DNA of 64,000 nt from assembly GCA_036388415.1 (NCBI GenBank), contig DASVRW010000002.1:479396-543395 (forward strand), given 5' to 3'. Positions 1-64,000 of the stretch are shown in pieces; the stretch's first letter is position 1, and each line of letters opens with the position of its first letter. The DNA is from Candidatus Saccharimonadales bacterium. Its GTDB lineage: Bacteria; Patescibacteriota; Saccharimonadia; Saccharimonadales; UBA4665. The notes below the pieces were generated by a model. That model was not told the origin of the DNA and did not search any database. It was given only the letters and a program-made list of their open reading frames with translations. The position numbers and the translations under genes are program-made.

Positions 1-75
1 AGTCAGATGGGTATACGAAGCCTTGCATTCCACTCGGAAAAGAAGATAATAAATTTAAATTAAGGAGAAATTATT

Positions 76-348
76 GTGGCAGAATATATTGAAGGTGAAA
101 GCGAAGATTGCTGGATGAACCAGACGTTATTGAATGGAAAGCGGGGTGAATATGATCGTCTTTCCAAAAAGCGAGGTGAAGCTATAGCTCGAAGACATAT
201 AGCTACTAATCCTTTTTCCAGTATCATTGCGGCTGTCTCTGTGCCAATCTATGAAAGGCGCATCGCACAAGTCGTGGATGACATAAAAACTATCTTGACC
301 AACCTCAACCTCTTTCGTACGAAAATTAAGCTACTTCGAACCGATTAA
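76..348 (+). CDS. small hypothetical protein, 90 aa
   Basis: An unrecognised soluble protein. It starts with GTG; an AAGGAG ribosome-binding site at 62-67 lies 8 nt upstream, which makes translation credible. The product is charged, with a middle segment (about residues 45-60) that is mildly hydrophobic and a Lys/Arg-rich C-terminus. No family is recognised. It belongs to an AT-rich patch of short ORFans at the left edge of the window and reads away from the next gene. Confidence 0.6.
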   Translation: MAEYIEGESEDCWMNQTLLNGKRGEYDRLSKKRGEAIARRHIATNPFSSIIAAVSVPIYERRIAQVVDDIKTILTNLNLFRTKIKLLRTD

Positions 349-500
349 TTCCTATCAATGATAATCCAAAGTTTGAAATATACATATAAAACATGGCTAG
401 ACAGTCTATGATTGCTGGTCGTACAGCTACCGAGAGTTAAATCGTCCTGTCCAATGTTACTATTTCGACGTTCCTAGTTCAAAAACTATAATGCATATCT

Positions 501-797
501 CTAACATATACGCGTTGTTATCGCTTTGTCGAGCGCAGACCGTTCTGAGCGCGCGATCGCTGCCATTCTTTCTACGAACTCCGCATGAATCTCGTCGAAG
601 CGGAGTCGTCCGTCGTGTTCTTCTAGGTAGTTGAATGGCATTTCTAGAGCTATAACTCCTATTTGTGGGGCATACCGATCGAAGACAGTTTCAGGATGAT
701 TTTGATCGCCCAGCTCATTAATTTTTCGAGATACGACCTGCCTGAAAGCCTGCTGCGGCATTAGTTCTGCTGCTTGAGTACTTTGCTCATGGGACAT
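501..797 (-). CDS. small hypothetical protein, 98 aa
   Basis: An unrecognised, probably helical, acidic soluble protein without signal peptide or membrane segment. The ATG at 797 is preceded by a strong AAGGAG (803-808 on the opposite strand) with 5 nt spacing, which fixes the start. It lies upstream of and diverges from nothing obvious; the next gene leftward is on the plus strand, so the two converge across a 150-bp spacer in which nothing is seen. Confidence 0.6.
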   Translation of the reverse strand: MSHEQSTQAAELMPQQAFRQVVSRKINELGDQNHPETVFDRYAPQIGVIALEMPFNYLEEHDGRLRFDEIHAEFVERMAAIARSERSALDKAITTRIC

Positions 798-920
798 ACA
801 AACTCCTTCGTTTGACCTCAGTATACATCGACTTGCGACACACGCATATTAATACAATAGAATGGGTTGTAAGAGTTACTTTATGAAAAATGAATTAACG
901 AATATGAAGACCGCTCATTA

Positions 921-1964
921 TCAGGGACGAAGTTGCCGTCGATCCCGGCGAGGCGCAGGTGCACCCATCCAAACGCTTGTCGGATTCTCATCAAAAAACT
1001 TATCAACTGCTAATTCGCCTGCAATTGCAGCTGCCTCTTTCACGTAAAAGCGCTTTTCGCCGAAATGCGAAAGTGATGCCAAAAATTCGTATCCTTGTTG
1101 TACAGTTTCACGAGATGCCCCTAAGTCATCAAGCCCATATACAGCTGTTTTGACGGTTTCTTTGTCAGCGCCTTTCGCCCTGCCTAAGTCCGTGTACAAT
1201 CGTACGACTGATCCTAAGCTATCAACTATACGATCTTTAAGTTCATCTACTTCTGCTCTATGTCTGACGGGATTGTCCCTATTGGTAACGTCAATGGAAT
1301 GCTGTCTTAATAACTCAGTCGCTGTTTTATAAGCTTCGATCGCCTCCGTAGCATTGACTTGTTCTTCATACGATACGCCGAGTTCGAGCGCACCGACACC
1401 CGCAGAAAACAATTCTCCTCTCGTATCAAATGTAGTGACCGCATCAGTAAAAGCTTTAATTTCACGCCCCTTGATTTCTTCGCGACCGACAGAGGCAATC
1501 TCTTCCAGATCAGTTATCAGCTCGTATGGCGTGCCGAATGCTTGCTGCATTGCATCACTCTGAACTTTGTCGCGCCTACGGTCAACTTGTATTGCTCGAT
1601 CTATTCTATTTTGTCCTGTTGGTATTGGCTCTGCATCAGAAAATTCCATTCCCATTGCCCGTATGACGACATTTTGATCAAATATAAAACTTCTGCCCCG
1701 TGAAGGAATTTCCACCGCCAGCCGGCTGCATACTATCGCTCCTGCTGGGTCAGCCGCGGCAATAGAACTCCGGGCATGTTCGATATGCGTATCTCTAAAC
1801 TCTTTTCTTCCAGCGGCATATTCTTGAACCCATTGGACTGCATCTCTCGTACTATGCCCAACATCAATCTGTACATGAGCCCCTCTACCTGAGTCGTCAG
1901 TCCAGCTTGTCATTTTCGGTGCTAATTCGTACGTCGGAAAGTCCGGAAAAGATTCTGATGCCAT
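921..1964 (-). CDS. hypothetical protein, 347 aa
   Basis: No family is recognised. A GTG at 1985 would add seven residues, but the ATG at 1964 has AGGAG (1970-1974) 5 nt upstream and is preferred. The N-terminal part (residues 1-120) looks beta-rich; the remainder is predicted helical with many Glu/Lys/Arg residues and repeated ETA/EAI-type heptads that could form a helical bundle. There is no signal peptide or transmembrane segment. It reads out of the region upstream of the next minus-strand gene and is more AT-rich in codon use than ligA, like the other ORFans here. Confidence 0.6.
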   Translation of the reverse strand: MASESFPDFPTYELAPKMTSWTDDSGRGAHVQIDVGHSTRDAVQWVQEYAAGRKEFRDTHIEHARSSIAAADPAGAIVCSRLAVEIPSRGRSFIFDQNVVIRAMGMEFSDAEPIPTGQNRIDRAIQVDRRRDKVQSDAMQQAFGTPYELITDLEEIASVGREEIKGREIKAFTDAVTTFDTRGELFSAGVGALELGVSYEEQVNATEAIEAYKTATELLRQHSIDVTNRDNPVRHRAEVDELKDRIVDSLGSVVRLYTDLGRAKGADKETVKTAVYGLDDLGASRETVQQGYEFLASLSHFGEKRFYVKEAAAIAGELAVDKFFDENPTSVWMGAPAPRRDRRQLRP

Positions 1965-2041
1965 ACGATCTCCTAAATTAATCACCTCATACTATATAAA
2001 ACTTAACGCATACGCAAGCACCTACACCCCCAGCCGTTCGC

Positions 2042-2926
2042 TTACTGTCCGATCAAACTTTTTTGTAATTCATTCGCTGCTATATATTTGCTCGGAGCAG
2101 CCACTTCTGACACAACGCCGTAGTCTGAAAATACGACGCTGCGCGACTTGGCTGCATACTCAATCTTTGCCAGTCGTCCCGAAGACGTATCAACGTAAAA
2201 TTTCATGTTTTCAGCTTTTTTGGTATCAAAGCTGGCTGCGCTAACTGTATCAAGGTCTTTTAGGCCATATGCCTTGGCGACACGTTTCATAAAATCGATA
2301 TAGGGGCGTGGCTGTACTGCAATCTGGTAGATTCTGTATGATGTCGTATCTGTTTTTTGCACGGTACTCGCTGACATATTTGTTTTGAACACCGTGTTTT
2401 TCTGCAGCTCAGCTGTTAGGTCACGAGCTTGCTTGGTAGTAAGATGCGCCAGCGGAACGATGCAGTTGCCAAGTGCCGTTTGACCAAATAAAGTTGCCGC
2501 TTGCTTGCTGGTATCGACTTTGCCCCAGACATTAAGCACCTTTTGGAAGTCGGGAGTTTTGCCGGCGGCATTTTTGTCTGTTGAGGTGATGTTGGTATAC
2601 CGAATGAAGTTGCCGCTCGGTACGACAATCTCTTCCAGCTCGACTGAGCGTGATGGTGCAGCCGCCCGTAGTGTCGAACGTGCCTGCTGTTTGCTCGCCA
2701 GATCAAGCGCTATAGACTGGCGGGACGTGGTCGTACCGACTGTTTCCGTAATCGTACACGTCAGGCCTTTGTCCTCCAGGTTTTGCTGCAGCGCCTGATA
2801 AAACAATTCTGATGGATCGCTCGGCGGCCGCGAACGTGAACCAACCAAGGTGACTCCGGCAGTAACTACAGCAATGAGAAAAAGTAATCCAAATAATATC
2901 CGGGCACGCCGGCTAAATACACGCAT
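2042..2926 (-). CDS. membrane-anchored exported protein, 294 aa
   Basis: An uncharacterised envelope protein. Residues 9-28 form one hydrophobic segment after a basic start, giving an N-terminal anchor with the remainder outside. The exported part has two cysteines (in the contexts LTCTI and GNCIV) that could form a disulfide, and alternates beta strands with short helices, loosely like LppX/LolA-type lipid-binding or copper-resistance folds; that similarity is only an impression. A TATAAT hexamer lies 6 nt before the ATG, so the transcript is probably leaderless, although an AGGAT also precedes the start. The tRNA-Ala gene is divergent from it. Confidence 0.65.
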   Translation of the reverse strand: MRVFSRRARILFGLLFLIAVVTAGVTLVGSRSRPPSDPSELFYQALQQNLEDKGLTCTITETVGTTTSRQSIALDLASKQQARSTLRAAAPSRSVELEEIVVPSGNFIRYTNITSTDKNAAGKTPDFQKVLNVWGKVDTSKQAATLFGQTALGNCIVPLAHLTTKQARDLTAELQKNTVFKTNMSASTVQKTDTTSYRIYQIAVQPRPYIDFMKRVAKAYGLKDLDTVSAASFDTKKAENMKFYVDTSSGRLAKIEYAAKSRSVVFSDYGVVSEVAAPSKYIAANELQKSLIGQ

Positions 2927-3006
2927 ATCCTGATTATACCAAAATACTCATGCATTGATCGGGCCGCTAATTTACTGTATTGTTCCGCCGATTGATGTAC
3001 CTATGA

Positions 3007-3012
3007 TATAAT
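3007..3012 (+). promoter_or_regulatory. -10 box of tRNA-Ala promoter
   Basis: A perfect TATAAT sits 32 nt upstream of the mature tRNA-Ala 5' end. No convincing -35 hexamer was found at 16-18 nt. Confidence 0.5.
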
Positions 3013-3044
3013 CACCCTGTTACACGGCAACATTGCCACCACAT

Positions 3045-3121
3045 GGGGATATAGCTCAGTTGATTAGAGCGCTGCCCTGGCAGGGCAGAGGTCCAGGGTT
3101 TGAGTCCCTGTATCTCCACCA
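3045..3121 (+). tRNA. tRNA-Ala (anticodon GGC)
   Basis: A complete cloverleaf with encoded CCA. The acceptor stem GGGGATA pairs with TATCTCC (one G-T), the D-stem is GCTC/GAGC, the anticodon stem CTGCC/GGCAG encloses loop CTGGCAG with anticodon GGC, and the T-arm is CAGGG-TTTGAGT-CCCTG. It reads alanine GCC/GCU codons. Confidence 0.95.
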
Positions 3122-3229
3122 ACGAACGACACTTTTAGCGCTGTTATACAGTATCGTATGCTTTTGAGAATTATTTGTTACTAAAAGCAAATGTTTACTA
3201 ACAGTGACCCTGCTTGCCTTTTATTAGAC

Positions 3230-3910
3230 TTATATATCACTCCTCGGGTAATACTGACTGCGCGCCGGACCTTGACATTCGACTGAAACCTGTAAGTTAT
3301 ATGCGGATTTTGAAGAAGCTATTCTGTTCGGAGGCGCTCCGTTTAAAGAGCTATAATAGTAGTAGACAATAAAACAGATACGCATGTTAGTAGTTGAGCC
3401 TGCGAACGTATCGCTGACAACTTTTACGTCCTGGGTTTTTGGTGTTTCCGAATAGAACAAACCGGGATCAGTAGAAAGCTTATCACCGATAAGATCTTTT
3501 CTTTGAGCAAGTGAATCGTGCACCCTGTTCGTCATCATCTCTACCGCTTGCGGACTGCTTGCATCGTATATAAGGGCACGTCCAACATGGCAACTTAATG
3601 GTCCGGCTTTCAATTTTTGATGAGGTGCGCTACATCCACGGATAGATTCTGAGGACAACGGACTGCCAAGCTCTTGTTCTATCGCAGCGCTTACCTTGCT
3701 TGTATAGTTAAACGTTTCTTCAAAATTATTTAACTCGATAGTATTTTTGATTCTATTAGTTACTACTACAGACACGACTAATAACAGAAGGCTAACAAGT
3801 ACTACATAAATAATTCTTCGAGAAATGCTACCACGTTTACGATATGAACTTAATTCCTTCGTCTTTGTATGTGTTGAAGTAATTTTAGGCTTTTTTATCT
3901 CAGCAGTCAT
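3230..3910 (-). CDS. single-pass membrane protein, 226 aa
   Basis: An unrecognised protein with a basic cytoplasmic N-terminus (about 30 residues), a clear transmembrane segment near residues 33-51, and an external domain with three or four cysteines (contexts RGCSAP, LSCHVG, VECQGP) that may form disulfides. A TAGCAT hexamer lies 7 nt before the ATG. Its topology resembles the other N-anchored exported proteins in this window, but I see no sequence relation. Codon use is AT-rich. Confidence 0.6.
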   Translation of the reverse strand: MTAEIKKPKITSTHTKTKELSSYRKRGSISRRIIYVVLVSLLLLVVSVVVTNRIKNTIELNNFEETFNYTSKVSAAIEQELGSPLSSESIRGCSAPHQKLKAGPLSCHVGRALIYDASSPQAVEMMTNRVHDSLAQRKDLIGDKLSTDPGLFYSETPKTQDVKVVSDTFAGSTTNMRICFIVYYYYSSLNGAPPNRIASSKSAYNLQVSVECQGPARSQYYPRSDI

Positions 3911-4088
3911 TATGCTTATGCTAACATGATGTTTTAACTTTCATAGAAATTTTTTACAATTATACGGCACTTTAATTAATACTTTTTGGATATCTACTTT
4001 AGTGTGAGTAAAAGTTAACACGTCTTTTTATCACAGCAATGCTATGAATTAGCGTGCTAGAATAGCAGTATAAATTTGGAGTGAGACT

Positions 4089-4475
4089 ATGACTCAGCAA
4101 GATGATGTATCTGGGATTTGGAACTGTCGTTACTGGTATCCAAGTAACGCGCACCCTGGCGAGGAAGAAGTCAGCGAATATGAAGTTCATGCTGAACAGA
4201 CTGGCAATCAGCTCATCTTGCAAAGCATTCCGAACGCGACTGATTCATACATTTTGATCCGCCTGATCATCGACGGCGTCTACGCCAGCGGCAGCTGGAC
4301 TGAGAACACATCACCAAGCGGCGAATTTGCCGGCATGATTTACAGCGGGGTTGTACAATTACTTATCGATAATGACGGGCAGCGGATGCGCGGTAAATGG
4401 GTCGGTGTGGGCCGTGACTTAGTGCGGCAACAGCCGGACGTCTATGAGGGCCGCTGGGAATTGACGCGGGTCTAA
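4089..4475 (+). CDS. beta-rich hypothetical protein, 128 aa
   Basis: A small, acidic, Trp-rich soluble protein. The ATG is preceded by GGAG 8 nt upstream (4078-4081) and by a TATAAA. The order of motifs (SGIWNCRYWYPS near residue 8, a TDSYILIRLIIDG strand, ASGSWTENTSPSGEFAG, then GKWVGVGRD and a closing GRWELTRV) matches, from memory, a stand-alone version of a domain found at the C-terminus of some actinobacterial XRE-type regulators. I could not run a search to confirm this. No HTH part is present here. A bidirectional terminator follows. Confidence 0.65.
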   Translation: MTQQDDVSGIWNCRYWYPSNAHPGEEEVSEYEVHAEQTGNQLILQSIPNATDSYILIRLIIDGVYASGSWTENTSPSGEFAGMIYSGVVQLLIDNDGQRMRGKWVGVGRDLVRQQPDVYEGRWELTRV

Positions 4476-4507
4476 GAAATGCGGGCACAGGCCTAGTTTT
4501 GCAATAC

Positions 4508-4537
4508 ATAAAACACCGGCATTCGCCGGTGTTTTAT
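4508..4537. terminator. bidirectional intrinsic terminator
   Basis: A 13-bp perfect inverted repeat (ATAAAACACCGGC, loop ATTC). The A/T-rich outer arms give a T-run on both strands. It lies 32 bp after the 128-aa gene and could also stop minus-strand transcription coming from ligA. Confidence 0.75.
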
Positions 4538-4672
4538 GTTCGTGCGCGCCCACCCGCGCGGCGGATGAGAGCATTTTATTTTTAGGTGAAATGTTTGTTT
4601 CACGCGCCGCGGTAGCTAGCGCACGAATTACCTTAAGCATAACGCACTGCTATAAAATGTCAAGTAGCTCTA

Positions 4673-4802
4673 AGCTGCGACGCAAATGCTACACCTTGAG
4701 TGGCAACCTGCGGAGCGGCCCCAAAATTGTTTTATCTCTAAAGATAAAAAATTTTAGGGGCGGACAGGTTGACGAGGCTCATGGGTAGGTTTTGAGACGC
4801 AG

Positions 4803-4804
<2 letters not shown>
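4673..4804 (+). repeat. interspersed palindromic element, copy A (132 bp)
   Basis: The first of three related copies. It is a nested palindrome: ends AGCTGCG/CGCAGCT, then CAACCTG/CAGGTTG, then an inner stem CCCCAAAATT...AATTTTAGGGG around TTTTATC/GATAAA. The right terminus overlaps the ligA stop codon (TAG, 4803-4805), so the element supplies the end of that gene. The 3' half from the inner stem onward (ATTTTAGGGGCGGACAGGTT and following) is identical to copy B for over 30 bases. The other copies are at 25854-25985 and 36461-36591. Confidence 0.85.
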
Positions 4805-7765
<2,961 letters not shown>

Positions 7766-7809
7766 AGTTGTTGACTAGTTACAATATATTGAGACGCTAC
7801 AATCTTTAT

Positions 7810-8694
7810 TTAAGCGTGCGTATTCATTTCGCGCAAACGGCGAACGCGCTCTTCGATTGGTGGGTGCGTACTGAACAAATTACTAATGCCGCCAGATTTC
7901 AACGGATTAGCGAAAAACAAATGAGCAGTAGCAGAGTTTTGCTTACGGGTTACACTACCGTAGCTGCCGATCTTTTCGAGTGCACTGGCCAGACCTTCTG
8001 GATAGCGGGTCGCCAGCGCACCGGTGGCGTCGGCCAGATACTCACGGCGCCGAGTGATTGCCAGTTGAATCAAGGTTGCGATGAGCGGCGCCAGGATTGC
8101 GCCAACGATTGCCAAGACAAAAAATACTGGATTGTTGTTGCCACCCTCATCATCGTTGCTTCTGAAAAACGTCATGTGCAGCATAATGTCAGCAATCAGC
8201 GATATCACACCGGCCAGCGCGAAAGCTATCATCGAGACACGGATGTCATAATTCTTGACATGCCCCATTTCGTGAGCGAAGACACCTTCGAGCTCGTTGT
8301 CGTCCATAATTTCTAAAATACCCGTCGTTGCGCAGACGGCAGCATGAGCTGGATCCCGGCCGGTGGCAAATGCGTTCGGTGCTGGATCTTCCATGATATA
8401 CACTTTCGGCATTGGCAGGCCTTCGGTGATTGCCAGGTTTTCGACGATCCGCCACAGGCGTGGATTGTCACTTTTCTGGATCTCCTTGGCCCCGTTGACA
8501 GCCAAACTCAGTTTGCTGCCGGAGTAATACATGACTAGCGTATAGATAGCGGCACCGATCAAAACACCGATAGTCATATATGGCGGATAGCCCATAAATA
8601 ACGTGAGCAAATATCCAATCAGTGCAACGAATGCGATGAAAAAGGCCATAATCACCCAAGTTTTTTGCTTATTGCGTGCAATTTCGCTATACAT
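7810..8694 (-). CDS. htpX: membrane metalloprotease HtpX, 294 aa
   Basis: A zinc-dependent M48 endopeptidase of the inner membrane that degrades misfolded membrane proteins. The catalytic HEMGH motif is at residues 141-145, the third ligand Glu is in REYLADATGA (about 215-224), and membrane segments lie near 14-34, 40-57, 155-175 and 190-210. The length is typical (about 290). It follows lemA by 39 bp in the same direction, an arrangement that is common for these families, so they probably form one operon. A GGGAGG lies about 12 nt before the ATG. Confidence 0.95.
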   Translation of the reverse strand: MYSEIARNKQKTWVIMAFFIAFVALIGYLLTLFMGYPPYMTIGVLIGAAIYTLVMYYSGSKLSLAVNGAKEIQKSDNPRLWRIVENLAITEGLPMPKVYIMEDPAPNAFATGRDPAHAAVCATTGILEIMDDNELEGVFAHEMGHVKNYDIRVSMIAFALAGVISLIADIMLHMTFFRSNDDEGGNNNPVFFVLAIVGAILAPLIATLIQLAITRRREYLADATGALATRYPEGLASALEKIGSYGSVTRKQNSATAHLFFANPLKSGGISNLFSTHPPIEERVRRLREMNTHA

Positions 8695-8733
8695 GACAGC
8701 TTCTCGCCTCCCTGCGAGCTAAAAAACACGTTA

Positions 8734-9306
8734 TTAGAATTTGACTTCAACTGGACTTTGGACTGCGGCAGTTTGTGCCTCATCGAGTTCGAAGAATACT
8801 TTATCTTTTTTAAATCCAAAGATACCAGCCAGGAAATTGACGGGGAAAACAGTTCTCGAAGTGTTAAAGTCGCGCACAACACCGTTGTAGAAGCGGCGTG
8901 ATGCCTGGATCTTGTCTTCGGTATCGACCAGTTCAGCCTGCAACTGCTGGAAGTTCTGGCTGGCCTTCAGGTCAGGATAGGCTTCGGAAACGGCGAACAG
9001 GCTTTTCAGTGTCTTCGTAAACTCACCTTCGGCAGCAGCGGTTTCGGCGACACCTTGGGCGTTCAAAGCATTAGAGCGAGCAGCGGTGACTCTCTCGAAA
9101 ACACCACTTTCGTGCTGTGCGTAGCCTTTGACCGTATTTATAAGATTAGGTATCAGATCGTAACGCCGTTTTAACTGAACGGTGATGTCACTCCAGGCTT
9201 CTTCCGACCGAACGTTGAGACGGACAAGCTTGTTATAGATTACGACAAGCGCGATGATTATGATGACCACGACGACTGCGACAATAATGAATGTAATCGG
9301 ACCCAT
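8734..9306 (-). CDS. lemA: LemA family protein, 190 aa
   Basis: A LemA family membrane protein: an N-terminal transmembrane helix (residues 4-24) followed by a long helical bundle carrying the family signature RYDLIPNLINTVKGYAQHE (about 48-66) and VVRDFNT near 143. The biochemical role is not established; the family often neighbours htpX, as here. The ATG at 9306 has AAAGGAG 9 nt upstream and a TATAAT 22 nt before that, so this operon is SD-led, unlike several neighbours. Confidence 0.95.
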   Translation of the reverse strand: MGPITFIIVAVVVVIIIIALVVIYNKLVRLNVRSEEAWSDITVQLKRRYDLIPNLINTVKGYAQHESGVFERVTAARSNALNAQGVAETAAAEGEFTKTLKSLFAVSEAYPDLKASQNFQQLQAELVDTEDKIQASRRFYNGVVRDFNTSRTVFPVNFLAGIFGFKKDKVFFELDEAQTAAVQSPVEVKF

Positions 9307-9447
9307 GGATATGTACTCCTTTAAACTGTTTACTTAATTATACACCGAAACTACTAGTATCACTACTGTTTACGGCCCTGATTGTTGTACATTCTCAGCC
9401 AATCGCCAGAAATATATTCTGCGTGGATAAGGTATCATAGACATAAG

Positions 9448-10704
9448 ATGTATCGAACATATAATGCCCGCCCGCTACCACAACAAGCAGCTCAACGCCG
9501 ATCGAGAAAACTGCTGTATATCTTTGCTGCAATCGCATCCCTAGTTGCCGCCTATTGCGCATTTGCGCTGCTACGACCCGTGCCTGGTCCGCAAGTTGTC
9601 ATATCGCCGCCTGTGTTGCCAGCACTTGTGAAGGTTAATGTCCCTTGGCCAGCACTCACGCCGGGTCAACAAGTTGCGTTTGGAGCTGATGGCTACGGCG
9701 TGCTGGCGCACAAATCCTCGGACAATACTGAAACGCCCACTCCAATGGCGAGCGTTACCAAAACAATTACCGGACTGGTTATTCTCGACAAAAAGCCGCT
9801 CAGCCCCGGCCAGCAAGGCCCGAACATCATCCTGACGCAGCATGACGTTGATCTTTATAATCAATATATTGCCAAAGACGGCTCAGTTGTACCGGTGTTT
9901 GCCGGCCAAACAATCACGCAGTACCAGGCGTTGCAGGCCCTAATGTTGCCCTCAGCCAACAACATCGCCGACACGCTTGCCGAATGGGCTTTTGGCAGTA
10001 TAGCGGCCTACAATACGTATGCTAATGACTACGTCAAAAAGGTCGGTATGACTAGCACGACAGTGACCGATGCCAGCGGCTTTGCGCCGACTACCGTCAG
10101 CACGGCGTCCGACTTAGTACGCCTGGGTGATGCTGCCCTTGATAATCCCGTTATGGCTGAAATTTTCAATCAAAAAACTGCTACTTTTCCTGATTATGGC
10201 ACGATCCGCAATGTAAATTCTTTGCTTGGGCAGTCCGGCATCCGCGGTATCAAAACCGGCAATACCGACGAAGCCGGCGGCTGCTACTTATCTGCCGCCG
10301 ATGTGATAATTGGTACCAAAAAAATTACTGTCATTACCGCAGTCATGAAAGCTCCGGACCGCGAGACCGCCATGCGCGCATCACTGCCCTTGATACAATC
10401 CGCACCGTCCCAGTTCCAAGTCATGCGCGCAGTTCGCAGTGGTCAGACTGTCGGCAGCGTCACGACGCCGTGGGGTGCAACCTCAAACATTCGAGCAGTC
10501 CGCGAAATCAGCGCTGTCGCCTGGACTGGCACGACCATCGCACCCAAAGTTACCAAGAGCAAATTGTCCACCCCAGCACCTGCCGGCAGTTCTGTCGGCT
10601 CACTTGACCTCAAGTTTAACGGCACCGCCCAAAGCAGTGAACTGCAGCTGACAAATGCAATTTCTGGTCCAAATGCGTGGTGGCGATTGAGCCATCCGCT
10701 GTAA
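9448..10704 (+). CDS. D-alanyl-D-alanine carboxypeptidase (peptidase S11), 418 aa
   Basis: Trims the terminal D-Ala of peptidoglycan stem peptides outside the membrane. A single N-terminal membrane segment (about residues 22-42) anchors it. The penicillin-binding motifs are complete: SVTK (102-105, acylated Ser102), SAN (169-171) and KTG (269-271). A C-terminal extension of about 100 residues follows. A TTG 66 bp upstream would add 22 residues, but the ATG at 9448 is preferred; a TATCAT lies about 12 nt before it, so the message may be leaderless. Divergent from lemA. Confidence 0.92.
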   Translation: MYRTYNARPLPQQAAQRRSRKLLYIFAAIASLVAAYCAFALLRPVPGPQVVISPPVLPALVKVNVPWPALTPGQQVAFGADGYGVLAHKSSDNTETPTPMASVTKTITGLVILDKKPLSPGQQGPNIILTQHDVDLYNQYIAKDGSVVPVFAGQTITQYQALQALMLPSANNIADTLAEWAFGSIAAYNTYANDYVKKVGMTSTTVTDASGFAPTTVSTASDLVRLGDAALDNPVMAEIFNQKTATFPDYGTIRNVNSLLGQSGIRGIKTGNTDEAGGCYLSAADVIIGTKKITVITAVMKAPDRETAMRASLPLIQSAPSQFQVMRAVRSGQTVGSVTTPWGATSNIRAVREISAVAWTGTTIAPKVTKSKLSTPAPAGSSVGSLDLKFNGTAQSSELQLTNAISGPNAWWRLSHPL

Positions 10705-10747
10705 ATCGGTAATAGCATTAGCCTTATGTATCATTCGTAGTTCTAAC

Positions 10748-10788
10748 ACCAAAATAAAAAGGCTCCTTGCGGAACCTTTTTATTTTGG
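10748..10788. terminator. intrinsic terminator after the carboxypeptidase gene
   Basis: An inverted repeat with arms ACCAAAATAAAAAGG and CCTTTTTATTTTGGT; T-runs on both strands. Its right edge merges into the 25-bp tRNA-Val direct repeat, so the island boundary lies exactly at this terminator. Confidence 0.75.
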
Positions 10789-10807
10789 TGGGTGATGAGG
10801 GACTCGA
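10783..10807 (-). repeat. att-like direct repeat of tRNA-Val 3' end (distal copy)
   Basis: Twenty-five bases identical to 12928-12952, the T-loop-to-CCA end of the intact tRNA-Val gene. There is no tRNA body here. The same orientation and a 2.1-kb separation fit the product of integrase recombination at the tRNA 3' end. Confidence 0.75.
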
Positions 10808-10838
10808 CCTACCTACGGCAGGCCCGCAACTTCACTGT

Positions 10839-10891
10839 CAAAAGCATAGCTTTTGCCGGAAGATTGCCTTGCGAATTGCCACTGGCAATTC
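10839..10891. other. paired hairpins beside the att repeat
   Basis: Two perfect inverted repeats lie 30-85 bp inside the island edge: CAAAAGC-ATA-GCTTTTG (10839-10855) and GAATTGCCA-C-TGGCAATTC (10873-10891). Neither is followed by a T-run, so they are not simple terminators. They could be recombinase accessory sites or part of a small structured RNA. Confidence 0.5.
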
Positions 10892-10935
10892 TCACCCCTC
10901 CCCTTGGCGTCGTGAGCCCTAGCCCGTCATACATG

Positions 10936-10973
10936 CATGAAAAAAGCCGGTCAGATGACCGACTCTTTTCATG
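10936..10973. terminator. hairpin with A/T arms
   Basis: CATGAAAA/TTTTCATG outer arms enclosing CGGTC-AGAT-GACCG. It looks like an intrinsic terminator and contains the nominal ATG of the following HTH gene. Confidence 0.6.
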
Positions 10974-11411
10974 GTGGCCCTAACGGGGACGAGTTCGAGG
11001 CAACGTACCGTGATCGCTCGTGTCTTTGCGTTACTGGACGGGCCGAGAGCGTCTCTGCGACGTGCTGGCGCGGCGGTAGTAAGTCAGCCGCAGCGACGGC
11101 TCACCGAGCTGGAGGCGGCTGAGCTGGTTGCTGACTACATGGTCGGCGCCACCATGCAGCAGCTTGCAGTCAGCTGGAAGTTGCACCGCACGACTGTGAC
11201 CGAACACTTGCGACGTGCCGACGTGCACATGCGTCGCCAAGGCATCCCAGCTGACGAGGCATCTGTTGTGGCTGCGCTGTACGCGCAAGGCTTGTCATGC
11301 GCCCGTATCGGAGCACGTTATGACTGTGATGGTGAGACTGTCCGACAGGTTTTGCTCAAGGCCGGAGTGCGACTTCGGGCACCTTATGAGCGCCGAGTAG
11401 AGGGGTTTTGA
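10971..11411 (+). CDS. HTH DNA-binding protein, actinobacterial recombinase C-terminus type, 146 aa
   Basis: Residues 44-140 form two tandem helix-turn-helix units (LTELEAAELVADYMVGATMQ... followed by RTTVTEHLRR; and ASVVAALYAQGLSCARIG... followed by ETVRQVLLKAGV). From memory this matches the C-terminal DNA-binding region common in actinobacterial serine recombinases; the catalytic resolvase domain is absent. The ATG at 10971 lies inside a terminator-like hairpin and has no ribosome-binding site, so the gene may be a 5'-truncated remnant. GC-rich Arg/Ala codons contrast with the neighbours and suggest transfer from an actinobacterium, plausibly a host cell. Confidence 0.65.
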   Translation: MVALTGTSSRQRTVIARVFALLDGPRASLRRAGAAVVSQPQRRLTELEAAELVADYMVGATMQQLAVSWKLHRTTVTEHLRRADVHMRRQGIPADEASVVAALYAQGLSCARIGARYDCDGETVRQVLLKAGVRLRAPYERRVEGF

Positions 11412-11514
11412 GACCTCTAGCTTGAGGGGTACCCCGTCGGATGTCCATGCGTGTCTCTGCAGCGGTAAAACTCAAGAAGTAGCCAGCCGTGAACGCTCGT
11501 CGGAGTCTGCATTC

Positions 11515-11530
11515 CCCCAGCTCACTGGGG
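11515..11530 (-). terminator. GC-rich hairpin at the end of the Imm26-like gene
   Basis: CCCCAG-CTCA-CTGGGG overlaps the stop codon of the minus-strand gene. It has no T-run, a form often seen in high-GC genomes. Weak on its own. Confidence 0.35.
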
Positions 11531-12010
11531 CTTGCCCCGCGTCAGGGCGAGATCCATCTTTGCCGATAACGTCTGCTCATTTCCCAGGCCCCAGATGCCG
11601 ACCTCAGAATCATCTTGTGGTGGGGACACCGCGTCGCCATGCTGATTATAGTGTTGGCGAAGAGAGGGCCGCCAGAAGAAATAGTCGCGCCTCGGGAATT
11701 GCTCGACAGCCCCAACTCTTTCGGCATAGCCCAGCGTCCAAGGCCGCTGATTGACGATTGCAGGCGGCATGAATAGCGGACGCTGCACCAACTCGTCGAA
11801 GTCTTCGATCTCCCCCGACTCCGAACCACCTGAGAAAATTGTCACGAGGATGCTGCCGGGAGCCATCGGGCCAACGGCCATGTTGCCATCGACGACCAAT
11901 CCGAAGTAATACGGACTGTCGGCGAAGCGAACACGGAATACGTCACCGGTAGCGGGTCGCTTTTGCCGTCCCGTTAGCTTATCGAGAACGGGGCCTTCGT
12001 CTTCACTCAT
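11522..12010 (-). CDS. Imm26-like putative immunity protein, 162 aa
   Basis: A soluble acidic beta-rich protein. The N-terminal part, with GDVFRVRFADSPYYFGLVV near residues 22-40 followed by a hydrophobic strand and an FDELVQRPLFMPPAIVN stretch, resembles the Imm26 family of polymorphic-toxin immunity proteins (which begin GDvFeiPL..G.yaygrv). This is recognised by eye only. The gene is GC-rich like the HTH gene, lies inside the tRNA-Val island and follows a 3' gene fragment by 27 bp in the same direction. No intact toxin gene accompanies it, so it would be an orphan immunity gene. Confidence 0.6.
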   Translation of the reverse strand: MSEDEGPVLDKLTGRQKRPATGDVFRVRFADSPYYFGLVVDGNMAVGPMAPGSILVTIFSGGSESGEIEDFDELVQRPLFMPPAIVNQRPWTLGYAERVGAVEQFPRRDYFFWRPSLRQHYNQHGDAVSPPQDDSEVGIWGLGNEQTLSAKMDLALTRGKPQ

Positions 12011-12036
12011 AAGATCATTTTACCAGATCGCTCATG

Positions 12037-12162
12037 TCACGGGTATGTGACATTGTGTGTCTTCAGCCATGCCTTACCCCACTCGACAGCATCATCGTAA
12101 TAGTTCTTGGGAGAGATGCTGTTAATCTTGTTCAAAAAGCGGGGACTCTTGGGATCTAATAC
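12037..12162 (-). pseudogene. orphan C-terminal gene fragment, about 41 codons
   Basis: An open stretch without a plausible start, ending in TGA at 12037-12039. It reads LDPKSPRFLNKINSISPKNY followed by YDDAVEWGKAWLKTHNVTYP, with protein-like composition and codon use, and is closed upstream by a TAA. It looks like the 3' end of a gene whose body was lost. It ends 27 bp before the Imm26-like gene, where a toxin C-terminus would be expected, but I cannot assign a family. Confidence 0.4.
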
Positions 12163-12376
12163 TTATGGCTGATGTATTGGTTCTACCAGTGCTGGCTGTG
12201 AGGCATTTCCGTGGGCTTCACTCAGATGCATGGACCTTGACTGCGATAATCTTTATTTTTATGTCGCCACTGATCTGTGGTACGTATTCGATCGATATGC
12301 ACTGTAAACACGACAGACGGCGGCCGCGCAAATGTTGTAGTATCGAGATAGCGGTCAATACGCTTAGAATGAAAAA

Positions 12377-12703
12377 CTAGTCCTCAGTTGATCGTCGGGT
12401 TAGATACCCGACTTCACGTTTAAATCTATCATCGATATAGCGATTGACCCGCTCGTCGAGTTCTTCTATGGTCAACCGTAATAACTCACGCTCGGGAAGC
12501 AGAAATGGGTTCGCGGCTTCCTCGTGAAGCTTATCAGATTGTCCTATCGCTATTCGACCGACAGATACCGGAGATGGTAGATTCAACTCATGTCCGCAAT
12601 TGGGACCTTGATCGGGTTGCTGATCTGGACACGAGGTGGATATTTTTTTCATATGTGTAACTCTACAGTACATTTTAGACCAGTTGGTCTCGCATGTCGA
12701 CAT
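12377..12703 (-). CDS. hypothetical protein, 108 aa
   Basis: An unrecognised soluble protein. The ATG at 12703 has TATACT 9 nt upstream and a TCGACG 17 nt before that, which would give a leaderless message; an internal ATG at 12652 would shorten it by 17 residues. The N-terminal half has several cysteines (SCPDQQPDQGPNCGHEL), the C-terminal half is helical and charged (ERELLRLTIEELDERVNRYI). It is the tRNA-proximal gene of the island. The 180 bases to its right up to 12863 hold nothing I can identify. Confidence 0.5.
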   Translation of the reverse strand: MSTCETNWSKMYCRVTHMKKISTSCPDQQPDQGPNCGHELNLPSPVSVGRIAIGQSDKLHEEAANPFLLPERELLRLTIEELDERVNRYIDDRFKREVGYLTRRSTED

Positions 12704-12862
12704 TAATGTCTCAGTATAGCGATATGCTGGGGCACGTCGAGCTGCTGGCTGAGCTCATAGTGACAGACACTGATGTTGTTTGCACCACGATCGGCTTTGC
12801 TTGCCGCATAGGCAGGACCACCGGAGCGGCAGCTCGCCAGCACCCGACATGGTCGGAGACAT

Positions 12863-12899
12863 GAAAAGACGCCGTAGCGGAGGCCGCTACGGCGTCTTC
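12863..12899. terminator. strong GC-rich terminator hairpin
   Basis: A 15-bp perfect stem, AAGACGCCGTAGCGG / CCGCTACGGCGTCTT, with a 3-nt loop, flanked by short A/T runs. Composition is unlike the local chromosome and typical of high-GC bacteria. Confidence 0.75.
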
Positions 12900-12927
12900 A
12901 CCCGTGTCCGGGGTTCGAACGTCGAAC

Positions 12928-12952
12928 TTTTGGTGGGTGATGAGGGACTCGA
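12928..12952 (-). repeat. att-like direct repeat within tRNA-Val (proximal copy)
   Basis: Identical to 10783-10807. It spans the T-loop 3' side, acceptor 3' strand, CCA and four bases beyond, the region commonly used by tyrosine integrases. Confidence 0.75.
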
Positions 12953-13007
12953 ACCCCCGACCCTCTCGGTGTAAACGAGATGCTCTAGCCAACTGAGCTA
13001 ATCACCC
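12931..13007 (-). tRNA. tRNA-Val (anticodon TAC)
   Basis: A complete tRNA with encoded CCA: acceptor GGGTGAT/ATCACCC, D-stem GCTC/GAGC, anticodon stem TCTCG/CGAGA with loop TTTACAC (anticodon TAC), T-arm GGGGG-TTCGAGT-CCCTC. Its 3' end is duplicated 2.1 kb away, marking it as an integration site. Confidence 0.95.
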
Positions 13008-13045
13008 ATAACTATTAAACTACTTACTACTAAATTACCAGATTG

Positions 13046-13051
13046 AGTATA
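13046..13051 (-). promoter_or_regulatory. extended -10 of tRNA-Val promoter
   Basis: TATACT preceded by TGG (extended -10), 38 nt upstream of the tRNA 5' end on the minus strand. Confidence 0.45.
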
Positions 13052-13080
13052 CCACAACAGATTACAGCGGCATATAGTTA

Positions 13081-13086
13081 TATAAT
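13081..13086 (+). promoter_or_regulatory. -10 box of the LAGLIDADG gene
   Basis: TATAAT with 8 nt to the ATG at 13095, implying a start of transcription at or within 2 nt of the start codon. Confidence 0.5.
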
Positions 13087-13094
13087 ATAAGTAC

Positions 13095-13769
13095 ATGCGA
13101 TATGCCCCAAAACGAGTATATACCTGGTCTGCAGATACTGCGTACTGCGTCGGGCTTATTGCCAGTGACGGCTGTTTGTCAAAGGACGGCAGGCATATCG
13201 ACCTTACGTCAACCGACATCGAACAACTCAATAATTTTTGTACGGCATTGCGACGAGATATACCTGTTGCATCCAAATCCAATGCTAGCTCTACGCCTGC
13301 CTACCACCTACAGTTTAGCGATGTCGCCTTTTACGATTTTTTACTGGCTGCTGGTCTAACGCCTGCGAAAAGCATGACAATCAGCAGCGTGAGCGTGCCT
13401 GATGAATTTTATCGTGATCTTTTACGGGGCATCCTTGACGGCGACGGCTGTGTCCGCGGCTACATGGACCCACGCTGGACGAATAGTTTAATGTTTTATA
13501 CTGAATTCGCCTCGGCCAGTCCGCAATTTATTCAATTTATACGTGATAAAAATGTGGAGCTTTTCGGAGTTACAAAAGGCTCTGTACATCAGTCGCCAGG
13601 CGTGCAAACGCTGAGGTACGCTAAGAAAGATAGTATTAAGCTTGCGTCTGCGCTGTACTATGCCGATACAGCAGTATCACTGTCGCGTAAACGACTAAAG
13701 CTTCTCAACTTTGTAAAACAACATGAGGCTGCTATAATTGCACGGAACGCGCGAGTGGCGGAATGGTAG
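13095..13769 (+). CDS. LAGLIDADG-family homing endonuclease, 224 aa
   Basis: A site-specific endonuclease-like protein with both dodecapeptide motifs: AYCVGLIASDG (residues 16-26) and LLRGILDGDG (109-118), each ending in the acidic catalytic position, so it should act as a monomer. Length and the two-repeat layout fit. It is free-standing, between tRNA-Val and tRNA-Leu, not inside an intron or intein. Its last seven codons, ending VAEW-TAG, lie in the 5' part of the tRNA-Leu gene (21-bp overlap). The TATAAT 8 nt before the ATG suggests a leaderless message that could read through into the tRNA. It might instead be a WhiA- or DOD-type derivative, but no extra domain is present. Confidence 0.8.
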   Translation: MRYAPKRVYTWSADTAYCVGLIASDGCLSKDGRHIDLTSTDIEQLNNFCTALRRDIPVASKSNASSTPAYHLQFSDVAFYDFLLAAGLTPAKSMTISSVSVPDEFYRDLLRGILDGDGCVRGYMDPRWTNSLMFYTEFASASPQFIQFIRDKNVELFGVTKGSVHQSPGVQTLRYAKKDSIKLASALYYADTAVSLSRKRLKLLNFVKQHEAAIIARNARVAEW

Positions 13770-13834
13770 ACGCGTTAGCTTGAGGTGTTAATGTTCGCAA
13801 GGACGTGGAGGTTCAAGTCCTCTCTCGCGCACCA
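13749..13834 (+). tRNA. tRNA-Leu (anticodon GAG)
   Basis: A class II tRNA with encoded CCA. Acceptor GCGCGAG/CTCGCGC, anticodon stem TTAGC/GTTAA with loop TTGAGGT (anticodon GAG), a long variable arm around TGTTCGCAAGGACG, and T-arm GGAGG-TTCAAGT-CCTCT. The first 21 bases also encode the end of the upstream endonuclease. Confidence 0.93.
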
Positions 13835-13843
13835 CATAATTTA

Positions 13844-13869
13844 CCTTAGCTTCATGGCTAAGGTTTTTT
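13844..13869 (+). terminator. terminator of tRNA-Leu(GAG)
   Basis: CCTTAGC/GCTAAGG stem followed by six T residues, 10 bp after the tRNA. Confidence 0.85.
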
Positions 13870-13959
13870 ATTACCGAAGTTTCTGCACCCAAACGAGCTA
13901 TTGACATCGGTTGTGATACTACTTATGTCAATAACCTGCGGAACGCCTATCCAAACAGT

Positions 13960-15597
13960 CTAGCTTCGTGGCAAATGGTCGTACAAATGCTCCATGCTGT
14001 AGTGGGTGCGCACCATTCCCTTGAGGTCTTCCATAGTGACGCCAACTTTGACACCGGGGTTCAACGTGCCATATGGGTCGCATATCTTTTTGACCTTGAG
14101 AAATAGCTCGTAGGCATCGTGGCCATAGACTTTGTCGAGGTACGGACCGCGCAGGCGGCCATCGTTGTGTTCGCCGGACGTAGAACCGCCAAGTGATAGT
14201 ACCAGGCTGTAATACTCGTCCATTATTCGAAAGGCCAGTTGCCGGTCACCAATTTGGCTGAGATCAAGGAACGGCTGCATGTGCAGGTTGGCATCACCGG
14301 CGTGGCCCCAGAGCGCGACCTGCAAGTGGTTTTTAGCAAATATACTATAGACGCCGTCAACATATTCCTTGAAACGGTTGAGTGGCACGACGCCGTCCTC
14401 AATGATGGGTACCGCTTTCTTGGCGCCCACGCTATGCGCGACAACTGCGGCTGACGCATGACGGATCTTCCATAGCTTTTCCTGCTTCAGCGGGTCTGTT
14501 TCCTCGATCAGCTTGGCGGCAGTTTGCTCCAGCACCTTACGTACCTGCTTGGATGTCTTTTTGCGGGCTCGATCACTGTTTTCGTCACACTCGACCAGCA
14601 AAACGACTTTTGGAAACGGCATTTCGATGACGTCTTTCAATTGATTGGGATTAGCTTGCTGGACAAGTTGCAAGAGATGCTCGTCGACCATTTCTATGGC
14701 ACTCGGTGCGCTGTCATGGCGCTTTAGTTCCAGTACCGCCGTCTGGGCGGCGTCCATGCTATCAAAACTGGCGACAAATAGCGTTGTGACTGGATTATGC
14801 ACTTCTGTTTCGAGCGTTACTTCACTGACGATACCAAGTGTACCTTGGCTGCCGACAAATAGTGGCGTCAGGTCAAAGGTGCCGTCGCGGCGCTTGATAT
14901 CGAGCAGATTGTAGCCAGCGACGTTTTTGGACACAGATAAAATCAAGTCGTCGAGCACTTGCTTGTGCTCCTCAAGTAATCCGTCAAGTGCGCGGTAGAT
15001 TTCACCTTCGAACGTAGCCAGACCAAGCTTTTTGCTGAGTTCTTTTTTGCTCAAACGGTAAGTTTCGATGACCTCGCCGTTGGCGAGCACGACGCGGAGC
15101 GAACGGACATAATCCAGTGTAGCGCCGTATTTGACCGTTTTTTCACCGCTGGAATTATTGGCAACTGCACCACCAATGGTGCAATATTCATAGCTGGCTG
15201 GAAACGGCGGCAAAAAGCGGCCGTGAGTATGCAAGGTTTGCTGCAAGCGGCCGTAGTTTATACCCGGCTCTACTACAACAACGCCGGTTTTATTGTCAAA
15301 TTCAATGATGCGGTTCATGTGAGCTGGCATTGCCATGACAATGCCAGTGCCGAGCGCCGCCCCGCTTTGGTCAGTACCCGAACCGCGGGCTGTAATCGGT
15401 ATGACACGGCCACGCTCGGCGAGCTGCCAGGTAAAGCGGGCAGTCTTACGTATATCATTTTCATTCTGCGGATACACCACCATCAAGGGTAACAATGTGA
15501 AAATACTACCGTCTGTGGCAAAATAGCGCCGGGCATCGGCACTGGTCATAACTTCACCCGTCAAATGATCCTGCAGATAGTGTGCGATTTTACTCAT
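13960..15597 (-). CDS. FAD-linked oxidase, D-lactate/glycolate dehydrogenase type, 545 aa
   Basis: A flavoprotein that would oxidise a 2-hydroxy acid and pass electrons on. The N-terminal PCMH-type FAD-binding domain (about 40-275) carries ITARGSGTDQSGAA and the flavin-binding SYEYCTIGGAVANNSSGEKT region; the C-terminal FAD-oxidase domain (about 275-520) carries WGHAGDANLHMQP (substrate His) and SGEHNDG. No C-terminal iron-sulfur domain (as in YdiJ) is present, and no GlcE/GlcF partners adjoin it. A GAGAGG precedes the ATG. The substrate cannot be told from the sequence. Confidence 0.88.
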   Translation of the reverse strand: MSKIAHYLQDHLTGEVMTSADARRYFATDGSIFTLLPLMVVYPQNENDIRKTARFTWQLAERGRVIPITARGSGTDQSGAALGTGIVMAMPAHMNRIIEFDNKTGVVVVEPGINYGRLQQTLHTHGRFLPPFPASYEYCTIGGAVANNSSGEKTVKYGATLDYVRSLRVVLANGEVIETYRLSKKELSKKLGLATFEGEIYRALDGLLEEHKQVLDDLILSVSKNVAGYNLLDIKRRDGTFDLTPLFVGSQGTLGIVSEVTLETEVHNPVTTLFVASFDSMDAAQTAVLELKRHDSAPSAIEMVDEHLLQLVQQANPNQLKDVIEMPFPKVVLLVECDENSDRARKKTSKQVRKVLEQTAAKLIEETDPLKQEKLWKIRHASAAVVAHSVGAKKAVPIIEDGVVPLNRFKEYVDGVYSIFAKNHLQVALWGHAGDANLHMQPFLDLSQIGDRQLAFRIMDEYYSLVLSLGGSTSGEHNDGRLRGPYLDKVYGHDAYELFLKVKKICDPYGTLNPGVKVGVTMEDLKGMVRTHYSMEHLYDHLPRS

Positions 15598-15800
15598 CGG
15601 TAGCTTGACCTCTCAATTTGATATCATGCATATCTATAATTTTTATCATACTAACTGTGGTAATAATAGCACGAACAATGGCGTTGCGCTCGTGTTTACA
15701 TTCTACGCTGTTCCTAGCCGCCATTATAACCATGCCGAGCATTGCACTTTGAATTATAATTCCATATAGTCATAACCAATATAGCCATTTCCATCTGTTC

Positions 15801-17042
15801 ATGAAAAATACGCCCTTACATCAAATTTTACAAAAAGAAATGAGCCGTAAGGAATTTCTCGGTGTCAGTGCTTTGGCGGTCGTCTCTCTCTTTGGCATAG
15901 CTGGGTTGCTGCGTGAGTTATCTACATCTGCGGCGACACCTGCAATATCTAACGAACCGGAAAATGGCACTGCCAGCGGTACGAGCAACATATCAGATAC
16001 TACTGCAAGTGGCAGTACATCTGTAAAATTTGGCACCGGCACGGCTATGTACGCTCAGCCGACCGATAGTACGACTGGCATAGCAACGCTACCCGCCGGG
16101 GAACAAGCGGCTATTGCCGCTAACGTTGTTACCGGAACGGTCACCTTGTCGACGGGCGGAACCCCTGGCAATCCGTTTATTTATGAGCTGAAAACGGTTG
16201 AACGTATTGTTGTCGCCGCATCGTATGTCCGAATCCGCAAATGCAAAGTTGTCGGCGGCCCGCGCGAATCGCAGACGACGACAGATGTCGGGCTTATCCA
16301 GTGCACTTCAGGCTCGCTGGTCGGTATAGAAATTGAGGATTGTACGATAGATCCTGTCCATCCAAATGAATATATATCCGGTATCCGCGGCCACCATGTG
16401 ACACTTCGGCGTAATCGCATCAAAAACGTCACCGACGGTTTTGATATTGTCGGTGTTCCCACGACGACAGCTTCGGCTGAGGTCTACATGTACGGCAATT
16501 ATATATCCGACCTGGCAGTCTGGATGCCTGACCGCGCCGGCAACCGGCCAAACGCCCATAATGACTGCATGCAGATTCCCGGCTGGGGCGGCGTGTATTG
16601 TTACGGCAACCGCTTCTCCTGCAATGCTTCATCGAAACGTGGCTCCGGCTATGATGGCTATCCGCCGCTGACGGGCACCAACAGCTACGCTCCTAGTGCC
16701 ATCGGCCAGTGTATCGGCGTCACCCAAAATGTCAGTGCCGCCAACCACCCGATCGTTATCGAAGACAATTGGTTCGCTTATGGTGCCACCTGGCTAATTT
16801 GGATTAAGGCCGGCAAAACTAACACGAGTGGCGTCGCACATTCAATTAAACGCAACGTAGGAAACTATCCAACGCTTCATCCGGCCGGTGGCACCTCTCG
16901 TCCATTTGTGATTGATCCGTCTATCAGCGTACCGGGCATTCCGACTATTACGAATACCCTGGATACGTCAGCCGCCGAGGGCGGCTCAGCAAATGTATAT
17001 ACCGATAATAGTTATGCTCGCTTTTATCGATCGAGCTCATAA
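15801..17042 (+). CDS. exported right-handed beta-helix protein, 413 aa
   Basis: A secreted or surface protein. The N-terminus has SRKEFLG followed by a hydrophobic stretch (residues 14-38), with no twin Arg, so Sec-type export or an anchor is likely. A Ser/Thr-rich linker (40-80) precedes a beta-helix-like region (about 120-350) with repeating short strands (VRIRKCKVVGG, LVGIEIEDCTID, VTLRRNRIKNVTDG, AEVYMYGNYISD) as in pectate-lyase-like and polysaccharide-degrading folds. Several Cys pairs are present. No catalytic set can be assigned; it may bind or degrade a glycan. Spacer 15598-15800 contains a TATAAT at 15755-15760 but no clear -35. Confidence 0.8.
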   Translation: MKNTPLHQILQKEMSRKEFLGVSALAVVSLFGIAGLLRELSTSAATPAISNEPENGTASGTSNISDTTASGSTSVKFGTGTAMYAQPTDSTTGIATLPAGEQAAIAANVVTGTVTLSTGGTPGNPFIYELKTVERIVVAASYVRIRKCKVVGGPRESQTTTDVGLIQCTSGSLVGIEIEDCTIDPVHPNEYISGIRGHHVTLRRNRIKNVTDGFDIVGVPTTTASAEVYMYGNYISDLAVWMPDRAGNRPNAHNDCMQIPGWGGVYCYGNRFSCNASSKRGSGYDGYPPLTGTNSYAPSAIGQCIGVTQNVSAANHPIVIEDNWFAYGATWLIWIKAGKTNTSGVAHSIKRNVGNYPTLHPAGGTSRPFVIDPSISVPGIPTITNTLDTSAAEGGSANVYTDNSYARFYRSSS

Positions 17043-17105
17043 CATACAGCCATAGCTGTTTCGTCGTTTTTTGATAACAAGCTAAAGCCTATTTTGAGAG
17101 AGTCC

Positions 17106-17795
17106 CTATTTATTATGTGGCGAGAAACTACGTATTGAGTTTGCGATATGCCATGCCTTTACCGCACGTCGCGCGGTAATTTGGGCCGCATCTTTTTTGT
17201 ATGGGTTAATACCGGTTAGCAAAATTTTACTTATAAGTTTTGCGTATGGAATGCTGTCCGTCTCGGGTTCTCCATCTTCAGGAACAATGATGCCTAAATA
17301 ATCTCTACGCAGCGTTTTCGGGGCAATAACATCAATCATACGCTCTAGGTGCGCAAGCTGGGCAACAATTGCCACAGGTCGAGCGTCATTCGGACCAAAA
17401 TATCCACCGTCTTCGCTGAATGTAAAGTTTGTAACCGTATCAATTGAACGGCGCTCAACAGCGATACGCGCAGGATTTACTTTTTGGGAAAGCAATACCT
17501 GTTTTATAGAATCAGCTTCAGGCACACCTACGTATACTTCATCAGGAGTATCTTCGGGAGACCAGGCTACGCCTTTGTTTTCTGCAGGAGTTTTATATCC
17601 AGTACAAACTAAGTAACCCATTTTACGCTCAAGCTTGTGATCATTATAAAACTCAGCACTATGTTTTGCTCTTGCAATACTATGCTCAGAAAGCCCGTTA
17701 CCGCTTTCGTCTCTGCCTCGGCCTGGAATTATGACATGTGCTATTTCGTCAATGCTGAGTCCAGGAGTTCCTGGCATGATGTCGTAGGTATTCAT
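17106..17795 (-). CDS. YdcF/DUF218-like protein, 229 aa
   Basis: Probably a DUF218 (YdcF) family protein of unknown reaction. Shared traits are the N-terminal strand VIIPGRGRDESG, then HSIARAKHSAEFY, a middle LVCTGYK strand, EADSIKQVLLSQKVNPARIAVE and the SIDTVTNFTFSEDG stretch, which matches the family's EA..i...L...gv....I..E..S..T..N pattern. There is no membrane anchor, unlike many members. Function in the family may involve cell-envelope nucleotides, but this is not established. Codon use is AT-richer than the neighbouring beta-helix gene, with which it converges. Confidence 0.65.
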   Translation of the reverse strand: MNTYDIMPGTPGLSIDEIAHVIIPGRGRDESGNGLSEHSIARAKHSAEFYNDHKLERKMGYLVCTGYKTPAENKGVAWSPEDTPDEVYVGVPEADSIKQVLLSQKVNPARIAVERRSIDTVTNFTFSEDGGYFGPNDARPVAIVAQLAHLERMIDVIAPKTLRRDYLGIIVPEDGEPETDSIPYAKLISKILLTGINPYKKDAAQITARRAVKAWHIANSIRSFSPHNK

Positions 17796-17988
17796 TTGTA
17801 TTGTTGAAAGTAATTAAAATATTGTGTATGCATCAAACTATAAAGTCATGGACGAACATTATTTAAGACACTGACTGATGACGCTTTAGATTGGCAACAT
17901 TATTGAGGTCACTTATAATCCGACGATTATCTCTGTACTGAGATAGATGCGTTACGACAATGTAATATATAACTTGTCCGCAAACAAC

Positions 17989-18022
17989 GAAAAAGCTTTT
18001 CCTATCAGAAAGGATCTTTTTC
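17989..18022 (-). terminator. terminator of tRNA-Leu(CAG)
   Basis: Imperfect hairpin GAAAAAG..TTTTCCT / AGAAAGGATCTTTTTC, 29 bp past the tRNA 3' end in its direction, with a T-run. The remaining spacer 17796-17988 shows no gene. Confidence 0.6.
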
Positions 18023-18050
18023 GAACTATGGATTACTTGCAAAACTTATC

Positions 18051-18134
18051 TGGTGCGGATGAGAGGACTTGAACCTCCACGCCTTGCGGCACTAGTACCT
18101 GAAACTAGCGTGTATACCATTTCACCACATCCGC
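18051..18134 (-). tRNA. tRNA-Leu (anticodon CAG)
   Basis: A class II tRNA with CCA. Acceptor GCGGATG/CATCCGC, anticodon stem CTAGT/ACTAG with loop TTCAGGT (anticodon CAG), variable arm TGCCGCAAGGCG, T-arm GGAGG-TTCAAGT-CCTCT. Confidence 0.93.
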
Positions 18135-18145
18135 AGGATTCGGCT

Positions 18146-18173
18146 AAAGTACAGGGGTAATTGTACTGTACAA
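18146..18173 (-). promoter_or_regulatory. tRNA-Leu(CAG) promoter
   Basis: TTGTAC, 16-nt spacer, TACTTT on the minus strand; the -10 ends 11 nt before the mature tRNA. Confidence 0.4.
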
Positions 18174-18194
18174 CTATGTCTGAAGCAAGCAGGC

Positions 18195-19979
18195 TTACTG
18201 CGGTCGCTGATTAGTCTGTTCAATCTCGCGGATTTGCCAGTTATTCACGTTGTTGTATCTGTCGGTATTAGTGTTCAAGACATGCCGTTCCATGCCGTAG
18301 ACGATACCGTGCGTCAGATACTCATAATGCGGCTGGTACAAGCCGAGCGCTGGAACATCCTGCTGCCAGGCCTGCAGGAATGGTTTATACTTTACGACCC
18401 GCAAATCCGGCTCAATACGAGTACGGCCAGCCTCGAGTGAGACATCAGCAGTTTTGGATTTGAATTCTGAAAAATTAAGTCCGCTCGAGCGAACGTCGGT
18501 TTGTGAGCCGTGCCAATATACAAAAACGTCTGGATCAACGCCGACAGATATTCCGTACAGTAAGGCATCGTAGTCACGACTAGAAATTGAACGCTGCAGA
18601 TCCTCGCTGCTTTGCAGGCGAACGATTGGCGCAACGCCTATAGTGCTCCAGGCTTTGACGAGTTGACCAGTTACCATTCGGCTTTCGGCCGTGTCTTGCC
18701 CGTAGAGCGAAAAACGCAGTGGAACACCGGCTTTACTGCGCACGCCGTCCTCACCAAGCTTCCAACCGGCAGCATCGAGTCCGGCCGTTGCAGCAGCGAC
18801 GTCGAAGACTGGCTGTACCTGCGTGTTGTCATAGCCTAGCTGCCCCAGCAGGAACGGGCCGCGTACCGGGTGTGTCGGGTAACTCAAGCTGTCTATAATC
18901 GCCTGGACGTCTACTGATTGTACTAAGGCTTTCCGGACGGCAACATCAGCCAGCACTGGATTGCTATGCTTAAAGAACACCATGTTTGCCGCCGACAACA
19001 TAAAGCTGTTCGAGTTGATACCGTCTTGCTCCACGAGATCTTTCGGCGGATCCATGATACTGGCAGCTGTTAATTCCTGATTTTTGAAGCCTTCACGCAG
19101 CTGTTCAGCGTCATGAAAAGCATGGACGACGAAACTTGCCAGTTTGGGCGCACCGCCATGGTAGCCCTGGAATGGCTGCAGCGCGATTTTGGATTGGCGG
19201 GTTTCCGGTGATTCACCAGTTACTTCAATATTTTGCCAGGCAAACGGACCAGCACCAACCGGCCTTTCCGTGTTGAAGCTGACTGATCGCATTTCGGACG
19301 GCGCAACGTCCTTCAGCAGATGCTTTGGAATAATACCGTTCGTCATGTTATACGGAAATGAGCCGAGTACGCTCGGGAGTGTAAAGCTAACCGTGAGCGG
19401 ATCGACAACAGCGATAGTAATTCCCTGCCAGCCGCGGTTTAGAACAGAGAGGGCGTCGGGATTTTGTATCATGCCGTACGTAAAGACCACATCTTCGGCG
19501 GTCAGCGGTGCACCGTCATGCCAGGTCAGTCCGGGCTTAAGGGTCACCGTATAGGTCTTGCCGCCTGGGTCAACCGTGTAGCCGGCTGCCAGATCGCCGA
19601 TGAGATTGTTATCGTCGTCGTATTTAAATAATCCGGCAAATATAAGTTTTGATACCGATTCGTCAACCTGGTTGGTGGCATAGAGCGGGTTGGCATTGGT
19701 GAAGTCACCTAGTATTCCTTCAGTAAAAATTCCACCAGTTGTCGGCTGTAAAGTTTGAAAATAACCATCAAGTGCCCGTATCTGCCCGACAAGTGCGGCA
19801 CAGAGCAAGGCTACAAGCACCAGCCAGCCAGCGACAAATCTGCGCACTGCAACTAAGCGGTCAAGCCGTTTGAAGAAGAAGCGCTCTGAAGCATGCTCAG
19901 CACGGGCACTGAGGCTTTCCACCTGAGTGCGCCGTTTGCGGAACTTGCGCCGAAAGAAAATCTTGGAATCGTGTAGCAT
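18195..19979 (-). CDS. ABC-type oligopeptide-binding protein (SBP family 5), 594 aa
   Basis: An extracellular solute-binding protein of the OppA/DppA type. A long basic cytoplasmic N-terminus (about 45 residues) precedes one membrane segment (47-70), so it is membrane-anchored; there is no lipobox. The SBP_bac_5 domain follows from about residue 85, with characteristic GLFKYDDDNNLIGDLAAGYT, the LTAEDVVFTYGMIQ region and VGAGPFAW. Nothing nearby encodes permease or ATPase partners. It follows secG by 8 bp and so is co-transcribed with a secretion gene. It may take up peptides from a host with distant permease genes, or act alone as a chaperone or sensor. Confidence 0.9.
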   Translation of the reverse strand: MLHDSKIFFRRKFRKRRTQVESLSARAEHASERFFFKRLDRLVAVRRFVAGWLVLVALLCAALVGQIRALDGYFQTLQPTTGGIFTEGILGDFTNANPLYATNQVDESVSKLIFAGLFKYDDDNNLIGDLAAGYTVDPGGKTYTVTLKPGLTWHDGAPLTAEDVVFTYGMIQNPDALSVLNRGWQGITIAVVDPLTVSFTLPSVLGSFPYNMTNGIIPKHLLKDVAPSEMRSVSFNTERPVGAGPFAWQNIEVTGESPETRQSKIALQPFQGYHGGAPKLASFVVHAFHDAEQLREGFKNQELTAASIMDPPKDLVEQDGINSNSFMLSAANMVFFKHSNPVLADVAVRKALVQSVDVQAIIDSLSYPTHPVRGPFLLGQLGYDNTQVQPVFDVAAATAGLDAAGWKLGEDGVRSKAGVPLRFSLYGQDTAESRMVTGQLVKAWSTIGVAPIVRLQSSEDLQRSISSRDYDALLYGISVGVDPDVFVYWHGSQTDVRSSGLNFSEFKSKTADVSLEAGRTRIEPDLRVVKYKPFLQAWQQDVPALGLYQPHYEYLTHGIVYGMERHVLNTNTDRYNNVNNWQIREIEQTNQRPQ

Positions 19980-19987
19980 AGTGTATT

Positions 19988-20200
19988 TTACGCAAGGATA
20001 CTAAATAGCAGTGACAATGTGAACAGTAGTCCGGTAATGACCGTTAACTGGAAAATTGTCTTGTCGGTGCCGCGCCGCGTCGTATTTACTTCAGCCGATC
20101 CACCGATACCGGCACCAAGGCTAGCACCGCGTGTTTGCACTAGGATTAAGATTGTCATAAGTACCGTTGAACCGATTGTTACGTAATTCCAAATAGTCAT
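19988..20200 (-). CDS. secG: preprotein translocase subunit SecG, 70 aa
   Basis: A small SecYEG subunit. Two transmembrane helices (about 5-25 and 49-69) flank the conserved glycine-rich loop (QTRGASLGAGIGGSAE) and the RRGTDK motif just before helix 2. The length is typical. It lies between a phage-holin-like gene (9 bp upstream) and the solute-binding protein gene (8 bp downstream). Confidence 0.92.
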   Translation of the reverse strand: MTIWNYVTIGSTVLMTILILVQTRGASLGAGIGGSAEVNTTRRGTDKTIFQLTVITGLLFTLSLLFSILA

Positions 20201-20209
20201 TCTATCCCC

Positions 20210-20575
20210 TTATTTTCTTTCTTCTAGAATTGCTGTTACTAGATAGTTTACAAGCCCGATTATCATCCCGGCAAGTATTGCAGCCCAAAAATTAGTTATT
20301 TCGAGCGGCGCATACAGTTTACTGACCAGAAATACCATCAAACCGTTGACGACAATCATGAATAATCCAAGTGTTAAAAGGATAGCAGGAAGCGACAATA
20401 TCACCACGATTGGCTTAATGATGACATTGACAATCGCCAGAAGTAATCCAGCGATAATAATCACGAAGACGCGGTCTTGGTAATCAATACTATTGCTCAG
20501 CAAGCCTGCGGCGATCCAGAGGCCCAGACTTGATACCAGCCAGCGGATCAAAAATCGGTAAAATGGCCGTTTCAT
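20210..20575 (-). CDS. phage holin family 4-like membrane protein, 121 aa
   Basis: Four hydrophobic helices (about 8-28, 35-60, 62-85, 92-115) with the family pattern AGLLLAIVNVIIKPIVVILSLP and a second LAGMIIGLVNYLV repeat. It matches the 'phage holin family / mycobacterial phage holin superfamily IV' (YvlD-like) proteins, which are chromosomal and of unknown function despite the name. It heads the secG operon. No phage genes adjoin, so a lysis role is unlikely. Confidence 0.85.
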   Translation of the reverse strand: MKRPFYRFLIRWLVSSLGLWIAAGLLSNSIDYQDRVFVIIIAGLLLAIVNVIIKPIVVILSLPAILLTLGLFMIVVNGLMVFLVSKLYAPLEITNFWAAILAGMIIGLVNYLVTAILEERK

Positions 20576-20618
20576 TACTGTTTATTGTAGCATGCAGGAC
20601 ATGCATTCAGATATCAGA

Positions 20619-21863
20619 TTACATAAGCGTTTTAGGTAATCGGGCACTCAGGACCGTGGCACCGTCCGCTGTAATCAGAACGTCGTCTTCCAAACGCACG
20701 CCGATTCCTTCGGCTGGGATATATATACCGGGCTCATTGGTCAGGACCATGCCCGGTTCGAGCGGCTTGGTGTAATCACCGACATCATGGACGTCTAGGC
20801 CCAGGAAATGCGACGTGGAGTGTGGAAAATAGGTACGGATTGATTCGCGGTCTACCGTTTTGATAAGCTGCAGTTTTTGTAGAGTCTGCCCCATATACTT
20901 TTCAACGGCTGCTTCATACTCCTTGAGTAGGGTACCGGGCTTGAGCAACGTTAGAGCGTATGTCTGGACGTCTAGCACGGCCGCAAACACTTCTTGCTGA
21001 CGCGCCGTGGGGGTACCGTAGACTTTGGTGCGGGTTATATCTGCAGCATAGTGACTGACTTCGGCGCCGACGTCCAGTATAACCAGCGAATTAGCCTGCA
21101 GAGCGCCGTTATTTGCGACGTTATGCAGCGTGCAAGCCCGCTTACCCCCGGCGATAATCGGCGCAAATGCATGGCCACTAGCTCCGCGGAACCGGAATTC
21201 TCGTCCAAGATCGGCTTCGATTTCATATTCGTTGTGGTAGCCGCCGAAACGGGCTGGTTCCGTCAACAGCAATAAACTATCGATGGTCGTATCAATAGCG
21301 GACTGTAAAGCCTCTAGCTCGGCGGGCTGTTTGATGCTACGCAGTGTTGCCAGTTCGGCGCGGATATCAATAAAATTAATGTCTTTGACATGCTGGCGCA
21401 GCCGGTCAGCCAGGCCGAGGCGTGCTGGATTGGTGTACATACCGTATTGCTCAATGTATGCGGCTGGCGCTACCGGAGTTGCCACTGACTTTGACTTCGT
21501 GACATCAGCTGCCAGCTTCGACCAGCCAGTGTCAGCATCAAGCACCGTCTTAATACCCGAAATCCGCGTTAGCTCAGCCGCATCGACGGCTCCATCAAAG
21601 GCTTCCCGGCTGGCGCTGCGTCCGGGTACAATTAAATATTCCTGGCCGTCATGCATGACGAGCATAAGATCAGGCTCGGAAATGCCCGTCAAATACCAGA
21701 AGCTACTATCCTGCTGAAACGGAAATGTATTGTCGGCATTCCGCTGCAACAAACCATTAGCCGTTACGACGATTGGAACAGCATTCTGAACTGCATCACG
21801 CAGACGCTGCCGGTTACCGGCAAAAAATTCTGCTGTAAATAATAGATTAGTGTTCATAGTCAT
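20619..21863 (-). CDS. pepP: Xaa-Pro aminopeptidase (M24B), 414 aa
   Basis: Removes N-terminal residues preceding proline; cytosolic, two-metal enzyme. The AMP-N domain covers about 1-135 (FPFQQDSSFWYLTG is typical). The M24 domain has the metal ligands in order: LDVGAEVSHYAADITRT (two Asp), SHFLGLDVHD (His), LTNEPGIYI (Glu) and VRLEDDVL (Glu). It has full family length. TATACT lies 9 nt before the first ATG, implying a leaderless message; a second ATG two codons on is also possible. It follows uvrC by 30 bp. Confidence 0.93.
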   Translation of the reverse strand: MTMNTNLLFTAEFFAGNRQRLRDAVQNAVPIVVTANGLLQRNADNTFPFQQDSSFWYLTGISEPDLMLVMHDGQEYLIVPGRSASREAFDGAVDAAELTRISGIKTVLDADTGWSKLAADVTKSKSVATPVAPAAYIEQYGMYTNPARLGLADRLRQHVKDINFIDIRAELATLRSIKQPAELEALQSAIDTTIDSLLLLTEPARFGGYHNEYEIEADLGREFRFRGASGHAFAPIIAGGKRACTLHNVANNGALQANSLVILDVGAEVSHYAADITRTKVYGTPTARQQEVFAAVLDVQTYALTLLKPGTLLKEYEAAVEKYMGQTLQKLQLIKTVDRESIRTYFPHSTSHFLGLDVHDVGDYTKPLEPGMVLTNEPGIYIPAEGIGVRLEDDVLITADGATVLSARLPKTLM

Positions 21864-21893
21864 TAATTTTCAAGTATATCAAAAAGCCAGCGG

Positions 21894-23465
21894 TTATGAC
21901 TGGGCTGACTTTATCGGCAGCAAATACTTACGGAGCTCGGCTGCCCTTTTATCGCCGAGACAGACAGCGAGTTCGGTCGGAGAGGCCTCGGCAATGCCCT
22001 TCATACTGCCGAATGTTTTAAGCAGTTTTTTGCGGGTGGCTGGCCCGAAGCCTGGTATATCGTCCAGCATGCTAGCTGTCTGACGCTTTGACTTAAGCAC
22101 GCTGTGATAGCTGACTGCAAAGCGGTGCGACTCATCGCGGATACGCTGCAGCAATTTTACGAGGTTTGTATTGTGCGGCAGATTAACGAGCGTGAAATCC
22201 TCGCTGACGGTACTAAAACCGCCGAGTTTATGCAGATACTCCGTGCTAAGCGTGACATTACTGAAATTATGCTTGATGACAATCTGCTCTTCACGCTTGG
22301 CGAGGCCAATCATCGGAATGTCTTGGCAGCTTGGGATAGCTGTCACAGCGCCGTTATCGTCAACTGGACCAGCTTTGCAGGCTTCGTCACGGGCGCGGGT
22401 GGCTGCATCGAGCTGCCCTTTGCCTCCATCGACCAGTATCAAGCTCGGCTTGCCCCAGGCTTTCAGATTTTTCTCTGATAGTCTGCGGCTGAGCGTCTCG
22501 TGCATGTTAGCAAAATCATTGTTATGGTCCTTTTTGGTTTTGAATTTGCGATACTCTGCTTTGTCACTGGCACCATTTGTGAATACAACCATGCTGGCGA
22601 CAACATCCGTACCGGACATATGAGAGATATCGTAACCTTCGATGCGCTGCGGAAACCGCGCCAGCCCGAGGAGCTCGACCAGTTCGTTGAGCGCGTGGTC
22701 TTTGCTGATATCCATAAACTCTTTATCACTGAAAATGACCTGCTTGTTGAGGTTTTGCAACGCCGTCAGCCGGTTGCGAAGCTGCGCTGCCTGCTCAAAA
22801 TCCTGTGCTTTGGCAGCTGTCTTCATATCCTTTTCGAGTTCACGGATGATTGTAACCCGTTTGCCTTCGATATAGGCCATCAGCCGACGCAGATTTGCCC
22901 GGTAATCCTCCAGCGTTGTCCGGCCTTCCTCGAGGCCGGGATCCAGTCCAAGGTGATACTGCAGCGTGGCCCGTTTTTGACCAGTCGATTGCTTGGTGGC
23001 ATAGGGGAAAATGCGGCGCAGCAGCTTGAGCGCGACGCGGACACTGGATAGCGATGGATATGGCCCAAAGTAACGGGCACCGTCATCGAGCGGCCGGCGG
23101 GTGGTACTTACCGTTGGATAGCTAGCATCATAATCAATCCTGATGTAGGCCATGGCTTTGTCGTCGCGCAGCAAGATGTTGTACTTCGGCATATAGCGCC
23201 GAATCATTTCTGCTTCGAGAAACAAGGCTTCAATTTCGGATTCCACGACCATCCAGTCGGTATCAGCTATTTCACTCACTAATACATCTGTTTTGACATC
23301 ACGGAGGCGCGACTTCTGGAAATACTGACGGACGCGGTTACGCAGGACGGCGGCTTTTCCGATATAAATAATACTTCCGCTGGCGTCTTTGTGGAAGTAG
23401 ACGCCCGGCTGTTTGGGAAGATCCTGCAGTTTCGTTTCAAGCGCCGATGATATTTGTATGTGCAT
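21894..23465 (-). CDS. uvrC: excinuclease ABC subunit C, 523 aa
   Basis: Makes both incisions in nucleotide excision repair. A GIY-YIG nuclease domain is at the N-terminus (GVYFHKDASGSIIYIGKA, 21-38), followed by a UVR motif near 190-225 (interaction with UvrB), an RNase-H-like nuclease domain (YDISHMSGTDVVASMVVF with the catalytic Asp) and a C-terminal HhH region (DDIPGFGPATRKKLLKTFGS). It is somewhat shorter than the usual ~600 residues. TATAAT lies 10 nt before the ATG. uvrA is about 9 kb away on the same strand. Confidence 0.95.
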   Translation of the reverse strand: MHIQISSALETKLQDLPKQPGVYFHKDASGSIIYIGKAAVLRNRVRQYFQKSRLRDVKTDVLVSEIADTDWMVVESEIEALFLEAEMIRRYMPKYNILLRDDKAMAYIRIDYDASYPTVSTTRRPLDDGARYFGPYPSLSSVRVALKLLRRIFPYATKQSTGQKRATLQYHLGLDPGLEEGRTTLEDYRANLRRLMAYIEGKRVTIIRELEKDMKTAAKAQDFEQAAQLRNRLTALQNLNKQVIFSDKEFMDISKDHALNELVELLGLARFPQRIEGYDISHMSGTDVVASMVVFTNGASDKAEYRKFKTKKDHNNDFANMHETLSRRLSEKNLKAWGKPSLILVDGGKGQLDAATRARDEACKAGPVDDNGAVTAIPSCQDIPMIGLAKREEQIVIKHNFSNVTLSTEYLHKLGGFSTVSEDFTLVNLPHNTNLVKLLQRIRDESHRFAVSYHSVLKSKRQTASMLDDIPGFGPATRKKLLKTFGSMKGIAEASPTELAVCLGDKRAAELRKYLLPIKSAQS

Positions 23466-23549
23466 AGCATAATCTATTATATATCGGTTACGCCTGCTTT
23501 CTATTCCAAATTATGCCGACGAGGGTTTAAGCCCATTCATATCTGCCAA

Positions 23550-24131
23550 CTAACGGTTACGAATTCGGTATGTTGCACCGGCTGTGGTACTGATGACGTT
23601 CTGGCCGTCTGCCGCACTCACGAGCAGCGTTGAGTTCAGATCGTAACTCAGGCTTGCTGTGCCGCTGGCACCTGGCAATACCTTGAAATTGACAGTTGCA
23701 ACTAGTTGCTCGCCGGTCACACCAGCGGCTGAACCAGTTGCAATACTTCGTGCGATGCGGATCAGACCAGGCGTTGATGTATCGGTTGATGCGACAACTG
23801 GAAACGCCGTACTCTCCCCGATACTCATAAATTCAAGTTGGCCCGCAGGATAGACGAGCGCAATCTGTGCGACATTAACTGGGACTGTACCGCTATTTGC
23901 ATAGATAGCAGCTGACACATTGGAACCTGGTGTAATTGTCGTCGATGCTGGTTTGATAAGTAATGTTTGAACTGTAGCAGTCGGCTTGGCGCGTGCGGCC
24001 TGGCTACTATTCTGATAGTTGACACCTGCAGCCCCAACAATCAATACCGCCACAATTGCCAGTCCGGCTGACATTAGCCTGAAACGCTGATTGGTTGCAA
24101 TCTTTTTATTCGATTTTTTGGACTTTTTCAT
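23550..24131 (-). CDS. exported cohesin-like domain protein, 193 aa
   Basis: A membrane-anchored exported protein: a Lys-rich start, one hydrophobic segment (about 20-40) and a single beta-sandwich domain resembling cohesin/CBM2-type folds (TTITPGSNVSAAIYANSG, AQIALVYPAGQLEFMSIG, STPGLIRIARSI, VTGEQLVATVNFKVL). It is a paralogue of the next gene upstream (24156-24839), sharing TDTTTPGLVRFARS-type and VTGE motifs, and the two are in tandem with 24 bp between them. The partner is unknown; no dockerin was noticed in the window. Confidence 0.75.
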   Translation of the reverse strand: MKKSKKSNKKIATNQRFRLMSAGLAIVAVLIVGAAGVNYQNSSQAARAKPTATVQTLLIKPASTTITPGSNVSAAIYANSGTVPVNVAQIALVYPAGQLEFMSIGESTAFPVVASTDTSTPGLIRIARSIATGSAAGVTGEQLVATVNFKVLPGASGTASLSYDLNSTLLVSAADGQNVISTTAGATYRIRNR

Positions 24132-24155
24132 ATTATTTCCTTATATTATGGGCGA

Positions 24156-24839
24156 CTAGCGTAGCTGCATTGACCCGGTTGATTGTCCGAGGATATTTTG
24201 ATTATCGGTACTTCGCACCAAATATGATTCTCCCCAATCAACCGTCAACTCAGACACCAGATCAACTTCCTTAAGCGCCTTAAATGTAAAAGTTACCACT
24301 TGATTTTCACCTGTTACAGACGCGGCGTTTGCTTCGACAGAACGAGCAAACCGGACTAACCCTGGCGTTGTTGTGTCAGTTGCAGCTTCTTGAGGAAAGG
24401 CAGTTGCCGTTTTGACGTCGACGATCTTGAGTTTATCAGATGGATAACGGACAACTCCTTGGACTGCATTAACAGGTTGGGTTTGACTATTTGCATACAG
24501 GCTTATGGTAACCATATTGTCTGGCTTTGTTTGAGCATGCACCAGCGGCTTCAGTGATAATGAAGCCTGCGTATCTTTTTGCAGATTTTTTTGCTGACTG
24601 GCGGCATTCTGCAAAGATGCCGGCTTATCATAGTCTGCCAGGCCTAGTGAAATAGACACCAGCATAGCAGCGGCAAGTACAGCCCCCGCCGTAAATACCG
24701 ACCGCTCTTTCTGGGTTGCGGCCTTCGACTTCGTTGACCGCGACCTACTCCAGACACTACTCATGCTCTTACTTGATACTTTACTTGCTTTTGCAACACG
24801 AGCTGATTTGGCTGGTGATTTTGTTGGCTTGCTCGGCAT
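24156..24839 (-). CDS. exported cohesin-like domain protein, paralogue, 227 aa
   Basis: Same plan as the downstream gene with a longer Ser/Lys/Ala-rich cytoplasmic tail (about 45 residues), one membrane segment (about 50-68) and a beta-sandwich domain with NMVTISLYANS, VQGVVRYPSDKLKIVDV, TTPGLVRFARS and VTGENQVVTFTFKAL. A GTG 39 bp upstream is in frame, but the ATG at 24839 has AAGGA 8 nt before it and is preferred. A tandem duplication followed by divergence is the simplest explanation. Confidence 0.75.
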   Translation of the reverse strand: MPSKPTKSPAKSARVAKASKVSSKSMSSVWSRSRSTKSKAATQKERSVFTAGAVLAAAMLVSISLGLADYDKPASLQNAASQQKNLQKDTQASLSLKPLVHAQTKPDNMVTISLYANSQTQPVNAVQGVVRYPSDKLKIVDVKTATAFPQEAATDTTTPGLVRFARSVEANAASVTGENQVVTFTFKALKEVDLVSELTVDWGESYLVRSTDNQNILGQSTGSMQLR

Positions 24840-24909
24840 GGCTTGAATCCTTGTTATGCTTTGTTTGTATTCTATCACGGAAGCATACCGTTTATGGTGT
24901 ACTCTAAAA

Positions 24910-25791
24910 CTATTTTACAGTAACAGCAGTTTCGCAGGCTGGACAGCTGGTTCGGGCCATGCATGCGGTGCAAACGACAATCAGTTCATTGCACTGCTTG
25001 ATCGCACAATTCGTGTAGCGGCTGGTTTTATCACCGCAGTGCACGCATACACCGATGTCTGTAGCCTTGTCAGAGAATTTAACGCCCATACGTCCGTCAA
25101 AGACATACAATGAGCCCTCCCATAGACCGTCATCAGCGTATTGCTGACCGTATGTCACGATACCACCGTCCAGCTGATAGACCTCTTTAAACCCACGTGT
25201 TTTCATTAAACTGCTAAGAATCTCGCAGCGGATACCGCCAGTACAGTAGGTCACGACGGGCTTATCTTTAATGTCATTGTACTTGTCACCTGCCAGATCA
25301 GTCAAAAAATCTTTCGTGGTCCGGGCATCAGGAACAACCGCGTTTTTGAACTTACCCACTTTAGCTTCATAGGCGTTACGGCCGTCAAAAAAGATAACAT
25401 CCTCGCCGCGTTCTTTAACTAATTTATGCACGTCAGCTGGCTTGAGATGTTTGCCGCCGCCGACAACGCCGTGATTATCAACCTGCAACTCGTCGGCCGC
25501 TCCAAACGTTACGATCTCGTCGCGCACTTTGACAGAAAGCTTCGGGAAATCATCCCGCCCACCATCACCCCATTTGAACTGAGTGCCTTTGAAGGCATCG
25601 TAGGCCTTGGTTTCTTTGATGTATGTTTTGACATCGTCGATTTCACCGCCAAGCGTCCCATTGATACCATGTTTGGATATGATGATGCGGCCGCGCAGCT
25701 CCAAACGCTCACAGAGAGCTTTTTGCCACAGCCGAACTGCCGCAGGGTCAGTAACTGGTGCGAATTTGTAATAAAGAATAATTTTTTGCAT
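24910..25791 (-). CDS. trhO: tRNA uridine(34) hydroxylase TrhO (rhodanese family), 293 aa
   Basis: Oxygen-dependent 5-hydroxylation of U34 in certain tRNAs. An N-terminal acylphosphatase-like domain (FAPVTDP..., [16 protein letters not shown]) precedes a rhodanese domain whose loop [10 protein letters not shown] carries Cys183; a C-terminal Cys-rich tail ([17 protein letters not shown]) looks zinc-binding, as in the family. The frame extends 41 codons further upstream into palindromic element copy B, but the family start is [10 protein letters not shown] at 25791, which has TATACT only 6 nt upstream (leaderless). The longer start would translate the repeat and is rejected. Confidence 0.93.
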
Positions 25792-25853
25792 GTGTCCAGT
25801 ATACCTGATTGGGGCCAGTTTTGTCTTGATGCGGAGTATGTCAGTACAGGCAC

Positions 25854-25985
25854 GCCTGAATCTAAAAATCTCTCCATGAGCCTCGTCAACCTGTCCGCCC
25901 CTAAAATTTTTCATCTTAAGGATGAAATAATTTTGGGTCTGCCCCGCAGATCGCCACGATAGGGTAAAGGTTTTTAGATTCAGGT
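25854..25985 (-). repeat. interspersed palindromic element, copy B (132 bp)
   Basis: Inverse orientation to copies A and C. It has perfect 14-bp terminal inverted repeats CCTGAATCTAAAAA / TTTTTAGATTCAGG and the same inner stem (CCCAAAATTATTTCATC / GATGAAAAATTTTAGGGG, imperfect) and conserved GGGGCGGACAGGTTGACGAG block. Flanks AGGCAC (25848-25853) and AGGTAC (25986-25991) match at 5 of 6 bases. It lies between the end of the 655-aa gene and the trhO promoter. Confidence 0.85.
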
Positions 25986-26009
25986 AGGTACAAATAGTCT
26001 GCGCAGCTA

Positions 26010-27977
26010 CTACGCAGTCAGTCCCAGCAGCACCGCAACCGTCAAGCTGACAAGGACGACCGTCACGGTTATGGTGGCGATTTGCTTGTCGCGAATCGCT
26101 TTGAGTGTCGCCGCGTCCGGCTGTGGACGCGGACCGCTGTACGTGCTGGACGCGGACTGATCATCAGTCGCCAGCCGATGATCATTTGCGTCATTGTGTC
26201 CGTTAATACTGTCAGAACTAGTTGCCATTATGCCGCCGGCTACTAGAGAAGCGGCTTGTCCGCCGGTCGATTGCCGCATGCGCGGGTCGCGTTCGTATTT
26301 TAATTCTTTTTCCCGTATTTCTCGGCTGACAGCGGCACTGACGTCCCGCCCTTCCAAAAATTCGCCGACCACCCGGCGAACGGCTCGCTCGTCAAGACTG
26401 CCGAGTTGCATCATTTCTTTGAGGCTGAGACCTTGGACGCTGATTTTTTCAGCTGCCCCGACCAGTTCTTCGCGGCTGAATTCTTCGGCAGTTTTATGGA
26501 ATGGCACAACAGGAGAGCGCTCAGCTTTGTCAGCGATATTTGCAGCGGCGGCGGCAAGTGGCACTTCTACCAGTAAACGGCCGACGTTTTCGGATCTCGC
26601 AAACTCAGCTGGTGACTGGTTCGACTGCAGTTCGGCCTTGAATGCGGATGCTGCCGTAGCCGGTTGCCGGGCGTAAAGCTCGCCCGCTATACCGGCACCA
26701 ATTCCGGCGAATACCGCCGCTTCCGCAGTCGGCTGTTCAGCATGAGGTACAACAATGTTTTTGCCAGTCGCTTTCGGTACCGGCTGCAGTAAATCTTTGA
26801 CAAAACGCTGGCGTTCCGGGACGCCGGTGATAGCCTGCACTTTTTCACGGGCCAGGGCTTTAATCTGACTTTCTTTATGAACAATGGTTGCTTGCAGATT
26901 TTGAAGCTGCCGTTCCAAACCGCGCTTAACGGGAGCTGATTGCCTTTCAGCAGTAGCCTGACCGATCTTTTTGCCGCGGCGGCGGCCAATGAAGTATCCG
27001 ACCAGTCCGCCTGCCAGCAAGCCTTGGCCTGCCGCCGCACGTGCCTCCCGCGCTGCCTCTCCTAGCGAAACAGCATTTGCAGCTAGTTCTGTATTTCGTG
27101 CCGAAAAGCTGCCTGGCCTCCCACCTGAATAATCAGGAGATGACGGGCCACTGTTGCCATACAACGGCGGTATCGGTGGCGCAGCCGCGGATGCCGCAAA
27201 TACCATGCGGTCCTCAGTGGCTCTATCTGGCAACGGGGGCAGCGCTTCGGCCAGACTGCGCTGCGGGCCCATACCACCGAGCGTGTCGGTGTTTGGCGGT
27301 AAGGCAGCGCCCTGGGGGTCGGTATCGACAATTTCTGCTGGCTCGATTGAAAGATTTTCAATGCGTTCGACAGCTGCTTGACTAGCCTGTTCGATGGCCT
27401 GCGCCGCTGTCTGCGGATTATCATCAGCTAGGCGTTCCTGCATACTGCGCAGCAGCGCCACATCAGCTGCTGTTTCAGCGGCGATGGGACTGGCTGACAT
27501 ATCCAGTGGCAGATCATGTAGCTCGCCGTCTGCCGCGTGTAATTGGATTTCCGCAAAGTCATGGGCAGCGCGTTTAAGCTCTCTATTGTCAGCTGGGCTG
27601 AGTTCGGCGGAAGTGGTCTCTGACCTTTCCGCATTGTCTGAGGCAGAGAGAGCTGCTGCTTCTTTGCCCGCGCTGGTTAATCCGCTGGCAGTATCCTCAG
27701 GCTTCGGTATACCGAACAACGGTATGTCCGCGGAGTCGCTTTTGTTCTCAGGCGCACTGATAATTTTCTGCCAGTACGACTCTTTTTTGCTGCTGCGCAG
27801 TTTGCGCTGCTCGGCTTGCTCGCGCTTCACCGAATCGCTAGTTGCTATCTCAGCCAGCGCGGCCGCCGACGTTGATTTCTTCTTCTTTTCTTTGCTTTTA
27901 GAGTCATCATCTTTTTGTGATTCTGATGATGGCTTTGGTGAGGATGATTCCGGTGATGAAAATGTGCCGAATTCCAT
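26010..27977 (-). CDS. large disordered tail-anchored protein, 655 aa
   Basis: An unrecognised protein with almost no hydrophobic core until the end. The first 280 residues are Ser/Lys/Glu- then Ala/Glu/Pro-rich and probably disordered. A glycine-zipper segment (about 318-334, [19 protein letters not shown]) is followed by a coiled-coil-like stretch ([20 protein letters not shown]). The only clear transmembrane helix is the last 20 residues ([18 protein letters not shown]), so most of the chain would stay in the cytoplasm. Paralogues or a function are not known to me. The stop lies 25 bp from element copy B. Confidence 0.75.
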
Positions 27978-28011
27978 GGCTATAGTACAGTGTAAGCGAA
28001 ATAACCACTAT

Positions 28012-28017
28012 TTGACA
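28012..28017 (+). promoter_or_regulatory. possible -35 box
   Basis: A perfect TTGACA in the spacer upstream of the ABC transporter, but with no good -10 at 16-18 nt. Recorded only as a candidate. Confidence 0.2.
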
Positions 28018-28076
28018 ACTTGCTTCTGTGCGTTCTTGTATTTATAACGGCAAACGTATAAGATAAGAGCTATTAT

Positions 28077-28247
28077 TTAGCAATCAATCCGGAGTCGGCG
28101 ACATGTTCCAGTCAATTCAGTCATACAGTATTTGCGCCGTTCGCGTCTCTTCTGACGTCGTACACCTCGCACGCGCCGCGCATGTCCTCCGTATGGATAA
28201 TCGAATTGCTCGACTCCCGTTATTGCATTCGATATCGTAACAAACAT
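28077..28247 (-). CDS. small basic Cys-containing protein, 56 aa
   Basis: A short ORF in what otherwise looks like an empty 370-bp spacer. The ATG at 28247 is preceded by GGAGG (28253-28257 on the opposite strand) with 5 nt spacing. The product begins MFVTISNAITGVEQFDYPYG, then has a strongly basic middle (RRVRGVRRQKRRERRKY, about 24-40) and three Cys near the end (C41, C49, C56). The basic middle suggests nucleic-acid or ribosome binding, but nothing is recognised. It is divergent from the ABC transporter and upstream of the 655-aa gene. Confidence 0.55.
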   Translation of the reverse strand: MFVTISNAITGVEQFDYPYGGHARRVRGVRRQKRRERRKYCMTELTGTCRRLRIDC

Positions 28248-28347
28248 TCCGTCCTCCGCTATACCTCTTCGACATTTACAAAGTAACTGCTAGTCTGTAC
28301 TGCCGCACGGCGTCAACTAGCCAACATAAGGCCCCATTTTAAGCACC

Positions 28348-30153
28348 ATGAGCACCAAAACAATTCCTAAAATTCCAGACTCTGAAAACACGACCCGCCA
28401 GGCAATCCGGCTCTTTTTGAGCCATGCCTTACGCTACAAGCGTTTTCTAATACCTTTGCTGATATCTATCCCTCTTACTATACTGATCATGGAATTTTTG
28501 CAACCATATATACTATCGCTGGTTTTCCAAAAGATCAGCCAAAAACAGTACGATACCAATAATCTATGGCAGAGCTTTTATCCGTATATCGGTGCCTACG
28601 CCCTGGCGACTATCCTCAGCAGCATAGCTGGCTGGCGGCTTAATGTCTGGCTGATCTGGCAGCTCGAGCTCCGGGTTGTCCGCGACCTGTCACAGCGCAG
28701 CTTTGATCATTTAGTTGATCTGAGCGCCGATTTTCACAGCAACCGCTTTGCTGGTTCTTTGGTGTCGCAGTCTCAGAAGCTGACCGGGTCGTACATCAGG
28801 TTTATTGATTCGACGGTGTTTAATCTCATTCCTCTGATTGTTTCTATGATTGCTACGGTGGTCATCCTGGCGCCGCGGGTACCGCTCTATGCGCTCAGCC
28901 TGCTCGGGTTTTCAATTATATATGTGATCGGTACAATTTACTTTTCAAAATCTGTCCGCCGCGCTAATATCAACGAATCTGAAGCCCAAAGCCGCCAAAC
29001 TGGGTATTTGTCTGACAGCATATCTAATCTGATGGTTGTCAAAAGTTTTGCCGCATCGGGCTACGAAAAGCAACGGTTTTGGGACGTCACTGGCGAGACG
29101 CAGGCAGCCGGCTTCCGCAGTATGCGGGCCACGACAGTGCGCGAAACGTACTCGAGCATCATCACCTCAAGCATTGGTATATCAGCGCTTGTCATTGCCG
29201 TCGTTGGAGCTGGCGCCTTCCAATCGGATATTGCAACGCTCTTTTTGATCGTGAATTACACTGCGTCTGTCGGCCAACGCCTGTGGGACTTCCAAAACGT
29301 GCTACGGCAATACAACCGAGCCTTTGGTGATGCCAGTGACATGGTGAAGATTCTGCAGATTGAGCCGACTATCAAGGATCCGGTTAATCCGGAACCAGCC
29401 CGAATCATCCGCGGTGATCTAAAATTTCAAGATGTTACATTTACACACGGTGAAAACAAAGACCCGCTGTTTGATAAGCTCAACCTGCACGTCAAAGCCG
29501 GTGAAAAAATCGGACTTGTCGGCCCAAGTGGCGGCGGCAAAACATCACTCACCCGGCTTCTGCTAAGATTCAGCGATATTGATAGCGGCGCAATTATCAT
29601 AGACGGCCACGATATTCGTAACATTACGCAATCGGATCTACACCGGCATATTGCCTATGTTCCACAGGAGCCGCTGCTATTCCACCGCAGCCTGTCGGAA
29701 AACATCGGCTATGGACAGCCGGATGCCTCGCAGCGTGAGATTGAAGCAATTGCTAAGGCAGCAAACGCCCATGAGTTTATACATCGGCTTGATAAGGGCT
29801 ATGCCACACTGGTCGGCGAGCGCGGTGTCAAACTGTCCGGTGGTCAGCGGCAGCGCGTGGCCATCGCCAGGGCAATGCTCAAGAATGCCCCGATACTTGT
29901 TCTCGACGAAGCCACCAGCGCACTGGACAGCGAAAGTGAAGTCTTGATCCAGGATGCGCTATGGAAACTCATGGAAGGCCGCACGGCAATCGTCATCGCT
30001 CATCGTCTGAGCACAATCCAGCACATGGACCGCATCGTGGTACTCGACCGCGGCACAATCGTCGAACAAGGCAGCCACCGGGAACTCATTCGTGCTGGCG
30101 GCACCTATGCCAAACTCTGGAGCCACCAAACCGGCGGCTTTATTGAAGACTAG
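28348..30153 (+). CDS. ABC exporter, fused permease-ATPase, 601 aa
   Basis: A half-transporter of the MsbA/MdlB exporter type that works as a dimer. A six-helix type I transmembrane domain (about 30-320) is followed by the nucleotide-binding domain: Walker A GPSGGGKTS (about 391-399), Q-loop YVPQEPLLF, signature LSGGQRQR (about 497), Walker B ILVLDEATSALD (about 515) and H-loop IVIAHRLS. It is complete. There is no partner gene, so a homodimer is likely; the exported substrate (lipid, peptide or drug) cannot be told. No ribosome-binding site is seen. Confidence 0.93.
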   Translation: MSTKTIPKIPDSENTTRQAIRLFLSHALRYKRFLIPLLISIPLTILIMEFLQPYILSLVFQKISQKQYDTNNLWQSFYPYIGAYALATILSSIAGWRLNVWLIWQLELRVVRDLSQRSFDHLVDLSADFHSNRFAGSLVSQSQKLTGSYIRFIDSTVFNLIPLIVSMIATVVILAPRVPLYALSLLGFSIIYVIGTIYFSKSVRRANINESEAQSRQTGYLSDSISNLMVVKSFAASGYEKQRFWDVTGETQAAGFRSMRATTVRETYSSIITSSIGISALVIAVVGAGAFQSDIATLFLIVNYTASVGQRLWDFQNVLRQYNRAFGDASDMVKILQIEPTIKDPVNPEPARIIRGDLKFQDVTFTHGENKDPLFDKLNLHVKAGEKIGLVGPSGGGKTSLTRLLLRFSDIDSGAIIIDGHDIRNITQSDLHRHIAYVPQEPLLFHRSLSENIGYGQPDASQREIEAIAKAANAHEFIHRLDKGYATLVGERGVKLSGGQRQRVAIARAMLKNAPILVLDEATSALDSESEVLIQDALWKLMEGRTAIVIAHRLSTIQHMDRIVVLDRGTIVEQGSHRELIRAGGTYAKLWSHQTGGFIED

Positions 30154-30215
30154 CTAGCGGTTGTTAAACTGCCGGCGGGCATTAGCTTGCCGCGGGCAGG
30201 TCATGGGCTATATAT

Positions 30216-30244
30216 AAAAGACGGCTGAGTAAGCCGTCTTTTTA
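30216..30244. terminator. intrinsic terminator between ABC exporter and L25
   Basis: AAAGACGGCT-GAGTA-AGCCGTCTTT with flanking A/T runs on both sides; serves both convergent genes. Confidence 0.8.
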
Positions 30245-30282
30245 TTGAACTTAGGTATTGTCCGCAATCGACAACGCGGTGC

Positions 30283-31044
30283 CTAGTGCTTTTCCGGGTT
30301 GTGTCCCTGAGTCTTGTCTTCAAATTCTTTTTTACCGCCTGGACGAATTTCGTCAGCACCGGATGTCTGATCATCGGTTTCGGCTGAACCATGCTCAGAG
30401 TCAACTGCGGCAGCTTCGTCGCCGGTTGCTTCTTCGGCGTCACCACCAGCAGCATCATTAGCCGCTGCAACAACTGTCGGGTCGTTAACGGTCACAATAA
30501 CTTGCGCTGGATCAGTCATAATCTCGACGCCGGCTGGCGCAACCAGATCACCAACTGTAACGTGGTCACCGACTTCGACCAGCTTTTCAGCATCGTATTC
30601 CAGAACATCAGGCAGTTTGGATGATATCGCCTGGACAGTTACAACCGTCAAGTGCGGTAGTACCAGCAAGCCGCTGCGTTCTGCCGGTGATGATTCGTTG
30701 CCTTCTGCGAAGACAGCGAGCAGTGGAACTTCTGTTTCTACCTTTTCAGTTGCCGATACGGCGTTGAAGACAACATGTGTCAAAGCCTGTTTGCGCGGCT
30801 CGAATTCGATGGTTTTGATCATAGCAGTGTAATTCTTGCCGGCTGCACTGAGTTGGATTGGGTGGTGCTTGCCGGCTTGTTTGTAGGCCTTAGTTATAAC
30901 ACGGACATCGCCCTGAACTAGTACAGAATCTTTGCCGTGGTCATGGACGACTGCAGGAACGATGCCAGCTTTGCGCAGGTGCTTGACGGCTTTGCCTTCG
31001 ACAGTACGCGCTTCGAGGGTTAATGCAATTTTATCTTGTGACAT
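30283..31044 (-). CDS. rplY: 50S ribosomal protein L25 (CTC family), 253 aa
   Basis: Binds 5S rRNA in the large subunit. An N-terminal L25 domain (about 1-95, LTLEARTVEGKAVKHLRKAGIVPAV and FEPRKQALTHVVF) is followed by the C-terminal TL5/CTC beta domain (about 100-185), and then a 65-residue acidic Gly/Ala/Glu tail that is probably disordered. The ATG has AAGGA 6 nt upstream. The CTC form is typical of many bacteria outside the gamma-proteobacteria; the acidic tail is common in the group. Confidence 0.95.
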   Translation of the reverse strand: MSQDKIALTLEARTVEGKAVKHLRKAGIVPAVVHDHGKDSVLVQGDVRVITKAYKQAGKHHPIQLSAAGKNYTAMIKTIEFEPRKQALTHVVFNAVSATEKVETEVPLLAVFAEGNESSPAERSGLLVLPHLTVVTVQAISSKLPDVLEYDAEKLVEVGDHVTVGDLVAPAGVEIMTDPAQVIVTVNDPTVVAAANDAAGGDAEEATGDEAAAVDSEHGSAETDDQTSGADEIRPGGKKEFEDKTQGHNPEKH

Positions 31045-31215
31045 GTCAGTTCCTTTTCAAACTACTCTCAGTCGTTGCAGAGTACGGTTATTTATACGTG
31101 TAATCATTCTATTTTAACAGATTCGGGCTACATTTCCACCCCTATTCCTGTATCTGTTCGTCAAGCTGCTTATGCAGTTGGACTTATTGTCGTCAGTACG
31201 GTACCCTGATTACAT

Positions 31216-31890
31216 ATGTTTGGCGAAGGCTTAACCGAATTCATTATTACCAGCGGATTGCTGGTCATTGCCGCAACCGTGTTTATCGAGTGCGCCTTTA
31301 TATTTGGTTTCTTCCTACCTGGCGATAGTCTTCTGTTTCTAGCTGGTTTCATTGCCGGTGAGGGCGAGAACAATATTTTCCTGACGATGCTGGCAATCTT
31401 CATCGCAGCAGTCGTTGGTAATGTCGTTGGATATCGTATCGGCGAACGCACTGGCCCCAAACTGTTCCGCAAAGAAGAGGGTATATTTTTTCAGAAGAAA
31501 TATATTTTGCAGGCACAGCAGTTCTACGCGAAGCACGGTGGCAAGACACTTATCCTAGCACGCTTTGTCCCTGTTATGCGCACCTTCGCACCACTGGTGG
31601 CTGGCATCGGTAACATGCCCTTCGGCCGCTTTTTCTTGTACAGCACGGTTGGCGCAGCATTATGGGCAGTATCCATACCGCTAGTCGGGTTTTATGCCTA
31701 CCGAATCCTTGGGGAAGCCATAGATATTGAAAAATATGTTATCCCAGTTGTCTTTGCCATCATGCTACTTTCTATCGGTGGCAGTCTACTTCACGCTGTC
31801 CGCGAAGGCGTAAAGAATAAAAAACGTAAAAAAGTCGACGCCAGCGAGCTCGAAGCCAGCCAGGCAGCGGCCGATGAGCAAATCGACTAG
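31216..31890 (+). CDS. DedA family membrane protein, 224 aa
   Basis: A polytopic membrane protein of the DedA/VTT family, linked to lipid (undecaprenyl or phospholipid) flipping. It shows the family hallmarks: re-entrant FFLPGDSLLFLAGFIAG (about 34-50), GYRIGERTGPKLF, then the FVPVMRTFAPLVAGIGNMP segment with its conserved Arg and Pro, and a final transmembrane helix near 170-190 followed by a Lys-rich tail. In an epibiont with few lipid genes it may recycle the lipid carrier for wall synthesis. Confidence 0.92.
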   Translation: MFGEGLTEFIITSGLLVIAATVFIECAFIFGFFLPGDSLLFLAGFIAGEGENNIFLTMLAIFIAAVVGNVVGYRIGERTGPKLFRKEEGIFFQKKYILQAQQFYAKHGGKTLILARFVPVMRTFAPLVAGIGNMPFGRFFLYSTVGAALWAVSIPLVGFYAYRILGEAIDIEKYVIPVVFAIMLLSIGGSLLHAVREGVKNKKRKKVDASELEASQAAADEQID

Positions 31891-32194
31891 CAATCTGACT
31901 ACCCACTCCACACAAAGTTTATAGTTTGTATTTTATAACAATAAACTATACATTACTTTATAACATCTTACGTGCGACTCCATGAAACCTGATTTTAGTT
32001 CATTATCAAGTGGTATATACACACCTACAGGCGCCAGCTTATTCGTGATAGCGTCATGCAGTACGCCCACGCATACCGAAGATTACAGTACCGCGGTGAC
32101 TGCACCATTTAAACTTATATAAAGTAAAGTTGCGGATACTGTTATTTGATGCTATAAATATTACACAAACATAATTACGAGTTAGGAATATGTC

Positions 32195-32740
32195 GTGAAA
32201 AAACGTTTTGAACGAACCGGTGCAATTGTTGCCTTGACAAGTCCTTTACTTGGCATAAGCGCCTGTAGTGCGTTAACATCTGAATCACCAGATCCGCAAG
32301 TAACTGCTACAGCAACAATAACACCACCTGAGACGTCTAAGTCTGATCTTCCACGAACCACAGAATCGGGGCAAGCCCTTCACGACACTAGACACGTGGA
32401 TTACGGAATTGAAACACAATGGACTTTGAGTGCGAAACACATCGGTAAAATCGTACATACTCATGGCTCATTTAATCCAGGAAAAGTTACAACTTATGAG
32501 GACATTGCCTGTATCGAAGAGGGCGGCATAGCCGCTACTGTAAAAACAAATAAGGACACTGAACCTTTGTCATTCGAGTTTGGAAATAAAAATGATACTC
32601 ATTCTTATTATTCTCAAGTTTCTGATTTTTGTGAAAATGGAGTTTTACAGCCGTTAAACATCGACACGCTCACAGATTTTCGGCAGGTTTTAGATCAAGC
32701 CGAGTCATATGCTCATAGCGATGAAGCCGTAAACCAATAG
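32195..32740 (+). CDS. putative lipoprotein, 181 aa
   Basis: The start is GTG at 32195 with AGGA 8 nt upstream. A basic N-terminus, hydrophobic stretch and lipobox ISAC place the lipidated Cys at about residue 24. The mature part begins with a Ser/Thr/Pro-rich linker and then a small domain with two Cys (DIACIEEGG, SDFCENG) likely bridged. No family is recognised. The preceding 304-bp spacer (31891-32194) is AT-rich and holds an imperfect inverted repeat around TATAGTTTGT but no gene I accept. Confidence 0.65.
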   Translation: MKKRFERTGAIVALTSPLLGISACSALTSESPDPQVTATATITPPETSKSDLPRTTESGQALHDTRHVDYGIETQWTLSAKHIGKIVHTHGSFNPGKVTTYEDIACIEEGGIAATVKTNKDTEPLSFEFGNKNDTHSYYSQVSDFCENGVLQPLNIDTLTDFRQVLDQAESYAHSDEAVNQ

Positions 32741-32747
32741 AAACTGG

Positions 32748-35564
32748 CTATTTCTTCAGCATGCGCTTCAGGAACTGGCCGGTGTGACTATCGGTTACTT
32801 TAGCAACCTGCTCCGGCGTGCCTTCAGCCATGACACGGCCGCCTCCCGAGCCGCCTTCCGGTCCCATATCTATCAGCCAGTCGGCGTTCTTAATGACGTC
32901 AAGGTTATGTTCGATAATAACCATGCTGTTACCGCTATCGACAAGGGCGTGCAGCATATGCAGCAGTTTGTCGACATCGGCCATATGCAGCCCTGTGGTT
33001 GGTTCATCAAGAATGTAGAGCGTCTTTCCGGTCGGGCGCCGGGATAGTTCTGTCGACAGTTTGATACGCTGTGCCTCACCTCCGGACAAAGTTGTCGCCG
33101 ACTGACCAAGCCCGATATATCCAAGCCCGACGTCAACCAGCGTCTGAAGCTTACGGGAAATCGACGGGATGTTTTCGAAGAATTGTAACGCCTGCTCGCA
33201 GGTCATCTCCAGGATGTCGCTAATTGTTTTACCCTTGAAATGGATCTCAAGCGCTTCGCGGTTATAGCGTTTGCCATGACAGACTTCGCAAGGCACATAG
33301 ACATCGGGTAGAAAATGCATTTCAATTTTGATGATACCGTCGCCCGAACAGTGTTCGCAGCGACCACCTTTGACATTAAAGCTAAACCGGCCGGCGGCAT
33401 AGCCGCGCAGTTTTGCTTCGGGCGTTTGCGCAAACAGCTCACGAATCGGTGTAAAGAGGCCGGTGTATGTTGCCGGGTTGGAACGTGGCGTCCGTCCGAT
33501 CGGCGACTGATCGATGATGATCGCCTTGTCGAGCAGCTTGATACCTTCAATATCATCATGACGACCAGGCACTGTGTTGGCGCGGTGCAGCCGAGCCAAC
33601 AGTTCTTTGGCGAGGATATCATTAATCAGGCTTGATTTACCAGAACCGGACACGCCACTGACAACCACCATCTTGCCGAGTGGTATCGTCACGTCGACAT
33701 TCTGCAAGTTGTTTTCCCGGGCATTTTTGATCACCAGCCGCAGGCCATTGCCTGCCCGGCGCTTCTTCGGCGTGGCTATTTCCTTTTTGCCTGACAGATA
33801 CTGCCCAGTAATGCTCTTGGCGTTTTTCATAACTTCGGCCGGCGTACCAGCCGCAACAACATGGCCACCATGAATACCGGCACCAGGCCCAATATCAAGT
33901 AAGTAATCTGCCGTACGGATTGTATCTTCATCGTGCTCCACGACGATCACCGTATTGCCAAGATCGCGCAGATGATGCAGCGTCTTGATCAGGCGGTCAT
34001 TATCACGCTGGTGCAGTCCAATACTCGGTTCATCAAGCACATAGAGTACGCCCTGTAGTCCGGAGCCAATCTGCGTTGCCAGGCGGATGCGCTGCGCCTC
34101 ACCGCCGGATAACGTCGTCGCACTACGAAGCAACGTAAGGTAGTTTAGGCCAACATCCTTTAAGAATTTCAATCGGGCGTGTATTTCTTTGAGAATTTGT
34201 TCTGCAATATGGCGCTCAGCGTCACTCAGGCTAACTTCATCAAACCAGCCCAGGGCATCATCGATTGACAGTGTACAAATATCCATAATCGAGCGGCCAT
34301 GAATTGTAACAGCCAATACTTCAGGACGCAGACGCATGCCCTTGCATTTGTAACATGGGCGTTCTTGCATGAAACGCTCAATGTCACGACGAATAAAGTC
34401 GCTGTCTGTTTCCTTGTGCCGGCGTTCGAGATTTGGCACAACGCCTTCGTACGTCGTATTGAATGACCGGCCAGCGCCCAAGCGGACTTTGTAGGTTTCA
34501 GTGCCAGTACCATACAGAATTTTTTCGAGATTTTCCTTGCTGAGTTCGCCTGTTGGCACGTGCAGACTAAAGCCGTAGCGTTCAGCAACTGCCTGCAGCT
34601 TTTTCATATACCAGTTATCGACGTTGATGCGGTTGTAGGGCCGGATGGCGCCTTCGGCAATCGTCAGTTTGCCATTCGGCAAGACGAGTTCCGGATCAAC
34701 TTCCATGCGCGAGCCAAGCCCAGTGCAGACCGGGCAAGCACCGTGCGGTGAGTTAAAACTGAACGTCCGCGGTTCGAGCTCTGGTATGTGTACATCCGGG
34801 TGGTCGACACAGGCATACATCAGACTATAGCTAAATTCTTCCTGAGTGTCAGCATTGACGACGCCCAGACGGCCCTCGGCTACGTCGAGCGCCTGCTCGA
34901 CTGATTGCGTCAAACGAGTTCGGCTATCGGTGTTGTTGACGAGACGGTCAACTACAACGTCAATGGTGTGCTTGCGGGCTTTGTCGAGTTCCGGAAATTC
35001 ATCAAGTGCGTACACCACGCCGTCCACGCGGACGCGGGCAAAGCCAGCCCGTGTATACTGCTCCGGAACGTGCTCGAAGGCGCCCTTTTTGTCGACAATG
35101 ATGGGAGCCAAGATCATCAGGCGGGCATCAGCCGGCAGCGCACTGACTTGGTCAACAATGGCATTGGTTGTCTGACGGGCGACCGGCTTGCCACAGACCG
35201 GGCAATGCGGTACGCCGACACGGGCATACAACAGACGTAAATAATCATAAATTTCTGTGACCGTCGCGACGGTAGAGCGCGGGTTACGGCTGGTCGACTT
35301 CTGGTCGATCGATATCGCCGGACTGAGCCCATCTATCTGATCAACATCGGGCTTCTCCATCAATCCCAAAAATTGGCGGGCATATGAGCTGAGCGACTCG
35401 ACGTAGCGGCGTTGCCCTTCAGCGTAAATGGTATCAAAAGCCAGGCTCGATTTACCAGAACCTGACAACCCCGTAATCACGACCAGCTTCTCCCGAGGAA
35501 TCGTTACACTGATATCCTTGAGATTATGCTCCCGTGCCCCGCTAACAACAATATTGTTACTCAT
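32748..35564 (-). CDS. uvrA: excinuclease ABC subunit A, 938 aa
   Basis: The damage-recognition ATPase of nucleotide excision repair. Two ABC modules are present: Walker [10 protein letters not shown] (about 33-41) with [12 protein letters not shown] and the second [14 protein letters not shown] (about 633) with [12 protein letters not shown]; zinc modules [17 protein letters not shown] and CEHCSGDG...[10 protein letters not shown]. The length is typical. It is convergent with the lipoprotein gene (8 bp apart). With uvrC it covers two-thirds of UvrABC; uvrB must lie elsewhere. Confidence 0.97.
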
Positions 35565-35637
35565 ATAGCCGTGCCATTATAGCCGAAAACAAGAAGATTT
35601 TCTAGTCTAATCAATAACCACGCTTGAGTAATATGCG

Positions 35638-36420
35638 TTATGGCTTTGATACGCTACGCACAATAGGACTGCCCATGGTAACCATAACGGGGGCAAGCCT
35701 ACAGAGCCCTTCGATAATACGAGTATATTGGACGTCTGTTACATCTCCCGGAAATCGAGCGAAAGGGGCGACGATCTGAGACAGATCTGACGGATATGCA
35801 ATCCGAGGGCTGTCGCGCTCAAGCCGGATCGTGACTGCTCGTGACTGCTCACTGAGCACGCGGTAAGGTACTTTCGACGGATCAGGGAACAGTCCCACAA
35901 CGTGATCACGGCCACGTTCTCCAACGACGCCAACAGTACATGAGACTCGCGTGTGAACCGGATCTACGCTATGAGTAAGGCTTATGTCTTCAAACTGTTG
36001 ACTCAGTCCAGCAAATTTTCTACTCGCTCGTCGTCGCTCCCCGGTTTCAGGATCCCGTATAGTATCATAGCGGGTAACCGTCTTTGCTCCGAGTTGAGAC
36101 ATTGTACGACCAATAGCAAATCTTGACGCAAGATGACCGGGCACTCCTCGCGAGACAACGACCATTGTCAAATCATTAGGCGCACATACTTCGAGTAACG
36201 GATCTGCGATTGGTGAAATGTCATGAATGGGCTCATGGAGTTCATCTTGCCATTCATCAGAAACATCAAATCCATATCGAGCGAGCGATGTTGCGTGTTG
36301 CGTGTCATCACCAAGAATTCGACGCCCGACTTCACGTGCTTGAGTCAAAAACCGCCTTCCATCCGATATCGGTCTGTCGACCTGAATATAGGCGTACTCT
36401 CGTGGATTTGGTGTTGTCAT
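35638..36420 (-). CDS. hypothetical protein, 260 aa
   Basis: No family is recognised. The ATG at 36420 is chosen over a GTG 21 bp upstream. The sequence is soluble, with several beta strands (PREYAYIQVDRP, DLTMVVVSRGVPGH, RVSCTVGVVGERG, AVTIRLERD). It neighbours a second uncharacterised soluble gene (36595-37494) in the same direction, with palindromic element copy C between them. The alternation of strands and lone His residues loosely recalls 2H-phosphoesterase folds, but the paired HxT motifs are not evident. Confidence 0.6.
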   Translation of the reverse strand: MTTPNPREYAYIQVDRPISDGRRFLTQAREVGRRILGDDTQHATSLARYGFDVSDEWQDELHEPIHDISPIADPLLEVCAPNDLTMVVVSRGVPGHLASRFAIGRTMSQLGAKTVTRYDTIRDPETGERRRASRKFAGLSQQFEDISLTHSVDPVHTRVSCTVGVVGERGRDHVVGLFPDPSKVPYRVLSEQSRAVTIRLERDSPRIAYPSDLSQIVAPFARFPGDVTDVQYTRIIEGLCRLAPVMVTMGSPIVRSVSKP

Positions 36421-36460
36421 GTAATTTGCAACATTATGCACGATATTGTAACACTAACTA

Positions 36461-36591
36461 ACTTGAATCTGAAAACCTCTACCCTATCGTGGCAACCTGC
36501 GGGGGCCCCAAAATTATTTTATCCCTCAAGATAAAAAATTTTAGGGGCGGACAGGTTGACGAAGCTAATGGGTAGGTTTTGAGATTCAGGT
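36461..36591 (+). repeat. interspersed palindromic element, copy C (131 bp)
   Basis: Three nested inverted repeats are all visible: termini TTGAATCTGAAAACC / GGTTTTGAGATTCAG (with two mismatches), CTACCC/GGGTAG, CAACCTG/CAGGTTG, and the core CCCCAAAATT...AATTTTAGGGG. TAACTA occurs immediately on both sides (36455-36460 and 36592-36597), a possible target-site duplication; the right TAACTA includes the stop codon of the 36595 gene. Confidence 0.85.
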
Positions 36592-36594
36592 TAA

Positions 36595-37494
36595 CTATTG
36601 GTGTTTGCTCAATATTGCTTTCGGTGCACCGAAATCCATGACCGGTGATAGTTGTACTTGATATTTCAAAGCACTTGGAAGTCCTTTATTACCAAAGTGT
36701 TCCTCAGGAGTAAAAATGGTAGCATGCGGTTCCCATCCATCTTTTTCTAACCTGGAGGTATCCACGCGTTCACTGACTCGAAGATGACGTACCATAGCAT
36801 CTCGCTCTTCGTATAGATCCGGGTTAGTCGACAAGTCCAAGGCATATCCTGGACCATACATGCCAACACCGCGAACTTTGTAGGTTGCAGCTACAAATGG
36901 AAGATCAGCGGATTTGACGGATACAGGCTGAGTCTGTAATTCAGTTATTGATTCGGTATCCGCATCGGGGCCGTATTGATCTCTCAATTGGTTTTGGTTT
37001 GGGACATATCTGATTTCTTGCCACGAGCGAGCTTGACTATGTGTATCATGTCTAGGCATGTCATGAGCAATCCGCATATCACGGAGCTGCTCAGCATTAG
37101 CGGTCATCTGAGCACTCCGCATCAGGTCATATAATCCGCTTGCGATTTTGCGCTGCAAATCAACCGTCTTTGCCCTAGATGCGTATAATTTAGGGTATTT
37201 GTCCTCAAGCATCATGTTCATAGCTTTCGCAGGTATAAACACAATTGCGATTGATCCAAGTGACCGGGCAGTGCCGCTCCCATAATTCCTTCTACCGACA
37301 TCATCCAGGTATTCGTGCCAGTCAGGCGCTATGCGAGACTCTGGTTCAGCCTGACGGACAATCCGGAGTTCTGGCCAGGGACCTCTAATTTCTGCAGGTG
37401 CAGTTCTGCTGCTTCTTGCCTTGTCAACAATAACGAACTCGTTACCTGGGCGACTTCCTTTGGCCACAATGGACTCCTCTGTCATAATGCTCAT
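36595..37494 (-). CDS. hypothetical protein, 299 aa
   Basis: No family is recognised. It is soluble, without signal or membrane segment. A GWEPHATIFTPEEHFG stretch near residue 257 contains one HxTx motif as found in 2H phosphoesterases, but I could not find the obligatory second copy, so an enzymatic call is not supported. Another ATG three codons downstream is possible. Its stop codon lies within the TAACTA that flanks element copy C. Confidence 0.6.
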   Translation of the reverse strand: MSIMTEESIVAKGSRPGNEFVIVDKARSSRTAPAEIRGPWPELRIVRQAEPESRIAPDWHEYLDDVGRRNYGSGTARSLGSIAIVFIPAKAMNMMLEDKYPKLYASRAKTVDLQRKIASGLYDLMRSAQMTANAEQLRDMRIAHDMPRHDTHSQARSWQEIRYVPNQNQLRDQYGPDADTESITELQTQPVSVKSADLPFVAATYKVRGVGMYGPGYALDLSTNPDLYEERDAMVRHLRVSERVDTSRLEKDGWEPHATIFTPEEHFGNKGLPSALKYQVQLSPVMDFGAPKAILSKHQ

Positions 37495-37620
37495 GCTAAT
37501 ATGAGCTAATAACTCTCAGCATACGACTATTGTTGTATCGTGTACACTGATCTATTGTAGTAAAATCGTCAACCGGCGCTCTTCGGTAACTAGTAACTTT
37601 ACTAGAGATGGCGTACACTA

Positions 37621-38040
37621 ATGGAAATGTCACAGGAAATATCTAAAAAGTTTAAACGCATTGGCACCGATATCGCCGGCTACGCCCTGGTACTCCTCGG
37701 TATCGCATCCGGCTGGCTGCCTGGCCCGGGCGGTATTCCGCTCGTGTTGGCTGGTCTTGGCCTACTATCAATCAATAATGAATGGGCGCGCCGGCTGCGT
37801 GACTACCTTATCAAACACGGTGGTAAATTTGTCGAAAAGCTATTTCCAAAAAATCCGCATGTTCAGGCACTGTACGATTTTATTACCGTAGCGTTGCTGG
37901 CGCTGGTGGCATGGCTGGCCTGGCGGCATGCGGCACTGTGGCAAATCAGCCTGGCAACGGCCCTGTTCTTTATCGCGCTGCTGATAGCCGGCATGAACCG
38001 CGACCGCATAACTCGTATAAAGCAGCGCGTTAAGGGCTAG
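37621..38040 (+). CDS. PGPGW-type transmembrane protein, 139 aa
   Basis: A small membrane protein with about four hydrophobic segments. The first half matches the PGPGW family: GIASGWLPGPGGIPLVLAGL (about 27-46), followed by LLSINNEWARRLRD. The function is unknown in the family. Its last 11 bp overlap the end of the convergent exonuclease I gene. Confidence 0.8.
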   Translation: MEMSQEISKKFKRIGTDIAGYALVLLGIASGWLPGPGGIPLVLAGLGLLSINNEWARRLRDYLIKHGGKFVEKLFPKNPHVQALYDFITVALLALVAWLAWRHAALWQISLATALFFIALLIAGMNRDRITRIKQRVKG

Positions 38041-39520
38041 CGTCCTGATCGGTGTCCATGATCGGCATAATCGATTCGCCGTATAGGTGTAGCTCCTCGA
38101 GTGCATAACGCTGGTTTTCAGTCAGGCCATCCTGGCGGGCCAATTCGTCAATCCGCTGAAAATATTTTGCCAAACGGCTTTTCTGTGCCCCGTCGATGAG
38201 ACGCTGCTTGCAAAACTCGTCCCAAGCCTGCCGCTCGTCCGGCCCGAGCAGCTGCGGAAAGTTACGGGCCTTGTACAGCGGCAGGAGTGCCTGCAACCGC
38301 TTGTCACGCAGCTCGACATGAAGATCCGTAAAGGCGGCAGCCGTGTCAGCACGCCGAATTGCGCTCATTGCGTCTTTGTCCGGCTTTGAAAAGAAATCAC
38401 CGTCGTATAGTTGCCCGTCTACGGCCTGCACGTCCCCGACTGGCACGTCGCTATGATGATACGGCCGAGCTGCCTCAACCCGCTCAATCGCTTCAATAAC
38501 CCGTGCCACAAAGTCAGTTTGCCCGCTGAGTGCATTGACGTGCTTCTGTACCGTTGCAAGCGGTAATTTCAGACGGTCCTGCACTGATGTATCCGACAAT
38601 ATGCCGATTGGCGCAATCGCTGGACAGCGGTTATAACGCATGATTTTGACTGGGAGTTTGACATGTTCCGGGTCTCGGCTGAATTCATAGCATTTCACCA
38701 GCTCATCGACTGACATATCCATAAACTGTGCCGGATCCGCCCGCAGATCGTAGACGTAGCCGTAGGCTTGCCCCACGTGGTGCGCCAACAACTTTACAGC
38801 GGTAGTATGCGTATACTCTACTGAATACCGGCCAGAGGTGTACAGGAACGGCTGTTTGCCCTGTACGAAGCTATTGAGGTGCTCTTTGCACTTTTTCTTG
38901 CCGCGGCAATCCAATAAATAATCGAAGAGACCTTTCTGCTTGTCCCGGATTAATCTGGCCACCGCTATCGACGCCGTGACGTCGCTCATGGCATCATGCG
39001 CCTGCTCGTGCTCAATGCCGTTGAGCTTCGTCAGCAACTCCAGGCGGTTAGTCGGCTTGCCGTCAGCATAAAACGGCCATTCGATGCCTTCCGGTCGCAG
39101 CGCACGGGTCATCCGGATGACATCAAGCAAATCCCAGCGCGAACACTCATCACACCACTGCCATTCGTAGGCATCATAGAAATTGCGGTAATGCAGATAG
39201 CGCATAAACTCATCGTCGAACCGTACCGTATTAAAGCCGAGGAATATTGTCCCCGGCTGCACGACTTCGTCGTAAAATATTTTTAAAAATTCAGCTTCAG
39301 TCACGCCGTCCGCGATCGTTGACTGCGGCGTGATACCCGTCACCATGATGGCATCCGGCTCCGGCACGATGTCAGGTGTCAGTTTGATGAGCACATTTAC
39401 CGGCTCACCAATCGGGTTGAGTTCCATATCAGTCCGCTGCCCGGCAAACTGCATAATGCGGGCATCGCGCGGATTCAGGCCCGACGTCTCAAGATCATAA
39501 AAGAAAAAACTGGCAGCCAT
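38030..39520 (-). CDS. sbcB: exodeoxyribonuclease I, 496 aa
   Basis: A 3'-5' single-strand DNA exonuclease of the DEDDh class. Exo I FFYDLETSGLNP gives Asp9/Glu11, GFNTVRFDDEFMR gives Exo II and HDAMSDVTASI gives the Exo III His/Asp. The C-terminal region carries ExoI-specific SH3-like and helical domains (RYNRCPAIAPIGIL and following). Length is close to the E. coli enzyme. It converges on and overlaps the PGPGW gene by 11 bp. Confidence 0.93.
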   Translation of the reverse strand: MAASFFFYDLETSGLNPRDARIMQFAGQRTDMELNPIGEPVNVLIKLTPDIVPEPDAIMVTGITPQSTIADGVTEAEFLKIFYDEVVQPGTIFLGFNTVRFDDEFMRYLHYRNFYDAYEWQWCDECSRWDLLDVIRMTRALRPEGIEWPFYADGKPTNRLELLTKLNGIEHEQAHDAMSDVTASIAVARLIRDKQKGLFDYLLDCRGKKKCKEHLNSFVQGKQPFLYTSGRYSVEYTHTTAVKLLAHHVGQAYGYVYDLRADPAQFMDMSVDELVKCYEFSRDPEHVKLPVKIMRYNRCPAIAPIGILSDTSVQDRLKLPLATVQKHVNALSGQTDFVARVIEAIERVEAARPYHHSDVPVGDVQAVDGQLYDGDFFSKPDKDAMSAIRRADTAAAFTDLHVELRDKRLQALLPLYKARNFPQLLGPDERQAWDEFCKQRLIDGAQKSRLAKYFQRIDELARQDGLTENQRYALEELHLYGESIMPIMDTDQDASP

Positions 39521-39592
39521 ACGTAGTTTCCAGTTTAGCAGACTTGTGGAGAATTGGACGTTCTAATTGCAATTCAGGTCGAAAGGTTCTGG

Positions 39593-40135
39593 TCAAAAGC
39601 GACTGATAGGAGGCAGGCCGATATCGTCGGCGATTTGATACATGCCGTCTATCCATGTATTAGAATCAAATGGCTCAAGTGGCTCAATTTCTTTTATTGC
39701 AGTATGTCCTACTAACGAAGCAACGATTACGCGACGGGCGACCTCGCATGCGTGATCAGGATGCACAACACGATCATGTTTATTAACAATAACAATGTCA
39801 TTTTTTCCATTTTTGACTTCTTCATGGGATAAATGCCATGTATTTCCAATTGGATTATATACGACTTCAACAGTAGTTCTACCCAAATCAGCTACACTAC
39901 TCGTGTAACGAGAACTCATTAAAGGTCGAGGCCGTTCGATGGGATCAGGTTTCCAATCAGCTGATCGTCGTTGTTTAATTACAGGTGTCGAAATTCGAAG
40001 TGCGGCGTACACGACATCGGTACGGATTTGTGCAGATTCTTCAATCTGTTGCAGTACTGGGTCGGGATCGCTGAGCAATCTTACATCGGGCTTAGCCAAT
40101 CCCATCAAATCTCCATTAAAATCGTAAATTGCCAT
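39593..40135 (-). CDS. hypothetical protein, 180 aa
   Basis: No family is recognised. It is soluble. TATAAT ends 7 nt before the ATG and TTGACA lies 15 nt before that, so it is probably leaderless. The middle part (VVYAALRI, then ADWKPDPIERPRP, TTVEVVYNP, DIVIVNKHD) aligns by eye with the next gene (VADLYTAVT, GDWKCDLIED, VKVIDLIVPT, DVEVLIISD), so the two may be divergent paralogues in tandem. AT-rich codon use. Confidence 0.6.
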   Translation of the reverse strand: MAIYDFNGDLMGLAKPDVRLLSDPDPVLQQIEESAQIRTDVVYAALRISTPVIKQRRSADWKPDPIERPRPLMSSRYTSSVADLGRTTVEVVYNPIGNTWHLSHEEVKNGKNDIVIVNKHDRVVHPDHACEVARRVIVASLVGHTAIKEIEPLEPFDSNTWIDGMYQIADDIGLPPISRF

Positions 40136-40289
40136 TGATCAATTATACAACATTATGAAATTTGTCAATATTATGATTGAAAATATATTATTGAATGAAC
40201 TGTACACTTATAAATTAAAATTCGACGATATAGAATACAAACAATTCGTAGCCATATCACTAACAATATCGTTTGAAGGCATGCTATTA

Positions 40290-40880
40290 CTACGTCTTAC
40301 GCTTATAAATAGCATTGAAAATTCCGCGAATAGTCGGCGGCTGAGGAAGATCAAATTCCTCTACAATACTCAGCTTGCCTCTGCTTTCAATAAGTGGATT
40401 CAAGGTTTGTTGCCATTCATCTAAATTCTTTGGAAATTGTGTTTCGGTTTTGATTACGCCATCATTACCAAGAAATCCGTTGGAATAAGTTGTGAGAGTA
40501 CCGCGGGTCCTGTATGTAGTGTCAGAAATTATTAAGACTTCCACGTCATTACATGTAAAATTACGGAACTTTTCTGTCGTGTTCTGTACTACTTTCATTT
40601 CAGCCGAAATAGCATTATCAGTCGGCACAATAAGATCAATTACCTTGACTTTTTTTGCAGGGTAGGATTGCGTTGCCTGAAACCGAGCAACACCATCTTC
40701 AATTAAATCACACTTCCAGTCACCAAATCTTTCGCGATTTGTGACGGCTGTATAGAGGTCAGCAACTTCAGTTCTCATAGCGACTAGTCTATCTCGGTCA
40801 GCAGTCACTTCAATGAGTTGGCCTGACAATTCAGCCTCATCAGGGTCTTCGCCGCCATAATGATACATTTCTTTGCTCAT
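40290..40880 (-). CDS. hypothetical protein, 196 aa
   Basis: No family is recognised. The frame is open 12 codons further upstream, but the start is placed at the ATG at 40880 because a consensus promoter (TTGACT-17-TATAAT) puts the transcription start at the ATG itself. The N-terminus is helical (AELSGQLIEVTADRDRLVAM), the remainder alternates beta and helix. Shares the DWK-D-IE and D-V-VLI-S patterns with the following gene. The 154-bp spacer between them holds only promoter elements. Confidence 0.65.
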   Translation of the reverse strand: MSKEMYHYGGEDPDEAELSGQLIEVTADRDRLVAMRTEVADLYTAVTNRERFGDWKCDLIEDGVARFQATQSYPAKKVKVIDLIVPTDNAISAEMKVVQNTTEKFRNFTCNDVEVLIISDTTYRTRGTLTTYSNGFLGNDGVIKTETQFPKNLDEWQQTLNPLIESRGKLSIVEEFDLPQPPTIRGIFNAIYKRKT

Positions 40881-40887
40881 AAAGTTT

Positions 40888-40916
40888 ATTATACACCTTA
40901 TGTCAACAAAAGTCAA
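40888..40916 (-). promoter_or_regulatory. consensus sigma-70-type promoter of a leaderless gene
   Basis: -35 TTGACT (40911-40916), 17-nt spacer, -10 TATAAT (40888-40893). The expected start of transcription (about 40881) coincides with the ATG at 40880, leaving no room for a ribosome-binding site. Confidence 0.7.
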
Positions 40917-40926
40917 TGCGCTTATG

Positions 40927-42207
40927 CTAGTAGGTTATCGAGTAGGCGCTGCCGATGCGGATAACCTGGCCCGGCTCGATACCCTGACGAATAAGGGCGT
41001 GCATGATGCCCATTTTCTTCATAATGTCACGCAGGCGCTGGATGGCTTCTTCGTTGTCGTATTCGGTGCGGGCAGCAAAGCGTTCGATTTTGGGGCCAGT
41101 TACCTGGAAGCCGCCTTCAATCGGCGTAACACTCCATGGAATACTGTCTGCCGCTGACAATCGAAGCGTCGGGATGTCATCTTCTGGCGCTACTTCTTGA
41201 ACAATGCTGCGGCGCGTCGTAACGACGGCGTGCACTGCGTACAAGAACTCCTTAAGGCCGGTACCGGCGACTGCCGAGATAGCATACACTGGTGTGCTAG
41301 GAGGAGCAACTTCTTGCAGCTGTTTGGTTAGGTCGGCAATTATTTCGGCGTCAAGCCCGTCGATTTTGTTCAGTACAACAATCTGCGGGCGGGCGCTGAG
41401 ATCAATTTCATAGGCAGCCAGCTCGTCTTGAATAGTGGTGTATGCTGCTGCGACATCGTCATTGTAGGCTTCGATCAGATGCACGATAACTGCGGTTCGT
41501 TCGATATGACGTAGGAACTCGTGGCCCAGGCCCTTGCCTTCGGCTGCACCCTCGATGAGTCCAGGAATATCCGCAAAGAGTAAGCTCGACCCTTTATCGA
41601 TATCGACCACACCAAGATTGGGACGAAGCGTTGTAAACGGATAATCGGCAATTTCTGGACGGGCATTGCTGATACGGCTCAGGAGCGTCGATTTGCCAGC
41701 ATTCGGCAGACCAACCAAGCCAACGTCGGCGATCATCTTGAGTTCCAGCATTGCTTCCAGCTCTTCGCCTGGCTCGCCCTTTTCGGCAAATGCCGGGGTT
41801 TGGCGACGCGAACTAACAAAGTGGGCATTACCAAATCCACCCTTACCGCCTTTGGCGATGATGGCTTCCTGACCGTCTTCGATGAGATCAGCCAATACTT
41901 CCGTACCGTCGGCATTCATGACTATTGTGCCAACGGGCACGTTGACGATTAGGCTTTTGCCGTTGCGGCCATGCTTTTTGTTGGTACCGCCTGGCATACC
42001 AGGATCTGCCTGCAATTCGCGCTGATAGCGGAAGGCGGCCAGCGTATTGTGATTACGGCTGGCCATGAATACAACGTTGCCACCATGGCCAGCATCGCCG
42101 CCATCCGGGCCGCCTTTATCGATGAACTTCTCCTGACGGAAGCTCATTTTGCCATTGCCACCATCACCGGCTTTGATTAACACCTTTGTCTTGTCTATAA
42201 AATTCAT
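40927..42207 (-). CDS. obg: ribosome-associated GTPase Obg, 426 aa
   Basis: A GTPase in late 50S assembly and stress control. The glycine-rich Obg fold covers residues 1-157 (GDGGNGKMSFRQEKFIDKGG, GRNGKSLIVNVPVGT), the G domain follows with G1 GLPNAGKST (166-174), G2 FTTLRPN, G3 DIPGLIEGA and G4 NKIDGLD, and the C-terminal OCT domain covers about 345-426. It is complete. TATACT lies 8 nt before the ATG; a GAGG also lies between, so translation could use either mode. Confidence 0.96.
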   Translation of the reverse strand: MNFIDKTKVLIKAGDGGNGKMSFRQEKFIDKGGPDGGDAGHGGNVVFMASRNHNTLAAFRYQRELQADPGMPGGTNKKHGRNGKSLIVNVPVGTIVMNADGTEVLADLIEDGQEAIIAKGGKGGFGNAHFVSSRRQTPAFAEKGEPGEELEAMLELKMIADVGLVGLPNAGKSTLLSRISNARPEIADYPFTTLRPNLGVVDIDKGSSLLFADIPGLIEGAAEGKGLGHEFLRHIERTAVIVHLIEAYNDDVAAAYTTIQDELAAYEIDLSARPQIVVLNKIDGLDAEIIADLTKQLQEVAPPSTPVYAISAVAGTGLKEFLYAVHAVVTTRRSIVQEVAPEDDIPTLRLSAADSIPWSVTPIEGGFQVTGPKIERFAARTEYDNEEAIQRLRDIMKKMGIMHALIRQGIEPGQVIRIGSAYSITY

Positions 42208-42280
42208 ACTGCCTCAGTATAGCAGGGTGTAGGCACTGCCAAGCGGAAATTTTTATTATCAGCGCTGTTTCGGGATAGAA

Positions 42281-43489
42281 TTACTGGTAAATATAGTTTT
42301 CAAATTTGGCCGCACTGACGAAATCAGGGGTTGAACCGACACGGCCCCAGCCAGACAATCCATTCATATCCGAGTATTTAATCATGGTACCATCTGCCGA
42401 GACATCGGTGACGATGGCGACGTGGCCTTCTGCACCGCGGTTCGTCTGACCGATGGCACCGACGCGCGGCACCGAGCTGACTGTCCAGCCACTGATGGCG
42501 GCACCGTTATCCCAGGTGTTGGCATTACCCCAGTTTGATGGCACGGCGACACGACCAGCAACATACCAGGTACAGTAACCATAGGCGTAGGCATTGTTGC
42601 CATAAATTGGCGCGGTACCGAAAGCGAATCCGCCAGCGTTTGAGGCTGCCGTACGGACTGGCGCGATGACTGGTGCGGCGATGCTGCCGCCAGGAATAAT
42701 AATGCGTTCACCGACCTTAAGCGGTGTTAATTCGACGTCGTTGAAGGCGGTAATTTCATCTTTGCTCGCCTTATACTTTGTTGCTAAGCTTTCGGGGGTA
42801 TCACCGGCTTTGACGGTGTAGACGATACCAGACACGCCTTCAGGTGGTATGGACAAGGTCTGACCAACGGTCACGACAGAGCCGGACAGATTGTTGGACC
42901 ACTTGATACTGTCTGAGGTAACGTTGAATTTTGCTGCGATAATCGCCACATTGTCACCAGCAACTGCAACATACGTCTTAATGTCTTTTTTGCTCTTGAG
43001 CGCCGTGCTGACGACTTGCGGTTTGGAGACGATACTGGCAGTAGCCGGCGCAATGGTCAGTTCGATATTGACTGATGCGGCCTGGTTGGCGACGGCAGTA
43101 ACTTCGGACATTGCACTCATACTGGCAACATTGAATGCGATATCAGCTGATGATACCTGGTCAAGCGGATTCGCGACAGACTTAGGTGAGCTCGCGGCTA
43201 GGGCCGACGAGCGTAAGGTGTTAGTACTGTCAGCATTTGCCTGGTGACCAGCCACCACAAAGCTAATAACGCCGAGCAGTAATACGACGTTGAGACCAAC
43301 AAGTCCGTAGCGGATAGCTTGGCGTCGAAAAGACTTCCGACGAAGCGTTTTATGGACCTTTTGGTCGAGCTTGCGGTAGGTTTCAGTTGATTGCACGGCT
43401 TCAAGCGGCAGATGTGAGGTAACCGATTGCAGATGTGAGTTGCTTATACAAATCTCCTCAGTATTGAGCCGGCAGCAGAAATCTGACAC
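42281..43489 (-). CDS. LysM-CHAP peptidoglycan hydrolase, 402 aa
   Basis: A secreted or membrane-anchored wall hydrolase. One membrane segment (61-81), a Ser/Ala/Val-rich linker, LysM 1 (about 171-215), LysM 2 (about 222-267) and a CHAP domain (about 300-402) with Cys306 (AYGYCTWYV), His356 (AEGHVAIV) and Asn376 (SDMNG). It probably cleaves stem or cross-bridge peptides in its own or a host's wall. The start is uncertain: GTG at 43489 lacks a ribosome-binding site, while a TGAGGAG lies 10 codons inside the frame. A GTAGC-TTT-GCTAC hairpin (43546-43558) lies in the leader downstream of a TATACT. Confidence 0.88.
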   Translation of the reverse strand: MSDFCCRLNTEEICISNSHLQSVTSHLPLEAVQSTETYRKLDQKVHKTLRRKSFRRQAIRYGLVGLNVVLLLGVISFVVAGHQANADSTNTLRSSALAASSPKSVANPLDQVSSADIAFNVASMSAMSEVTAVANQAASVNIELTIAPATASIVSKPQVVSTALKSKKDIKTYVAVAGDNVAIIAAKFNVTSDSIKWSNNLSGSVVTVGQTLSIPPEGVSGIVYTVKAGDTPESLATKYKASKDEITAFNDVELTPLKVGERIIIPGGSIAAPVIAPVRTAASNAGGFAFGTAPIYGNNAYAYGYCTWYVAGRVAVPSNWGNANTWDNGAAISGWTVSSVPRVGAIGQTNRGAEGHVAIVTDVSADGTMIKYSDMNGLSGWGRVGSTPDFVSAAKFENYIYQ

Positions 43490-43607
43490 TGGCTCGTATA
43501 CTATGGCTATTAAAGCTGATATTTGGTGTAATACTAATGAAATGTAGCTTTGCTACCCCTGTAGTATACCAAATATGTTGCAATTATCAACCTTTTTACG
43601 GTTATGT

Positions 43608-44657
43608 TTACAAATTACAGAGTTTATTGCAATACTGTTTGATGAGCGCGTTGTGCTCTTCAAATGTCTTTGAAAAATAGGTATTGCCGTCATCACCGGC
43701 TACAAAATACAGCCAGTCGGTATCAGCCGGGCGAGCAATCGCATTGAGCGAACTCTCGGATACATTACTGATCGGACCAGGTGGCAAACCCTTATACATC
43801 AGTGTGTTGTACGGAGAATCGTACGTCAGTGAAGGTTTTTGTCCGGCAATGACCGAACCGTAGAACGCCGTCACGTCAGACCCGAGTGGCATATCGACCT
43901 CAATTCGCTTCAGGAATACTTGTGCTGCTTGAGCCCGGTCGGTATTTCGAGACACTTCTTGTTCGACAATCGATGCCAGCGTAACGGCCTGAAAGGTGTT
44001 TAAGCCTTTTTTGGCGTAGGCAGCCCGCAGGTCTGGCGTTAATTTGGCGGCCATTTCGGACAACGACTGCTCCACAATCAGCTTCGGGTCAGTCGAAGCG
44101 CTCTTTTGGTATGAATCCGGATACAAGAAACCCTCGAGCGAAGCACCGGCCGGTTTATCGGTTAGCGCAGCATTGCCGGCATAGGCGGCCGGATCGAGCG
44201 CAGCATCAACGGCCGCCGGATCAAATTTGGCTTTGACGAAGGCGTCGCGAATTTGCGACAGGCGCGCGCCAGGCAGGATGGTCACCAGGTCTACTGCAAC
44301 CTTGCCGTCAGCAATCTGCCGCGCAATATCACGAGCACTCTGCGAAGGAGAGAATTTATAGGTACCGGCTTGCAGCTGCGTGCCGAGCGAGTGGTTGCGA
44401 ACATAGCGTTCAAAGGCCCAGACCTGCCGGATAAGGCCGGCCTGCTTCAGATCATTGGCAATCGTCGGGACGGTAGCGTCAGACTCTACAGTTATGACTT
44501 TCTCGTCTTTTGAACTGCTGACGGGCTGCAGATTGACGTCGTAGATATGTCGTACGACAATCACGCCCGCAATCAGTAGCACTAATAATGCCAGCGCCGT
44601 GTATAACAACCGCTTCGGCCAGTGCCGGACTCTCGAGTACATTGAATATTCAGCCAT
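43608..44657 (-). CDS. mltG: endolytic murein transglycosylase MltG, 349 aa
   Basis: Cleaves nascent glycan strands at the membrane, setting their length. An N-terminal membrane helix (about 17-34), LysM-like part (about 50-115) and YceG catalytic domain with the conserved Glu in LASIVEQEVS and the family's TYDSPYNTLMYKGLPPGPISN motif. Normal length. Its ATG overlaps the 3' end of ruvX by 8 bp, a pairing common in bacteria. Confidence 0.95.
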   Translation of the reverse strand: MAEYSMYSRVRHWPKRLLYTALALLVLLIAGVIVVRHIYDVNLQPVSSSKDEKVITVESDATVPTIANDLKQAGLIRQVWAFERYVRNHSLGTQLQAGTYKFSPSQSARDIARQIADGKVAVDLVTILPGARLSQIRDAFVKAKFDPAAVDAALDPAAYAGNAALTDKPAGASLEGFLYPDSYQKSASTDPKLIVEQSLSEMAAKLTPDLRAAYAKKGLNTFQAVTLASIVEQEVSRNTDRAQAAQVFLKRIEVDMPLGSDVTAFYGSVIAGQKPSLTYDSPYNTLMYKGLPPGPISNVSESSLNAIARPADTDWLYFVAGDDGNTYFSKTFEEHNALIKQYCNKLCNL

Positions 44658-45120
44658 GATGCTCCTTTGATTGTTCGATCAAAAAATCTTCGAGTATGTA
44701 CGTTGCCGCTAGTGCATCGATGTCGCCTTTGGCGTGTGCATACGGTTTACGTGCGTTGCCTCGGCTGCGGATCTCGGCTTCAGCGCGAGCAGAGGTCAGC
44801 GCCTCGTCCGTCCAGTATACCGGAATCGGCGCGTTGCCGCTTGCGAGACGCTGTTGTAATTCGTCTCCAAATGCCTGTGTCTGTGCCGTCTGTGCCGTAT
44901 CCTGGCCTTGCATGCCGCGTGGCAAACCGATCACTACCCAAGCAACATCCTCTTGGCGCACTAGTTCGCATATATCATCAACGAAACGGTCTGGCTGCTC
45001 AAGTGTAGTTAAGGGTCTTGCGAAGCGAACACCGAGGTTGGCAACAGCCACACCAATCCGCTGTGTGCCGACATCAAGCGCCATCCCGCTCCGCTGGTGA
45101 TCGTTACTGATTTGATCCAT
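44650..45120 (-). CDS. ruvX: RuvX/YqgF Holliday junction resolvase family, 156 aa
   Basis: An RNase-H-fold nuclease implicated in 16S rRNA 5' maturation and recombination. The catalytic first strand MALDVGTQRIGVAVA (13-27) has the Asp; VVIGLPRGMQGQ and WTDEALTSARAE carry the conserved Glu, and KGDIDALAATYILEDFL the last Asp. It overlaps the upstream baseplate-J-like gene by 17 bp and mltG by 8 bp. Confidence 0.93.
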   Translation of the reverse strand: MDQISNDHQRSGMALDVGTQRIGVAVANLGVRFARPLTTLEQPDRFVDDICELVRQEDVAWVVIGLPRGMQGQDTAQTAQTQAFGDELQQRLASGNAPIPVYWTDEALTSARAEAEIRSRGNARKPYAHAKGDIDALAATYILEDFLIEQSKEHHG

Positions 45121-46894
45121 TAGTCGTGCGGGCTGGTTGAGCTGACTTTTCTATAATAATTTCGACTTTACTGGCGTTCTTTGGAACGGATGAAATCCAA
45201 AATGGGCTGTATTTGACTGTAGCATCACTGACACCTGGGATGGATTTCGCAACAGATTTCACATCACCGGTTTTCTTGCCCGCTAACTGGCTGGCGAGCC
45301 TATCAGTCTTGATGTCCGGGCCTGCAAGTGAGGTAGCGCTGAGCGTCACTCCAAGCGGACCAGCCGTGTTCGGGGTATTGATCTCGTATTTGGCGGTGTC
45401 AAAGCCATCTTTGAGGATTTCCTGCTTGCTCGTGTCAATCTGTTCGCGGACATGGGCAGCGATAATCTTTTTGATATCGGCAGACTTTGCGCCGTACATG
45501 GTATAGGTCGTCGATTGCGATACGGTAACCGTATCGGCTTGATCACCGACGGCAGCACTCGGCGTAACCGTCGGTTCACCGGCTTTGAGACTTGCAGCGA
45601 TCGCCGTATAGCCTGCGGCGGATAATTTTTTAGCTAAGTCATCTTCGGCAGTATTACTGTCTTTTTCCTGACCGGCAATCTTCTGCTTGGCACTATCGAT
45701 ATCTGCCTGGGCAACGACTTTTACGATGTTGTCGGTGCCACCAGACATCGGATCGCTTGAACCGCCACTGACATTCGAATAACCAGCCACTGTAAAGGGG
45801 CTGGGCGGGAGATTATAACCCGCACCTGCTTTTTGAGCTACGACGCTAACCCCTGCAGTTGATACATCTTTGAAATCAGTATTGCGACATTTACCAGCAA
45901 TCTTCACGCTTTCCATCGTGGCACTTGATTGCGTTATAAAGGTTTGACCACCCGAGCTGACACCGGTACCCGCGGGTACGGTCACCGAATCCACATCACA
46001 ATTGAGAAGCGTTAATGTCACCTCACCTGTTGCCTTCGTACCGTTATTCTTTTCACCGCTGGTACTGACTTGCTGGGAGCCAGTTTGCTGCTTGGTTTCT
46101 ATACGAGCGGGCAGCGTGTCTGTTTCGAGGTCAACCTCCTTCACGGACGGGTCAAGCGTTAGGCTGGCCTTAGTCAGTACATCGCTACTGTTAGTCTTGA
46201 GCGTGATCGTGGCTTTGGCGAGCGCAATATTGCCATATATAAATCCGCCGATAAGCAGGACAAATACGGCGACTCCGGCGATCAGCAGTGTACGGAATTT
46301 ATTGAAGTTCGGTATTTTGAGTTTCTTGTTTTTACCCTTGACGGCCGCGGTTGCAGCGGCGCTACCGGATACAGCTGCGGCGCTGGCGCCAAGTTTTGCA
46401 CTGTCTTCGTCGTCATTCATCTGTATGGTTTCTGGTTCTTCCGGTGGCAGTCCTGCCAAAACGCCGATTGGCTTGTCTGCTGCGGCGTCGGCGCTAAAAT
46501 CTTCGACGTCGCTTACCATATCATCACCGTTATTCATTGCCATGTCACCGCCAAGAGAAGCCGGCACGACGGGTATTGCCGGCTTAGACTGCAGGCTACT
46601 GGCTACGTGGAGACCGACAACGCCAGCCAACGGCAGCAGCCCAGACTCTGAAGTAATCAGGACGACATGTTTTTTGGCATTGTCAGCGGATCGCTTGAGT
46701 AGTTTCATGTTAACAACACTCTGCAGAACGGCGGCGCGCTTTGGTAATACTAAAGCAACGATACGCTGCGGTGAATTTTGCAGTTTTTCAACGATTGATG
46801 TTATCTCATCATCGACATCAATGTAGACGGTGTCTTTTTTGATTTCCCTCGACGAGGAGGGCGATGAGGATGATGATGCGGGTAATACGGCCAT
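45104..46894 (-). CDS. baseplate J/gp47-like membrane protein, 596 aa
   Basis: A protein type frequent in Patescibacteria, usually named for a resemblance to phage baseplate protein J. A cytoplasmic N-terminal domain (about 20-110, DTVYIDVDDEITSIVEKLQ, VALVLPKRAAVLQS, KKHVVLITSE) resembles a nucleotide- or ligand-binding alpha/beta unit. An acidic linker, one membrane segment (about 205-225) and a long external beta region with the baseplate-J-like repeat VPAGTGVSSGGQTFITQS follow. It lies between an FtsA-like ATPase and ruvX in a tight operon, suggesting an envelope or pilus-like assembly rather than a phage. The role is unknown. Confidence 0.8.
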   Translation of the reverse strand: MAVLPASSSSSPSSSREIKKDTVYIDVDDEITSIVEKLQNSPQRIVALVLPKRAAVLQSVVNMKLLKRSADNAKKHVVLITSESGLLPLAGVVGLHVASSLQSKPAIPVVPASLGGDMAMNNGDDMVSDVEDFSADAAADKPIGVLAGLPPEEPETIQMNDDEDSAKLGASAAAVSGSAAATAAVKGKNKKLKIPNFNKFRTLLIAGVAVFVLLIGGFIYGNIALAKATITLKTNSSDVLTKASLTLDPSVKEVDLETDTLPARIETKQQTGSQQVSTSGEKNNGTKATGEVTLTLLNCDVDSVTVPAGTGVSSGGQTFITQSSATMESVKIAGKCRNTDFKDVSTAGVSVVAQKAGAGYNLPPSPFTVAGYSNVSGGSSDPMSGGTDNIVKVVAQADIDSAKQKIAGQEKDSNTAEDDLAKKLSAAGYTAIAASLKAGEPTVTPSAAVGDQADTVTVSQSTTYTMYGAKSADIKKIIAAHVREQIDTSKQEILKDGFDTAKYEINTPNTAGPLGVTLSATSLAGPDIKTDRLASQLAGKKTGDVKSVAKSIPGVSDATVKYSPFWISSVPKNASKVEIIIEKSAQPARTTNGSNQ

Positions 46895-46918
46895 AATGCT
46901 AATTTCTCTTGGTTATTA

Positions 46919-48298
46919 TTACGTTTGAAGAATGCGGTCAATCTTTTCTTTGACAGAGTTACCTGATGCTCCGGCGTAGTGCAACGTATCGAGACCGACG
47001 CGGAGCAAGCCCATGGCAGTAATGAAAGTATGGTCGGAAACATTGCCGGTTCGATCGGTAATGCCGACAACCTGGCTTGGGCTGATGTGCTGGACGACCG
47101 GCTTGCGGGTAAATGGCAAACTGCGGTACCAATCGGTTTTCTGCAGTGCGTCCATGAGCATATCGAGGCTTGAACCACCACCGCAGAGCAGTAAGCGGTG
47201 TGGCAGGTGGTCGAGCTGCGGAAATTCAGCCAGCGCCAGCTCGACACCGCTAGTCCAGACATTTAACGTCTTTTGCAGACTAGCTTCAACGGCTTTGATC
47301 TTGGCTGGCGGCAAACTGCTTCGAACATCAGCGGAAGCCATCGCTAGCTTGAGTTTTTCAGCAATATCGAAATCTACACCGAGGTCGCGTTCGATTGATC
47401 GAGTATACGCCCGCCCGCCGATACCGAACATCTTCGTGCCTTGCACACCGCCTTCATTGATAACAGCAATATCCGTGGTACCGCCACCGACGTCCATGAG
47501 CACTGCACTGAATCCGGTGTTTGATTCATCACCGATAACCGAGCGGGCGACTGCGAACGGTTCGGCCGCGACTGCCAACAGATCGATATCCAGCTCGCTG
47601 GCAACACGCTCTAATGCGCCGATATGAATCATCGGTGCAAAAGCGGTGTAGAGCTGCACGACGACGTCACTGCCCTGAAACCCAATCGGGTTTGTGACTG
47701 GATAGCCGTCGATTTCAATACTGACAAGCGCGCTGTTCACCAAGCGGACCTCGACATCCTTGCCGCCAAGTTCCCAAGCCATTTGCGTGCGAGCTTTGGA
47801 TTCAGCACGCTCCTGCACGAGCTTGATGATCTTTTCCATTTCGGCAATATCAAGCGGCTTTGTCGCTAGCTTGCGCGTGACGCGGACTGTGGTTGTCGTC
47901 CCCTTGACGAGTTCTCCTGCGATACCGATAACGGCACTGCGTACGCTGACGCCGGCTTGCTGTTCTGCTTTGTTGAGCGCTTCGTCACAGTTTCGCACTA
48001 CGCCCGCAATATCAGAGACTGCCCCTGCTTGCATATCTGACAGCGATTGATGCTGGCGGCCAACACCAATGATATCAATCTGGCTGGAGTCTGCGGAGAC
48101 TTTGCCGATCAAGGCTTTGACGTATTCGGTACCTATATCAAGTGCGACGATATACTGCTCATCGCTCGAGCTATTGCTGGTTTTGCGATTTTTAAGAGAA
48201 GCGTTGGCCTTGCCCGCGCTTTCCCTGGCTTTGTCGGCTGCTTTGCCAGCGGCTGACAGCCCGAGTTGTTTCATCTTTTGCAAATCAAGCATATGCAT
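46919..48298 (-). CDS. FtsA/PilM-like actin-fold ATPase, 459 aa
   Basis: An ASKHA-fold protein. A 45-residue basic N-terminal extension precedes phosphate 1 IVALDIGTEYVKALIG, the SHS2-type 1C insertion (about 120-210, VRSAVIGIAGELVKGTTTT), connect and phosphate 2 AVLMDVGGGTTDIAVI, and adenosine LLLCGGGSSLDML. It is closer in layout to FtsA than to MreB, but no ftsZ adjoins and the C-terminal amphipathic helix is not obvious; PilM of type IV pili is the alternative. It heads a run of four membrane or wall genes, so a scaffold for an envelope assembly is likely. Confidence 0.88.
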   Translation of the reverse strand: MHMLDLQKMKQLGLSAAGKAADKARESAGKANASLKNRKTSNSSSDEQYIVALDIGTEYVKALIGKVSADSSQIDIIGVGRQHQSLSDMQAGAVSDIAGVVRNCDEALNKAEQQAGVSVRSAVIGIAGELVKGTTTTVRVTRKLATKPLDIAEMEKIIKLVQERAESKARTQMAWELGGKDVEVRLVNSALVSIEIDGYPVTNPIGFQGSDVVVQLYTAFAPMIHIGALERVASELDIDLLAVAAEPFAVARSVIGDESNTGFSAVLMDVGGGTTDIAVINEGGVQGTKMFGIGGRAYTRSIERDLGVDFDIAEKLKLAMASADVRSSLPPAKIKAVEASLQKTLNVWTSGVELALAEFPQLDHLPHRLLLCGGGSSLDMLMDALQKTDWYRSLPFTRKPVVQHISPSQVVGITDRTGNVSDHTFITAMGLLRVGLDTLHYAGASGNSVKEKIDRILQT

Positions 48299-48362
48299 TA
48301 TTTTATCACATCCAGCAGTTCAAGTATTTGATTGAGACGTCGTATTTTGCATTTCGGCATAG

Positions 48363-49469
48363 TTATTGCGCATTTGCACCAATAATGATCAGTATATCAG
48401 CGTCCGGACGGTTTTCGCCTGCCGGCAGTTGCGCTACTTCTCCGCCGATTAGCTCCGCTGTACGCTTGGCTACATCTGGGCGATTACCCGCTATATCGAT
48501 GACAAGTGTTTTGGGGTAGTCTCGCTTATTGGAGGTGTCCCGCGACACAATGGTAAATCCAGCCGCCTGATTGAGCTTGTCGCTGACCGAAGAAGGCACA
48601 TTTTTGCTCGAGCCATTGCGTACGAACACCTCGGCCGCCGGCTGTGCAAGTGGGCCCATATTGACAATTTGCCTCGTCGACGGCCGATAGACGATAGCTT
48701 GCCCTGATTGAAAATAGAGTAATACCTTGTCGCCATCAGCCGCGTTTGCTAGAAATGTCTGATTTATTTTCTTCTTATCAACGACTGTTGTGATAGTGGG
48801 CGTTTCGCCCTGCGGTAGGACGGCTCGCTCGGCAACTTCAGCTACAAGCGCTTTGTTGGCAGCAGATGTCGTATCGTCTGTACTGCGGGCTTGATACGCC
48901 CAGACGAGTCCGAGTACACCGACGAGCAGCACGAAACTGGCGACAATCAGACGGGTACGGGTTACTTTAAGAATTTTGTGTTTCTGTAATGGCGGCTGTA
49001 CTCGTGATGATTCTAGGGTATCAGTTTCGGAATGACTTTGGGATTGTTTGGGTTTGTCATGCAGAGGTCGAGAAGCATTATCTGTTGATTTATTTAGTCC
49101 TACAAACAAATCGTCCGTCGTATCATTCGAATCAATAGATTTACTATCACCCGATACGGGCTTTGCCTGTACCGCAGCAGTACTTCCTGTATATATGCCG
49201 GGAACTGTAGTAGATGAATCTAGCTCGGTCTCCGGGGCGGCATTGTTGATGTCAAGTTGTTGGCTATCAATTGAGGCCGCTTGCTCAGCATCATGCGAAG
49301 TAACTAATTCAACTTCTGGCGCTGTTTTCGAAGCCGGCGGCATTAGAGGAGCGACAGTTGGCATTGAGGTAGATTTATATGATGAATTATCCAGAGATTG
49401 GACACTCGTTGCATCCGATTGTTTTCTCCGCGTGGATTTTTTGAAATTTGATTTTGGATTTTTTACCAT
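48363..49469 (-). CDS. membrane protein with LytR C-terminal-like domain, 368 aa
   Basis: A long polar, Ser/Thr/Asp-rich cytoplasmic part (1-165), one membrane segment (about 170-190) and an external C-terminal domain (about 290-365, AEVFVRNGSSKNVPSSVSDKL and GFTIVSRDTSNKRDYPKT) like the LytR-C/cell-envelope attenuator fold. No LytR catalytic domain is present. It follows the 251-aa gene by 16 bp and precedes the FtsA-like gene by 64 bp, hence part of the same operon. Confidence 0.75.
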   Translation of the reverse strand: MVKNPKSNFKKSTRRKQSDATSVQSLDNSSYKSTSMPTVAPLMPPASKTAPEVELVTSHDAEQAASIDSQQLDINNAAPETELDSSTTVPGIYTGSTAAVQAKPVSGDSKSIDSNDTTDDLFVGLNKSTDNASRPLHDKPKQSQSHSETDTLESSRVQPPLQKHKILKVTRTRLIVASFVLLVGVLGLVWAYQARSTDDTTSAANKALVAEVAERAVLPQGETPTITTVVDKKKINQTFLANAADGDKVLLYFQSGQAIVYRPSTRQIVNMGPLAQPAAEVFVRNGSSKNVPSSVSDKLNQAAGFTIVSRDTSNKRDYPKTLVIDIAGNRPDVAKRTAELIGGEVAQLPAGENRPDADILIIIGANAQ

Positions 49470-49485
49470 TGTGCTATTCCTGCCA

Positions 49486-50241
49486 TTATGACTTAGGTTT
49501 TAGTAATTCGATAAATGCCTTCCAGGATGCATCATCAAGCTGGCGGTCGGTATGAATAAACAATAAAACCTGCGTATCACCAAATACTGCCAGCTGAGTT
49601 TTGTCTTCGTTAGTAGCAATATAGATAGGACCTTTGCCAGTATCGATGCGCTGCTTGGCGTTTATGCTGTCGGCAGCAGCTGTAATTGCCTTGGGGTCAT
49701 TTGCAAACCGTGCCGGTACCGGCTGTTGGCTAACTGTGAGGCGTACACCACTAAAGGTAGCCGCGTAACTGAGCATATTGCGCTTGCCGTCATACTGTGT
49801 TGCACTGGCCTGCTCGGCAGACGGCATTAACGGCTTAAAATCAGGTTCTGTTCGTTCGGCGGCAGCTACTTTGCCTGAATCAGGTGTAGTTGTATCTTGA
49901 GCCATGCGTATAGTGAATCCGACAACGAACACGGCAACCAGCGTTAGGCCGATGGCGAGCGGACGGCGCAGCCGGAAAAACTTTGGTAGTTTTGGTAATT
50001 TGGCAGCTATCTTTGGATGAAGACGCGGTGCAGCAACGTTAACGGTAACCGATACACCCATTCGGGACGGCCTGGCTGGCTGCATGCGCCGCTCAGAATG
50101 CGACAAGCGAACAGCGCGCGGAGGTCTTGGATTTCGTTTTGATTTTTTACTGGCTGGTTTCTTGATTTTTGGGCGCGCGCTGACAGATTTACGCTGGTTA
50201 GTCGCATCAATTTCAACACTCTTCAACTTCGTGCTTTCCAT
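49486..50241 (-). CDS. membrane-anchored protein with basic N-terminus, 251 aa
   Basis: An extremely basic cytoplasmic tail of about 90 residues (KIKKPASKKSKRNPRPPRAV and following), one membrane segment (about 93-113) and a small external alpha/beta domain (about 145-251) with VRLTVSQQPVPARFA and PIYIATNEDKTQLAVFGDTQ. No family is recognised. It is the first gene of the FtsA-like/mltG operon. The basic tail could contact DNA, RNA or acidic lipid. Confidence 0.7.
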   Translation of the reverse strand: MESTKLKSVEIDATNQRKSVSARPKIKKPASKKSKRNPRPPRAVRLSHSERRMQPARPSRMGVSVTVNVAAPRLHPKIAAKLPKLPKFFRLRRPLAIGLTLVAVFVVGFTIRMAQDTTTPDSGKVAAAERTEPDFKPLMPSAEQASATQYDGKRNMLSYAATFSGVRLTVSQQPVPARFANDPKAITAAADSINAKQRIDTGKGPIYIATNEDKTQLAVFGDTQVLLFIHTDRQLDDASWKAFIELLKPKS

Positions 50242-50341
50242 TATTACCCTCTCGCCATATCTGTCAGCTTAGCATAAGCGTGCACTGTGCTTCAACCCGG
50301 CAATTGAACTGTTGGCGTTTCGTCGCTTTAAAAAGTACTGC

Positions 50342-53300
50342 TTACGGGATCGGTGTATCCAGCGGCTGCTGGACGCCGCCAGTAAACGTCTTGCCGTGTA
50401 TCAAACGCTTGGACGGGTCACTGGTAAAGAATAGCGACAAGTCATTGATCGTCGGGCCACGAGACACATCTTCCGGATAGCCAAATGCCTGCGAACTGTC
50501 GATAGACACGCTGAGGTAGTAATAGCGGGCAAAATTCGTATTAGTGCCGACACTGTCGACTGGTGTGTATGTCGCAGGCGTGCCAAGCGTTACCGTACCG
50601 TAATCGGTCGTTTGGCCCCATGCTGCCGTCGCGTCGGTGCTGGAACGATAGGTAAACTTCCAACGGGCACCAACATCATTATCGAGGCCGTTCATCAGCC
50701 ATTTTGATGGGAATACATCGGTATCGGTGTCGATAAGTAACGAGTATTTGGCGACCTGTGGCTGCGATTGCAATGTCGAATAGTAAGCTCGTTCACCGGC
50801 CGCCACCATTGCCGTACAGCCACCCCCAAGGATATAGGCTCGGCCTTGGTCGTAGGCTGCTGCTACGCCGTAGCGGGCACCGGCATATTTGACATTGGTT
50901 TGTGACCAATCGCCAAGGCCAGTTGGGTTATTGCCGGATGCGATAGTGGTATTGGCACTGATCGGCGCAATATAGGTATTAGTCGTACAGGTCGTCGCAT
51001 TTGACCGGCCTCCGAACAAATACATATATCCGTTGGCCGTAAAACCATCTGCCTGGTAGACGCGCTGCGGCAGACTCGTCGTATAGCTCCAGGCACCGAC
51101 TGCACCAGTAGAGCTGATTTTGGCATACTGGACATCATTCAGATAATTCGTACCGTCGAAACCACCAAGTACATAGAGATTTCCAGCATATGCCATTGTT
51201 GTATGGCCAGATCGTGCAATATTAAAGGCCGTATCTGTCGTTACCCAGGCTGAGCTGATGTTTCCACCGGCACTCATGTCTGGACTACGATAGACTGTTG
51301 TTTGCGCGGCATTGGCGCCATCAAGTCCGCCCGTTACATAGATACGATTATTCCAGACTGAAGCACCGATCTGACTGCGTACTGCAGGCAATCCATTAGT
51401 CGCAGCAGTAATACTCCATGTCGGAACGCCGTTACTGATACCGGAAGTATAGTAAACAGTGGCCTGTTCGGCGCCACCACTATCCTGTCCGCCCACATAG
51501 TACAAGGTGCCACCTGCCGCCACGAGCTTGCCCCATGCCCGAACGGCCGGCATGGTACTGGCGGCTAATGTCCAGGCGCCAACAGTACCGTCGGGGTTTA
51601 GCGGTGCGTAATAGGTGCTATTACTAGCTGTCGTGCAAGCGATAACTGTACAGCCACCACTGTAGTAGACGTAGCCATTCAGCACCGTAGCACTACCTCC
51701 GATTCTGTCTACACCAGTTGTGCTTGTCGTATTATATGCAGTTGGAGAACCAGAATAGTTGTTATAGAGCTGGAAAGTCTGAATCGATGCAGTCATTGCA
51801 GTACAGCTGGCCGGAGGGGCTCCTGTACTACAACCGCCAATGGCATACACATAACCGTTCGCTACAATTGCTCGCAGATCCCATCTGGTAGTCACAGTTA
51901 CATTTGAAGTATTGAACGGCTCAATACTTCCATTGCTTACGTTAATCTTGGCATACAACAAATCGTTTAACGACGCGGTACCGTTGTACCCAGCAAGTGC
52001 ATAAAGATATCCGTTGTAACCGAATGCAAATCCGCGCCTCCGAACTGGATTAAGCTGTTCGGAGGAAACGGTCCATATTGTACCGGTCACCGCAACAATA
52101 TTATTAGAGTTATCGATTTTAGCATAAATAATTTCCCCGCGCTGCGGTGTATTAGCATCAGAGCCACCGACTAAATAAACATAGTTTGCATATACTGCGC
52201 CTGCCATCAATCCCAACCCCTGATTGCCGGCTACACCAGGATCGGCATCGACCTGCAGCTGGCCAGCAGTGCTACATCCCGAGACACTCCCGGCAATCGT
52301 GATATTACATTTATAATTCTCCGTGTAATACGCACTACAACCAACGCCCGCATTACTAGAGCAGCCTCCCATAATATACATATTTCCAGGGTTCGTACCG
52401 GCTGATGCAGGATTAGCGCGGGTAAACATATAACTATAGCCGCGTCCGGTTGTAGACAAACCCGTTGCTGCGGCAGTCTGCGGAGTCCACGCGCCACTTA
52501 AACTGCCGTCCGCATTTAAAGCCACGTAGCTCAGCGTCGTTTCGAATGTTCCAGTGCCGTCTGTACCTCCGTAGACATACAATGTATTATTAAACACGCT
52601 GAACGCCATCGTACCTAGTCCCGACGTATAGATAACATAGTTCTGATTTGCAACAGCCTGAGTCGTAGTAACAGTAAGTGACGTGTTATTGTTACGAGCG
52701 GTAATAGTACCTCTACTGCCGTTTGCAAAAACTATATTCATTCCTACCATAGCTGCTGTCCACGTCGTACCGTTACCAGTTATATTCGTACCGGCGATTG
52801 TACAGTTATTTGCGGCATTGCCTTGACAAGCAGTACCCGTAGAATAAAACTGGTTTGGAACTTTGTTGGTACTATCGACACACCATGTGCCACTCGAAAA
52901 AGTGCCGCTACAGCTAGCAGGAGCGACGATTGTACCATCTGAAGCAATTGCGGCATAGGATACGTTTCCACTCATTGCGGAGGCGCCGCCATTTGCCGTA
53001 CATTCATTGGTTTGCGAAATATCCGTACAACCGCCTATGACATATATATAGCCATTATTAACAACTACGCCGGAGTTCATTTGGCCACCTTGTCCTGCAC
53101 CGCTCCCTGCTGGTGGAATATTACAGGTATTTAGCGATGCACTACCCGTTGCAAAGCCACTGCATGGATTGCCCGCGACTACACCAGCACTATAGGGCTG
53201 GGAACTGTTCACCGTACTAGCGTCACCGTCACCATTTATTACACCGTACTGTATTGCCGGAGCTGTTGTCGAACATGCACCAGTGGTAGTGTTTTGAGCA

Positions 53301-55306
53301 GTACAGCCACCAATCCCATACAATGTGTTACGCCACGCCAGGAGACCGTAGCCTATCCGCGGTGCAGTGACGCCGATGATATCGGACCAGTCCGTCAGGC
53401 TACCATCGGCATTAATACTGGCCAGCTGAATTGTATTGCCACCGGTGATCCCAGCAGCCGAACAGTTGCCAGTCGTCAGTGAGGTACAGCCACCACCAAC
53501 ATAAATATAGCCGCCCCAAATGGTACTCATATTACCGCCCCAGGCCATGCGGGCCGTCGTAAATGGTGTGGTCGTTACCCACGAACTGGCTAGCGTGCCG
53601 TCGCTGGAAATTTTGATATATTGCACACTGTTCTGAAGCGTACCGTTACTATTACCACCGATGGCATACATACGGTCGTTGTATATCTGTACGCTATGAT
53701 TATGCCGCACACTCGGCATAACTGTCATTCCGGCTATAGACCAACTGCTAAGTGTTCCGATTGGATTTATATCAGCAACTTCGACAGTATTAACACCACC
53801 GGAATTTGCATTGGTTTGACCACCTAGGAGATACATGCGGTTATTGTACGCGACCGCTGCCGAATAGCTACGTTCGGACGTTAGCGACGCCGCCGTGTGC
53901 CAGTACACCCAGTTGTTCTGATTTGTGTCAGTCGGATGCCATAAGGCGGGCTCACCAGATTGGCCGAGCTTGGCAATGTAGACGCTATTACTGCGGGCGC
54001 CAGCGCCATCAACGCCGCCAAAGGCGTAGAGATAGCCATTGTACGCCACGACTGACAGGCCGGCGCGGGCTGCTGGCAGATTGTACGCCGTATCGGTACA
54101 CCAGCTGGCACAGGCTCCGTTGCCAGGATTTGGTGCGACAATCGCATTTGTCGAGGTATCGAACTTGGCCCAATACACATTTGATTGGTTGACGCTTCCA
54201 CTACTGCCACCGACGACGTAGGCATAGCCCCCGGCAACAGCGCTCCCAAAATTCCAGCGGGCAGCCGGTAGTGTCAGGCCGGTTGTCCAGGCGTCGAAGC
54301 GCGCACCAGTTAACTTACCCTTTTGGATAAGTTCATTGCTGGTATCGAAGTCGACATTTGTTTCATTGTTTCCGCGCATCAGCTTAGTGGCAGTCTCGAC
54401 ATAAACACTGGGGTCAATTGACAGTGGGTATGTCGCTTGCTTGAGCCGGTCAGCGTGCATGGTCAAAACATTCTTCTCGAGACTAAACCAGGCTTTGGCG
54501 CCACTCGATTTGCTTCCGGATTCACGTATAAAGGGCGCCGGTATGGTAAAGAGCAGATTGTTTTTTTCGCCATTAGTGCGCGCCTTGCTGAGCAGTTCCT
54601 GATCCTGTGCTGTTCCCGTCGTAACATTACCGAGTAAGCTGTTTGATACGCCGTACACCCCGAGTGAGCCATCCTGCTCGAGACGAGCTTCGGTACCATC
54701 ACTAAGAACGAGGTCATAGGCAAATTTTAAAGCATCTCCGGCATATGCGTTCAGCACGATGTCTTCTTTGTATCCATCTCCCTTGAAGGTGTAGATATTT
54801 TGGCCTGGTTTGCCAAGTAACGGGTATACCAACCGGTTGTCGTCCTGAACAGGCGTGGCCATAGCAAATTTTGGTTTCATCGTCAGTGATGCCTGGCTGA
54901 CTGGATCAATAATCGTTGAGCCCAGTTCAGGTTTGGCGCTAAAATTAGCTGAGAATTTTGGTCCACCACCAAGCCCGGTTACGCCGCTGGCACCGTCGCC
55001 CGGTTTGTACCCCTTGTTGTACTCATAGCTTTGGCTGGCAGCATCGTATCTGAGGCTGGCAGCATAGGCACTGTTGGCACGGCCAACCAGTTTTTCGGCT
55101 TTAGGCGACAGCTTATAATCCTGTGCCGAAACACGGGCTTCGAACACTTGCATGTACACTGTCGCACTCATCAGAAGCGCCATCATTCCCCATCCGAGTC
55201 GAGCCAGAACAGGATAGCGTCGTACACCTGGCAAATAGCTGACCGCCCAAATAATTTTGGTGCGTAGCCGCTGCTGAAGTTGTTGCAAGTGTATGTTCAT
55301 ACTCAC
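50342..55306 (-). CDS. giant kelch-repeat surface protein, 1654 aa
   Basis: An exported protein with an N-terminal membrane segment (about 38-55), a beta region (60-330) ending in TYPLSIDPSVYVETA, then about 18 kelch motifs of the YN..LYV.GG type between residues 350 and 1500, enough for three six-bladed propellers, and a closing beta domain. Seven of the kelch motifs read GGC and have a second Cys 5-9 residues on, so outer loops may be disulfide-bonded. Propellers of this size usually bind glycans or proteins; an adhesin for host attachment is a reasonable guess. The GTG at 55306 overlaps the previous stop by 1 bp (TAGTG); an ATG two codons later is also possible. Confidence 0.88.
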   Translation of the reverse strand: MSMNIHLQQLQQRLRTKIIWAVSYLPGVRRYPVLARLGWGMMALLMSATVYMQVFEARVSAQDYKLSPKAEKLVGRANSAYAASLRYDAASQSYEYNKGYKPGDGASGVTGLGGGPKFSANFSAKPELGSTIIDPVSQASLTMKPKFAMATPVQDDNRLVYPLLGKPGQNIYTFKGDGYKEDIVLNAYAGDALKFAYDLVLSDGTEARLEQDGSLGVYGVSNSLLGNVTTGTAQDQELLSKARTNGEKNNLLFTIPAPFIRESGSKSSGAKAWFSLEKNVLTMHADRLKQATYPLSIDPSVYVETATKLMRGNNETNVDFDTSNELIQKGKLTGARFDAWTTGLTLPAARWNFGSAVAGGYAYVVGGSSGSVNQSNVYWAKFDTSTNAIVAPNPGNGACASWCTDTAYNLPAARAGLSVVAYNGYLYAFGGVDGAGARSNSVYIAKLGQSGEPALWHPTDTNQNNWVYWHTAASLTSERSYSAAVAYNNRMYLLGGQTNANSGGVNTVEVADINPIGTLSSWSIAGMTVMPSVRHNHSVQIYNDRMYAIGGNSNGTLQNSVQYIKISSDGTLASSWVTTTPFTTARMAWGGNMSTIWGGYIYVGGGCTSLTTGNCSAAGITGGNTIQLASINADGSLTDWSDIIGVTAPRIGYGLLAWRNTLYGIGGCTAQNTTTGACSTTAPAIQYGVINGDGDASTVNSSQPYSAGVVAGNPCSGFATGSASLNTCNIPPAGSGAGQGGQMNSGVVVNNGYIYVIGGCTDISQTNECTANGGASAMSGNVSYAAIASDGTIVAPASCSGTFSSGTWCVDSTNKVPNQFYSTGTACQGNAANNCTIAGTNITGNGTTWTAAMVGMNIVFANGSRGTITARNNNTSLTVTTTQAVANQNYVIYTSGLGTMAFSVFNNTLYVYGGTDGTGTFETTLSYVALNADGSLSGAWTPQTAAATGLSTTGRGYSYMFTRANPASAGTNPGNMYIMGGCSSNAGVGCSAYYTENYKCNITIAGSVSGCSTAGQLQVDADPGVAGNQGLGLMAGAVYANYVYLVGGSDANTPQRGEIIYAKIDNSNNIVAVTGTIWTVSSEQLNPVRRRGFAFGYNGYLYALAGYNGTASLNDLLYAKINVSNGSIEPFNTSNVTVTTRWDLRAIVANGYVYAIGGCSTGAPPASCTAMTASIQTFQLYNNYSGSPTAYNTTSTTGVDRIGGSATVLNGYVYYSGGCTVIACTTASNSTYYAPLNPDGTVGAWTLAASTMPAVRAWGKLVAAGGTLYYVGGQDSGGAEQATVYYTSGISNGVPTWSITAATNGLPAVRSQIGASVWNNRIYVTGGLDGANAAQTTVYRSPDMSAGGNISSAWVTTDTAFNIARSGHTTMAYAGNLYVLGGFDGTNYLNDVQYAKISSTGAVGAWSYTTSLPQRVYQADGFTANGYMYLFGGRSNATTCTTNTYIAPISANTTIASGNNPTGLGDWSQTNVKYAGARYGVAAAYDQGRAYILGGGCTAMVAAGERAYYSTLQSQPQVAKYSLLIDTDTDVFPSKWLMNGLDNDVGARWKFTYRSSTDATAAWGQTTDYGTVTLGTPATYTPVDSVGTNTNFARYYYLSVSIDSSQAFGYPEDVSRGPTINDLSLFFTSDPSKRLIHGKTFTGGVQQPLDTPIP

Positions 55307-58300
55307 TACTGGCCCGTCGTCGTAAAGCTGAGCGTACCGACATATACGTTGGCGTTGCTTCTGGCTTTTACATTTATTTTGAAGATTGCGAAGTTATTGG
55401 CTGAGCTGCTGCTAAATCCACAGGATGTTAATTCATTTCCGTTAATGCCTACAGTCTGCCATGTATTGAGAGTAGAGGTAACGGTCGTCTCAGTACCACA
55501 TGCCGACAACGCGCCAGCCTGACTGCGGAACATTTCATAGCTCACGATACCATTTGCAACATTATCTGTACGGGCGGTCAGCTGGATCGTGCTATCACTC
55601 TGGAACTGCTTAAACGCCGCCGGCAACTGGTACGACACGTAGATGCTGTAGGTTTGCTGGGTGGCCTGCGGCGAGGTCCATTTGTAGTAGTTGAGCGCCT
55701 GGCCAGTGCTACAGAGAGACAAATTGACTTGTAGCACAGTTGACTGATTGGAACAGAAGTCAGATGTCAACGTGCCGATACCTGTGCCATTAAGCACGGC
55801 ACCGGTATACTCAGGCACCAGGTTAACGTAGTTGTCTGGTGATGAACCGCAAGCACCCCAGCCATCTGCTTCGTAGCACTGAATGCGGCCCGATGTTGTG
55901 TCGTAGTACATCGAGCCGAGTAGTGCCGTATTGCCGGTGGCAACAGGTGCGCTCGATGATCGGTCGAGTGTCAGGACTGTCGGCGCGCCGCCGTACAGAC
56001 CACCACCAATCTGCACGTTCGGTGGTGTCGAAGTCGCCGTCAGGATGGTGACACTAAGGTTATCAACCCAAAAGGTACGGGCAGTTGCATCCGTTTGTCG
56101 AATAATCAGATCAGGGTTTGTCGCCGTCGTCGCATCAGTCGTAAAGGTACAGGTCACCTTGCTCCAACCGGTCGTTACCAGCGTCGTTGTGCTGACATTA
56201 GTACAGGCTGTTAGCGTCGTACCGCCATCGCGGGAATAATCGACATCGAGTGTCGTAAAGCTACCACCGCCAAGCAAACCGGTGAATGAAACCTGGTATG
56301 TCGTACTGACAGCCGGGTTTGCTACCAGATTGTTCCGGATACCAGTGTTAATGGCTGTGGTGGTTGCAACTTGTGCTGAAGCCTGTCCGGTCGCAACGTT
56401 AGCCAGTGTCGTGTTGCGTGTAACTGTTGCTGCGCCGATAGCCGTCCAGGCCGTGCCAAAGCTGGCTGCCGTCTCGGCACCACCGTTGGCGGCGAGCTCT
56501 GTGGCGTTATTGTTGACTGACAGCAGGTTGGTACCAATAGCGGACTGAACTTCGAGCAGTCCGCCAGTGATCGGCGTCGTGGCATTGTTACGAATCGTAA
56601 ATCCGTCAGCGTTGCCACCGGAACCATTGAGAACGATTTCGGCACCACCAGCTGATGTCAACGTGTTGTTGTAAGCAGACTGAAGGTCAGTCGAGCTGGA
56701 CGCACCGGCCGCCGTCCAGCCAGTACCATTCCAGATAAGCGTAGCTGTCGAATTTGCCTTCATGGCAATCGCAATGCTCGTCCCACCAAGTGAAATCGTA
56801 AAGTCATTCGATCCACCGGCTGCAGTAACATACAAGACGCGTCCCGTCACCGCGCTGAGCGGTACGGGAACACTTATCGTCAAGTTGGTGGTATTTGCCG
56901 TCACAGGTATCGAACTATACTGATCGACTATACCAGCCGCGATAGAGTTCGTCTGAAGCGGCGAAGCCGAAAATGCTGCCGTTGAGAGATTTACAAGACC
57001 CTGTACGCCGGTTCCGGTACCAGCGCCGCCGCTCAGGATCAGATTGCCGCCGTTCACATTGCCCGTACCGGCAGCACTGCCTCTCAGCGTCAGGTCGGTA
57101 CCCGCTCCGGCAGCTGACGCAGCGATGGCTATCGTACGGCTGGCGCCGGATCCAAGCGACAAATTACCAGTTGACGTATCAAACGCAAAGAGCGTTGCGG
57201 TACCGGCAGCATTTTGTACAGACAGAGCGGTAGCGGATGATGATCTGATGGTTGTATCACCATTTACAATCAGTGTCCTGCCACTAGCTATAGTTGTATT
57301 ACCATTTAGCGCCACGGTGCCCGTACCCGTACTGAAGGTGCCACTCGATGCAGATTGATTGAAGTTACCTGAACCGCCCGTAAACACAACACTCCTGTTG
57401 GAACCAACATTCAAATCCTGGACATTCAAGGTCCCGGCGACGGTCGTCGAAAACCCACTTTTACCGATTGTGATTGAGGATGCATTAACGGTACCGATAT
57501 TGAGAACTGCGGCTGATGCTTGATCAAAAAATCCTGCCTGGTAGCTGGCTGCGATACCGACACCGGTGATGTTGAAATTACCCGTTTCAGCCGTACCCGG
57601 CGTACTGGACTGGAGAGATATATAGGCGTTACCGCCAGAACATGAGCCAAACATCAGGTTTGTTGTCGAAGCATTCGCCGTTTGTAAACACTGCAAGCCG
57701 GCAGTTGGCGCTGACGCCGGCAGATTGATACTGTAACTCGCCGTAAGACCGATTGTCGACAACGTCACCTGCCGGTTGTTGGCGGTGCCGTCCCGAAATA
57801 CTATGCCGCCAGCAGCGGTCGTTGATCCCAAATTAAGTGAATTATTGCCCTGCAGCGACATAGTGAAGCTACTACTCATCGTCGTATTTTTAGCAAGTGT
57901 AATGCCGCTGGCATTAGCCGATCCCAGCGTCAGTGCCGTACCACCAACAGCCGAGTCAATAGCTGCCGCATTGACGGCAGCCCCGCTGGTAATGTTGCCG
58001 CTGACGTTAATCGTACCCGTCTGCTGTGCTGACGGAGATAGCTGCACCAGCGATGAACTGTCGAGGCCATCAAGCATGTCAGCATTAAAGGCGTACGGTA
58101 CTGACGTGAGACGGATGCGCGGTGTCATTTCGGTATCGCCATTGAAAACGACCCCGATATACAATGAATCGGTATTGAAGTTCACTGATCCCGGCAAAGC
58201 AGTCGTGTCTCCAAGATTGGTTTGGAATATACCGTTGACGGTCGTCAGACTTTTGGATTCTTCCCATAGACACGTCGTCGAACAAGGAATTGCAGTGTCG

Positions 58301-58548
58301 CCAGTAGCGCTGGTATAGATACGGAATTTGAATGTGTAACTGGCGTCAGGAACATTGATGCCGCTGGTGCTCACGACTTTACCCTGGAAGTTGACAGTTT
58401 TGTAGACACCGGGAGCTGCCTGTGCTGTCGAGGTGACACCAATGGCGATAGCTGCAACTAGACACAATCCGAATACAGCTACTACAGCCGTAACGAGGAC
58501 CCGACGGGCCTCAAATAGCGTTTTTATTCGCAAAACTATGTGTTTCAT
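55306..58548 (-). CDS. giant fibre-like surface protein, 1080 aa
   Basis: A signal-type N-terminus (about 15-45, cleaved near AQAAP) precedes a domain widespread in fibre-like secreted proteins (VNFQGKVVSTSG, LWEESKSLTTVNGIFQTNLG, EMTPRIRLTSVPYAFNADML, about 52-175). Long Ser/Thr/Gly/Asn beta repeats like phage tail fibres follow, a carbohydrate-binding-like beta-sandwich (about 730-860, ending TFWVDNLSV), and a further beta domain with paired Cys. A TTG four codons upstream is also in frame; ATG 58548 is chosen. Co-transcribed with the kelch gene. No GC-rich shift is evident. Confidence 0.85.
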   Translation of the reverse strand: MKHIVLRIKTLFEARRVLVTAVVAVFGLCLVAAIAIGVTSTAQAAPGVYKTVNFQGKVVSTSGINVPDASYTFKFRIYTSATGDTAIPCSTTCLWEESKSLTTVNGIFQTNLGDTTALPGSVNFNTDSLYIGVVFNGDTEMTPRIRLTSVPYAFNADMLDGLDSSSLVQLSPSAQQTGTINVSGNITSGAAVNAAAIDSAVGGTALTLGSANASGITLAKNTTMSSSFTMSLQGNNSLNLGSTTAAGGIVFRDGTANNRQVTLSTIGLTASYSINLPASAPTAGLQCLQTANASTTNLMFGSCSGGNAYISLQSSTPGTAETGNFNITGVGIAASYQAGFFDQASAAVLNIGTVNASSITIGKSGFSTTVAGTLNVQDLNVGSNRSVVFTGGSGNFNQSASSGTFSTGTGTVALNGNTTIASGRTLIVNGDTTIRSSSATALSVQNAAGTATLFAFDTSTGNLSLGSGASRTIAIAASAAGAGTDLTLRGSAAGTGNVNGGNLILSGGAGTGTGVQGLVNLSTAAFSASPLQTNSIAAGIVDQYSSIPVTANTTNLTISVPVPLSAVTGRVLYVTAAGGSNDFTISLGGTSIAIAMKANSTATLIWNGTGWTAAGASSSTDLQSAYNNTLTSAGGAEIVLNGSGGNADGFTIRNNATTPITGGLLEVQSAIGTNLLSVNNNATELAANGGAETAASFGTAWTAIGAATVTRNTTLANVATGQASAQVATTTAINTGIRNNLVANPAVSTTYQVSFTGLLGGGSFTTLDVDYSRDGGTTLTACTNVSTTTLVTTGWSKVTCTFTTDATTATNPDLIIRQTDATARTFWVDNLSVTILTATSTPPNVQIGGGLYGGAPTVLTLDRSSSAPVATGNTALLGSMYYDTTSGRIQCYEADGWGACGSSPDNYVNLVPEYTGAVLNGTGIGTLTSDFCSNQSTVLQVNLSLCSTGQALNYYKWTSPQATQQTYSIYVSYQLPAAFKQFQSDSTIQLTARTDNVANGIVSYEMFRSQAGALSACGTETTVTSTLNTWQTVGINGNELTSCGFSSSSANNFAIFKINVKARSNANVYVGTLSFTTTGQ

Positions 58549-58716
58549 CCCAAATTTCAATCAGACAACCCCGTACGTCACCCTTGTTTCGTAGTACTTT
58601 AAGGATAACAGTTTTGGCAGTTCAAAACAATGCGCTTACGCTATCGAAATTTTCACACTACGTCTGTATTATTGTCTGTTAATGTGGGTCAGTTTACCCT
58701 CAGCAGCTAGACTTCG

Positions 58717-59808
58717 TTACCGAGGATTCTTACCGACTCGGCCTGGCAGCCGTCTTAATCGGCTACCAAGTTTTTTCAGACTTTGTTTAGTCCACGTACG
58801 CACGCGCTTACTGAGCACTATAGATAAGCCAGCAGCCACTATGGCAAGTACTCCGAGGGCAAATCCGAGATTGACATACACAAAGCTTGATTCGACCGTA
58901 CGAAAGGTGGCTTGATCGTCATAGCGGTATGCGATCGTCATCTTGTAGCGACCCGGCAGCCACGCAGCTGCTAGCCTGTCGAATGGCATACTGATACTGC
59001 GGAATGTCTCCGGCATCACGATGGCCGAGTCTGGATTTATAGTTGCCCGCTGAACAATTCTGCCGCGCGGATCAGTCACCGTCGCGATACCCCGCGGCGT
59101 GACATGAACATTACCCCGATTTTGAAACCGCAGATCAAGCGTGCCGGGCAGTGACAGCAGACGGGTTGCTATGTTTGAGTTGCTTAGATTGAGATTATAG
59201 ACTTCCCCGCCGAGCTTTTTCACAAACAGCAGCGAAGATGCGACTTGATCTATTTGAACTTTTTGCTGCGAGTTACCGCCGACCTCGGTCGGTGTTACCA
59301 GTACTGCTCCGTAGTGGCCGCCGGGAGTGAGCGATTCTTTGTTGTTCAGCGTAATCGGGATCTTCTCAGTCGCATACGGAGCTACCACGATCCGATCTTT
59401 TTCGAGTGTCACCCACGGAGATAATGCATAACGGTAGCTCAAGGCCTTTTCGGCGTTGCCGACAAACAAAACACCGCCAGTTTCGTCCAAACTTCCAAAA
59501 TCGACAACTGACAACGCAAATTCATACTCCTGAGCCGAATTGTTGGTAACCGCAAAATCAAATGTTCTTGTGGTATTGTCTGAGGTTAGACTAATCTGTT
59601 GGAAGGCCGGTGAAACGGTAACACCGCCACGTTTCGATGTGCCGACAGCTGGCCGATTGCCGGATTGCTGACTTGCAGTTGCAGCAAATGAACTACCGAT
59701 CGGCGCTAGCAGCTGGCTTGCTGCTGCCGCTGGAGCCGCATGTAAAGCTATCGTGAGCAGGCCGACGATAGCGAGACCGAAAATACTGCCGTGCAGACGA
59801 TGTCTCAT
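58717..59808 (-). CDS. DUF916/WxL-like exported membrane protein, 363 aa
   Basis: A signal peptide (1-29), two beta-sandwich domains (about 60-190 and 190-305) and a C-terminal membrane segment (about 312-332) followed by a basic tail. Motifs VTVSPAFQQISLTSDNTTRT, FDFAVTNNSAQEY and GGHYGAVLV resemble the peptidoglycan-binding DUF916/WxL-associated proteins of Gram-positives. Its start overlaps the stop of the next gene upstream by 1 bp (TGATG), giving coupled translation, and it is probably a paralogue of that gene. The 156-bp spacer to its left carries the fibre gene's upstream region. Confidence 0.78.
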   Translation of the reverse strand: MRHRLHGSIFGLAIVGLLTIALHAAPAAAASQLLAPIGSSFAATASQQSGNRPAVGTSKRGGVTVSPAFQQISLTSDNTTRTFDFAVTNNSAQEYEFALSVVDFGSLDETGGVLFVGNAEKALSYRYALSPWVTLEKDRIVVAPYATEKIPITLNNKESLTPGGHYGAVLVTPTEVGGNSQQKVQIDQVASSLLFVKKLGGEVYNLNLSNSNIATRLLSLPGTLDLRFQNRGNVHVTPRGIATVTDPRGRIVQRATINPDSAIVMPETFRSISMPFDRLAAAWLPGRYKMTIAYRYDDQATFRTVESSFVYVNLGFALGVLAIVAAGLSIVLSKRVRTWTKQSLKKLGSRLRRLPGRVGKNPR

Positions 59809-61157
59809 CAGTCCTTGAGCTCGGGAGCTGTTTTACGTTGATCGGACGCTTCTGCGGGCGGGATACCAGAACTTTTTGACGGTTGATTCGGCCTAACTTC
59901 TGGAGCTGTTTTCGGCGTACCATCAGCTGCTGGTACTATTGTCTCTAAGTTATCTGTATGCCGCACACTGGACAGCTTTGGCGCAGTTTGGGTGTCATCC
60001 GCGGAAGCATGCTGTACTGGCATATCGACGCCATCAGATACTGTGCGCTCGTCTTCTTTTGCCACCAAGGCTGGCTCAGGTGACATCGCTGCCGCAGTCG
60101 GGGCTGAGCCGCCCGTATCACTGGGACGCCGCCGAATCTTTTTCCATATACTGCGTAGTATCATCCACAGACCTGCCCCGACGAGCAGCAAAATAAGCAG
60201 CAAAACTCCGAGTATGCGCCACGGTATTATCCAGAAACCGACAGTTGCTTCGATAGGGATATCACGTTGACCATCGTCGTAAACAGCCACGAGCGTTGCC
60301 GTATAGTGCCCAATCCGTAGTTTTTGTATTTGGCCAAAATCCCATTTTAGTTCTTTGGTAGTCTTTGTGCCACTTGTTTTGACATCATAATACGGGAATC
60401 CATCATTCCATGTGGCTTCGAAGGCGCGCGTGGAAGCTGGCAGGATATTGCCGCGCTGCGTATTAAAATCGATGAGGGCAATTTGCTTGTCGCCGCGTTT
60501 AATAAATATACTGCCGGCGGGCGCTACATGGACGTTGCCATTATTCCGGAGCTTGATTTTGAAATTAGCCGGCAAAAACTCATAGACTTTGCGGTCTGCC
60601 GTCAGGCTAATAACACTGGCTTCCCGCTTGGACCCAGGCGCATTGACGTCGAGTAATACCAGACTTGCGACGCCGCCTTCGACAGCGCTGGAGCCACCCG
60701 TTGGTTTGTCCGGTGTAGCCCTCGAGAACAAGACGGCTAGATAATATCCGAACGCCGCAGATGGTGGCGTTTTGATTGTCATTTTGATAGTTTTCCAAAC
60801 TCCCGGTTCAGCTGTAAAAGTATCCTCTGAAAAACTCACCCACTCAAAATATGTATCTTTAGCTTCCCGCTCACGAAGTTGCGGATTGCCGGTTTCGCCG
60901 TTCGCGCCAAACTTGAGCAGCTCAATCTTGAGTTTTTCCGTCGACGTATTATTGTTTTTGACACGAAGATCGGCAGTAACCGTTTCGCCGGGCTGTGTCA
61001 CCACATTGAGTGGAATCGGCGAAGTCGTCAGACTGAGCGGCGGCCTCGTCGTAGTTGCCTGTGCCGATACTGCGACCGGCAACAGTATATTGAGCGCCAA
61101 AGCCATCATGGCTGCTATCCCTAATGCCCATGATCCGAATTTTTTAACGTGAGACAT
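59808..61157 (-). CDS. DUF916/WxL-like exported membrane protein, 449 aa
   Basis: A signal peptide (about 1-33), a beta-sandwich (about 38-170, LSLTTSPIPLNVVTQPGETV, TADLRVKNNNTSTEKL), a second domain (about 180-305, FKIKLRNNGNVHVAPAGSIF), a membrane segment (about 308-330) and a 115-residue polar cytoplasmic tail. The RNxGNVHVxPxG motif is shared with the downstream gene, showing paralogy. TATAAT lies 8 nt before the ATG at 61157, so the gene is leaderless; a TTG two codons earlier is rejected. Confidence 0.78.
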   Translation of the reverse strand: MSHVKKFGSWALGIAAMMALALNILLPVAVSAQATTTRPPLSLTTSPIPLNVVTQPGETVTADLRVKNNNTSTEKLKIELLKFGANGETGNPQLREREAKDTYFEWVSFSEDTFTAEPGVWKTIKMTIKTPPSAAFGYYLAVLFSRATPDKPTGGSSAVEGGVASLVLLDVNAPGSKREASVISLTADRKVYEFLPANFKIKLRNNGNVHVAPAGSIFIKRGDKQIALIDFNTQRGNILPASTRAFEATWNDGFPYYDVKTSGTKTTKELKWDFGQIQKLRIGHYTATLVAVYDDGQRDIPIEATVGFWIIPWRILGVLLLILLLVGAGLWMILRSIWKKIRRRPSDTGGSAPTAAAMSPEPALVAKEDERTVSDGVDMPVQHASADDTQTAPKLSSVRHTDNLETIVPAADGTPKTAPEVRPNQPSKSSGIPPAEASDQRKTAPELKD

Positions 61158-61246
61158 TATCAACCATTATATACTCTCTGTCCCGCTTATGTATAATCAG
61201 GAATACTAGAATTTACATTTGACGATGTAGTATCATTTCAACCGCG

Positions 61247-62305
61247 CTAGAACTGGCCGGCGCCAATAACCTGGACGACATCCGTATAATCCGATGCTGC
61301 CGGCGTAATACCAGCGATAGTAGCAGCCGCAGCTAGCGTCACAACCGACGTATCGGATGTACCACTTGATGATGCAACCTGACGGTAACTGTTGTCAACG
61401 CCCGTTCCTTCAAACGTACCACCTGTTGCATCAAATGCAGTCGAGACTGCCATAGTACCAAGCCCAGCGACCTGAGACATACCGGTTACACCCCAGACAT
61501 ACTGTTCGGTTGAGGCTGCCGTGTCGACATCGACAGCCGTACCGGGTGTCGTAGGTGCGATATTTTTGGCGACGCCAGTCGAATACAATCCGTTTGCATC
61601 GGCATTTCGAATCCAAGCTACCCAACCTGTCTTGGCATTTGTATTAACGGTAAACGTACGTGGAGTAGTTGTGCGTTTCGTTCCTGGCGATAAGTCTGCC
61701 GTGAATGCAGTCGTGTTACTATCAAGCTGGAAGTTGAAAGTCGGCGGAACATTGGCAGTAACGGTAATCTGATCTTCGGCGACAACACGCAGTGCGACTA
61801 CAGCCTTGTCATCGACGGTTGCGCCAGTTTGGGTGGTCAAGACCGCATGATACTCGCCCGCTATCGGCAATGTGACTGCCGATGTAGAAGTAAGGTCGAA
61901 ACAGTAGCCGGTTGAAGGTGCTAAGTTAGTAACACCTGTAATAGTCACGACCGGGCTAGCGCCACTGACAACAAGCGTGCCGGGTAAAGCGGTTTTTCCC
62001 GTTTCAGTCGCACACGTGGCCGTTGTCACGGTTTGGGCTGCATTAACGACGCCAGATGAACCGGTCCACGTCGTTGTATCGGTACCGTTAAAATCAAGTT
62101 TGACCGTATCTTCAGTTGCCGTAGCAGTAGACGTCGTAAATACGACACGCACGCTCGATTGCGTAGCGGCTTTCATCCTGTCCAAACGGACATACGTATT
62201 AGTCATACCTGCCGCAGAAATATTACCAGGTAGTAATAAGCCGAGACCAAGAACAAACGCTACTAATAACGCAGTCTTTTGTCCTATGTTTGTTTGTATC
62301 CGCAT
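61247..62305 (-). CDS. secreted beta-sandwich surface protein, 352 aa
   Basis: A signal peptide (cleavage near ISAAG, residue 32) and two beta-rich Thr/Ala/Val domains with two Cys (TTATCATETG, TGYCFDLT). It ends in SDYTDVVQVIGAGQF, closely matching the end of the 63038 gene (SDYSEKLTVVAAASF), so the two share a C-terminal unit similar to spore-coat-U or WxL-like domains. No membrane anchor at the C-terminus. It is probably a major surface or fibre subunit. Confidence 0.78.
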   Translation of the reverse strand: MRIQTNIGQKTALLVAFVLGLGLLLPGNISAAGMTNTYVRLDRMKAATQSSVRVVFTTSTATATEDTVKLDFNGTDTTTWTGSSGVVNAAQTVTTATCATETGKTALPGTLVVSGASPVVTITGVTNLAPSTGYCFDLTSTSAVTLPIAGEYHAVLTTQTGATVDDKAVVALRVVAEDQITVTANVPPTFNFQLDSNTTAFTADLSPGTKRTTTPRTFTVNTNAKTGWVAWIRNADANGLYSTGVAKNIAPTTPGTAVDVDTAASTEQYVWGVTGMSQVAGLGTMAVSTAFDATGGTFEGTGVDNSYRQVASSSGTSDTSVVTLAAAATIAGITPAASDYTDVVQVIGAGQF

Positions 62306-62403
62306 TATCTCGCCGTCTCAACCTTTATGGTTATGCTAACTAGTATCATATTACTTGTTGATGCTTATGGTGTCAACATATTATAAAACGTCATTGTAGT
62401 GTC

Positions 62404-63036
62404 TTATCGCCACCGTACAGATTCAAGCATTTTCTGGTATTCACCGGCTGTCGCTTCAGAATTAATCGTCACACTCGTTATTGTAAACGTGAGCAGCTTT
62501 CCCTGGTGCACCCAGAAAGCCGCCTGCTGAGAATCCTTTTCGTTGAGCGCGACAATCACCTTTTCACCCTGTATAGTTTGCGGCGTCAATTTGTACGTTT
62601 CCGGATGCAGGCTGCGCATGAGATACGACGCATCATCTTCAAGCCGGCCTGAAGGCAGCGCCACGACGGTGACCGTCAGTATTTTACTCATCATTCCAGA
62701 CGCCCTCAGCAAGTGCGTCTCCAGGCTGTTGGAATTATCCTTTGTGGCTGGCTGCACTTGATACGTATTAGGATACGCAAATGTCATATGGACGCCTTCG
62801 AATTGTTCCAGCTCCACGGCTGACTGTGTCTGAGATGGATTTTCAGGAATTGCATTAACAATTATTCCTTCCGACGGACCGACCAGCATCTGAGCGCAGA
62901 TATACACAACTCCGGCAAGTCCAGCCGTAACAAATAGCAGCACAATAGACCGTTTAAACTTATTTCGTAGTGAGCGTTTCGGCTTTTTAGGTTCTGAAGC
63001 GTCATTGGTGCTGAGCGTGTCAGGTAGCTGCGTCAT
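62404..63036 (-). CDS. membrane-anchored exported protein, 210 aa
   Basis: A polar cytoplasmic start with KKPKRSLRNKFKR, one membrane segment (about 30-50) and an external domain (about 75-210) with MTFAYPNTYQVQP and a closing YQKMLESVRWR, similar in layout to PsbP/DcrB-like lipid- or stress-related domains. This resemblance is weak. The ATG at 63036 follows the upstream stop (TGAT-ATG); a longer start would overlap that gene by 22 bp. Confidence 0.65.
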   Translation of the reverse strand: MTQLPDTLSTNDASEPKKPKRSLRNKFKRSIVLLFVTAGLAGVVYICAQMLVGPSEGIIVNAIPENPSQTQSAVELEQFEGVHMTFAYPNTYQVQPATKDNSNSLETHLLRASGMMSKILTVTVVALPSGRLEDDASYLMRSLHPETYKLTPQTIQGEKVIVALNEKDSQQAAFWVHQGKLLTFTITSVTINSEATAGEYQKMLESVRWR

Positions 63037-63037
63037 A

Positions 63038-64000
63038 TCAAAAGCTCGCTGCCGCAACAACGGTTAGCTTTTCACTATAATCGCTTGATGACGGGGTTGT
63101 AGCGGTGATCTTTGCTTTGAGTTGCAACGATGAACGACCTGCAGTAACTGGAGCTGCCGCAGAGTACACTCGGCGAATATTGGTGTCAGTTATGCCTACG
63201 GTATCGCTCGTACCATTGTACGGGCTGGCTACGGTAAATGGTCCGCCTGAACTCTGTGTCGCCGAAGTGCTTTGCGCGCCAAAGCCTTGTGCGATTGCTG
63301 CCAAATTACCAGTTAGCGCGCTGATCGTATAAGCAACCGCCACGCTGCGCAGACCGCCATTTTGACCGTATGCGTATATATTACCGCCAAAATCGCCGTT
63401 AGTATCAAAATCAACCCAAATTTTCTGCGGACTGTTGACGACGGTATTCGGGACTAAATCATTGAACGCGAGATTATAGGGTGCCGCCGTCTCTACGTCG
63501 CTCGATGCGATGTCGAGGTCAAATGTCAGCGAAGGATTTACCGTTGCGGCCGTGGCTACGGCGCTATATCCGGATTCAGTAAATTTGCCGTGCTGGGCCC
63601 GTACTTTGACCTGGTAGTTTGTATTGGGAGTTAAGCCAACCAGCGTAACACCGCTGGCACCACCCCAGCTGGCGTAGGTTCGATAATCGCCGATCACGAG
63701 CGACGAGCCAATAGTAAAATCACTTTTAATGTACTGCGTCGTGGCAAAATTATCACTGCTAATAGCAACGGCAAAGATAGCGTCACTTGGATTGCCGCCG
63801 TTATTTATGACAAGCTGTAGTTTATTATAAAAATTACTTGGATTAGTCAGCGTCGGCGCAGTCGGAACATTCGCCAACTGTGTCGTCACGAGCCCGCTGC
63901 CGCCGCGGTATGTTGTGCCAGACATCTGGGTACCGCTCACTTCCCCGCTTATACCTTCCATGGCATAGGCAGAAGAAGTTGAATTAGCCGTACCACCCGA
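63038..64000 (-). CDS. surface protein with fibronectin-type domain, 5'-truncated by window edge
   Basis: The frame is open to the right edge of the window, so the nominal ATG at 63961 is probably internal and the true start lies outside. The visible 320 residues contain a beta-rich segment, a fibronectin-III-like unit (LVGLTPNTNYQVKVRAQHGK, then SGYSAVATAAT) and a C-terminal domain ending in SDYSEKLTVVAAASF, the same terminal signature as the 61247 gene. Its stop is 1 bp from the next start. Likely secreted and part of the surface cluster. Confidence 0.75.
   Translation of the reverse strand, partial: SGGTANSTSSAYAMEGISGEVSGTQMSGTTYRGGSGLVTTQLANVPTAPTLTNPSNFYNKLQLVINNGGNPSDAIFAVAISSDNFATTQYIKSDFTIGSSLVIGDYRTYASWGGASGVTLVGLTPNTNYQVKVRAQHGKFTESGYSAVATAATVNPSLTFDLDIASSDVETAAPYNLAFNDLVPNTVVNSPQKIWVDFDTNGDFGGNIYAYGQNGGLRSVAVAYTISALTGNLAAIAQGFGAQSTSATQSSGGPFTVASPYNGTSDTVGITDTNIRRVYSAAAPVTAGRSSLQLKAKITATTPSSSDYSEKLTVVAAASF

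Follow-up and report, generated by a model that had tools for sequence, protein, structure and literature searches.

In a bacterial genome of 1.14 Mb in 2 contigs, whose closest named relatives are Candidatus Saccharibacteria, we analyzed a 64,000-nt stretch of DNA (the window) in which a free-standing LAGLIDADG homing-endonuclease gene (HEG) lies between genes for tRNA-Val(UAC) and tRNA-Leu(GAG) and ends inside the latter (Table 1). The initial annotation of this locus had described the arrangement in these terms and was correct to the base, its "seven codons" of overlap being six sense codons and a stop. The 21 nt shared by the two genes (GCG CGA GTG GCG GAA TGG TAG) are nucleotides 1-21 of the tRNA, which, as had been proposed, supplies the stop codon of the HEG. 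The tRNA-Leu is intact and the HEG is a stand-alone open reading frame; no intron or intein host for it was found in the window, and in an Rfam scan of the window only tRNAs reached the gathering score. A good candidate promoter for the tRNA, of sigma-70 type, lies within the HEG reading frame and ends 10 nt 5' of the tRNA, and a terminator-like hairpin follows, so that tRNA-Leu(GAG) can be made without a HEG transcript. A single transcript shared by enzyme and tRNA, as the annotation had envisaged, is thus not required. Farther away in the window (10971-11411) is a small HTH-type open reading frame (family F12) that has a counterpart at the matching site of G002, a genus-mate that also carries the HEG.

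Table 1 Features of the HEG locus and its surroundings, in window positions.
Feature	Position	Strand	Remarks
tRNA-Val(UAC), native neighbour	12931..13007	-	ARAGORN and Rfam
TATAAT, possible HEG -10 box	13081..13086	+	ATG about 8 nt further (nearly leaderless)
Free-standing LAGLIDADG homing-endonuclease gene (HEG)	13095..13769	+	ATG start, 224 aa plus TAG
LAGLIDADG motif 1, YCVGLIASDG	13143..13172	+	Acidic residue D25 invariant in 60 relatives
LAGLIDADG motif 2, region of LLRGILDGDG	13419..13448	+	D115/D117 invariant in 60 relatives
Sigma-70-like tRNA promoter, TTGTAA-16-TATAAT	13711..13738	+	TG before; inside HEG reading frame
Overlap of HEG 3' end and tRNA-Leu 5' end	13749..13769	+	TAG stop in tRNA D-loop
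tRNA-Leu(GAG), read as carried replacement (rescue) tRNA	13749..13834	+	ARAGORN and Rfam
Terminator-like hairpin 3' of tRNA-Leu(GAG)	13843..13864	+	
FAD-linked oxidase-like gene	13960..15597	-	Conserved native neighbour on the other side; empty-site anchor
tRNA-Leu(CAG), native control tRNA	18051..18134	-	Matches genus-mates, unlike tRNA-Leu(GAG)

The window protein matches the Pfam domain LAGLIDADG_3 (PF14528, E=1.2e-7), which was found in 59 of 60 family members; a few relatives match LAGLIDADG_WhiA, and NCBIfam contained no specific family for the HEG. Its AlphaFold model has a pLDDT of 93.5 and a pTM of 0.90, with the tail encoded by the tRNA as the sole poorly predicted part. Foldseek returned 88 PDB matches at E≤0.001, and the matches listed were LAGLIDADG endonucleases, maturase or WhiA. 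The best match, ahead of I-AniI and other LAGLIDADG proteins, was I-Tsp061I (PDB 2dch), which is the closest solved structure (profile E=6e-14, fold E=8e-11) but differs in being archaeal and intron-encoded, with 17% identity in the structural alignment. By its two motifs, conserved acidic residues and predicted fold, the protein is a LAGLIDADG homing endonuclease, and would be expected to cleave DNA.

Relatives of this protein are sparse in the order to which the host belongs, with only 10 of 295 genomes having one at E≤1e-8. A wider scan of one genome per species added 80 loci, in Patescibacteria, Rokubacteria, Omnitrophota, Myxococcota/Deltaproteobacteria, Elusimicrobia and others. In viral contigs just two remote homologues were detected, both away from tRNA genes. 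Among the 75 relatives with at least 250 nt of downstream sequence, a set that includes the two viral loci, a tRNA gene starts on the same strand beside the end of the HEG in 69, and this tRNA is tRNA-Leu in 66 (isoacceptors GAG, CAG, CAA, UAA, UAG and AAG). Of 700 other open frames at these loci, only 28 adjoin a tRNA, so the adjacency of HEG and tRNA is not due to chance. Orthologues away from tRNA genes, which the initial annotation had said would speak against it, were thus almost never seen. Within the order, orthologues adjoin tRNA-Leu(GAG), with a divergent tRNA-Val(UAC) behind the HEG where this could be read; one (G134) sits elsewhere. In G139 the HEG is a pseudogene.

The overlap itself is less constant than the adjacency. 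The HEG runs into the tRNA in 33 of 63 intact relatives, its stop codon falling anywhere from 31 nt before the tRNA start to 127 nt inside the tRNA. A survey of orthologues for the same overlap, which the annotation had suggested, thus recovers it in many cases, but about half of the family, including the Saccharibacterial orthologues G024 and G034, stop before the tRNA. The window reading frame does run in; the earlier ending seen in some relatives, also named in the annotation as counter-evidence, means that the overlap is a common but optional feature of the family and not an essential one. It is best read as incidental compaction.

Some relatives have other neighbours. Two (L137 and L138), on the deepest branch of the midpoint-rooted tree, are docked 5' of tRNA-Asp(GUC) with an overlap of 10-15 nt, and one (L102) is docked 5' of tRNA-Phe(GAA), also with an overlap of 10-15 nt. 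At a rearranged locus (L111, 4001-4737), the HEG is followed by tRNA-Leu(UAG) on the opposite strand and is preceded by TGGTAAACGCTATATG, which resembles the upstream element described below.

In a maximum-likelihood tree of the family, the isoacceptor of the docked tRNA tracks the HEG and not the host, with 9 label changes compared with 22.3 for shuffled labels. The Leu(UAA) HEG clade covers Myxococcota, Elusimicrobiota and Omnitrophota, and the Leu(CAG) HEG clade is one group. Clades sorted by tRNA isoacceptor rather than by host are the pattern expected of a mobile enzyme that is specific for a tRNA gene.

We then compared genomes with the HEG (carriers) and without it. In HEG-less Saccharibacteria, tRNA-Leu(GAG) leads directly into tRNA-Val(UAC) on one strand. 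Carriers that have both tRNAs at the locus keep the same flanking genes, but their tRNA-Leu is flipped and the HEG lies between the two tRNAs. The annotation had predicted that relatives lacking the HEG would have tRNA-Val joined to tRNA-Leu; they are indeed closely joined, but in tandem, and the tRNA-Leu of carriers is both flipped and different. Within the window genus, the tRNA-Leu(GAG) genes of the window itself (carrier G000) and of a HEG-less member (G004) are 78% identical, compared with 94% for their tRNA-Leu(CAG) genes. The usual acceptor sequence in Saccharibacteria, GCGGA[CT]G, was found in none of 9 carriers but in 27 of 38 non-carriers (Fisher p=1.2e-4). Where the flipped arrangement occurs without a HEG, five of six genomes (L016, L032-L035) have the carrier-type acceptor, as expected if the HEG was lost there. 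The D-stem class was dropped as a marker of carriers, since alone it fails to separate them from non-carriers (GCG/CGC in 15 of 40 GAG carriers and in 31 of 44 non-carriers, the latter a sample biased by the search pattern). Saccharibacterial non-carriers were mostly found with a pattern demanding the D-loop/D-stem core, which biases comparisons of the D-stem but not those of the acceptor and anticodon stems. The case for a tRNA swap thus rests on the acceptor stem, whole-tRNA identity, synteny and the within-locus comparison of tRNA and mimic given below. On this basis, the tRNA-Leu(GAG) of carriers in the window genus is foreign and inverted in place, and their tRNA-Leu(CAG) is native.

In the window the foreign tRNA stands beside the HEG, and no displaced fragment of the native tRNA was found there. 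The suggestion in the initial annotation that the HEG could insert without damaging the tRNA therefore holds insofar as the host retains a tRNA-Leu(GAG), but this tRNA has not been left untouched: a flipped and different replacement comes with the gene. In G134, the HEG-tRNA-Leu(GAG) unit occupies the usual site of tRNA-Leu(CAG). The same locus (L068) contains, at about 7380-7470, a 3'-truncated tRNA-Leu(CAG) whose first ~65 nt are identical to those of an intact copy (7593-7679) lying ~200 nt further on.

Native, carrier and HEG-less states can all be seen in Collierbacteria. In G368 and G373, the native tRNA-Leu(GAG), GCCGAGGTGGCGAAATGGTAGACGCACTACCTTGAG..., lies behind tRNA-Gly. In the carrier G360 the order is tRNA-Gly, GCCGAGGTGGCGAAATGGTAGACGC, TATTACCTTGAG..., the HEG, a different and complete tRNA-Leu(GAG) (GCGCGGGTGCTGTAATGG...) and tRNA-Val. 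Here, GCCGAGGTGGCGAAATGGTAGACGC matches the native tRNA of G368 and G373 at 25 of 25 nt, so that the first 25 nt of the native gene are stranded upstream of the HEG. Two further genomes, G367 and G371, have a tRNA-Leu(GAG) of the second kind found in G360 and no HEG. The gene upstream in G360 is 73% identical to that of G367, 75% to that of G368 and 80% to that of G370, whereas for the tRNA-Leu/tRNA-Val block the identities are 95% with G367 and 81% with G368. A block close to that of G367 beside a gene that is no closer fits lateral movement of the block. Genomes that have the altered tRNA but no HEG may have been cured of it or, less economically and in part, could represent a state before the HEG arrived. 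In G370 (L236), tRNA-Gly leads straight into tRNA-Val, and the tRNA-Leu(GAG) that separates the two in relatives is missing from this place and may have been lost or moved.

A mirror image of the G360 locus is found in Rokubacterium G303, where a second tRNA-Leu lies downstream of a HEG-tRNA-Leu-tRNA-Ala unit and its identity to a related tRNA-Leu starts at nt 24. This 5'-truncated tRNA-Leu(CAA) (L207, about 3537-3600) is again followed by tRNA-Ala, and an open frame separates the unit from the remnant. The remnants in G360 and G303 meet near nt 24-25, at the end of the D-stem. The combination that characterizes gene hybrids formed by fungal mobile ORFs (mORFs), a foreign copy of the target beside the HEG with the native part displaced, is thus present in G360, and G303 has a truncated native tRNA. 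The proposal that the HEG takes a tRNA gene as its target is, in light of these comparisons, very probably right. With a HEG beside its presumed target gene and a carrier allele that differs, the family is one of free-standing HEGs of the kind that home without an intron, the tRNA gene being the putative site of cleavage.

The region upstream of many Patescibacterial HEGs contains a sequence, AATTGGTA(G/T)ACGCTATNNNCTTGAGG, that copies tRNA-Leu from the D-loop to the anticodon loop and that we call the mimic. A motif search detected it in 23 of 82 HEG upstream windows, with 0.04 expected from a background of 1.13 Mb of surrounding sequence. A profile HMM built from the tRNA-Leu 5' halves of non-carriers reached at least 5 bits in 15 of 79 upstream regions, compared with 0 of 79 reverse complements, 1 of 79 reversed sequences and 1 of 790 shuffles, and pairwise alignment in search of remnants of the tRNA's own 5' half gave 6 clear cases among 68. 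The anticodon of the mimic is that of the downstream tRNA wherever a tRNA was called (GAG, CAG, UAG). The two differ in length, with 21 nt from GG to the anticodon in all 22 mimics and 20 nt in all 20 tRNAs of the same loci, and in the core GGTA[GT]ACGC, which 21 of 22 mimics have and 20 of 22 carried tRNAs lack. Mimics also have a conserved GCTAT, have lost the acceptor part at most loci and, from our reading of the sequences, lie at or just upstream of the -10-like boxes of the HEGs. In G360 native sequence extends to nt 25 and mimic-type sequence lies beyond, which may illustrate how a mimic can arise or recombine.

No mimic could be seen in the Leu(UAA) and Leu(CAA) clades. The window and the carrier genus-mate G002 have lost any recognisable mimic, with only a plain -10 box some 8 nt ahead of the ATG. 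Furthermore, HEG-less members of the window genus have GGTATACACGC in place of the ancestral GGTAGACGC core, so the target is not directly readable there and it is uncertain what the window enzyme now targets.

The mimic could simply be what decay has left of the split native tRNA, without any part in regulation, a reading that we consider quite plausible, if somewhat short of even odds. It would account for the 25-nt match in G360 and for the acceptor-stem sequence also retained at this locus (L077) and at L078. However, the constant 21-nt length in 22 of 22 mimics from several phyla, the conserved GCTAT, the location at or beside the HEG -10 box and the missing acceptor part at most loci suggest that the mimic has been maintained or co-transferred and has not simply decayed. 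The mimic is probably the left homology arm of the element. It is perhaps also an uncuttable operator through which the HEG would repress itself, by analogy with the I-TevI system discussed below: the extra base at its centre should spoil the spacing of LAGLIDADG half-sites, so that the mimic may be bound and not cut.

Taken together, the docking to tRNA-Leu, the tRNA swap, the native, carrier and HEG-less states, the mimic and the shift of isoacceptor with HEG clade are best explained by a mobile cassette of a HEG and a recoded rescue tRNA-Leu that homes, intronless, on native tRNA-Leu genes. We put the probability of this reading, drawn from sequence comparison, at roughly three in four. The enzyme would cut the native gene at about tRNA nt 25, close to where the D-stem ends, around the junction of D-stem and anticodon stem. 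An insertion site in the anticodon loop was our first hypothesis and gave way to this junction in view of the mimic and of the G303 and G360 remnants. Repair from a carrier chromosome would then transfer the HEG and the recoded tRNA-Leu jointly, the mimic supplying left-hand homology, and the native tRNA-Leu would be lost or left as a fragment. Since the carried tRNA is recoded around the junction, we propose that it is no longer cut, which would leave the host with a tRNA and protect the element from its own enzyme. Compaction, in the form of the overlap and of the tRNA promoter within the HEG reading frame, would keep HEG and rescue tRNA linked, and later decay and deletion of the HEG would leave the recoded tRNA behind. 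The inversion of tRNA-Leu in Saccharibacteria is unexplained by this cycle and counts against it.

It is unlikely that the HEG instead targets intergenic DNA 5' of tRNA-Leu as a safe harbour, with the tRNA an unaltered host gene whose differences reflect drift. Such insertion would suit the half of the family in which the HEG stays outside the tRNA, as well as the Cys-HEG-Leu(UAA)-Val arrays, in which only 9-14 nt separate tRNA-Cys from the HEG and no remnant is seen. It does not fit the foreign acceptor stem found on the target tRNA only and absent from Leu(CAG), the native 5' half stranded in G360 ahead of a different tRNA, the truncated native tRNA of G303, the flipped tRNA in Saccharibacteria or the specificity for tRNA-Leu despite intergenic sequences that differ between phyla. 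We similarly doubt that the overlap was selected as a coupling device, in which maturation by RNase P removes the HEG stop codon and makes tRNA maturation and HEG translation mutually exclusive. The geometry, shared by 33 of 63 intact genes and entered in the same frame at six Saccharibacterial loci, would allow this, but about half of the family has no overlap, the window tRNA has its own promoter inside the reading frame and the tail is not confidently structured. Least probable is a domesticated WhiA-like protein that regulates or processes the adjoining tRNA-Leu with the mimic as its operator, an idea in keeping with the WhiA structures and LAGLIDADG_WhiA matches, the operator-like position of the mimic at the promoter and the long-kept reading frame, but at odds with sporadic presence (10 of 295 genomes), pseudogenes (G139), HEG clades spanning different phyla, the persistence of the tRNA in HEG-less relatives and invariant acidic motif residues.

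A broader proposal, to which we give about an even chance, is that a natural, multi-phylum home-and-rescue family cuts native tRNA-Leu genes, brings along a tRNA-Leu recoded to be resistant and represses itself by way of a promoter mimic that is off by one base, and that its repeated visits have replaced core tRNA genes in Patescibacteria and beyond. If true, linked cassettes of nuclease and recoded rescue exist naturally on an essential and highly conserved RNA gene of bacterial chromosomes, and the swapped and inverted tRNA-Leu genes of small-genome Patescibacteria are explained. It would also show a free-standing HEG living on an essential target without an intron, with an unusually readable presumptive target, in that native tRNA, immune tRNA and mimic stand side by side in one locus. 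Our searches of the open-access literature turned up no account of a bacterial LAGLIDADG family linked to tRNA-Leu.

Among known systems, the free-standing endonucleases of T4-like phages, for example SegB in a tRNA cluster and SegG/MobE, are similar in being encoded by intergenic HEGs that target an adjacent gene, with SegB lying between tRNA genes (PMC2988022). Some T4 HEGs, like the window HEG, contain the promoter of a downstream essential gene, and such embedded promoters are known to favour HEG retention (PMC2988022). However, the T4 enzymes are GIY-YIG or HNH rather than LAGLIDADG proteins and cut hundreds of bp from the insertion (PMC2988022), whereas the present gene overlaps its putative target gene; the present family also has a travelling replacement tRNA and resides in bacterial chromosomes across phyla. 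Autorepression by I-TevI uses a promoter operator that resembles the homing site and is uncuttable through altered spacing (PMC2988022); here the enzyme is a LAGLIDADG protein, the operator role is conjectural and the spacing differs by +1 nt at the putative cleavage centre. Fungal mitochondrial mORFs form gene hybrids in Allomyces atp6 and in Glomus atp6, atp9, cox2 and nad3, with a LAGLIDADG or other ORF in an essential gene, a foreign part that restores the gene and a displaced native part (PMC3630166). These affect mitochondrial protein genes and their 3' ends (PMC3630166), in contrast to the bacterial setting, whole downstream tRNA and promoter mimic described here. Engineered Cleave-and-Rescue and home-and-rescue drives likewise pair a nuclease against an essential gene with a linked, recoded, uncuttable copy, but are synthetic CRISPR systems in sexual animals (PMC7951863, PMC7968924), whereas the present element would be a natural meganuclease acting on a tRNA gene. 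The family is a kind of free-standing HEG with which T4 HEGs, mORFs and engineered drives each share a part.
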